Of a DNA stretch of 64,000 nt, positions 1 through 64,000 are shown piece after piece. Made by a program: the position numbers and the translations under genes. A model generated the notes under the pieces. The model was not told the origin of the DNA and ran no database searches. It worked only from the letters and a program-made list of their open reading frames with translations. The stretch's first letter is position 1. The number at the start of each line of letters is the position of its first letter. Source of the stretch: Erpobdella octoculata (Eukaryota; Annelida; Clitellata; Hirudinida; Erpobdellidae); contig OZ022244.1 in assembly GCA_963978895.1 (NCBI GenBank), forward strand, positions 22,165,492 through 22,229,491, in the 5' to 3' direction.

Positions 1-36
1 TCTAAAAACCCCGGGCAACGCCGGGTAACCCCGCTA

Positions 37-88
<52 letters not shown>

Positions 89-90
89 AT
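1..90 (-). repeat. End of a TA-associated interspersed repeat plus (TA)n
   Basis: The first 37 bases read as the reverse of the recurring terminus CTAGCGG...CCCGGCGTTGCCCGGG, followed by (TA)n. The same terminus recurs near 372, 763, 10714, 12165, 22435, 24470 and 24843, so this is the cut-off end of a repeat copy that begins outside the window. Confidence 0.7.
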
Positions 91-94
91 ATAT

Positions 95-300
95 ATAAAA
101 ATGAATGTTTGTATATATGTATATATGTATATATGTTAATGTCCTTTATGCATTGCTACACCATTCATCCGATCGTAATGAAATTTTCACACAACCTTGA
201 GAGTCAATGGGAGTCAAAAATAAAAAAAAAATTTTTGAAATCCGTCACAAAATGAGCGGAGCGGAGCGGGTGAGCGAGCGGGAACTATATATATATGTAT
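95..300 (-). repeat. Interspersed repeat module (conserved 'gatcggatgaatggtgtagc' type)
   Basis: This stretch holds AAAATGAATGTTTGTAT, then the block around GCATTGCTACACCATTCATC, then TCCGTCACAAAATGAGCGG. It recurs at about 11240-11400 and 12690-12860 in the opposite orientation and at 22165-22350 in the same orientation. The layout (TA microsatellite, AATGAATGTTTG start, ATGAAATTTTCACAC block) resembles the microsatellite-associated interspersed repeats known from insects and molluscs. I do not see a coding function. The translated ORFs here are low-complexity. Confidence 0.75.
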
Positions 301-371
301 GTGCGTATGTATGTGTATGTATGTATGTGTATGTGCATGTATGTGTGTCTGTGTGTGTGTTTATGTATGCA

Positions 372-763
372 CTAGCGGAGATACCCGGCGTTGCCCAGGT
401 TTTTTAGAGGTTTTTCTAATGTTTGTCTCTTTCTCTCCCATTTCCTTTCCCACCTGCTTTCCCACTCCTGTTCGCTTTCCCGTTTTCGGTCGTTTTCCCG
501 CTGCCGGTCGCTTTCCCGCTCCCGGTTAGTTTGTCTATTATAGAAACGGGAAAGCGACCCGGAACGGACAGCGAGTGGGAGCGGGAATGCGACACGGTAC
601 GGACAGCGAGCGGGAGCGGGAATGCGACCGGCAGCGGGAAAACGACCGAAAACGGGAAAGCGAACAGGAGTGGGAAAGCAGGTGGGAAAGGAAACGGGAG
701 AGAAAGAGACAAACATTAGAAAAACCTCTAAAAAACCCGGGCAACGCCGGGTATCTCCGCTAG
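372..763. mobile_element. Foldback element with ~155-bp inverted arms, in (TA)n
   Basis: The arm at 372-526 begins CTAGCGGAGATACCCGGCGT. It is matched almost base for base, reversed, by the arm at 609-763, with only a few mismatches such as CCCAGG versus CCCGGG. The arms carry degenerate copies of an 18-bp minisatellite (GGGAACGGGAAAGCGACC type). The element is bordered by a TG/TA-rich tract and by (TA)n. It has no transposase, so it looks like a non-autonomous foldback transposon with microsatellite target preference. The overlapping ORFs (SRSRSL or RERESD repeats) are by-products of the minisatellite. Confidence 0.75.
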
Positions 764-1250
764 TATATATATATATATATATATATGAGATGGCTTTATG
801 AATTTATTTTAATTTACTATTCATTTGTACAAGCTGAACAGAATAAGAGTCTCATTAGTAACTGCCAATGATTTGTTAGAATTGAATCCAGTAACTGAAC
901 ATTTTGTACTTTTGCTCAAACAGGTTTATGGTAAGCTCACACATTTGGAAATAGAATGGATAAGGTTATCTTAGTCAGAAGTAAATAGTTGTATAAGCTG
1001 CACATAATAAACAGCTGTTGGAATTAAAGTTTTGCTGTTGTCTTACTTTTTTAAACAGATTTTAATAACTGGCAAAACAATAAATGCAAAAAAAGAGTCA
1101 AAACATATTTGTCATTAATTACAAACTATAACTAGTTGAAAATTAAATTTTTTTTTAAACTAAGGATAGTATTTAGCCTGATGGCTCCTGCCAAGAACTT
1201 CCACATTAGTTATTGCAAACTGGAGACTGTACAGTGCCCGGCGCTTTGGG
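764..1250. other. AT-rich unique sequence, nothing recognised
   Basis: No ORF, repeat or RNA signal that I can support. The stretch lies between the foldback element and the MULE remnant. Confidence 0.5.
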
Positions 1251-1260
1251 AATTACATTG

Positions 1261-2960
1261 CTATATCCACAATTTAAAAATCTTTTTGGGACAATAACCA
1301 TGCTCAACAACAAAAGATGACTTAGGTGGTTGACCGAGATAGCACCGTTCACGACAGCCTACTGCCATTTTGCGTCGTGCCACTGCTGTTGAATAAGCAC
1401 CAAGTGTCTTTCCAGACTGTGCTGCTTTGCTGCCCATTGTATTTGCCAAAGCAGATACAATTTTTGCATTGCTGCTATTTCTCATTGCCTTCTTCCACGA
1501 TTTCACAGCTGGTCCTACAGTGGCAGGGTCAGAGTGATACAAGTTCTTCAATTTCTTCAAAATGTCTTCGATTTCATCTAACACAGCAGGATCTGGTAAT
1601 TGCTTCGATTCAGAAATATCAACTTCCATTGACTCATTTTGTGATGAATCAATGGAAACTTCAGCATTTTTAGTTGGTTCGACTGACTTATTCCTGATAT
1701 TGCATCTGATGAAGTTGTGAAGAAATCAAACCAGCTGATTGGCTTTTTAACATCTCCAATTGCAACAATGTATAAAATGCGACGCATTTCTGGGTTTGTG
1801 ATTAGCATAAAGTTCTGATAGGAAAAGCGAAAAAACATTCATAACGACAAACCTTTGCTTGCAGGGTCCACCAGTCTCAACAACAAAACAAGTGCAGCAG
1901 CCAATGCTCATGTTGTTGACGGTGTAAATAACATTTCGGCGGTGCTCACTGGGGACTTCATATGTGTCTTCTTTAAGATGACGTACCTGTTTGAGGTCAA
2001 TGGTGGAATTGGAAGGCATGAACCGAAATGTTAGATTTTTACCCACTCGACTGTTTGCCACATCGTTCAAGAGACATTGGTAACAAAATCAATCAGCTGT
2101 CGAATGCCTTGGTTCTTTGCAGGACCCTGTCTTTCATTACTCCCATGGCACTTTCGCAAAAATTGTGTGATTTCCACGAGTAAGTAGATGTGTTATGCAA
2201 CGCAATGCCCATTCAGAGTGTCGACTGTACAGAAGCTCATGGTGCTAAAAAAACCTTTAAATATTGCTGCACCAAACAGTTGGATGAAGCATCTTTGAAA
2301 ATATTATGAAGTTCAATCTTTGATTTTGCATAGAGCATGGTTTTCGTGGCGTGAAACAACTACTGATGATTTTCTTTCTTCACACCTGAGCTGCTTTCCC
2401 ACAAAAATCGCCAGATGGCCTGCAATACGTGGAAGGCACTTAACAGCAATTGTAGACTCAGGGAAAACATTTTTCACAGTTTTTCTCTTAGCAGCTGAAT
2501 CATCAGTCGTAAAAATCATAGGTCCTTGCTTGACAGGACCCCCAAACCATTTGTTGTTTAATAAAGATAAATACAATTGCAGTGCAGAACTGATCGTATC
2601 AGACTTTACATTTGACACTTGCAAAACATCTAGAGGGAGACCATCTGCTGCTGAATGTGTTAACAGCAAGAACACTCGTGTGTTTTGTCTGTCTATGTTT
2701 CCCCCTGCATCAACAAAGACCAACTCTCCACTAGATGATGGACCGTTTTATCAGTGAAGTGCAAATGGCAATGATAATGCTGTCATTGTTGTCACTGACA
2801 GCAGCAAAATTTTTATATGTCTCTGTAAAGGAATCAGCTGACATTGCCACAGAACGCATCTCAGTGTTAATTGTTTCTACATATTGCTTAACCACTGAAA
2901 ATTGCATATTTGAGGAGCTATATAACCTTTTAAAGAGTTTGTAGTAAAACCTGAAATAAC
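1261..2960 (-). pseudogene. MULE (Mutator-like) transposase remnant with SWIM zinc finger
   Basis: Three minus-strand ORF pieces line up in transposase order. At about 2940-2790 there is an N-terminal fragment. At 2723-2313 a DDE-type catalytic region reads VFVDAGGNIDRQN, then GPMIFTTDDSAAKR, then LPRIAGHLAIF; the TTDDSAA and C/H-type region resemble the second acidic motif and following segment of MULE transposases. At 2070-1747 a SWIM finger reads CTCFVVETGGPCKQR (CxC...C pattern), with a C-terminal piece at 1629-1261. The pieces are in different frames and separated by stops, so it is inactive. I did not find terminal inverted repeats. MULE is the best fit; assignment to a subfamily is not possible here. 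Confidence 0.6.
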
Positions 2961-3712
2961 AAAATAACCCATAAAACTAATGCATGTAACTGTTGTTAAA
3001 TCAGATGCTACTGTTGACATAAAACTTAAATAGTAATTAAATATTTCTTAGAAAGTAGCATTAAAACATTATTTTTTTAGTTAAATCAGATGTCACTGTT
3101 ACTTAAAAACAATCAAATATTTCTCAGAAAGAAACATTAAAAAATTAGTTTGCAATATAAGCTTTCAAACAAAATAACATGACATAAGCCTGTAGCACCA
3201 AGAATGGTCTGATCAGTGATGGCGATTTCCACTAAATTGATAATATTGCATGTTGTACTTGGTCAACATTTTACTGGTGATTTGCTACAGATGGTGAGTA
3301 GTCAGCATTAAAAAAATTTTCAAACTTTTGATGAATGGACTCATCCACATCACGATACATTGAAGCAGATGCCGCTTGAATAGGGTGATTATACTGACCT
3401 CCGAGCTGGATTTAAAAAGGGTATTCCGGCATGTGAAGGTACTTAGATCTAAAAATTCGGAATTTGAAAAATTAGGACTAAGATGAAAATAAAAATTTGT
3501 ATTTGGCTCATCTATTTTAACAATCAGGACTAAACATAAACCAAGCTCTTTGTCAAATTGAAATAAGCTGTTTAAGTGCATCCACATATACACAAATTAA
3601 TTTGAGATTTATAATCCAATCCAAACTAAAAAAATATATAACCTGTTGGTGCGTTTTAACTTGTTGCCGGTTGTTCAAAAAAAATTCTGTTTGCCTGAGT
3701 GTCAATGACAGC
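2961..3712. other. AT-rich unique sequence between MULE remnant and hAT element
   Basis: No supported gene. The short minus-strand ORF at 3285-3593 has no recognisable domain. The last eight bases before 3721 are the left target duplication of the hAT element. Confidence 0.5.
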
Positions 3713-4109
3713 TGTACAGGCAGTGGCGTAGAAATGGGGGGGGGGGGCGGACGGGGCAAATGCCTCAGGCGGCACTCAGGAGGGGGCGGCAAAATTGAAA
3801 TCTAAAAAAAAAGTGACTCGACCTTTTTATAAAAATGGAGGAAAAACTTTAAAAGAGTCGAATTTTTCCACACAACTAAAAATCATTCATCTTAGACTCA
3901 CTGTATTTCATGCAAATACAGTTATTCAAACTAATTTCCATGCTTATACACAGACATAGAGAGTTTACGGCTGTTAACGCACTTCCTTTCATCATTATTA
4001 GAGAACGTTACAGCCACGCCCCATATTTACACTCTCACATATGCCCACTATCAAACCCACACCGACAATCTGCAAAAACGCCTGCTTCATCCCGTGCAAT
4101 AATCACTTA

Positions 4110-5273
4110 ATCACAGGTTGAATTTAGCAGGTGTCCATTCTGCCTGTCTTACTGCAAATGCTTCTACCTTCTTTGGCACAGATGAAAAAGTGTTTGTTTT
4201 CGTTTCAGCATCTACTCACAGATGGGACATCTTGAAGAATAATGTTACAGTGACTGTTAAACGTCTTTCCGATACTCGGTAGAGTGCAAGATATGATGCT
4301 GTTGCTGTTCTTCATAGTAAATTAGAAAAAGTGATCAGAGCCGTGGAGGAACTCCGTGATAGCCAGTAAGAGAACATGAAGACAACGAGGTGATGCCAGG
4401 TGCTTTTTATCAACTATTCTGACCTACAATTTCGTTGCGTATTTTCATTTCTGGGTGCGAGTACTGAATGAGATTAACGACTCACAGAAGTACTTACAAA
4501 CTCGTGGCCTAGGACTTGATGTCTGTGCATCAAAGATGCAGTCGCTCTTGTCTTTCCTGGCCGAAGAGAGAAATTCTGTTGTTTTAGGGGCTCATGCTGC
4601 AGCTGTTGCGTTTTGTGAGGAAATGAATATTTTCTCCATGGAAAGACGAATAAAGAAAAAGAAACGCTTGCCTAGAAAAGAGATAGCAGATATAGGACTG
4701 ACTATGCAACAGGAAATGCGAATAGAACACCTTGAAGTGATGGATCGACTCACAGCCGAAATTTCCAGACCTACGCAAAAGCTCCGCAATCTTAACATTC
4801 ACTTTGGCTTTCTGAAAGCAGCCTATTTTCTAGACGTAAATAATAATTCTGCCATGAAAGAGAATGTTAATTGTGTGACAAATACCTATACAGATGTAAA
4901 TGCGACTGACTTGCTTCAAGAGATAAAACGATTTCGAAAACATGCAAAGAGCTTTTCCGGCATAACGGGAGAAGACGTTTCACAGTTTGGATCTTGGGAG
5001 ATGCTGCAGTGGATTGTGAAGTGGATTCTTATTGAATGCTTACCGAATCTCACTATTCTTCTTTGCATTTTCCTTACGATTGGTGTCTCCGTGGCAAGTT
5101 GCAAACGCAGCTTCTCTAAGCTAAAGCTTATAAAAACGTTTCTCCGATCAACCATGACTCAGAAGCGTCTTACAAATTTGGCTATTCTTTCCATAAAAAA
5201 GAAAGCTGCTGAAAAACTCGATGATGATGAAATCTTTAGTTATTTCGCAGCCATTAAAGCAAAAAAGATGTGA
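4110..5273 (+). pseudogene. Decayed hAT transposase (ZMYM1/TTF-type hAT, C-terminal half)
   Basis: The reading starts near 4125 with FFGTDEKVF...STHRWDILK...LKRLSDTR, a block seen in the large ZMYM1-like hAT transposase family. A TAG stop at 4280-4282 replaces the expected tryptophan after SDTR. A TAA follows at 4367-4369, and the frame shifts before the open stretch 4455-5273. That stretch ends in a hAT dimerisation domain (VASCKRSFSKLKLIKTFLRS followed by MTQKRLTNLAILSI). In the family this protein cuts and rejoins the element ends; with two stops and a frameshift it cannot do so here. The N-terminal zinc finger region is missing because the element is internally deleted. Confidence 0.75.
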
Positions 5274-5593
5274 TGCTGTACTCTTTCATTCCAGTATACA
5301 GTATATTGCGTTCCTGTATACTATTCATGCTTACAATACTATGTACTTTGGTTTAATAACTTCTATTTGGCCAGTTCATAATCATAACCAATAAAAGAAG
5401 ATTCGTTGAATTATATAAAATATTAGAGGAAATTAGACAATTCGCGTGAAAATTGCTTTAAATGTTGTTAAACTTAAAAACGGAGTTACACCTAATTGGT
5501 GCTAATGCACAGGCAGGATAGTTTTGGTGAAGATGCCGAGAAAATTCGTAAAAATTAGGGGCGGCATTTTTCACCTTCGCCCCTAGTGAAATA

Positions 5594-5749
5594 TGTTGTG
5601 ATTAATTGACTTTTATTTGATACAAAACCGTTTAATTAAAGTACAAAGTAGAATACAGAAACATCGGCAACACAGTCTCGGAGAAACTCTCGAGTCAACA
5701 ATGGCCACCAAAAGATACTAAAAAGTCCGAAGATCATTCATTCACAACA
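5594..5749 (-). repeat. 3' LTR of the copia element
   Basis: This copy lies downstream of gag-pol on the minus strand. It has TG...CA ends, and read on the minus strand it contains AAATAAAAG, a likely polyadenylation signal. It is identical to the other copy. Confidence 0.95.
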
Positions 5750-5758
5750 CCTTCCCTT
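5750..5758 (-). promoter_or_regulatory. Polypurine tract of the copia element
   Basis: On the minus strand AAGGGAAGG sits directly against the 3' LTR. That is the position where plus-strand DNA synthesis is primed in LTR retrotransposons. Confidence 0.8.
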
Positions 5759-5805
5759 GAATGATTCAACATACATAAAACATTCACACATACACAGAAC
5801 GTTAT

Positions 5806-8800
5806 TTATGTACACAATCCGAGTCGTCCGCACAGTTCACCAAGCCTGCTTCCAGAAAGAGGTTTGGTGAGAGCATCTGCCAACTGGTCTCCTGAGTCAA
5901 TCTTTTCCACAAGAATCTCCTTGTTCTGGACACATTCACGAATAAAAAAATGGCGTATGCGAATATGCTTTGTTCTTCGATGATACTCTGGATTGTGAGC
6001 CAGCTTTATCGCCGCCTCATTGTCCACATGGATTCTGGGCATGTCTTCAAGCTCTGTGATTTCTGAAAAGAGTCTTTTCAGCCAAATAACCTCACGGGCT
6101 GCTTCACTCGAAGCAACAATTTCAGCTTCTGTTGTCGAAATAGCAACTGAAGCCTGACGTTGACTGAACCATGAAATCACTCCGTCACCATTGCAGCAAA
6201 CCACTCCTGTTGTAGAACGTCCAGATGATAGATCACCACCATGATCTGCATCACTGAAAACTTCTAGTCGATTGATCTTTGATTTTCGTTTGTACCGAAT
6301 TCCATAAGACTTTGTTCTTGCAAGATAACGAAAGATCCTCTTGACTTTCGTAACGTCCTGTTGTGTGGGATTCTCCAAGTTCCGTGACACTACTCCTACG
6401 GCATAGGCTATGTCTGGCCTAGTTCCAACCATAAGATACATCAACGCTCCAACAGCTGACCGATAGGGAAACTTAACTGAACTGTATTCAGCCTTCCCTT
6501 CTTCAGAACTGTCCTTGATTATTGGCGTTTCAACTCCTCTACAACTTGTCATTCCAAAGTGATCAATGATCTTTTTGACATAGTTTTCTTGGCTAACTTT
6601 AATTGATTCACCATCTTGTTGAATCTCAAATCCAAGGAAAAACTTTGCAGGAGAGTCTGTAATTTCAAATTCAGCTTTTAGTTTTTCCAAAAAATCTTCT
6701 GAATCCTTTTTATTTGAACTTGCTAACAAACCATCATCTACGTACATGGCAAGCAATAACTTCTTAGTTCCTTTTCTAAAAATATACAAACATGGATCTG
6801 CTTCGCTAACAGTAAACCCACTCTTTATCAAAAAACTATCCAGTTTTTTATTCCAGCATCTAGGTGCCTGTTTCAAACCATAGAGACTTTTCTTCAGATG
6901 ACAAACTTTATCAGAACCATCTGTGAAACCTTCAGGCTGCTCCATGTAGATTTCTTCTTCCAATTCACCATGCAAAAATGCAGTTGATATATCAAATTGG
7001 GAAAGATATAAATTCTCCTTGGCAGCTACACTGAGTACTGATCGAATTGTTGTCAATTTTGTAACAGGACTAAATGTCTCATCATAATCAACACCTTTTC
7101 TTTGTGAAAAACCTTTAGCAACTAATCTTGCCTTGAAGCGAGAAACTGAACCATCAGCATTATTTTTAACTTTATAAACCCATTTGCACTGTACAGCTTT
7201 CTTGTTCTGAGGCAATTCTGATAGAATCCAAGTGTTATTCTTATGAAGTGATTCTATTTCATTATTCATTGCTGTTATCCATTCTCTTTTGAAGGAGCTT
7301 CTTATTGCCTCATCATAGGTAGCAGGTTCACCTGAATTCAACTGCATCATGCAAACCTCCTCATCAAAATAAGCTGGATCTTTTGACTGACTTCTATCAT
7401 CTCCCTGTTTCTGATTTTGTTCATTATCCTCTGTTGGTTCACCAAACATTTCTTCCTCAGGCAATGGAATCAAATCTGACTGAATGTTATGTTCTACTTC
7501 ACTTGTCGACTCATGAAGAATGACATCTCTTGACAGGAAAACTCGATTATTGCACCATATTCGATAACCGTCATCATTTTCATAACCAATTAAAATACCC
7601 TTGGTTGCCTTTTTGTCAAATTTCTTCCTCAAGCTTTTGTCGATATGAACGTAACATTCACTTCCAATAACCCGTAAATGTTTTAAACCCGGTTTTTTAC
7701 CATTCCAGAGTTCATAAGGTGTTTTCTTTCCTTCGGATGTTGGTCCTGTCCGATTCAGAACATAGACTGCTGTGTTGATCAATTCTGCCCATAAACTTTT
7801 TGGCAAACTTTTTCTTTTACCAAACATCATAGCTCTAGCAGTTTCAACTAAAGTTCTGTTCTCTCGTTCGACAGCCCCATTTTGTTCAGGTGTTCTTGGC
7901 ATTGAGAAGTGTTGTTCAATTCCATGTTCTTTTAGGAATTTTCTTATTTCATCACCACTGTACTCACCACCTCGATCACTTCGTAGAATCTTTACTTTAT
8001 GACCGGTTGTTTGAGTATATCTAATGAAATCTTTCAACTTTTCAACAACTTCTGACTTGTGCTTGATAAAATACACATAACGATACTTTGTGAAATCATC
8101 CTTAAACAATACAAAATATCTCTTCTTGCCAATTGATTCAACCTGAAATGGTCCACAAACGTCAGTGTGAATTATTTCACCAGGTGTATTCGATCGTGGT
8201 CTTGTTCCAAAACTCAGTCTATGTGATTTCCCATAAATGCATCCTTCACATAACTCATCATCATGATCAACATCAATATCTAAATGCTCTTTCAGCATCA
8301 TTCTAACATGTCTTTTATTTTGATGTCCAAACCTTTCATGATATAGCTGTAGAAGTGACTTTTTAGCCTTTTCAATTGCATTTATTTCTTTTGTAGCAAA
8401 ATTAGGAACTTTAACTTTACCCACCAATCTAAATAAACCACCTCCAGCTTCTCTGACACCAGAGACAAGTCGTTTTTCTCCAAGCTTTAAACTGCAAAAA
8501 TTAACATTTGATTCAAACTTGCTCTGTATGTTTTTCTCTTGAGCACTCAGGACAGAAAACAAATTCTTTGAAATACCTGGCACCAACCAGACACCACTCA
8601 AACGAACTGTTTCTCTTCTTTTACCATTGAGTACCTCCAATTCAATGTCTCCTTGACCCAGAGCTTTAAGTTTTTCACTTCCAGCAGTATTAATAAACTG
8701 TGGACTTTCAAACATTTCAAAAGTCTTGAAGTAATCTTTCACAGCAGTAACATGATTTGTTGCACCATTGTCAATGTACCAATTTTCAGAGTTTGTTTCA

Positions 8801-9699
8801 ATTTTATCAACTTTCATGATTTCTGAATTTGTTGCCAACATGGAACTCTTTTCTTCTGACTGCTTTGGATCACTTTTAGCAAATTCTTTTCTTGGTCTTC
8901 CATCAGCTTTCCATTGTCTGCAGTTTCTGAGAAAATGTCCTGGCCTCTGACAATAGAAACAAGTCAACATCCTAGACTTCTTTTTCTCTTTTGCAATGCC
9001 AATTGACTGAGTTGAATCACTTTTACAGACTTCTTTTGTACTAATTGAACACAATTCTTGATTCTCTTCAGTTATTTTCAAAGTCAACTCAAAAGCACAA
9101 AGTTGATTTGTTAAACTATCAACTGTTCTCTGTTCTTCATTGGCCATCAACCAACTTGACTTAAATGGCAAGTACTTCTCATCCAATGTGTCTAAAATTT
9201 TACACATAAGCAAAAAATCAGGCAACACAACCTCATTTTCTTTGGCAGCAACTGAAGTCAGCTCATTCCACAAGGCTTTCATTTTCGAGAGATGACTGGG
9301 CATATCCTCACCAGGTGGCCTTTGATAGTGGAAGAACTGGATGCAGACATTGTATGCCTTGTTCTGGGGAACACCATCATAAAGCAATAACAATTCTTGC
9401 CACATTTTTCTTGCTGTCTTGAACCTCATCACTTTAGACATTGTTTCATCTGTCATTGAGGTTGTCAAGATAAGTTTTGCCATTGAGTCTGCCTTCTGAA
9501 ACCTTCTAAGTGCTGTCTCATATGTTTTTCTGACAGAAGCAACAGTATTTTCTGATTCATCTTCGGGTTCAAGTAGTTTCCCATCCACAACTTCTAAAGC
9601 ATCATCATGGTGTTCCAAAGCTAAACGTATTCTAAAACGCCATTGCTCCCAAGATGCCTGACCTTCTAGTCGCGGAATTGACTGAAAAAGCTTGTCCAT
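5806..9699 (-). CDS. copia gag-pol polyprotein (1297 aa), intact
   Basis: The polyprotein has copia order. The gag region includes a CX2CX4HX4C knuckle (CFYCQRPGHFLRNC, about residue 246). The protease has DNGATNHV (about 308). The integrase has an HHCC zinc site (YHERFGH...CEGC) and a DDE core (HTDVCGPF about 513, SDRGGEY about 572, EQNGAVERE about 612). The reverse transcriptase has KARLVAKGFSQ and MYVDDGLL (YVDD about 988). RNase H has FSDADHGGD, STTEAE and VDNEAAIKL, and the protein ends ADALTKPLSG. Integrase before reverse transcriptase separates copia from gypsy. No stop or frameshift interrupts it. It encodes all the enzymes needed for reverse transcription and integration in virus-like particles. 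It is a single ORF, so Gag excess must be regulated by means not visible here. The start MDKLFQSIPRLEG is the first ATG and resembles copia gag starts. Confidence 0.97.
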   Translation of the reverse strand: MDKLFQSIPRLEGQASWEQWRFRIRLALEHHDDALEVVDGKLLEPEDESENTVASVRKTYETALRRFQKADSMAKLILTTSMTDETMSKVMRFKTARKMWQELLLLYDGVPQNKAYNVCIQFFHYQRPPGEDMPSHLSKMKALWNELTSVAAKENEVVLPDFLLMCKILDTLDEKYLPFKSSWLMANEEQRTVDSLTNQLCAFELTLKITEENQELCSISTKEVCKSDSTQSIGIAKEKKKSRMLTCFYCQRPGHFLRNCRQWKADGRPRKEFAKSDPKQSEEKSSMLATNSEIMKVDKIETNSENWYIDNGATNHVTAVKDYFKTFEMFESPQFINTAGSEKLKALGQGDIELEVLNGKRRETVRLSGVWLVPGISKNLFSVLSAQEKNIQSKFESNVNFCSLKLGEKRLVSGVREAGGGLFRLVGKVKVPNFATKEINAIEKAKKSLLQLYHERFGHQNKRHVRMMLKEHLDIDVDHDDELCEGCIYGKSHRLSFGTRPRSNTPGEIIHTDVCGPFQVESIGKKRYFVLFKDDFTKYRYVYFIKHKSEVVEKLKDFIRYTQTTGHKVKILRSDRGGEYSGDEIRKFLKEHGIEQHFSMPRTPEQNGAVERENRTLVETARAMMFGKRKSLPKSLWAELINTAVYVLNRTGPTSEGKKTPYELWNGKKPGLKHLRVIGSECYVHIDKSLRKKFDKKATKGILIGYENDDGYRIWCNNRVFLSRDVILHESTSEVEHNIQSDLIPLPEEEMFGEPTEDNEQNQKQGDDRSQSKDPAYFDEEVCMMQLNSGEPATYDEAIRSSFKREWITAMNNEIESLHKNNTWILSELPQNKKAVQCKWVYKVKNNADGSVSRFKARLVAKGFSQRKGVDYDETFSPVTKLTTIRSVLSVAAKENLYLSQFDISTAFLHGELEEEIYMEQPEGFTDGSDKVCHLKKSLYGLKQAPRCWNKKLDSFLIKSGFTVSEADPCLYIFRKGTKKLLLAMYVDDGLLASSNKKDSEDFLEKLKAEFEITDSPAKFFLGFEIQQDGESIKVSQENYVKKIIDHFGMTSCRGVETPIIKDSSEEGKAEYSSVKFPYRSAVGALMYLMVGTRPDIAYAVGVVSRNLENPTQQDVTKVKRIFRYLARTKSYGIRYKRKSKINRLEVFSDADHGGDLSSGRSTTGVVCCNGDGVISWFSQRQASVAISTTEAEIVASSEAAREVIWLKRLFSEITELEDMPRIHVDNEAAIKLAHNPEYHRRTKHIRIRHFFIRECVQNKEILVEKIDSGDQLADALTKPLSGSRLGELCGRLGLCT

Positions 9700-9913
9700 T
9701 TAAACTATAAAACGTTCGTGAAGCAACAAGAAAACTTGATCAAAAAACCTTTCACAAAACGTTCTCAACTTCAACGGTATCTTATCAAACTCGTTAATCG
9801 TTCGAACTTTTAGTAACTACTTACTAATTACTTAAGAGTTAAGACGATTAGTTCAAAAAATCAAAAAACTCGCAATTAACTCGAAAACCGAATCTAAAAG
9901 CGTCCTAGGCGTT

Positions 9914-9927
9914 CTGGGCCCATAACC
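9914..9927 (-). promoter_or_regulatory. copia primer-binding site (half-tRNA-iMet type)
   Basis: On the minus strand, directly inside the 5' LTR, the sequence is GGTTATGGGCCCAG. As I recall it, this is the primer-binding site of Drosophila copia, which pairs with an internal fragment of initiator tRNA-Met rather than with the tRNA 3' end. Confidence 0.85.
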
Positions 9928-10083
9928 TGTTGTGATTAATTGACTTTTATTTGATACAAAACCGTTTAATTAAAGTACAAAGTAGAATACAGAAACATCG
10001 GCAACACAGTCTCGGAGAAACTCTCGAGTCAACAATGGCCACCAAAAGATACTAAAAAGTCCGAAGATCATTCATTCACAACA
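9928..10083 (-). repeat. 5' LTR (promoter side) of the copia element
   Basis: This copy is upstream of gag-pol on the minus strand, identical to the copy at 5594-5749, and followed outward by the AAATA target duplication. It is expected to carry the promoter. Confidence 0.95.
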
Positions 10084-10404
10084 AAATATTAGGTTACTAC
10101 GCCACTGTGTACAGGACAGTCGGTGTTCCTTACACCATTGTGACGACTTCGGTGCTGGCAGTGATACATTTTCTACAAAATAAGAATAGTAACAACATCC
10201 TGCTTTTTCCAAAAAATCTTAAGTTTCGTCATTCATTTTATGATTATTTTCATAGTTTCAATCTCTAGCTGTTCTGAAGATGGTTAAAAACTGATCAAAA
10301 GATTCTGACTAAACAGAGAAACACAATTGACTCTAATCAAAACATGTAAAAAAGAGAAACCATTCAATAATATTGTAGTAAACAGTTACTTGTTTATTTT
10401 TTTA

Positions 10405-10475
10405 CAATAGTTTATAGGGCACTTGTGCATAAGTGCGGGCACGGCCAATTTATTGACATACGGCCGGTAGCCGTA
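10405..10475 (+). repeat. Left copy of an inverted repeat (partner near 13130-13195)
   Basis: It contains GGCACTTGTGCATAAGTGCG and TTGACATACGGCC. The reverse complement of 13133-13195 is closely similar. The core CACTTGTGCATAAGTG is itself nearly palindromic. A related tail (CATGTGTTTTAAGACT) recurs at 40320-40410. Confidence 0.6.
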
Positions 10476-10564
10476 GCAATAAGCGGTAAAAGTGCTGTTG
10501 TTCCCGCGGTTTTGCCAAAACAATTGATTCTTTGATTAATTAATAAGGATGTACATATTTTCTA

Positions 10565-10620
10565 AAGGGGTAGGGTTAAAGTTAGGGGTAGGGATAGGGA
10601 TAGGGTTATGGTTATAGTTA
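10565..10620 (+). repeat. Degenerate TTAGGG-like tract
   Basis: The tract holds variants of GGGTTA, GGGATA and TTAGGGGTAGGG. It could be a fossil interstitial telomere-like patch or chance low complexity. No regular hexamer array is preserved. Confidence 0.4.
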
Positions 10621-10713
10621 GTGTTTAATTTTAATACGGGAATGCCGTACAATAGGCAATAAGCGACTTCTTAAATTGTGTTCGTCTGATACATCTAAAT
10701 TTATATACAAACT

Positions 10714-11420
<707 letters not shown>

Positions 11421-11462
11421 AGAGTTTTTGTTAAAAAATACTGAATTTAAAAAAAATTATAT

Positions 11463-11526
<64 letters not shown>

Positions 11527-11774
11527 TAGAGAGTGACACGGGGACAACATTTCTTTCCAATCCCCACCCCGCAAAGAAAACTCTTCCCGTCCCCTCACTG
11601 TCCCCATCCCCACACCATCTCCTCAATATCTGTCCCCATCCCCGCAGCTATCATTCCCAAACCCTCATTGGTCCCGCATTTTAAATTTTTATGAAAATTT
11701 ATTTTGAAGTTAATTATTAAAAAAATTTGCAAAAAGATAGTTATGTTTTCAATGGAATAAGAAAGTAAAAAATA

Positions 11775-11972
11775 TTAGTTCTTCAATCCATGTAGAAAAA
11801 TTAAATCGTCAATGCAATCTTCACTTAGTTGTGTTTTTCTTTCTTCTAATATTCTGCCAGCCAATGAAAACACCCTTTCAGATGAGGTTTCAGTAGCAGG
11901 CCTTGCCAATTGTTGATAATTTCGGCCATAAGACGATAAAACAAAGTACAAAGACGAGAAAACAAAGAACAA
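11775..11972 (-). pseudogene. hAT transposase C-terminal fragment
   Basis: The minus-strand ORF contains the hAT dimerisation signature ARPATETSSERVFSLAGRIL, then EERKTQLSEDCIDDLIFLHG. Only about 50 residues of the family domain remain. The surrounding 11540-12160 has pyrimidine-rich subterminal sequence (CCCGTTACCGCGG), probably the rest of a deleted element. I could not define its ends. Confidence 0.7.
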
Positions 11973-12164
11973 AAAAAATATTTTGAATTTTTAAAAATTA
12001 GTTTAAAACTTCATTACCGTTCCCGCGGAATTACCGTCAACATTTTCCCCATTACCGCAAATCTTTTTCCCATTTTTCCCCGTTACCGCGCGGTAATGGT
12101 GAAATTATTGAAATTTGTTCCCGTTACCGCGGTATAACCGCGGTATTTACCGCGGTCGGTATTA

Positions 12165-12620
12165 CCGGGGTTTTTAAAGGTTTTTCTAATGCGTGTCTCT
12201 TTCGCTCCCGTTTCCTTCCCCGCTTGTTTTCCCGCTCCCGGTCGCTTTCCCGTTCCTGCTTGCTCTCCCGTTCTCGGTCGGTTTCTCGCTCCCGGTCGCT
12301 TTCCCGTTCCTGCTTGCTCTCCCGTTCTCGGTCGGTTTCTCGCTCCCGGTCACTTTCCCGTTCCAGGTCGGTTTTTCGCTCCAGGCCGTTTTCCCGCTCC
12401 AAGTCGATTTCCCGTTCGTGGTCGTTTTCCCGCTCCCGGTCGCTTTCCCGCTCCCGGTTGCTTTCCCGCTCCCGGTTGCTTTCCCGCTCTCGGTAGCTTT
12501 CCCGTTCCCGGTCGCTTTCCCGTTCTCGGTCGCTTTCCCGTTCTCGGTCGCTTTCCCTTTCCCGCTCGATCTTTCGCTCTCAGTTTGTTTTCCGTTCCCG
12601 TTCCAGCTCATTTATGTATG

Positions 12621-12693
<73 letters not shown>

Positions 12694-12860
12694 CCCTCTC
12701 GCTCACCCGCTCCGCGTGCTCATTTTTTGACGGATTTCAATTTTTTTCTCTATATTTGATTCCCCTTGACTCTCAGGGTTGTGTGAAAATTTCATTACGA
12801 TCGGATGAATGGTGTAGCAATGCATAAAGGACATACATACATATATACATACAAACATTC

Positions 12861-12870
<10 letters not shown>
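12165..12870 (+). repeat. TA-associated interspersed repeat with long 18-bp minisatellite
   Basis: The order is the same as at 10714: a GGTTTTTCTAATG start, about 380 bp of minisatellite (12200-12590, about 21 units), (TA)n, a TGACGGATTTC block and the GATCGGATGAATGGTGTAGC block. Adjacent microsatellite tracts continue to 13123. The ORFs here (PVPGRFPAPGRF, SRSRSLSR, ERESDRERE) are readings of the minisatellite and not proteins. Confidence 0.75.
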
Positions 12871-12957
<87 letters not shown>

Positions 12958-12974
12958 GTTTGTATGTATATATG

Positions 12975-13076
<102 letters not shown>

Positions 13077-13129
13077 TTGTATGTATATATGTATGTATGT
13101 ATATATATATATATATATATATCTTTGTT

Positions 13130-13290
13130 ACGGGCCGTATGTCAACAAATTGACAATGCCCGCACTTATGCACAAGTGCCGTTTATAGTCTTTTACACTA
13201 TGTGTTTTAAGACTAAACAGCATTATGTAAGAAGTTAAGTACTTTCTGTCGAGGCTCATAATTTGATATCCTCCTGAGGGGAATAAAAAC
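13130..13290 (-). repeat. Right copy of an inverted repeat (partner near 10405-10475)
   Basis: It carries the reverse of CACTTGTGCATAAGTGCGGG and then TTTTAAGACTAAACAGCATT. The second part also recurs near 40330-40420, so it belongs to a dispersed family. Confidence 0.55.
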
Positions 13291-13872
13291 CCCTGGCGAT
13301 TTGTCATGAGCACTGTGTCGTGAAAATTTTCTCTGGAACATTATTACAGCGCAATAGCTATAATGGGTGTAAAGCAATCATCAGGTATTAACTATTTTAT
13401 TCAAAAGTCTGCTTCAACTACCACTTAAATTTGGCTGGCTCCATGAGCTGTGATGATCCGACAATCAGGAACATGTTCGCCAATTGTCACCAACTGCCAC
13501 AGGGTCAGAGCAGTAGGAAATTCTACATAGTTTTGTCAACAATTAAAAACCAAACTTTATTTACTTAATAAAATAGAATAGACTGAATAGAGTGTCCAGT
13601 GAGCATCCATGAAAATTGTAAATTGAAAAAAAATAATTTCTTTCTCTTTTTTTCAATCAACCTACGTACTTTTTATAAATTTATAAATTATTCTAAAATC
13701 ACATTCAAACAATACGTTCATTTATTCACACGTAATTTTCTTGAGCAAGAAACTAACTCACGTTCACGTGTGCTCATTTCAACTCAACGATTCATCCTTA
13801 AGTTGTCGATAAATGAGTACCAACTTCGGTTTGGGTTGAAGTCCTTTGTGCGCTTGTGGAGCTAGCGACCAA

Positions 13873-14277
13873 CAGTAGCGTAGCGAGGGTACCTGGCGCC
13901 CGGGGAAAGGTATAAAAAATGCGCCCCCATCTTCCCAGGTGCTGGGTTAAGTAAGTTAGTAGAGTGTTAGTCTTGAATGTGAGAGCTTCACGGTTCGACT
14001 CCCACTCACTGCCTAGTAGCCCATGTCCTCCCAATTGGTTGACCAAAACCGATGAGACCGAAGGCGCCCGAGCCATATCCGGAGTTTGGTGAGCCCCTTC
14101 CTTAAGACAATTTTAGAAATCACTTGTGTGAAATTGTGCTAAATAAATTGTACATGTTTTCATTTTCAAAAATAATTAAAATTTGGTAAAATTGTTAGTC
14201 TTTCTTTTGCTTTATGACGCCCCTAAAGCCTGGCGCTCGGCGGCAGATTCCCCTGTCTCCCCATCCCTACGCCAATG
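13873..14277. mobile_element. Non-autonomous hAT element (MITE) with a SINE inside
   Basis: The ends CAGTAGCGTAGCGAGGG and (reversed right end) CATTGGCGTAGGGATGG are imperfect inverted repeats. The flanks GCGACCAA (13865-13872) and GAGACCAA (14278-14285) are an 8-bp duplication with one difference. The GC-rich GGCGCCCGGGG near each end is typical of this hAT type. The interior holds only a SINE-like insertion. Confidence 0.8.
13930..14110 (+). mobile_element. tRNA-derived SINE
   Basis: A polymerase III A box (TTAGTAGAGTG) and B box (GGTTCGACTCC) are about 40 bp apart in a tRNA-like head, followed by an unrelated tail. It lies inside the hAT MITE, so it inserted later. Confidence 0.6.
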
Positions 14278-14613
14278 GAGACCAATATGCGGGGCTGCCA
14301 GTGGCGCCATAAACACCGCATACACTAGTCTTATCTGCGACGTTGAAATTGTGAATGAGCCCTTAAGTGTTTCACAAAAGGACGCTTGAAATTTAAAAAA
14401 AAAAAATAATGCTTAAAATTAGTGTTTTTCAATTAAAAGTTAAACGCTACATTTACACATCTATGATATGAATGCGGTATTATTAGGTCTATGTCAGCAC
14501 AGCTCACGTGCTTTTTTACTGTTTCTGGTTTTTCCAAATAGCAGTATAGCTAAAAGTTCTGGTCTAATTACAACTAGCGTTCGCTGTTCAACAATTTAGT
14601 CATTATTTAATTA

Positions 14614-17600
14614 TGAGTGCTATCAACCGTTTGAAAAAGCTGTGGAAAGTCCGGAAAACCTTGTTTCAGGTTGATCTCTTTCTTAATTAATCTTAATCAA
14701 TCAAATGATATTTGCATAATAACGCTATTCGCTATTTCCATGGCGTTTAATAGCGCTCAGATATAAGCAGATAAGATAAGTTTTAAGTACTTTTAAGTTA
14801 AGTCAAGTTCACGACAGAAAACAGTGAGAGAAGTAGATTTAGTAAGAGAAGTAGGAAGAGAGTTCCAAAGAAAGGGACCAAACAAAGTAGGAATAAAAAT
14901 AAAATATATTAAAAAAAAAACATTTTAAAATACAACGTCTTTTTGAACTAAAAAGAAGAAAATCATTTTTTTCTGGGCACTATGAGAAATCTCTTGATGG
15001 AGGCATGCATTAATTGTGGACATTCGTATAACGAACAAGCCATAATTTTTTAAAACTTAAAATGTGGAGCGCCTTTTACTCAAACTAGCCATCTGTTATT
15101 TTTCAAACAGGATAGAATGCTTTTTTTGAATATAAATATAAAAGGCACCCCACTTTTTAAGTTATAAAAAAGTATGGCTTGTTCATTATACGAATGTCAA
15201 CAATTAATGCATGCCTCCATCAGGACATTTCTCAGACAGCCCAGAGAAAGATTATTTTCTTCTTTTTAGTTTACAAAAACATGGTACTTAAAAAAGTTTT
15301 TTTTTAATATTTTCTTTTTTTCTTTTTACTGCATTAAAAAAACATGATATTTTAAAAAGTTTTTTTTATTTATATAAATAAGATCATAATAGAGAGAATT
15401 GCAATAGTCAATTTGAGAGAAGAGACTAGAAGTTGTAGAGAAGGATCGTCGGGAAGTTGTTTAATGCGTCGAATATGGACTTAAGACCTTAAGAGTCTCT
15501 AATCGTCTAATATAATTATTATTAATTTTCCAAAATAACTTTATTTACTTTTTAATCCATTTGAAAAATATTAATCAACTTGGTAAATCTGCGCCATACA
15601 TTTTGTTGGTCGGTTTTTTTTAGTTTATATTATAAAGAAAGTGCCTGCCAATCATAGATTCGTATGCTAATAACAAAGACAAATGATAAATAATAATAAG
15701 TAAGCGGTATAATTTGTATATTTTCAATGAATTTTGTTAGTAACCAATAACTAAGATAGCCTGTCAGAAATGACAGACAGTCATTTATATATATAGATGA
15801 TATATTGTAAAAGTCCTCAAGAGCGAAAGCTATGCATCACCAGCGTAACTCCCTTAAGCAAGAAGTTCACTCGCATTTGCTAAAGGGGTAGGCGCCTATA
15901 AATGGCTTCCTTTGCAAGTACCCTCCCTTTCTCGCCTTGAGCAAGACTTGTCTTGATAAGGCGTATGCTAAATCTCAATCTATGCGACGGACAATTTTTT
16001 TTGGAAATGAATCTCTTAAATATGTATCTGGCTTATATTACCTTGCCCCCTGAAAACGGACAGATATTGTACTAAGTATAGGAATTTTAGGCCTGTAATT
16101 AGCATGGGCCGCTCGGTCCTGGAATTTTGACCTATGAAACATGCCAGGTCAAGTTGTTTGAGAGGCCATGGCACGGAAAATCAGCCTGTGCAGTACTCTA
16201 CATGTATATCATATGTACTCAGGCATAATATTATTTTCAGGACATTCTTCAATAAAAATGATAAATCATTTAGCATTTATCAACTTACACTATTTTTAAT
16301 GTGGATAAATGCTGAAAAAATCAACAATCTAAACAAATTAATTTATTTGTTGTTTTTCTCTATTTTGCAATTGTATGTAAAGTTTTAGACATAGTATGCT
16401 TATATAAGATTTTAATTAGGGGTGGGCCGACTTTTGATTTGGAAATCGGAATCGGCCGGATTCCTATTTCTACCGATTTAAATAGTGCTAAAACAAATTT
16501 TGTTTAATCGACTTTGCTCGATTCGACGTATAAACTAGCAATGCTTAATGAAAAAGCTCAACAGTTTGCCAAAAATTGTCTGATTGAAGAGATGCTACGT
16601 GAAATCGAAAACATCACCGTTGTAGCATCTCCATCAACAGCACCAAAAATTCCGAAGGCCATCATTGGATTCGTATCAGTGATGTTCAAGTTAACTGTAA
16701 TACTAACTGAAAACGGAAAATAATAGAAAAATAATGGACAGTTAATTGTAATACTAATAGTAACTGAAAATGATCAATGACTTTAATTGTAATAGTAACT
16801 GAATAATAAATTCAGCTAAATAATAGAAAAATAATTAATAACTGAAAAATTTTCTAGACATAATTTTAAAAAAATTAATTGTTGGTTTTATTTTATATCT
16901 GGCCATAGGTATCGAGTTCTTTGATGTTACGTAACAAATGGTATAAATTAAAATGGCATTGTTTAGTGAGTCGCGGCCTTTTGTTATTGATAATGCTGTT
17001 GTGATTGTTGTATAATTGTAATTGTACATTCCTTACAGAGAAAGTTTTCAGCCATTGTTTAAATGGCGTGGAACTTAGTGTTTCATCTCTCACGCTATCA
17101 GCCAGGCTAGTCCTGCTATTAAAAAGGCTATTGGTCCAAACCTTTTAGTGCTTGTTCGATAAATGATTAATCTGCCCTGGGTTGTTGAGCGAAGATGGAG
17201 CTGGAACGTCGGAAATCAGTTGTAGCATTACTTTGAGGTATGCAGGAGCGCTGCCTCGCAGACACCAGTAAATAAGGAAGCCCAACTTGAATTTATTCCT
17301 TAAATGAACAAGCAGTCAGTGAAGGCGGTCTCGAATGTCAGCCAAACTTTTGTCGAATTTGCGTCTTCTGGGGCCGTTACTCTGATAGCAAGCCTCCTAG
17401 TGATAAATACGTGTAGAAGGACTGAACATGCCTTTGCAGAAAAAGAATGACGGACGGATCGCAGTTGTCGAAGTGATGACTGGCAGATGCGTTGTATTTG
17501 GGTTTTCATGGCTAGTTGAGCGTTGAGGTGTACTCCAAGATTGCAGACGCTAGACTGAAATTTGCCAAGAAATTGAAGCTTCTAGTTTTTTGAGCAAGAA

Positions 17601-20378
17601 ATCTAGGCATGAAAATTCAGTTGATGAAGAAATTGTTGCTTATCTTGGCGCCTAAAAAATATTAGCAATTAATCAAACAGTTATAGGCTTCTGGACAGCC
17701 TCTGAGACTGCACTCAGAAGCATATGTGGAGCGTGTCTTCTCAGTTTGCAGTGATATGACTGCAGGAAAAAGGAACAGGTTCATGTTTTAAAAACATGTT
17801 TTACCATTTTCAGCCTGTTCATAGAACCACAGTTAACTGTAACTTTAACTGAAACTGAAAATTGTTGTAACTTTAACTGAAACTGAAAAGTTGTAACTGA
17901 AATATCACAGATTCATACTACGATGAATTGCTAGGAACAAAAACAATTGAACCCACTCCTGTTGATGGAATAGAATATCAGAAACAAATAAATGCTTATT
18001 TGGCCGAACCTCGTCAGCCAAGAGGTAACCCACCATCGATTCAATAATTTATTAGATGGCTATACACCTGGTCTTTCCTACAACCCCCCATTTAGCGTCG
18101 ACAGTGAGCGAACGTTTAGCACAGCAGGAAACATCTGCGATGATCTACATTCAAAATTGACGGCCGAGAAAACAGAGATGCTTTTATTTCTTCAAAAAAA
18201 CCTTGGAGTCATAAATTTCTATTATTATCTTATCTTATCTAAATTGGCTAGTATTAAATTTTTTTAACTCTATGTTTTGCACTGTTCATTAATTATATAG
18301 TATTTTTACAACGAAAACAATAAAAAAATATGTACAGTAAAATAATACATGATTTCACTGTCGATTTCCGTAATCGTCCAGGTAGATCTAGATAAAAAAC
18401 AGTTTCTATTAAATCATTAAAAATTGTCCCAATTTCCGATTAATCAAATCGGAATTGGCGGATAATCGGTGACGATTATCCGGAATCGGTAAAAAATTAA
18501 AATTGGCCCATCCCTAATTTTGGTGCTTATGATTTATTGTTATATCTAGTTTACTCTATAAATTTTCAGATGTGCAATGACAGAGGTTACAAAGTTTCGC
18601 ATTTGGATCTTGGCGAAGATTTGTCAGAATTTGTTGAGCATTTTCATGACAGGTGACTGAATTTATAATGTTGATTTGTTTCAATTATTACTATCACGAT
18701 TATCGCAATGAAGTAACTGATTATTATCAATAATATGATTGCTGTAATTCATTTAAAAATTTATTTTTTATACAGAACACTTCCAGATTCCGAAATGGAT
18801 GTGTCATTTGGGCACACAGATGCTGATAAAGGTGGTTTTATTTGATTGCTTTATAGATTATATTTTGCAGGTAAGGATTTGTCTCTTATTGGAAAGTCTT
18901 ACAAATTGCTCTGCATTGGTTCATTTCAGGCAGACTTTGGGTCTTCTTTCTTGTAAACGATCGCAATATGAATTTCACTTATATCGAAGGATTGTTAAAA
19001 AAGGTTGAAGAAGTACCTTCACCTTCCTCCAGGGCAATATTGGTTGTTCCGACACAGGAGGCTATTGATGCATTTGCTCTCAAAGTATGCAGCTGTTGTT
19101 TTATTTAAGAGCTCCTAATTTTTTTTATTTTATTTAAATTATCGAAGCTAACCGATTAATGTTGATGTTCCCAAAGGATGTTGATTCCTTATTGCCAAGA
19201 TGTGCTTTTGAAATTTTTACAGAATCAGAGTTGTTGGTGAATTGCACCAAATTCAAAGTAGGTTTTGATTAGTTGAGTTTTAAAACTGAATGACCAGCAA
19301 TTGACTTTCTTTTTTTAATCATAGATTGTTCCTGAGTTCACAGTTCTTTCTACAGCTGAAGCAGATGAAATATTACATTACTAGTAAGTATTAGACAATA
19401 TGAATGAATGATTTAATACAGGAAACCCTTAGTCTCTTCCTCCCTCTCTAACTGTATGATTGATGACAGGCTAGCTGATTATTTTTGAAATCTTTCTTTT
19501 AACCATGCCGTATATGTGTGTGATTATGGTAGTAAGATCCATTGTTTTCACCCAACTTTCTCTTGTCCGTAATTTTTCTCAATAATGTATCCCACATTAC
19601 ATTCAAATCTATTGAGTTTGCAAAGAATTCGAGCCACTGGTTGACTTGATTTTATGGCCGAGTAATATCAATAAAATCTCAATCACGTTGAATGTTTTTG
19701 ACGCCATGTAGAGTTTATTTGTTCATTATTTTGTTGCTGTGGTTTGGCATTTGAACATATAAAATTTTCAAAAAAATCAGATCTCCAGTTGATTTCTATT
19801 AAGTATATGAGGTTTATGAAGAATTATAGTGTAACTAAGGTGTTTGTTTGCTTAGTATAGTGGTAAGCACTAGATTACTGCACAGGGCAGGCGTGGAGCC
19901 AGGCCAGGCCGGTTCGTGATTTTAGGCCTATAAAAACATGCCAGAGCTGGAATTTAACATCTGAAATGGGCAGAGTCGCAAAGAAATAGACAGTGATCAA
20001 AAGTTAAGATAAAAACACTTTCATATAAAACTCTGAACAGTGAATTGGGGAAAAAAGCTTTATTTCAATACAGCACATTTTTGCCAAGGCCCCAAAATAT
20101 GCTATAAAGAGGGTTTCTCGTCTTTGATCTAACAATTTTACATGTATTTTACAGCCGTTCCAAAAGTTATCATTTGCCACGCATCCTCTCTACCGATCCT
20201 GTATCAAGGTATCTGGGATTAACGAGTGGACAGGTTTGTTACCGTGCATATACTTTTACTTTAAATTACTTTTTAAGTTCAATTGGTAAAATTTTGTTAT
20301 AATAAATTTCAGGTTGTGAAGGCCATTGCCAGGAATGCAGTTGGAAGCCGCTATGTTACATACCAGTGTGTCTCCTAA
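14614..20378 (+). CDS. POLR2E: RNA polymerase I/II/III subunit RPB5 (RPABC1), 8 exons
   Basis: Exons: 14614-14669 (start uncertain by a base, see below), 18570-18652, 18776-18831, 18930-19084, 19177-19257, 19325-19383, 20155-20233, 20313-20378. The product is about 211 residues (human 210), and phases agree at every junction. It reads LWKVRKTLFQ|MCNDRGYKV, like the RPB5 jaw start (LWKIRKT...CHDRGY). Then come LWVFFLVNDRN, SRAILVVPTQEA, ESELLVNCTKFK|IVPEFTVLS, and the assembly domain LPRILSTDPVSRYLGLTSGQ|VVKAIARNAVGSRYVTYQCV. RPB5 is shared by the three nuclear RNA polymerases and sits in the lower jaw. The 3.9-kb intron 1 holds a foldback MITE, a SINE and a hAT; the other introns are 68-771 bp. 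An AATAAA lies at 20575. Whether the 14614 ATG is in frame depends on the length of an A run near 14635; a 57-nt exon 1 makes the total a multiple of three. Confidence 0.92.
14943..15285. mobile_element. Foldback MITE in RPB5 intron 1
   Basis: The left arm (CTAAAAAGAAGAAAATCAT ... GATGGAGGCATGCATTAATTG ... GAACAAGCCATA) is mirrored by the right arm (TATGGCTTGTTCATTATACG ... AATTAATGCATGCCTCCATC ... CTTCTTTTTAG). The arms are about 130-150 bp with scattered mismatches. There is no ORF. Confidence 0.75.
15835..15970 (+). mobile_element. SINE tail copy (same family as 50078)
   Basis: It shares ATCACCAGCGTAACTCCCTT, then GCTAAAGGGGTAGGCGCCTA and TAAATGGCT with the copy at 50140-50230. The tRNA-like head is missing or diverged here. 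Confidence 0.65.
16417..18516 (+). mobile_element. Old hAT element with nested hAT debris, in RPB5 intron 1
   Basis: The left end TAGGGGTGGGCC and reversed right end TAGGGATGGGCC are inverted. The flanks ATTTTAAT (16409) and ATTTTGGT (18517) agree at 6 of 8 positions, as expected for an old 8-bp duplication. Two hAT dimerisation remnants are inside. One, around 17725-17785, reads YVERVFSVCSDMTAGKRNR. The other, at 18105-18215, reads SERTFSTAGNICDDLHSKL and then TAEKTEMLLFLQKNLG. They probably derive from two different elements, one nested in the other; direct GTTAACTGTAA motifs at 16690 and 17830 may mark the inner copy. Confidence 0.75.
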
Positions 20379-20574
20379 GATTTTTAGTAACTTACCATGT
20401 AAATAATTTTTTATTATAGAATCAAGCATCAAAATGACAGTTGTGTGTTGAATTGAGTTGTCAGTGGTGTCTGATGTGTGCGGTCACGTGAAGATTTGTA
20501 TAGTGATTAAGAAAGCTAACAGTTTCTATCCTAAGTGTGTTTATAACTAGACGGATGCTTGTTTCGAAAAACTG

Positions 20575-20580
20575 AATAAA
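20575..20580 (+). promoter_or_regulatory. Candidate polyadenylation signal of RPB5
   Basis: AATAAA lies about 200 bp after the RPB5 stop codon in AT-rich sequence. It is the first canonical hexamer that I see downstream. Confidence 0.5.
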
Positions 20581-21359
20581 AGAAATTGCACTAAGCTGGT
20601 GTGGGTGGTGAATAAATATTGGAGTGAACGAAAACATATTATTTAAAAAAACAATTAAAATGTAAATATATGTATATATTTGAGACTTGTAACATAGGTT
20701 CGTTTGGGATAACAATGTTTTTTTTTTTATTAAACCTTATATGCTAATCCGACCTCTTTGAACACCGGGCAGGGCTATGGTGTGAGTACCCACCAAACAA
20801 AACGTTAATAGAGTCCTTTACTAATGAGTTGCATGGTTGTCGTACTGCATTTTCTCCCAAAAATAGTTGGGATGGGGGTTATTGTACTGCCTTGACATTA
20901 TCAGGACTTCCACAGCTATAGACATGGAAATAATTTTTCCTCGTTTATTACTTTACTGTCACCCTTTCACAAATCTATGCTATCAAAGTATCTCTCTTAA
21001 CATATTTGTTTACATTTGAGTACGACGATTGAAACATTCGAAGCGAATACTTTTTTATATGCTTTTTTTTATTAACCTTCACTTGTCCGGATGTCCGCAG
21101 ACGTTTTGAAGTTCGGAAGATCAATATAAAATTTACCTTCTCCAAAAAAATTTATAGTTTAATTAAACAACAATAATATTTATGAAACAAAACTTATTGA
21201 AAAATAAATTAAAGAATATATGATAATAACGACATGGTTTCATCGCCAAATACAAGCATTTTTTTTTTAGGATTCACCAGGGTAATATTTTTGCTATTTA
21301 TTAAGCATTTGTGAGCGAAGGATTATGGACATCCCAAACATCTTAGTCTATGTACCTAT

Positions 21360-21790
21360 CAGGCTATCAGAGATGTAGTACTTGGTACTCGTACTCGTAC
21401 TCAAGAACGTTGTGCATCCAGTTGTTATATCAAGATATCCTGGAGGTTTCAAGAACTCACTTCCTTCCCATATCAAATCTGCTTCATCTCTTTCCCTCTT
21501 TAAACGTACTTTAAAAACTCATCTTTTCCAGTTAAATTAGTCAGTTCATCTCACGTTCACCCGCCTCAGATTCGTTTACGAAATTGGCGTTAAATAAATT
21601 TGATTTGATTTTTAAGTACTCGTATTCGGACTCGAAGCCTTGGTACTCGTACTCGTTTTCCACTCAGTATTACAGCAGAGATATAGTACTTGATACTCGT
21701 ACTCCTACTCGAGTACGTTTTTCAAGTACTCGAGTCGATACCATGGTACTCGTACTCGTACTCGCAACATAAGTACTCGCACCATCTCTG
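21360..21790. mobile_element. hAT-like non-autonomous element rich in GTACTCGTACTC
   Basis: It is flanked by the perfect 8-bp repeat GTACCTAT (21352-21359 and 21791-21798). CAGAGATG occurs near the left end (21369) and, reversed, as the right terminus. The interior consists of degenerate TACTCG repeats interrupted by a LINE tail (21440-21612). Confidence 0.65.
21440..21612 (+). mobile_element. CR1/L2-like LINE, extreme 3' end
   Basis: A plus-strand reading NSLPSHIKSASSLSLFKRTL, then KTHLFQLN and a stop, matches the C-terminus of CR1/L2-type LINE ORF2 (WNSLP...FKRxLKTHLF). It is followed by a TTGATTTGATTT tail. It is heavily 5'-truncated. Confidence 0.7.
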
Positions 21791-22049
21791 GTACCTATTT
21801 AAAAATGACTGTTTGTTTGTCTGTCTTTTATGGAAATCCAAACCACTGGAGCAATTTAAAAAAAATTCGGCATGGAGGTATATCTCAAAGAGTAGAAGGT
21901 CATATGATATTTTTTAGTTAAATTTTTTATTTATTTTTTATGAATAAAAAACTTTCCAGGCCAAAAGTGCTTATGTACGAACATCAAAGGATATTTCGTA
22001 ATAAAATTTAAATTAGCTTACGTAACAACGTTGGAAGGTTTCCAAAGAT

Positions 22050-22145
22050 ATCTTGATATAACAACTGGATCCACAACCTACTCTAGTAGGCCAAGGATGT
22101 CTTGATATAACAACTGGATGCACAACCTACTCTAGTAGGCCTAAT
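22050..22145. repeat. Tandem/inverted copies of a ~35-bp motif (TTGTGCATCCAGTTGTTATA)
   Basis: The motif GTTGTGCATCCAGTTGTTAT followed by ATCAAGATATCC occurs at 21410 and 25040 on the plus strand and twice here on the minus strand. Its function is unknown. It accompanies the ends of repeat copies and the MITE at 24845. Confidence 0.6.
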
Positions 22146-22164
22146 GTTTTATTGCTTCTTCTAT

Positions 22165-23060
22165 ATATATAAAAATGAATGTTTGTATGTATATATGTTA
22201 ATGGCGTTTATGCATTGCTACACCATTCATCCGATCGTAATGAAATTTTCACACAACCTTGAGAGTCAAGGGGAATCAAATATAGTAAAAAAAATTTTGA
22301 AATCCGTCACAAAATGAGCGGAGCGGAGCGGGTGAGCGAGCGGGAACTATATATATATATGTTTGTGCGTATGTATGTGTGTATGTATGTGTATGTGCAT
22401 GTATGTGTGTCTGTGTGTGTGTTTATGTATGTGCTATCGGAGATACCCGACGTTGCCCGGGTTTTTAGAGGTTTTTCTAATGTTTGTCTCTTTCTCTCCC
22501 GTTTCCTTTCCCACTTGCTTTCCCACTCCTGTTCGCTTTCCCGTTTTCGGTCGTTTTCCCGCTGCCGGCGTTGCCCGGGGTTTTTAGAGGTTTTTCTAAT
22601 GTTTGTCTCTCTCGCTCCCGTTTCCTTCTCCACTTTCCCGTTTTCGTCGCGTTCCCGGTCGCTTTTCCGCTCTCGGTCGTTTTCCAGCTCCCGGTCGCTT
22701 TCCCGCTCAGAAGTTTTGTTATCGATTTTCTCTCTTGCTCGCGTTTCCTTCCAAGCTTGCTCTCCCGATTCCAGTCGCTTTCCGCGTTCCCAGGTCGCTT
22801 TCTGCTTTCTCGGTCGCTTTCCCGTTCCCGGTCGCTTTCCCGTTCCCGGTCGCTTTCCCGTTCCCAGTCGCTTTCCTGTTCCCGGTCGCTTTCCCGCTCT
22901 CGGTCGCTTTCCCGCTCCCGGTCGTTTTCCCGTTCCCGGTCGCTGTCCCGTTCCCGCTCACGTTTGCTCTCCCATTCCCGCTCACGCTTGCTTTTCCGTT
23001 CCCGCTCGCTGTCCGTTCCGGGTTGCTTTCCCGTTTCTATAATAGACAAACTAGCCCACA
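22165..23060 (+). repeat. TA-associated repeat with ERESD-type minisatellite (left arm of a large inverted arrangement)
   Basis: It begins with the AATGAATGTTTG block, then CTATCGGAGATACCCGACGT, then minisatellite to 23030. The stretch around 22585-22820 (CAGAAGTTTTGTTATCGATT region) has a near-perfect reverse copy at 24215-24450. Confidence 0.75.
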
Positions 23061-23064
23061 AACA

Positions 23065-23155
<91 letters not shown>

Positions 23156-23161
<6 letters not shown>

Positions 23162-23891
23162 ATTATTATACAGGTTTTTTATATAGCGCTTTTTTACAAA
23201 ATAAAAGTCACAAAAGCGCACTGCACAATTAAGTGGAAGAAAACAAATATGTCTTGAGCCGTTCACGAAAGACACTAAAAGGCATAGTTGGATCCCTCAG
23301 AGCGGGGGGAAGACTATTCCAGGCCACAGGACCAGCCACAGAAAAACCACGCCTGCCAATCGTCACAGTCTCCGTCTGAGGGACAAGTAGATCGCCGGCC
23401 GCCGCCGATCGAAGATGAGACCGACCAAAGAGTTGAGAGACCGGAACACATAGCTCCTGAAGATAGATAGGAGCCATTCCATGGAGGCACTTATAAACCA
23501 TAGAGCATAGTTTAAAACGGATTCTCTCCGGAAAGGGAAGCCAATGAAGCCGCGTCCGCATCAGACCCGAAACGCTAGCCCAGCCAGGCAATCGCAGCAC
23601 GAGACGAGCAGCAGCCCGAAGAACAGATTGAAGCCTGTTGATCTGGAACAGCGGTAGACCGGCCAGGACCCCGTTGCAATAGTCGACCCGGCTGTGCACC
23701 AGTGCTCTTACAAGGGAGTGAGCAGAGTCCGTAGTGAGGCCTCTTCGGATGACACGTAGCTGACGAAGATGGTAGAAACAGGTACGGCTGAGATGGGAAA
23801 TGTGTGTCTCCATGGACAGATCACGGTCAACCAGCACCCCAAGATCCCGAACAGACGCAGAGGGCCTGACCGAAACCCCAGCAATGTCCAC

Positions 23892-23893
<2 letters not shown>
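23156..23893 (-). mobile_element. 5'-truncated CR1/L2-like LINE, C-terminal ORF2 fragment
   Basis: A 220-codon minus-strand ORF (23891-23229) reads LGVLVDRDLSMETHISHLSR, then CLHGMAPIYLQELC, then VAWNSLPPALRDPTMPFSVF. This is the thumb and C-terminal region of CR1/L2-clade reverse transcriptases, which lies after the catalytic core. After the stop the sequence runs through GCGCTATATAAAA to a short (ATT)n tail, the usual 3' end of these LINEs. The catalytic FADD region is absent, so it is a dead-on-arrival copy. It is bordered by (TA)n on both sides and its ORF is uninterrupted, so it is fairly young. Confidence 0.85.
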
Positions 23894-23952
<59 letters not shown>

Positions 23953-23989
23953 TAGCAAATCTATTTTACGTTTTATAGGCTAACAGAAG

Positions 23990-24843
23990 TTATGAAAGAA
24001 TGTAAAAGAGAAAATGAGCGTGAACGGGAACGGGAACGGGAAAGCAACCGTGACCGGGAATGGGAGAGCAAGCATGACCGGGAACGGGAGAGCAAGCGTG
24101 AGCGGGAACGGGAAAGCGACCGGGAACGGGAAAGCGACCGGAAACGGGAAAGCGACTGGGAACGGGAAAGCGACCGGGAACGGGAAAGCGACCGGGAACG
24201 GGAAAGCAACCGAGAAAGCAGAAAGCGACCTGGGAACGCGGAAAGCGACTGGAATCGGGAGAGCAAGCTTGGAAGGAAACGCGAGCAAGAAAGAAAATCG
24301 ATAACAAAACTTCTGAGCGGGAAAGCGACCGGGAGCTGGAAAACGACCGAGAGCGGAAAAGCGACCGGGAACGCGACGAAAACGGGAAAGTGGAGAAGGA
24401 AACGGGAGCGAGAGAGACAAACATTAGAAAAACCTCTAAAAACCCCGGGCAACGCCGGGTAACCCCGCTAGTATATATATATATATATATGAATGTTTGT
24501 GGGTTAGTTTGTCTATTATAGAAACGGGAAAGCGACCCGGAACGGACAGCGAGCGGGAACGGAAAAGCAAGCGTGAGCGGGAATGGGAGAGCAAACGTGA
24601 GCGGGAACGGGACAGCGACCGGGAACGGGAAAGCGACCGGGAGCGGGAAAGCGACCGGGAGCGGGAAAGCGACCGGGAGCGGGAAAGCGACCGGGAGCGG
24701 GAAAACGACCGGCAGCGGGAAAACGACCGAAAACGGGAAAGCGAACAGGAGTGGGAAAGCAGGTGGGAAAGGAAACGGGAGAGAAAGAGACAAACATTAG
24801 AAAAACCTCTAAAAAACCCGGGCAACGCCGGGTATCTCCGCTA
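23990..24843 (-). repeat. TA-associated repeat, reversed (right arm of the large inverted arrangement)
   Basis: These are two reversed copies in series, 23990-24470 and 24500-24843, each ending in the ...CCGGGCAACGCCGGGTA...CCGCTAG terminus followed by TA. The minisatellite reads as GGGAACGGGAAAGCGACC units here. The second copy matches 524-763. Confidence 0.75.
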
Positions 24844-24844
24844 G

Positions 24845-25007
24845 TATATCATAATTATAAATAAATTGATGTAACAAACTACAAAAGCATCAGTAGTTAT
24901 ATCATACTTCTAAAAATCTTGATGTAACTATGACGTAATTGGATAAATTGTTGCTTAACTGATGCTTTTGTAGTTTGTTATATCAATTTATTTATAATTA
25001 TGATATA
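24845..25007. mobile_element. 163-bp palindromic MITE
   Basis: The left arm 24845-24894 (TATATCATAATTATAAATAA ... CAAAAGCATCAGT) and the reversed right arm 24957-25007 differ at about one position. The internal sequence is about 60 bp and there is no ORF. It could fold into a near-perfect hairpin. Confidence 0.8.
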
Positions 25008-25099
25008 AGAAGCAATAAAACATTAGGCCTACAAGAGTAGGTTGTGCATCCAGTTGTTATATCAAGATATCCTTGAGGTTTCAAGTAACTTTTAGCAAA

Positions 25100-27060
25100 T
25101 CTATTTTACGTTTTATGGGCTAAAAGAAGTTAGGAGAGAGTGGAAGAAAAAAATGAGAGCGAGCGGAAACGGGAGGGCGAGCGGTAGTGGGAACGGGAGT
25201 AAAAGTGAGTCATTTTTGAAGTTTTGGTACGTGAGGATATCGCGAGAAAGTAATTATATAGATGCACTCTTAAAATTTAGACAACAATTTACGCTCTGGG
25301 CATCATGATGGGTTAGTGGCTTTCTCGACATGCAATTCGCCACAATTGTTCAGCATTCGAAATTATAACAACAATTCTCCTAGTCAACTTTCGATAAAAA
25401 ATCACAATATCTTTTTAGCGCGCGAATAGCTTCGGTAAAATCAGCATAATAATAGGGCGTTACAAAGTTTGACATGACCCAGGTCATAGGTCAACCAATT
25501 AAATCTCTACGCTATATTTAATGAAGAGGAGGGGCTCATTTTCGGTTTCGTAAAATGTCCTTGCAAACGAGTAGGCGAGGCAGTGGACAGTGTTGTCAAT
25601 ATATATGTTTAAAAGTAGAAATGTCTTGAAAATGAATGCCAGAATACCGTCGAATGCGACGAGCTCATTTTGGCACATCTTTGTTATGCTAGAGCTTGAA
25701 TTGGAATCCCCGCAAGAGAATATGAGAAGACAAGACAATGCAAAAGAGGCGGGTTGGTTATGAGCACTCTCTGTATATAACTAATTCAACATTCAATGAC
25801 ATGAGTTGTAATAATATCAGCGAAGAATGCTCAAGAGACACTGGGCTCGTATATTGAGTTACATGCATGCAAGCCATTTATATTCGACAACTTATAAAAA
25901 CCTTGTGCTTATGATAATCTCGGATACTCTCGAGTTGACATAACAAACATGTACAAATTATGTGCAGCGTGTTTACTGGGTTGAAAATAGACGATAACAT
26001 CTCAGAAGTAATAAATAATTAATTAATAAAATGCAAGCATGCAAGTTTGCACCTTTAATTGAAAATCCCATTGAGAAAACACTTGATCAGGTTAAAAATA
26101 CAAGCCATCATGAAATGAATAGAGGCCGATCGTGGGACAGTTCTAAATTTCTTTTCAAGTTGAACGTTTTTGTTCCTATTTCACGTTCCCACCTTCTCTC
26201 ACTTAACCATCGGCATACTCGCTCTAGCGTAAACTCCACGAAAACCTCTTCAGTAGAAAACACACAAAAAACCATTTAATTAAAATCAATTAAAAATTGA
26301 AATAGCAGTTTGTCATAGGTAGATACCGCCACAGCCGAAAGGTCGCGACCCGTCTGATCATTTCTCGCATGGAAACCAACCTGGAATCTGTTAGGAAGGA
26401 GGTGGAGCGTGTTCAGGAGAGCGAAAGTAATTTATCGCGCAGAGATATGTTTGTATTTTAACGTTTTATAAAATACGAATAGTCGATTTTTTTTTAAATT
26501 TATTAAGCTTTTTAAATGACCAACATCGCATGTCTGTTTGCATTAAAGATTGTTCCTTGTGAGTTCTTCAGAATGCATATCACTTGACATTTCAATTATC
26601 ATTCATTTTAGGTAATACAAGAAAACTTGAGACACCTCTGGGTTGACTGTAAAGTTAACATTTGCGCAATAATGGAACTTTCTCACAGCGTGGCTGTAAA
26701 AGGCAAGTGAGCGTATGCCGAACCCGTGTGTTACCTATCTATACTATCTACCTGTCTGCCCGTATGTTACTGCTATTGTGGTGTTATGTAGTTGTGCGTC
26801 AAGTTTCTAGTTGCTAGTTTGTTGTTAGGTTAATCATCGACCTACTAAATGCCGCAAGGCGATAATCACTTTCAGAAAGAGAAGTTGGGAAGGGAGATAC
26901 CGCCTCCATTCGATTTGTTATAGAAGCATCGCGGTGGTGGTGCGTCCGTTCCTTCGTTTATAAAGACATCTCGATTTGAAGAAGGAATATAGTTATGTTT
27001 ATTCCATCATAATAACGTTGCCGGGTCGATAAATGCGAACATTTTTAGACAAGGAAACTC
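25100..27060. other. AT-rich sequence upstream of the Ig gene, nothing recognised
   Basis: A short patch near 25085-25190 again resembles the GCGAGCGGAAACGGGAG minisatellite. The 82-codon ORF at 26031-26279 has no recognisable domain. Promoter elements of the Ig gene must lie here, but I cannot point to them. Confidence 0.4.
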
Positions 27061-27067
27061 AAACATC

Positions 27068-47545
<20,478 letters not shown>

Positions 47546-47672
47546 GCGTGTATTGAAGTTGATCTTAATGCTCGTAACGTTTTCTAGATGTCTCTTTTTT
47601 TTAGAGTTTATTGTTCCCATTTGTTTCCAGAAGAAGTTTGACTGAATCTTCGAGGTGGCTGGTAATCGTGGC

Positions 47673-47678
47673 AATAAA
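47673..47678 (+). promoter_or_regulatory. Candidate polyadenylation signal of the Ig gene
   Basis: AATAAA occurs 128 bp after the stop codon; a second AATAAA is near 48105. Confidence 0.5.
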
Positions 47679-48694
47679 TCGTTTATTTTTGAATTTATAA
47701 TTTAGAATCTTTTGTTTTATTAATAGCACAGCTCGTTTGAATTGCCCAGTTGTTGTTATTAGAAGAAGCGTTAATAATACGCGCGACGTTCGTAATTATA
47801 AAACGCTTTCGGTGTTTGTGGACCATCAAGTAAAGTGGCAGTTACATTTTCATAGATTCAAAAGCAGATTAAATTTAGAAGTTTCAATTATTTAAATGTG
47901 GCCGTGCTGTTATCGTTTCCCTTTTTATTCGTTCTTTTGAGATTTTTTTCATTCATTTCTTCTTTTTTATTGAAACTTTGTTTTTAACTTTTTAAGCAAA
48001 ACAACAGAAATGCTCTAATAAGATTTAAAAAATGAACTGTGTTGTTGAAAACTACCTTGATCATTTTCAATTTTTTATCGCTTGTTGACTCGTGTTTTTT
48101 GTAATTAATAAATTTAATATCTTACATTTATTAACAAAGCTTTGATAAAATAATCTTTAGGGCAACTAACTGTATAAGCCCAGGAGAAAGATATTCGATG
48201 GTGTTTTTTCGAGGATAATTTGCAAGATACGGCAGAATGAAAAATCGTTGTACTCAACTTAAATCGCAAAATCATCTCACATATCTTACTATAAGAATGA
48301 CTTATAAACACAAAAGTACTTTTATGTTGTTAAATCCTGTAGTTATATAGTTGTTTATGTCTGTTAACGATTTGACATTTGTTTTGCTTAGCATTTTTCC
48401 TGAAAGTTGATAATTAAATTTATTTGCATTAAATTATTACCACAAGTTCTGAACCCTGTAGTGAAAGATGAGAGCAGTAATGAATGTCACATCAATAATG
48501 CAAGGAACGAAGTAGATTTTAATGGACATTCGAGAGAAAAATTGGCTTGAAAATAATCGAAACGAACTTTCTATTTAATAAAATTAATCTATGACATAAT
48601 TTCGGTGTCTGTTCCTCCATATATGACGCCCACATTAAAACTTGCTTTGCCCCTCCCCTCTTTGTCCACCGCCTTGCCTTGTGGACGTCCACTC

Positions 48695-49559
48695 CAGAGG
48701 CACAGCCAGGGGGACCCGGGGCCCCCCCGAAACCTAGCCAAAGTGGATTTTGAAGTGACTGGCGGGCCTGTGAATTTGGGATGTTTACAATTCTTTCCTC
48801 TATTATTTGATTAACCTTTGTTGAATTTATTGAAACAAACAATTCAGAATTAATTATCTATTAATTTGGTTTTGAAATCTTTGTTAGAGAGTTTTATATG
48901 TACCCTTTCCCTTTTATATACGATTTGCCCCAAATGAGCGAGTCTGCATTCAGATTCAGCGTCTCCTTCCTAGGTTTCTCGACCAAGGATCCTTTCTTTG
49001 CTTAGAGGAGAGTGGAGACACTCAAATATTACGCCTGCGACCTTGGTCACATATCTGCTGTGCATGGCGAATACTTGCACTGGAAAACCAAATGGTCGAA
49101 TGTCTCAGTGGCAGAGCGGCCACATACCGCACTTGATGTTTTGCAACATTGTGAGGAATCCGTTTACCAACAGATAAATACACTGCTGAAACTCTTCATC
49201 ACGTTACCCCTCTTCTGCGACAGCGAAAGATCCTTCTCAACTATGCGCAGATTTAAATCATATCTACGCACCACAATGGGCCAGGTAAGGCTGAATGGGC
49301 TTGTCCAGATTACGATCAATCGCAATCTTCCCATTATTGAAAAAGCCGTCATTGACATTTTTCGCAAAAACAAGGCGACTGAATTTGTTATTGTAATAAA
49401 TTGGTTCAAATTAAATGTCTTATAGTTTGATATTACTAATTGTTGCTTAAACTGTCTTTTAGCCTTGACATTTGTGGGTCGTAAACTTTTCAAAAAACTC
49501 CTTACTTAACAGTTTTTTCCCCCGGCCTCCCCCCGAAAAAAATCCTGGCTGCGCCCCTT
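48695..49559 (+). mobile_element. 865-bp hAT deletion derivative
   Basis: The ends CAGAGGCACAGCCAGG and (reversed) AAGGGGCGCAGCCAGG agree at 13 of 16 positions. The flanks are a perfect 8-bp duplication GTCCACTC (48687-48694 and 49560-49567). Subterminal runs of G and C (GGGGGACCCGGGGCCCCCCC) are typical of this hAT group. It retains only the transposase C-terminus. Confidence 0.88.
49012..49425 (+). pseudogene. hAT transposase C-terminal fragment
   Basis: The open stretch includes KLFITLPLFCDSERSFSTMR, then RFKSYLRTTMGQVRLNGLVQ, the hAT dimerisation domain with the SERSFS motif. The catalytic core is missing, so the fragment cannot encode a working transposase. It is uninterrupted, which suggests a fairly recent deletion derivative. 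Confidence 0.8.
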
Positions 49560-49629
49560 GTCCACTCGACACCCATATCAGGTGCGCGTTTACCTCATGA
49601 AAGAGCCAGGACTAGACCCTACCTACAGA

Positions 49630-49807
49630 GGTGAACATAAGTTCATTTTTGGCAACCCGAACCATCATCAACCCAACCCACCTAAAAAAAGTTAAATGTC
49701 TAACCCAACCTACTAAAAATTTATTTTAAAAAGCTAAAATTTCAAACCAATGCACGCATGTTTCAAGAAAATTTGACCCAACCCAAACCCATGTACAGAC
49801 ACTTCTG
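49630..49807. mobile_element. MITE, second copy of the family at 30933
   Basis: The left end is CAGAGGTGAACAT and the reversed right end CAGAAGTGTCTG. The flanks CCTACCTA and CCTAAGTA agree at 6 of 8 positions. The interior is rich in CCCAACCCA. Confidence 0.55.
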
Positions 49808-50077
49808 CCTAAGTACAATAGAATACTGCATAGGCGGATTTTTGCGGCCTGGCCCGTTTCCTAGGCTAAATTTTCAAACTGGCTCATTTAATTTGAGCCC
49901 TAAAATACTTATACTTTGCAATGAAATATCGGCCCGGCCTATTTGCAAACCTTAAAATAATGGCCTGGTCCGGTCCGTGCCTAATTCTACTACTTTACTC
50001 CGTACCCACGGAGTTGTAGTAGATATATATATATAACTCTTAAAATTGAAATTCAAATGCATTATGATCGTAATTTA

Positions 50078-50275
50078 GAGGCGCTGGTGGTAGAGCGTTC
50101 GCCTACCGATCATTAGGTCGGCAGTTCGAGCCTAACTGGCGTCACCAGCATAACTCCCTCAAGCAAGGAGTTCCCACGCATTCGCTAAAGGGGTAGGCGC
50201 CTATAAATGGCTGCCTCTGCAAAGGACCCTTTCTTCGTGGCTTAGACGTCTAAGGATTAACGCCACTTTAAAATT
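50078..50275 (+). mobile_element. tRNA-derived SINE
   Basis: The tRNA-like head GGCGCTGGTGGTAGAGCGTT has an A box (TGGTAGAGCGT) and a B box (GGCAGTTCGAGCC), and the head ends GGCGTCACCA. The shared tail follows (GCTAAAGGGGTAGGCGCCTA, TAAATGGCT). A tail-only copy is at 15835, and a related reversed head is at 60843. Confidence 0.75.
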
Positions 50276-51668
50276 TGGCAAAAAAATTTAATTGATACGT
50301 ACATAGTAGTATTCATTCCCTGGATACCCTTATTTTCTGTTAACGCCATTATTTGATTAAAAAGTTATCTTATGTTTTTGACGCACACGCTATACGCGTT
50401 TTTACACCTCTTAAAAAAGATACTATATCTCATTCTTGTACTTAATGATTTATGCACTTTTATTGATTATTTCTAAATGGTAACACATCATAAAATGTGT
50501 GAGTTTTTTAAGATCTTCAGATAAACAATAACCACAACTGGAATTCGAGGCTTCTGAAGATTACCGCTATTGAGTTGTAATCCTCTTCAAAATGTCTGTG
50601 AAAACCCTGAAAAAAATGTAACAGTGTAATTTCTTATTTTATGTAGTGGTTGTTTCGTCCACCAAATTTAATGCTGCAAGTAGATCACGTTGTTTTTTTA
50701 TATCTTGAAACATTCAGACCCGTTGAGAGTGGAATTGGCTTAGAGTTTGCCCCGGGTCTCCCCCAGGGGTTTATCTAAGAAATTGTCAGGAGGCAGTAAA
50801 AATATTCAAGGATTACAGCAAAATTGTCAAAATGTGTACTGAAAATATTTGAAAGCAGAACTTCAAATGATACTTCCATATAGTGTCGTAGCTTGGGTTT
50901 AAGCCTAAAAAATTGCCGCCACTAAAATTTTGGGTGATTTTGTATTTTTCTAAACTTAAACTCTGATTTTTCTAATAATTTACATGGAAGTCTTACTGAT
51001 TTCCAAATAATTATAAAAATTTACTTGTTGATTATTTTGTGTGTGTAATATTGCTTAATTTTATATAACTCCACGCAATGAAAACAATATTTAAATTGCA
51101 GCTGTAAATGAGACTGAATCAATTTTTTGCAGGAAGTGTACCCCCAAAAGTGACATAGATGTATGCATGTTGCTTTTTTTCATTTTTGATTCATAATAAT
51201 CTACCAAAATTTGGGGGGCCATGTCGATTGCCCCCAAATGACATTCCTGGATCCGCCAGCAAGTGAAGTTAAAACCTTTTTTGGTTCCCTAGACGAACAG
51301 AAACATCTTATCTTAAAACATTAAAAAAATTTTTTTTTTAGATTATTTCAATGTAAACATTAACATACAAAATTAAAATCAGTTGTTTTTGCTAATTGTA
51401 ATTTGTAAATTAAAAAAACGCACCTGCAATCAAAAAGTAAACGTGTGATCAATAATCAAGATTTAAAGATTTTGATAGCTCTCTAGTAGTGTTTTTTGTT
51501 TTTTTTAGTGACAAAATACGTCAACCGTATTCTTTATCGACTAACTAATAACATATTATAACTTTTTGTAACATAAGGTTAGATTTATTTTAAGTTTATT
51601 TGCTCAAGAAAAATAGCAGATAAGCAATTAATTAAAATTTATTTGAATGTCAAAACTATTTTGTAGGT

Positions 51669-53371
51669 ATGAATTATTCGAAATTTTTAAATTCAATTAC
51701 CCTCTCAAGAAAGCCCTCACCAATTCGACTGCTAAGTGAGTTTTGTCAGTTTTGTGTGATAAAAATTAGACATTGGATTAAATTCATTAAATAGTTCTTA
51801 ATGTGGCAAGTTATTATGATTTCAAGTTTCTCGTTCATTCAGCTGCTTTGAAAGCTCAATGTGGTCCTTCACTTATTTACTTGGCTGGTGGAAATCCAAA
51901 TCCTCTTTTGTTTCCAATTAAAGAAGCAAAGTTTACAAGAAGGTAAAGTCAAACTTATATTTAGATTATTTTTATTTATATAAAACAAGAGTTTGTTTTT
52001 TAATTGTATATGGGATTTTTGACAATATAATTATTGTATTTTGTTTTTCAGAGATGGAGAAGTCATTCATTTAAATGAGAATATGTTAAAAGTTGCATTA
52101 CAATATGATGCTTCTCCTGGGTCAGAAAGTCATTTGCTATAAAGTCCAGTTTTGTTTTCTGAAAAATGATTGGTCTATATTTTATCAGGTTTTCGTTTAT
52201 AACAGGAACTCAAATTTTTTAAAAACCTTAAAGAAGTTTCAGAGTTGCTACCATAACCCTCCATTACAAGGAGCATCCAATGGAGATGGAATGACTGACA
52301 TCTGTATGACTTACGGCTCAAGTGACGGCATTGCAAAGGTTGGTTTGCATCAGTGATAAGATGTATAATCAACAATAATTTTGATATAAACCTATTTTAT
52401 TTGTTAATTTTCAAAGAGTTTTGAGATGTTGATCAGTCCTGGTGATAAAGTTTTGGTCGAGGAGCCGACAAATCCAGTTGTACTTTCTGCCGTGAGTTTA
52501 TTGTAATCATATTATGTATATCGATTATTATTTTATGAATTTAACGTGCAAAATTAATATTGACTAAATAAAATATCAAATTTAATTTTGTAGTATCTAA
52601 ATCATGAATTTAACGTGCAAAATTAATATTGACTCTAAATAAAATATAAAACTTAATTTCGTCATATCGAAATTATGAATTTAACGTGCAAAATTAATAT
52701 TGACTCTAAAGTATCGAATAATTGTTTAATACAAAACATATATTAAGAAGTACTAATAGTACAAATGTCCATGTGAATCATTTGATCTGTTAAGAATGAA
52801 TAATGCAGAATTATAATTTAAAGCTAACAGGTTTTTGTTAAAAACTTAATTAGTTGAGGCCATTGGGATGTGAAGTCCTCCCCATTGAAACCGATCATCA
52901 AGGTATCGTGCCTTCTTCGTTATCAAGTGCCTGCCAGAGCAGTTCCACGACTCCAAAATTCTTGTACACCTGTCCGAACGGAATGATTCCATCTGGCTCT
53001 ACGACATCGATTCAAAGAAGGAAAGAAATTTATGAAGTAACAAACTATTATATATATTGGTGTAAATGTTTTATATCCACTCACATGAATGATGGATAAT
53101 TTCATGATTGTTTTTCCAGATAGCAAAACAGCATAATTTTTTAATATTAGAGCATGACCCTTTCTATTTTCTGCAGTATTCACATGTGAGTTAATGCTTG
53201 TTATTGTTTACTGTATTTTATTATATGTTTATAATTATGGAATAAATGTAATCAATAATTTTATATTTCTATCACGACAGACAAGAAAACCAAGTTATTT
53301 ATCATTAGATGTAGATGGTAGAGTGTTGAGGTTTGATTCTTTCTCGATGCTCATGTCTCCAGGGTTTGTTG

Positions 53372-53421
<50 letters not shown>

Positions 53422-56400
53422 ATCCTACTCGGATTACAGATTGCCATTAGACGACGTAGTAGTTCTGAGTGCGGAGAGTTTAATTAAAATGCGGTTTTCA
53501 CTTTAATATGTTCAGATAGACAAACATAAAAGAATTGATCGAAAAAAAAAATTTTTGAAAGTCAAAATTTTGAATTTTCAGCTTTTGAAAAATTTGCGCG
53601 ATTTTACATTTTTCGAATAATAAGCCGAATTAAAAGCGTTAAAGAGCTGAAATTTTCAGTAACCACTTAAAAAAACGTATTATTTACTATTATTCTAAGT
53701 AAATTTAATTATTTTAATTATATTTTGAGTTTCGTAAAAAAAGGCACTTAGACCACTATACTGAAGCATCTGACACAAAGCTCGAATATGAGTTCTCGAT
53801 ACACTCAAGTTTTTTAATTTACTTTTCTCGAATATCTTTTCAACCGCTTGATAGTTTCTTACCAAATTTCATACAATAAACATATTGCTACTATTTAAAA
53901 TAAATCTGAATTTAAAACTTTGTAGCTCAACGATTAATGCCAAAATAAAGATATTTCATAAACGGTTAGGTCTATATTAGCTTCGTTTCGTAGGTTTTTC
54001 ACGAATAACGCCCAAACCGCTTGAAATATTTCATCCAAACTTTACATGTTAAAACCTTAACTAATTCGTAAAAAAAAGCCAAAAATTTGAGTTTTGAAGG
54101 TCAACGTTTACAGCCATGGTAAAGATATTTAAGTAATGGTTAGCACTCGTGCAATTTTTTGGCTCGATTTTTCGCCAATAAAATTTTAACCAATTAATAT
54201 TTCTCAACCAAATTTGAGGCAGTAATAGAAAGGGTAATTTAAGACAGTTATCTGTAACTGTAGTTTTATAGGTCATCCATTAACTGTTTAATTGATAAAA
54301 ATACTTTTATTCCGTACAGTGAATATCTTTTTTACCAATTGAAGATTTTTAACCATACTTGATATTCGAAAAATGATAGTAATTTTTAATACGTTTCTTT
54401 AGATTATTAAATTTTAACGTTGTAGCTAAACGTTTAATGTTAAATTTAAGCTACAGTATATTTTGTAAAGTGTACGGTTTCAATGAAGCTTTCGGTCCTT
54501 TGTTTTAAGTAAATAAGTTTTAAACAAAAGCGAATTTTTTAACCAAACTTCATAGGATGAAACTTTAGATAATTTTGGACAATTATCTGAATTTATTGTT
54601 TTGTAGCTCAACATTTAACAATATAGGGAATTAAAATGTTAACAAAGGTGATTTCATTGCTTTGCTTCAATAATTTTTAAACTAATTAAAAGTTAGTGAC
54701 CAAATTTTATATTTTTTCAACCTAGCTTTTTCTGAATGAGTATTTAAAGTTTTAACTTTATAATTGCACGACTAGTGCTAAATAAAAACCTTTTCATTTA
54801 AGGTATAATTAATAAATTTTGACAAAAAAAGTTTTTTTTTAGAGAGTTAAGCTATCCATCAAATTAAACTGTTTGTACTTAAAATGATAGATCAATTTTA
54901 TCTATTTAAAGAGATATTAGAAGAAACTCCTGTAAACAATTTTTTTGAAAATTTAAAAATTGTAGCGCGCAAATATCTCACATTTTAAGAATTATGATGG
55001 TTTCCAATAAAATTATGAAAATTAAAAATTAATTAAGATTTCAGAGATACACCCTTCTGTCTATTTATAAACTTTATGGTAATAATGTCGATTTTTGGCT
55101 TCTGATTCGTTATAAAATATCACGTGCTTATATACGTATAATAAGTCAATAGTTGTTTGCGATATAATATATTTAAATATATTTTTATCGGAACAATTGT
55201 TCCGTTAAACTTTAAACCACACTTAAAAGAGTTTTTTAACAAGTTTTAAAGTAAAATTTAAAGAGCAAGTTGTTTTATTGAATTCAATAACATTTTGGTG
55301 TATCAACCCCCCCAGGACCCAGGTACCTGGAAAGATGAGACATGGACTACTAGTCAACTAGACTAGTGACTACTTTGAAAAACTTGAAAAAGACATACAT
55401 AAGGACCTAGTGAACTAGTGACCTAATTTATAGTAGTCTAGTCTAGTGTAGTCCTAAGGACATAAAAGTAAGACTTACATCTTTTATTTAAAAGCATTTG
55501 TGTTTTGTTCACCATTGGTCCAAAATGAGATCTTAATAAAGAAAGTTGATGAAAAGGTGAGAGATTATAAGACAAGAACACTTAAGATTGTTTGTGTCGA
55601 GGATGTCACGGTATATTATGGTGATAAATAATTTATAACTTAATTTAATGATTGTTACTGGTGATTGAAAATGATGAAACTACTTAGACTTAGTAACTGA
55701 TATGATGAATGAGTGATAGAAGACAAACTAAGATTAACTTAATATGATAAGGGAAATAAATAAAATACTATGATTTAAAATAATTTAGATTTATTGTAAA
55801 TTAAAATAATTAGATGATAATGTGTCTTAGACAATTGAATCACAGCAATTTGTGATTGATAACATTTTTGATGAGAATTTAAAGTTATCTTTAGTGGTTC
55901 TGGAATTGAGAAAGAGCAGGTATTATAAGAATTAGTTCAAAAACTTTGTGACAGTTTTATAGTATATTTGCTGAAGTGAAAAAATTGATATTTTACATTA
56001 CCATCTTTTGATTTTTTTTCTTATACTTTTCCCATAATTTTGACAGCATCTTATTCTCACCCGAGTTTCTAGCTTTGAATTTAACCTATGTGCCACAATT
56101 TTCAACTTTTCACAATCTTGCACATACCAGGGAAATAAGTCAAACAATATTGAAATTAAATTATTTCAAAAATGTAAAAACTAACAGTATGTTGAAACAA
56201 AATCTACAAAAGCAACACATGACGCTAAAAAAGGTTTACATGCAAAACTTGAACAAGATGAAAGAAAAAGTAATTTATATGCAATAAAAAAATTAAACAA
56301 CATAAAAAATGTACACAAAGCTTACACGGGAAGCTGAAAGAAAATGAAATGTACAAAAACAATAACACGGGAAGCTGAAAGAAAATAAAATGTACAAAAT

Positions 56401-59400
56401 CGCTTACACGGGAAGCTGAAAGAAATTGAAATGTACAAAATCGCTTACACGGGAAGCTGAAAAAAATTGAAATTTACAAAAGCGCCTACACTGGAAGCTG
56501 AAGGAAAATAAAATGTACAAAATCGCTTACACGGGATGCTGAAAGAAAATAAAATGTACAAAATCGCTTACACGGGAAGCTGAAAAAAATTAAAATGTAC
56601 AAAAAGCTTACACGGGAAGCTGAAGGAAAATGAAATGTACAAAACGATTACACGGAAAGCTGAAAGAAACTGAAATGTACAAAATCGCTTACACGGGAAG
56701 CTGAAAGAAAATAAAATGTACAAAATCGCTTACACGGGAAGCTGAAAAAATTGAAATTTACAAAAGCGCCTACACTGGAAGCTGAAGGAAAATAAAATGT
56801 ACAAAATCGCTTACACGGGAAGCTGAAAGAAAATAAAATGTACAAAATCGCTTACACGGGAAGCTGAAAGAAAATAAAATGTACAAAATCGCTTACACGG
56901 GAAGCTGAAAGAAAAAACTGTACAAAAGCGGTCTTAAAAAAAACTTTTTATTTTTGCTAGGATAGCATAATTTAACTTATCAATATCCTTTTTAATTTTA
57001 ACATTTATACATCTTTTAATAATTAACTCTTGATAAAAGTCTTGATTGTTACTTAAAATATCGCGAAGTTGTTCCAGTGTAGGCGCTTTTTTATTTACAA
57101 TATAGTATTTGAAAAGGGATTTTATACTGTTGCCATGTTCATACTCCCACCGTACCCTCTGGCTGGAGAGTTTGTCTGCAGGCTGGTCTGGAGGGATATC
57201 AGAAGAAGCAGCTAAAGTTTCATGGAAGGGTTCAGTTATTGTGCTAGTTGATGCAGATGTTTTTTTATTATATGCATATCTAGCTTCTTCCAAGAACAAA
57301 TTGGCAGCCCCCTTTTTAGACTGAACAGAATAATGTATTTCAGCAGTTTTGCTTGAGTGCTGCATGTGTTTCGCTGCCATGTATCGGCTGTTGGGATTGT
57401 TTGCAGCAATTTCAGAGGCCATGAATCTTCTTATGGTATTACAAGAAACATCATGAGGAAAACCGAGGGAGTTATAGCACTTTGTCAGGATTATTCTAAT
57501 GAGTGATGATGTAATTTGTTTGCCTGAGGATGTGATGAATATGTATGTTGTGTCTATGTTAATATTTTTTAAATGCTTGTTTCTTATTTTTAAATAATAA
57601 TTGAATAAGTTAAAAAGTTGGGGTTCGAAAATTATGGTTGCGCCTCCGTAAACTCCCGCAGTTTTGTGTTTATCAATTAAAAATGTTGCACAATCTGAAT
57701 CATCATTTATATCAACAAGATGTTCTAGGGTGAAGTTTGTGAGAACGCACGGGCGTGGAGCGTTACAAGCGGTTAATGAGATAATAAAGTGATTTCGTAA
57801 ACTAAGCATAATATTATTTAAAGTATCTTTATCATAACTGTTAATTAAACTATTGGGAAATGTTTTATAGAGTTGTAAGATATCATGACTTTTCGTGTAT
57901 GCAGAATAAAATTTAGTGGTGAGTCTGTCTCTATATCTACGACCCTCTAACTCTGCACGATGACGGGAACCCTCCTTGTGGACCGTCTTTATCCAGTTAG
58001 GTATTACATGAATCCAATTAGAAAAATTTAATTCATTACTTATTTCGGGGTGTTTATACAATATATACTTTACAAATTGTCGAAAGGAATACAGATAGGT
58101 TGCTATCGATGAAGGTTTAACTTGTCGGACTCCTCGACCATTTACTATAACTAATTTACATTTAAGAAACAAAGGATTAAAATACTTCTCTTCTACATTT
58201 TCAATATTTAATTTATCTAAAGACGATCCACAAGCGTCAACTATTGTTTTACAGTGTTTAACTATTCTATGGGAACCAAGTTTGTTGCCCCCCCCCCGCC
58301 GATGCCAAATAGTTAGAAAAATTAAAAAACATTTTTTTATCTATAATTAATTTTTTGCTAGGGCCAGTTATTTTTAAAACATTGTCATGATTAGGGTGCA
58401 GAGTTAGAGGGTTGCATGCATTTATTTCAGTTACATCCGGATTATTGTAAATAGTTTCGGGATGAAAAAGTTTAACGTGCATGTCCATTCTTATAACATT
58501 TACATTACAAAATTTACACGTTTTCCTATCCTTTTTAATACCAGTCTTCCGTCTTTTATAGTCGGCTGCGGAAGTTACCAGAGCAATAGGATTTTCTATA
58601 TTGTGTTTCTTGCTGCGCAAGTGAGGAGGCAACTTGGAAACAAATTTGTGGCACAGCGGACACTCAAATTTTTTTCGTTGTTTTACCTGTAAAAATAATT
58701 ATGATTGATGAGAGTCTATATATTATGTTTGTCACAGGTAAATATTCAGTTTTGGCTTATTGTTGTAATATTGGTGGTTTTGCCATATATAATAAATTTT
58801 GATGCAGTTGACAACTTCTTTATAACAATTTTTATTAATTGCAGTCTAGCCATAAAACATACAAAAATAAATTAGCTCACCGATGGCAAAGATGTCAACT
58901 CTGAATTTGGAACGAGAGAGCTAAAAGTTTTAAGTAAATGCTTTATTTAAGATTTTTAAGCTCAACACTTTTAAATAGTGAACGGTAATTACTTGTCAAC
59001 TGAAGTGAAGTAAACCGAAGCAGCTTCTTGGCCAATACGAGCAGGCAAAACCTGGCGCATTGGAACGAAAGAGCTGAAAGTGTTAAGTAAATGCTTTAAT
59101 TAGGATTTCAAATTATATAACGATTAAGCTCAACACTTTTAAAAGGTGAACTGTAATTACTTGTCGACAGAAGCCAAATGAATGGAAGGAGCTTGTTGGC
59201 CAATACGAGCAGGCAAAACCTGGCGCATTGGAACGAAAGAGCTGAAAGTGTTAAGTAAATGCTTTAATTAGGATTTTAAATTATATAACGATTAAGCTCA
59301 ACACTTTTAAAAGGTGAACTGTAATTACTTGTCGACAGAAGCCAAATGAATGGAAGGAGCTTGTTGGCCAATACGAGGAGGCAAAACCTGGCGCATTGGA

Positions 59401-62400
59401 ACGAAAGAGCTGAAAGTGTTAAGTAAATGCTTTAATTAGGATTTTAAATTATATAACGATTAAGCTCAACACTTTTAAAAGGTGAACTGTAATTACTTGT
59501 CGACAGAAGCCAAATGAATGGAAGGAGCTTGTTGGCCAATACGAGCAGGCAAAACCTGGCGCATTGGAACGAAAGAGCTGAAAGTGTTAAGTAAATGCTT
59601 TAATTAGGATTTTAAATTATATAACGATTAAGCTCAACACTTTTAAAAGGTGAACTGTAATTACTTGTCGACAGAAGCCAAATGAACGGAAGGAGCTTGT
59701 TGGCCAAGACGAGCAGGCAAAACTTGCGGAATTTGCACGAAAGAGCTGAAAGTGTTAAGTAAATGCTTTAATTAGGATTTTATTTTAAATAACGATTGAG
59801 CTCAACACTTTTAAAAGGTGAACTGTAATTACTTGTCGACAGAAGCCAAATGAACGGAAGGAGCTTGTTGGCCAAGACGAGCAGGCAAAACTTGCGGAAT
59901 TTGCACGAAAGAGCTGAAAGTGTTAAGTAAATGCTTTAATTAGGATTTTATTTTAAATAACGATTGAGCTCAACACTTTTAAAAGGTGAACTGTAATTAC
60001 TTGTCGACAGAAGCCAAATGAACGGAAGGAGCTTGTTGGCCAAGACGAGCAGGCAAAACTTGCGGAATTTGCACGAAAGAGCTGAAAGTGTTAAGTAAAT
60101 GCTTTAATTAGGATTTTAAATTATATAACGATTAAGCTCAACACTTTTAAAAGGTGAACAGTAATTACTTGTCAACTGAAGTGAAGTAAACCGAAGCAGC
60201 TTCCTGGCCAAAACGAGGAGGCAAAACTTGCGGAATTTGCACGAAAGAGCTGAAAGTGTTAAGTAAATGCTTTAATTAGGATTTTATTTTAAATAACGAT
60301 TGAGCTCAACACTTTTAAAAGGTGAACATTAATTACTTGTTCACTAAAGCGAAGAAAGGCAAATCATGTTCCTGTCCAAAACGTGCGGTCAAAACCTGGC
60401 GCATTGGAGCGAAAGAGCTAAAGTGTTAAGTAAATGCTTTAATTAGGATTTTAAATTAAATAATTAGTAAGTTCAAGACTTTTAAAAGGCGAACGGTAAT
60501 TACTTGTCAACAGAAACCAAAGGAGCTTGCTGGCCAAAACGAGCAGGCAAAACCTTGCGCATTGGAACGAAAGAGCTGAAAGTTTTAAGCAAATGCTTTA
60601 ATTAGGATTTTAAATAAAATAACAATTAAGGTCAACACTTTTAAGAGGTGAACTGTAATTACTTGTCAACAGAAGCCAATTGAGCCGAAACATGCTGGCC
60701 AAGACGTTGAGGCAAAACTTGGCGATTAGGCATGAGCGAACTGAAAGTGTTAAGTTATATCTATCAATTTTTTTAAATTTTTTTTCAAACAGTCAAGCCG
60801 CTGTTATCTATCATTTGTAGGTCCATTAAATTCAACCAGAGTTAGCCGTTTTTCCAGGCGCCCACATCACTTTAGGTGTTGATAAACTCATTAGGACTCA
60901 AACTGCCAACCTTCAGGTTTACAGACGAACGCCTTACCATCATACCACCAGCCTTGGCGAAAAAAATTGAAAATAGTAATTACTCTGTGACATCAGCGTC
61001 TTCTGAAGGTGACTTCAATATGTTGGGCTTGTCTACCAGACCACTGGAGAGTATTGCGCTCTCTGAAGCAAGGTGGACTACCTAAAAAAGTTTCACTTTA
61101 AAATAAGTTTCAAAACACATACAACGCCGGAACAATATGTCATTTTGTTATGAGTTCAAAATTTTTGTTTGAATTAAGGGAAAGTTGCCTGAGATAAGAC
61201 GATTTTTAGACAACTCAACTATATAATAGAAACGTAACAAAAAAAGCGCTGTACAAAAAGTCTACCTCTTATAATTAGTTGCATGACTTTGAATTAATAT
61301 GTAAATAAAGTATATAATATAAATAAATATATGAAGACATAAACGCAGCCATAGATTCTGTTACCAAGGAAACCATGGTAGTATATTTCTTAGAGAAAAA
61401 TGTTAGAAGTTAAAGGTGTAATTACCAGCGGTAGAGACAAATTTTTTGCTAAAAATTTATGTTTAAATCATAAATAAATTGAAATTAATTGAATTTTAGA
61501 TTTCATTTATAAATTTTTAACGGGCGCCATCGGCGTCCAAGAACAGCCCAACATTAAGTTTAAAATACTTACCTCTATCACTTCACTTTCCAAAATTTCA
61601 CTCAAGAACGTACGAGACATTATTTCTAACAAACTGAAAATCTAACAGAAAATTTGTCAAGCTAAAATGACTAAAGGCGGGCTTTGAGAATGCGGGAATG
61701 TGGTAAGTTAAGTTAAATATGCGAGATGTGCATGACCTCACCACACAAAACTAATTATTATAAATTTAATAATTTGGGCGTCTTGATGTTTCATTCTTCT
61801 AAGTGTTTTATAGGTAAACGTTCATTTTAACCCAAGAAACAGGAAAGTGGTGAAAAAGGCCAGTATTAATTATTTCAATCCCGGCGAAAGATATAAGATG
61901 ACATGTATGCTACATTTTTCATCTGCAAGTTAAGCAAGGCCAAGGTGAGGGCTGCACCAAAGTTCTTAGGGATACAAATATGCTCACAGTAAATCTTACG
62001 TTTGAAGATTTCAGTATTTCCCCTTGGAAACAAAATTGAAGCAATTTATTGTAAAAAAAACCTAGTTCAGAATGTCTGAAAATGAATTTTTAAACCTTTA
62101 TCGGAAAGATTATGGCTACGTATATAGATAATTAAATCCAAAAACATAGGAGAAACTACACGGAAATTATTTTCTTTATAAATATCTTTTTTCAATAGAT
62201 TTATTTTTTTTGTTTTATTTAAAAACTAATTTGGACAAGCGAACTCGTTTAATTAAGCGCGCATCAAAACCAGGAAATGCCAATAGTTCGTCTCAAAGCA
62301 AAAACGGCGTCTCAAAGCAAAAACGGCGTCTCAAGGCAGAAAAACGGCGTCTCACGGCAACTATTCGGCGTCTCAAGGCACGTTGCTTTTAAACGAGGCA

Positions 62401-62438
62401 ACTAACAGCTAAAAACGGCGTCTCAAGGCAGGGTAGAA

Positions 62439-62483
<45 letters not shown>

Positions 62484-62884
62484 TATTATTATTATTAAAT
62501 TGAAAGCTTTGTGGTTCGGGCCGTTAGAATAGAACCACCGTGTATCCTCCTATGCGTGTCGTAAAAGGCGACTAAAGGGAGGTATGCAGGAAGGGCATCC
62601 GGGTAAAACTTTGCTCCAAATTCCATATGGGCAACAAAACAAAGAATTTCATGCCGGCTCGGACGTCGCCCGGTCAAACAAGGTCCGCGCTTTCTTTTCT
62701 GGGCCTAGACAGAAGTGAAAAGTTAGCTATGGGCTTGAAGAAGAATTTATGAGCTCGGACTGAAGTGACAGTCTGCCCTGGATCGTGACTTGTGGAGGGG
62801 CCTGATATGGAAAAAACGTCCAACCCTAGCATAGCGTGGAATAGGGATGTTTCAAGAATAAATGATGATGATGATTATTATTAA

Positions 62885-62935
<51 letters not shown>

Positions 62936-62976
62936 CATCATCATCATCATCATCATCATCCTCATCATCATCATCA

Positions 62977-63044
<68 letters not shown>

Positions 63045-63958
63045 GTATTGTATATTATATTATAGGTAATTTGTTAAAAATGATTGAAAATGCTGACCTA
63101 CGCACTTACATACATAGAGATGCTCATGCAGACATAAAGAATTGTTAGGATAGATGTTGTAAGTTTAATAATGATTCTTTTTTTTTGAAATTATTCAAGA
63201 ATGAGGATGGGCTTTGTGACTGGACCGAAAGCTCTTGTCAATCAAATCGTTCTCCACCTCATGGTTTCCTCAATGCACGTCCCTACTTTTTCTCAGGTAT
63301 TTATTTCAATGAAAAATATTTAATCTTTTGTTATTTTTATAAATTGAACCGTTGTTGTTTTATATTTACTTCTTTCTTATAAGGTGTTCATTTATTTATT
63401 GAAAAAAATATTTTGAAGCAATAATTTAATTTTAATCTGATCAGGTGTTAGTCAATGAATTGATGAAGGTAACTGGAGAATTTGAAAGTCATATCATCAG
63501 GTTTGAATTATATTTTAAATATGATTAGTCTCTCGTTGCTGTTGAGAGCAATAATTAATTTTTTTGCTCGTTCTTGGTACTTGTTTATTATGTTCTATCT
63601 CGTTTCATGTATTGCAGAATCTCTGACTTTTATAAAGCACAAAGAGAAATGGCAGAAAGATTAGCAAATAAATGGCTATCAGGTAACAAGTGCACAATTA
63701 TATAATTTTTTACTGTTTTCTTGGAGTTTTTATTGATCAACATCTCACTTTTAAGCCACATATTCAACACTTAATTAACAATATTCTGTTTTACTGCTAA
63801 TGTATTGTAGTTAATTTGTTTGTTGTATATTCGTGTCAGGATTGGCGGAATGGAATTCTCCTGAAGCAGGCATTTCTTTGTGGTTAAAAGTGAAAAACTG
63901 CTCGGATTCGAAGAATTTTGTTAATGAATTGCAACAGGAAAATGTTGTTGTTAATTAA
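51669..63958 (+). CDS. KAT2/AADAT-like aminotransferase, PLP lysine lost, at least 12 exons
   Basis: Exons: 51669-51735, 51843-51942, 52052-52120, 52206-52338, 52417-52491, 52854-53036, 53120-53185, 53281-53363, 63200-63296, 63445-63500, 63618-63682, 63840-63958. All phases agree (1113 nt, 370 aa plus stop). Homology to kynurenine/2-aminoadipate aminotransferase (fold-type I, PLP) runs throughout: MNYSKFLNSI...KPSPIR, LAGGNPNP, ALQYDASPG, PGDKVLVEEP, TPKFLYTCPNG, LEHDPFYFLQY, LSLDVDGRV, MRMGFVTGPKAL, DFYKAQ, LAEWNSPEAG. The cofactor site is degraded: the PLP lysine of SFSK is Met254 (SFSM, ATG at 53347), the Asn of the NPxG motif is Ile193, and the PLP-stacking Tyr is Asn142. The Asp and Tyr of DPxY and the Arg after MSPG are kept. 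The reading stops about 55 residues before the family's C-terminus, which carries a substrate-binding Arg; a further exon may lie beyond the window. It is probably a pseudoenzyme or an early pseudogene. Confidence 0.88.
53377..53421 (+). repeat. (ATT)n microsatellite at the start of KAT2-like intron 8
   Basis: About 14 ATT units, 14 bp after the splice donor of exon 8. Confidence 0.9.
53590..54960 (+). repeat. Diverged tandem repeat, period about 170 bp
   Basis: A motif like TTGTAGCTCAACGATTAATG recurs in diverged form near 53921, 54097, 54421, 54601 and 54763. Each is followed by sequence like AAAGATATTT and preceded by CCAAATTTCAT-like stretches. There is no coding potential. It is probably an old satellite or several degraded interspersed repeats. 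Confidence 0.4.
56315..56935 (-). repeat. 41-bp tandem array (15 units) of splice-acceptor-like sequence
   Basis: ACGGGAAGCTGAAAG-type cores occur at about 56326, 56367, 56408, 56449, 56489, 56531, 56572, 56612, 56652, 56693, 56734, 56774, 56815, 56856 and 56897. Read on the minus strand each unit is TTTTATTTTCTTTCAG then CTTCCCGTGTAAGC: a pyrimidine tract with CAG, eight bases, and a donor-like GTAAGC. The array starts within about 15 bp of the stop codon of the recombinase gene and so lies in its 3' UTR or downstream flank. Confidence 0.9.
56934..61620 (-). CDS. Crypton-like tyrosine recombinase with tandem exon-array N-terminus
   Basis: My model (minus strand): exon 1 61620-61573 (MSRTFLSEILESEVIE); exon 2 61081-60984; exons 3-13 the tandem array (60740-58993); exon 14 58920-58881; exon 15 58686-56934. 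Phases agree across exons 1-15. The array encodes repeated ~27-residue modules (core QVLPARxGQQAPS, ending SVD). Exon 15 starts with two C2H2-like fingers, CX2CX9HX5H (CPLCHKFVSKLPPHL...) and CX2CX9HX4H (CKFCNVNVIRMDMHV...). A core-binding region and a tyrosine recombinase domain follow. In the ORF 58172-56934 the catalytic candidates are R140 (NAPRPC), K170 (DKHK), R248 (CNTIRR; the usual His of HxxR is Asn245), H272 (MQHSS) and nucleophile Y281 (EIHYSV). The family cuts and rejoins DNA through this Tyr. One lesion: at a poly-G run (plus-strand C run near 58287-58297) the frame changes, and exon 15 is one base over a multiple of three. It lies antisense in KAT2-like intron 8. Confidence 0.78.
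58993..60740 (-). repeat. Tandem exon array: 11 exons, 168-bp period for the inner copies
   Basis: Candidate exons (minus strand): 60740-60663, 60575-60504, 60417-60337, 60249-60169, 60081-60001, 59913-59833, 59745-59665, 59577-59497, 59409-59329, 59241-59161, 59073-58993. Lengths are 78, 72 and then nine times 81 nt, so all differences are multiples of three. Each has a TTTCAG or TTTAG acceptor and a GTAATTA donor, and each is open in the same phase. Inner copies are nearly identical (the last eight are exactly 168 bp apart); the outer three are diverged but still open. Two sequence classes occur, SFVPMRQVLPARIGQQ and SFVQIPQVLPARLGQQ. The ending QEAASVYFTSVD is shared by the fourth and eleventh exons, a sign of block duplication or conversion. 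Confidence 0.85.
60843..60965 (-). mobile_element. tRNA-derived SINE head, reversed
   Basis: On the minus strand GCTGGTGGTATGATGGTAAG carries an A box and GGCAGTTTGAGTCC is a B box. It resembles the head of the SINE at 50078. It sits in intron 2 of the recombinase gene. Confidence 0.6.
62290..62440 (+). repeat. Minisatellite, unit about 20-22 bp (AAAACGGCGTCTCAAGGCAG)
   Basis: About six units of ACGGCGTCTCAAGGCA with variants. Confidence 0.8.
62440..62495 (+). repeat. (ATT)n microsatellite, left of LINE tail
   Basis: About 18 ATT units with one break. Confidence 0.9.
62500..62870 (+). mobile_element. Probable LINE 3' end (RTE-like or related) with trinucleotide tail
   Basis: GGAAGGGCATCCGGGTAAAA, then AACTTTGCTCCAAATTCCAT, then ACTTGTGGAGGGGCCTGATA and AATAAATGATGATGATG resemble the 3' untranslated ends of RTE-type LINEs in invertebrates, which end in ATG/ATT trinucleotides. 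No coding part remains. A SINE that borrowed the same tail is an alternative. Confidence 0.5.
62862..63048 (+). repeat. (ATG)/(ATT)/(ATC) trinucleotide tail
   Basis: ATT units with an internal TCA block at 62935-62980. It ends about 150 bp before exon 9 of the KAT2-like gene. Confidence 0.9.
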
Positions 63959-64000
63959 TTGACATATTTAATTATAATTATTGCATAGATATTATAGCAA

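Follow-up and report, generated by a model that had tools for sequence, protein, structure and literature searches.

A candidate (AAT)n-associated tyrosine recombinase element in Erpobdella octoculata with a predicted array of in-phase exons

Introduction

Transposase genes are usually regarded as fixed proteins. The 64,000-nucleotide stretch of Erpobdella octoculata DNA analyzed here (contig OZ022244.1, positions 22,165,492 to 22,229,491; referred to below as the window) carries on its minus strand what had been predicted, from the letters alone, to be a tyrosine recombinase (YR) gene built on an array of duplicated exons. The locus raises the question of whether the array belongs to the protein, and of what kind of gene carries it. 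Our preferred reading, which we hold with good confidence, is that of a YR element that targets microsatellites and carries, as its N-terminal tail, a predicted exon array whose copy number changes fast. The sequence itself shows a recombinase, element ends, flanking (AAT)n, young near-identical copies, in-phase exon-like arrays of varying number, and different in-phase duplications in two related families.

Predicted gene structure

The array occupies 60740–58993 on the minus strand and consists of 11 tandem units with predicted exons of 78, 72, and nine times 81 nt. In gene order, the exons lie at 60663–60740 (78 nt), 60504–60575 (72 nt) and, at 81 nt each, 60337–60417, 60169–60249, 60001–60081, 59833–59913, 59665–59745, 59497–59577, 59329–59409, 59161–59241, and 58993–59073. 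TRF reports a period of 168 bp and 10.8 copies across 58956–60755. Each of the eleven exons is open, has phase 2-2, and lies between a TTTCAG or TTTAG acceptor and the donor GTAATTA, in agreement with the original prediction of tandem 72-, 78- or 81-nt exons sharing one phase. As predicted exons, they display the tandem, symmetric, same-phase arrangement of duplicated-exon genes.

The array is preceded by exon 1 (61573–61620, minus strand; MSRTFLSEILESEVIE; phase 0), which ends in the donor GAG/GTAAGT, and by exon 2 (60984–61081, minus strand), which begins VVHLASESAIL, runs from phase 0 to 2 and has a GTAATTA donor. It is followed by a short twelfth exon of 40 nt (58881–58920, minus strand; phase 2 to 0; donor GTGAGC) and by the last exon (56934–58686, minus strand), with two zinc-finger-like motifs and the tyrosine recombinase. 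Exon 1, exon 2, the array, the twelfth exon, and the last exon, taken from 58686, all join in phase. The predicted joins to the flanking exons thus hold, whereas the zinc-finger/recombinase exon, expected to be one frame, is split in this copy into two overlapping frames, 58698–58267 and 58340–56934, with the transition at a G run near 58290.

Intron 2 contains a SINE-like stretch (60770–60955, minus strand), recognized by eye and likened to tRNA box A and box B motifs; ARAGORN and Rfam list nothing for it. A motif search gave no further AADAT exons on the plus strand. The stop codon is followed by a 41-bp minisatellite of 15.3 copies (56306–56927, minus strand; sequence and TRF), most units of which contain TTTCAG and GTGTAAG.

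The recombinase exon

The YR fold and a family profile were matched, mostly on relatives and in one test on the window frame; structural matches are claimed for YRs and topoisomerases IB alone. A first structure model, made without an alignment, had a pLDDT of 34.9 and was of no use. In an alignment of eight rows, two of them pieces of one copy (L026), the catalytic residues were assigned by eye against the XerD pattern: the R in NAPRP, the K in HKTA, the R of xxxR, the H, and the Y stand at the expected positions in most rows. In place of the His of HxxR, six of the seven rows covering this position have Asn, and L022, a copy without several of the YR catalytic residues, has Thr. By eye, the first zinc-finger pattern CxxC...H...H is present in four of the eight rows and the second in six. 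Pfam scans of the window pieces and six relatives returned no zinc-finger family at the cut-off and listed neither the DUF3504/Crypton-type YR, whose profile may miss animal Cryptons, nor GCR1_C. An integrase family in PHROGs was matched by one of eight members.

The mobile element and its (AAT)n setting

Judged from its sequence, the array gene is the sole recognizable gene of a putative 9-kb DNA transposon within (AAT)n. The predicted element, which we assign to family A, extends over 53420–62440 (9021 bp, minus strand), with end motifs and lengths compared between the window copy, L009, L010, and L011. In the list of open reading frames, this interval contains no frame of at least 120 aa besides the two frames of the YR gene. 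(AAT)n microsatellites adjoin the 5′ end (62441–62497, minus strand) and the 3′ end (53377–53419, minus strand). The same setting recurs elsewhere: (AAT)n precedes the 5′ end in 7/7 family A copies with that end motif in hand and stands at the 3′ end in 6/6 copies with the corresponding motif, the tract of L012 being imperfect. In L015, a head-to-tail junction has the form 3′ end-(AAT)6-5′ end.

Subterminal 19–21-bp repeats, TGCCTTGAGACGCCGTTTTT-like and present in 4.6 copies according to TRF (62289–62380, minus strand), also occur in L009, L010, L011, L013, and L015 by the same program. Of 130 inverted-repeat pairs of at least 14 nt, the 25 longest include none that links the two element ends. 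A short imperfect inverted match is present at the ends.

Genomic copies and sister families

Changing copy number, as foreseen for the array, is evident between near-identical copies: three elsewhere in the 386-Mb genome have 10, 10, and 6 units, and the window has 11. Two of these three would encode an uninterrupted protein of 911 aa. A stop interrupts the last exon of L011, and in L019 the array is fused partway into the zinc-finger exon. L009, L010, and L011 have identical exons 1 and 2, and the adjacent introns hold just 0–4 substitutions, too few for a test. Searches of viral contigs with two YRs (window and L021) and of genome contigs with one (L017) confirmed no relatives outside this genome.

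Two sister families duplicate other exons. In family B, whose YR is 44–47% identical to that of family A, a different exon of 51 nt and phase 0-0 is amplified (6, 5, 6, and 4 copies), and its modules are almost identical to each other. A third family, C, contains a 153-bp exon duplication, again in phase. The start of family A exon 2 is similar to exon 2 of family C as well as to the module amplified in family B. Exon 2 of both family A and family C contains a core of the form hydrophobic-hydrophobic-His/Asp-hydrophobic-Ser/acidic (VVHLASE, VLHISE, VVHVSD, MLDVTSEE), and this core recurs in two family B exons, the first of the amplified ones and the last small one. Of the 21 amplified family B modules, 17 start GLHIS rather than VLHIS, and the family A array module retains just part of the core. 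The apparent transposon family in (AAT)n and the parallel exon duplications predicted in its sister families extend what the original prediction had described.

Coding status of the array

A single unit can look exon-like by chance. Shuffled 168-bp units passed the exon test in 52 of 3000 cases for unit 5 and in 37 of 3000 for unit 1, as did 9/1258 168-mers from both strands of window positions 1–53000; one unit taken alone is moderately surprising only. All 15 distinct exon variants, drawn from six loci, keep an open frame, as claimed for the diverged copies. This is weak coding evidence, because in the three variants tried single changes seldom create a stop (2.3–3.4%), and frame openness was rejected as proof of coding. 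Retrocopies were rejected as proof of splicing: none of the 90 genome matches to the joined modules is credible as an intronless copy, and the only longer match free of stops spans 71 aa at an E-value of 3.4 and 27% identity.

Could the array be a non-coding minisatellite in the 5′ part of the gene, with an accidental exon look and translation beginning downstream? The shuffled units that pass the exon test are compatible with this, as are the absence of a third-position bias and the greater divergence of exons than of introns. Set against them, everything from the start exon through the zinc-finger exon joins in phase, two related families duplicate other exons that are likewise in phase, and the single relic array that serves as a control (L039) has all four acceptors and one exon frame broken. 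We consider a chance or non-coding array very improbable and rejected it mainly because of the different in-phase duplications in families B and C, with the shuffles weighed too.

Divergence between units speaks less simply. Exons had been expected to diverge less than introns, and the opposite was found: in the window array, the mean pairwise difference is 0.174 for exons and 0.068 for introns. Units 4 and 8 differ at 19/81 exon sites and 7/174 flanking intron sites (Fisher p 6e-6), and 11/15 pairs give p < 0.05, these pairs being non-independent and preselected for divergent exons and similar introns. Exon halves occur in all four combinations. We do not take the excess to refute coding, because intron homogenization and exon mosaicism confound the comparison; it does go against simple purifying selection on the module. 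Across 12 variants, the 27 module columns show 13 variable first, 15 variable second, and 16 variable third codon positions, without a third-position excess. Since exons also diverge more than introns, constraint on the module is weak or mixed with diversification and mosaicism.

Diversifying selection on the modules, perhaps driven by a host factor, together with gene conversion that homogenizes the introns, could produce the exon excess, the pairwise p values, and the recombined exon halves. We regard it as unlikely: silent sites are raised at least as much as replacement sites (rate ratios of 0.32–0.98 where silent changes exist), which points to old exon lineages rather than a replacement excess, the pairs are preselected and non-independent, and the family B modules are almost identical. 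The array might instead act as a splicing switch, in which symmetric exons with weak donors are variably skipped to give many tail lengths per element, as in schistosome micro-exon genes. One phase throughout means that any subset of exons keeps the frame, and the array donors (CAA/GTAATT) differ at −1 and +5 from the donor consensus, to which GTAAGT of exon 1 and GTGAGC of the twelfth exon lie near. The near-identical units show no obvious regulatory difference, however, and genomic copy number already alters length; such a switch has some appeal but seems rather unlikely.

Proposed mechanism and implications

Under our preferred reading of a microsatellite-targeting element, splicing would yield a protein that begins with a start peptide and the exon-2 peptide, continues with N modules of ~27 residues, and ends in two zinc fingers and the core of the YR. 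The recombinase would cut and rejoin at (AAT)n, and a circle excised with (AAT)n at its junction would, as the observed junctions suggest, recombine with chromosomal (AAT)n. Units would be gained or lost through unequal exchange or slippage, with the frame left intact because the exons of one array share a phase; tail length should therefore change more quickly from copy to copy than the remainder of the element does. Against this reading stand the off-consensus array donors, the weak or mixed constraint on the module, the lack of a credible intronless copy among the 90 matches, the broken YR exon of the window copy, the stop in L011, the fused array of L019, and the use of a single relic as control.

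The array module might have a DNA-recognition role, but the evident candidates for DNA binding are the predicted zinc fingers and the YR. In our view, the tail is an interaction region under low constraint, tolerated and perhaps of use, that lies outside the catalytic machine. A disordered tail was unsupported by charge-hydropathy, which placed three stretches on the folded side, the family C stretch comprising exons 1–2 only. A more ambitious proposal is that this microsatellite-targeting YR lineage has repeatedly built expandable arrays from its N-terminal exons, and that these arrays determine how long and how multivalent a host-interaction tail is; the VVHLASE-type core could then be a SUMO- or chromatin-binding motif, through which unit number would tune transposition. 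We consider this proposal improbable, all the more because 17/21 family B modules have GLHIS and the family A array module has a partial core.

Between copies at most about 1% apart in substitutions outside the arrays, the encoded proteins should differ by one to five modules. The natural length series, 4–6 units in family B and 6–11 in family A, could be used to ask whether a non-catalytic tail affects recombinase activity, and the (AAT)n context should make insertion sites easy to find and test. Because the sister families duplicated different exons, the system also bears on the birth and upkeep of tandem exon arrays.

Comparison with known systems

DIRS, Ngaro, and VIPER elements are YR retrotransposons; they share the tyrosine recombinase, but the present element is without a reverse-transcriptase-sized frame beyond its YR gene. 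Cryptons (CryptonA/I in animals) are described in the passages drawn on here as YR-only DNA transposons without terminal inverted repeats, for which a circle intermediate is proposed, and direct repeats are the presumed recombination sites in fungal Cryptons (PMC3212892). The element resembles them in being YR-only, with no terminal inverted repeat detected and with direct repeats at its ends, here (AAT)n on both sides. It differs from Cryptons as described there in its two N-terminal zinc-finger-like motifs, its predicted multi-exon gene, its exon array, and its (AAT)n context; the word "microsatellite" has 0 occurrences in the text of PMC3212892. The element may be a Crypton, and we have not filed it as such.

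Amplified or numerous short exons are known from other genes. The zinc-finger exons of Piccolo in teleost fish are tandemly amplified in several lineages, with 15 exons in zebrafish and 8–10 repeats in percomorphs, and unequal crossover has been proposed (PMC3484663); Piccolo is a host gene with exons of 702–1350 bp, whereas here a transposon gene has exons of 51–81 nt. Schistosome micro-exon genes have many short exons of 3–81 bp (PMC10526429), and the likeness ends there: they are described as encoding secreted proteins, with long introns and no recombinase.

A search by title and start of abstract for exon arrays in transposons, or for YR elements at microsatellites, with Repbase and most subscription papers outside its scope, returned a paper on nimaviruses alone. 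In its relevant passages, the YRs of endogenous nimaviruses (majaniviruses and relatives) combine a C2H2 zinc-binding domain with a YR and are inserted in (TAACC)n, sequencing reads suggest concatemers or episomes joined via the repeat tract, and related 28S rDNA-specific viruses have multi-exon YR genes (PMC10871703). These passages mention no exon array, and the likeness is drawn from descriptions rather than sequences. Nimaviruses are large, many-gene DNA virus genomes, whereas family A is a 9-kb element with one recognizable gene. The YR is accompanied by a zinc-binding domain there and by zinc-finger-like motifs here, and both insert at a microsatellite, (TAACC)n there and (AAT)n here; on these descriptions, the zinc-finger, microsatellite-inserting nimavirus YRs come closest in mode of action among published systems.

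Exon array and gene structure

The original prediction was a Crypton-like tyrosine recombinase (YR) gene on the minus strand (56934–61620) whose front part is built on eleven in-phase exon duplicates. The exon array itself holds: all 11 exons are present in a single phase, each with an acceptor and a donor. They measure 78, 72 and then nine times 81 nt, and are separated by introns of 87, 86, eight times 87, and 72 nt. Every acceptor reads TTTCAG or TTTAG, and every donor GTAATTA. The array is preceded by a 16-codon exon 1 and a 98-nt exon 2, and a twelfth exon of 40 nt shifts the phase from 2 to 0. The predicted zinc-finger/recombinase exon is indeed present downstream, starting at 58686, but in the window copy it comprises two overlapping frames joining at a G run rather than one. 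A single open frame for this exon was found in other copies. In L009 and L010, near-identical copies elsewhere in the genome, the predicted joined exons are stop-free over 328 + 583 = 911 aa; in a third copy, L011, the N-terminal tail is open over 220 aa and the last exon contains a stop. The parts of the gene and their phases are established from sequence, and we infer that the exon array is spliced.

The window frame matches NCBIfam XerA_Arch (2.8e-6), and a Pfam scan of the window pieces returned no YR family. Phage_integrase (Pfam) matched four of the six relatives scanned, once above the cut-off, and a profile of eight sequences reached the PDB integrase 3nkh (0.0015). For L009, whose last exon is intact, a structure model averaging pLDDT 66.6 matches XerA, XerH, Cre and lambda integrase. 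On a second look, this match spans model residues 113–459; the zinc-finger region is of poor quality. By charge-hydropathy, the tail is not of the disordered type, and it is low in charge.

The array is part of a transposon

The recombinase gene and its array are part of a transposon. The 468-aa frame has at least 95 matches in its own genome (386 Mb, 94 contigs), where related loci were sampled for comparison at 20 places; L009 and L010 are 99.94% identical across 7.9 kb. Comparison of copies places the 5′ end (GATTCTACCCTGCC...) at 62440 and the 3′ end (...GAGTAGGATTA) at 53420, with element lengths of 9021, 8849, 8852 and 8236 bp for the window, L009, L010 and L011. An (AAT)n tract lies ahead of the 5′ end in all seven copies with the end motif in hand (window, L009–L013, L015) and behind the 3′ end in six of six (window, L009–L012, L015), imperfectly in L012. 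L014, L016, L025 and L028, with neither end within the stretch taken, were left out of these counts.

A search for long terminal inverted repeats in the element found none. In family A, the family of the window copy, reading the 3′ end as its reverse complement (ATCCTACTCGG) gives agreement by eye with the opening bases of the 5′ end (ATTCTACCCTG) at 8 of 11 places; these could be a pair of arms flanking (AAT)n in a YR core site. L015 contains a head-to-tail junction, 3′ end-(AAT)6-5′ end, which is how a circle junction would look. In the mechanism we propose, the YR would act at (AAT)n, the element would pass through an excised circle form, and the tail would have a role in the element. The 19–21-bp subterminal repeats on the 5′ side and the 41-bp repeats on the 3′ side may serve the zinc fingers as arm-type binding sites, a conjecture drawn from the lambda integrase system.

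The 41-bp minisatellite (56306–56927) directly follows the stop codon, and related loci carry about 7 to 58 copies (58.3 in L013). Most of its units contain sequences resembling an acceptor (TTTCTTTCAG) and a donor (GTGTAAG), as would be seen in a row of 6–8-nt micro-exons. A 22-nt segment of the YR reading frame (57072–57093) is 95% complementary to variant units at 56475–56496 and 56759–56780.

Copy-number change and module variation

The array has 11 units in the window, 10 in L009 and L010, and six in L011 and L014, one of the six in L014 having lost its acceptor AG. With the two arrays set aside, L009 has 0–2 substitutions per feature relative to the window and L011 differs from it by no more than 1.03% in any feature, the window-relative comparison of the 3′ region covering 1306 of 2886 bases; identity in L011 intron 2 falls to 96.4% through gaps. 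Turnover affects the middle units; the first ones and the last complete unit hold position. Change is rapid in the 41-bp array too, with 95.1% identity between window and L009. Copy-number change and insertion context are both evident at the sequence level.

Three loci (L012, L013, L015) share a nearly identical inverted recombinase segment and lack much the greater part of the array through a deletion (approximately 59195–61348); they form an internally inverted subfamily, presumably non-autonomous, whose copies have multiplied. Short, near-identical matches are numerous in this genome both for the N-terminal portion of the recombinase frame and for one module, at about 40 places each; they probably represent an abundant non-autonomous derivative family.

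Within the window array, mean difference is greater in exons (0.174) than in introns (0.068). Variable module sites are spread evenly across codon positions, and pairwise rate ratios are 0.32–0.98 wherever silent changes occur. Both N-half types (VQIPQ, VPMRQ) are found with both C-half types (EAASVYFTSVD, QAPS[VI]HLASVD), giving all four pairings and placing exchange within exons. Our reading is that exchange has mixed old exon lineages and that the module is weakly constrained. In L039, the only relic array examined, the acceptor AG is lost in four of four cases and one of three exons has a stop; three donors are retained, donors having been required by the search pattern. Decay without selection would give this state.

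Sister families

The family B YR (loci L017–L020) is 44–46% identical to that of L009 (two members aligned) and 46–47% to that of the window. Its 333-bp tandem units carry a 51-nt, phase 0-0 exon in 6, 5, 6 and 4 copies, whose module reads VLHISEVATVSCSEVVP in 4 of 21 and GLHIS... in 17. The module start resembles family A exon 2, and thus a different exon was amplified. Small exons of 30 and then 63 nt follow the array in three of the four loci, and in L019 the array is fused in frame midway into the zinc-finger exon. The (AAT)n context, covering the 5′ side only, was read at the junction in L017, L018 and L020, with a tract at the corresponding place in L019. A hAT-like C-terminal frame, recognized by eye, lies 3′ of the YR (locus coordinates: L017 8798–9439, L019 8974–9621, L020 8898–9539), and is either a passenger of the element or a nested hAT.

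In family C (L021), exon 1 and exon 2 (VVHVSDG...), the latter with an unusual donor (GTTTTA, by eye), are followed by phase 2-2 exons of 69, 126 and 63 nt with GTAATT donors. Together with its intron, the 63-nt exon repeats the start of the last exon as a 153-bp duplication (98.4%). A crude search recognized no exon array of this sort in L022, L023 or L026.

Neighbouring features

Exons resembling kynurenine/alpha-aminoadipate aminotransferase lie at 63220–63700 on the plus strand (PDB match 1.6e-13); a motif-based search located no upstream exons of this gene in the window. A dispersed repeat at 62500–62860, between AAT/ATG microsatellite tracts, adjoins the element and is also present in L026 and L027. 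On the minus strand, an open copia-type gag-pol frame of 1297 aa (5806–9699) is flanked by identical 156-bp direct repeats (5594–5749, 9928–10083), presumably the LTRs of a recent insertion.

Comparison with known systems

Literature titles and the beginnings of abstracts yielded no transposon with such exon arrays, and Pfam scans of these proteins, which may nonetheless be Cryptons, gave no Crypton-type family. Cryptons (PMC3212892) share with the present element the YR-only plan and the lack of inverted repeats. Nimavirus YRs, as described in PMC10871703, have zinc fingers, microsatellite insertion and possible concatemers, and their rDNA-specific relatives have multi-exon genes. For repeated exon amplification, Piccolo offers a host-gene precedent (PMC3484663).
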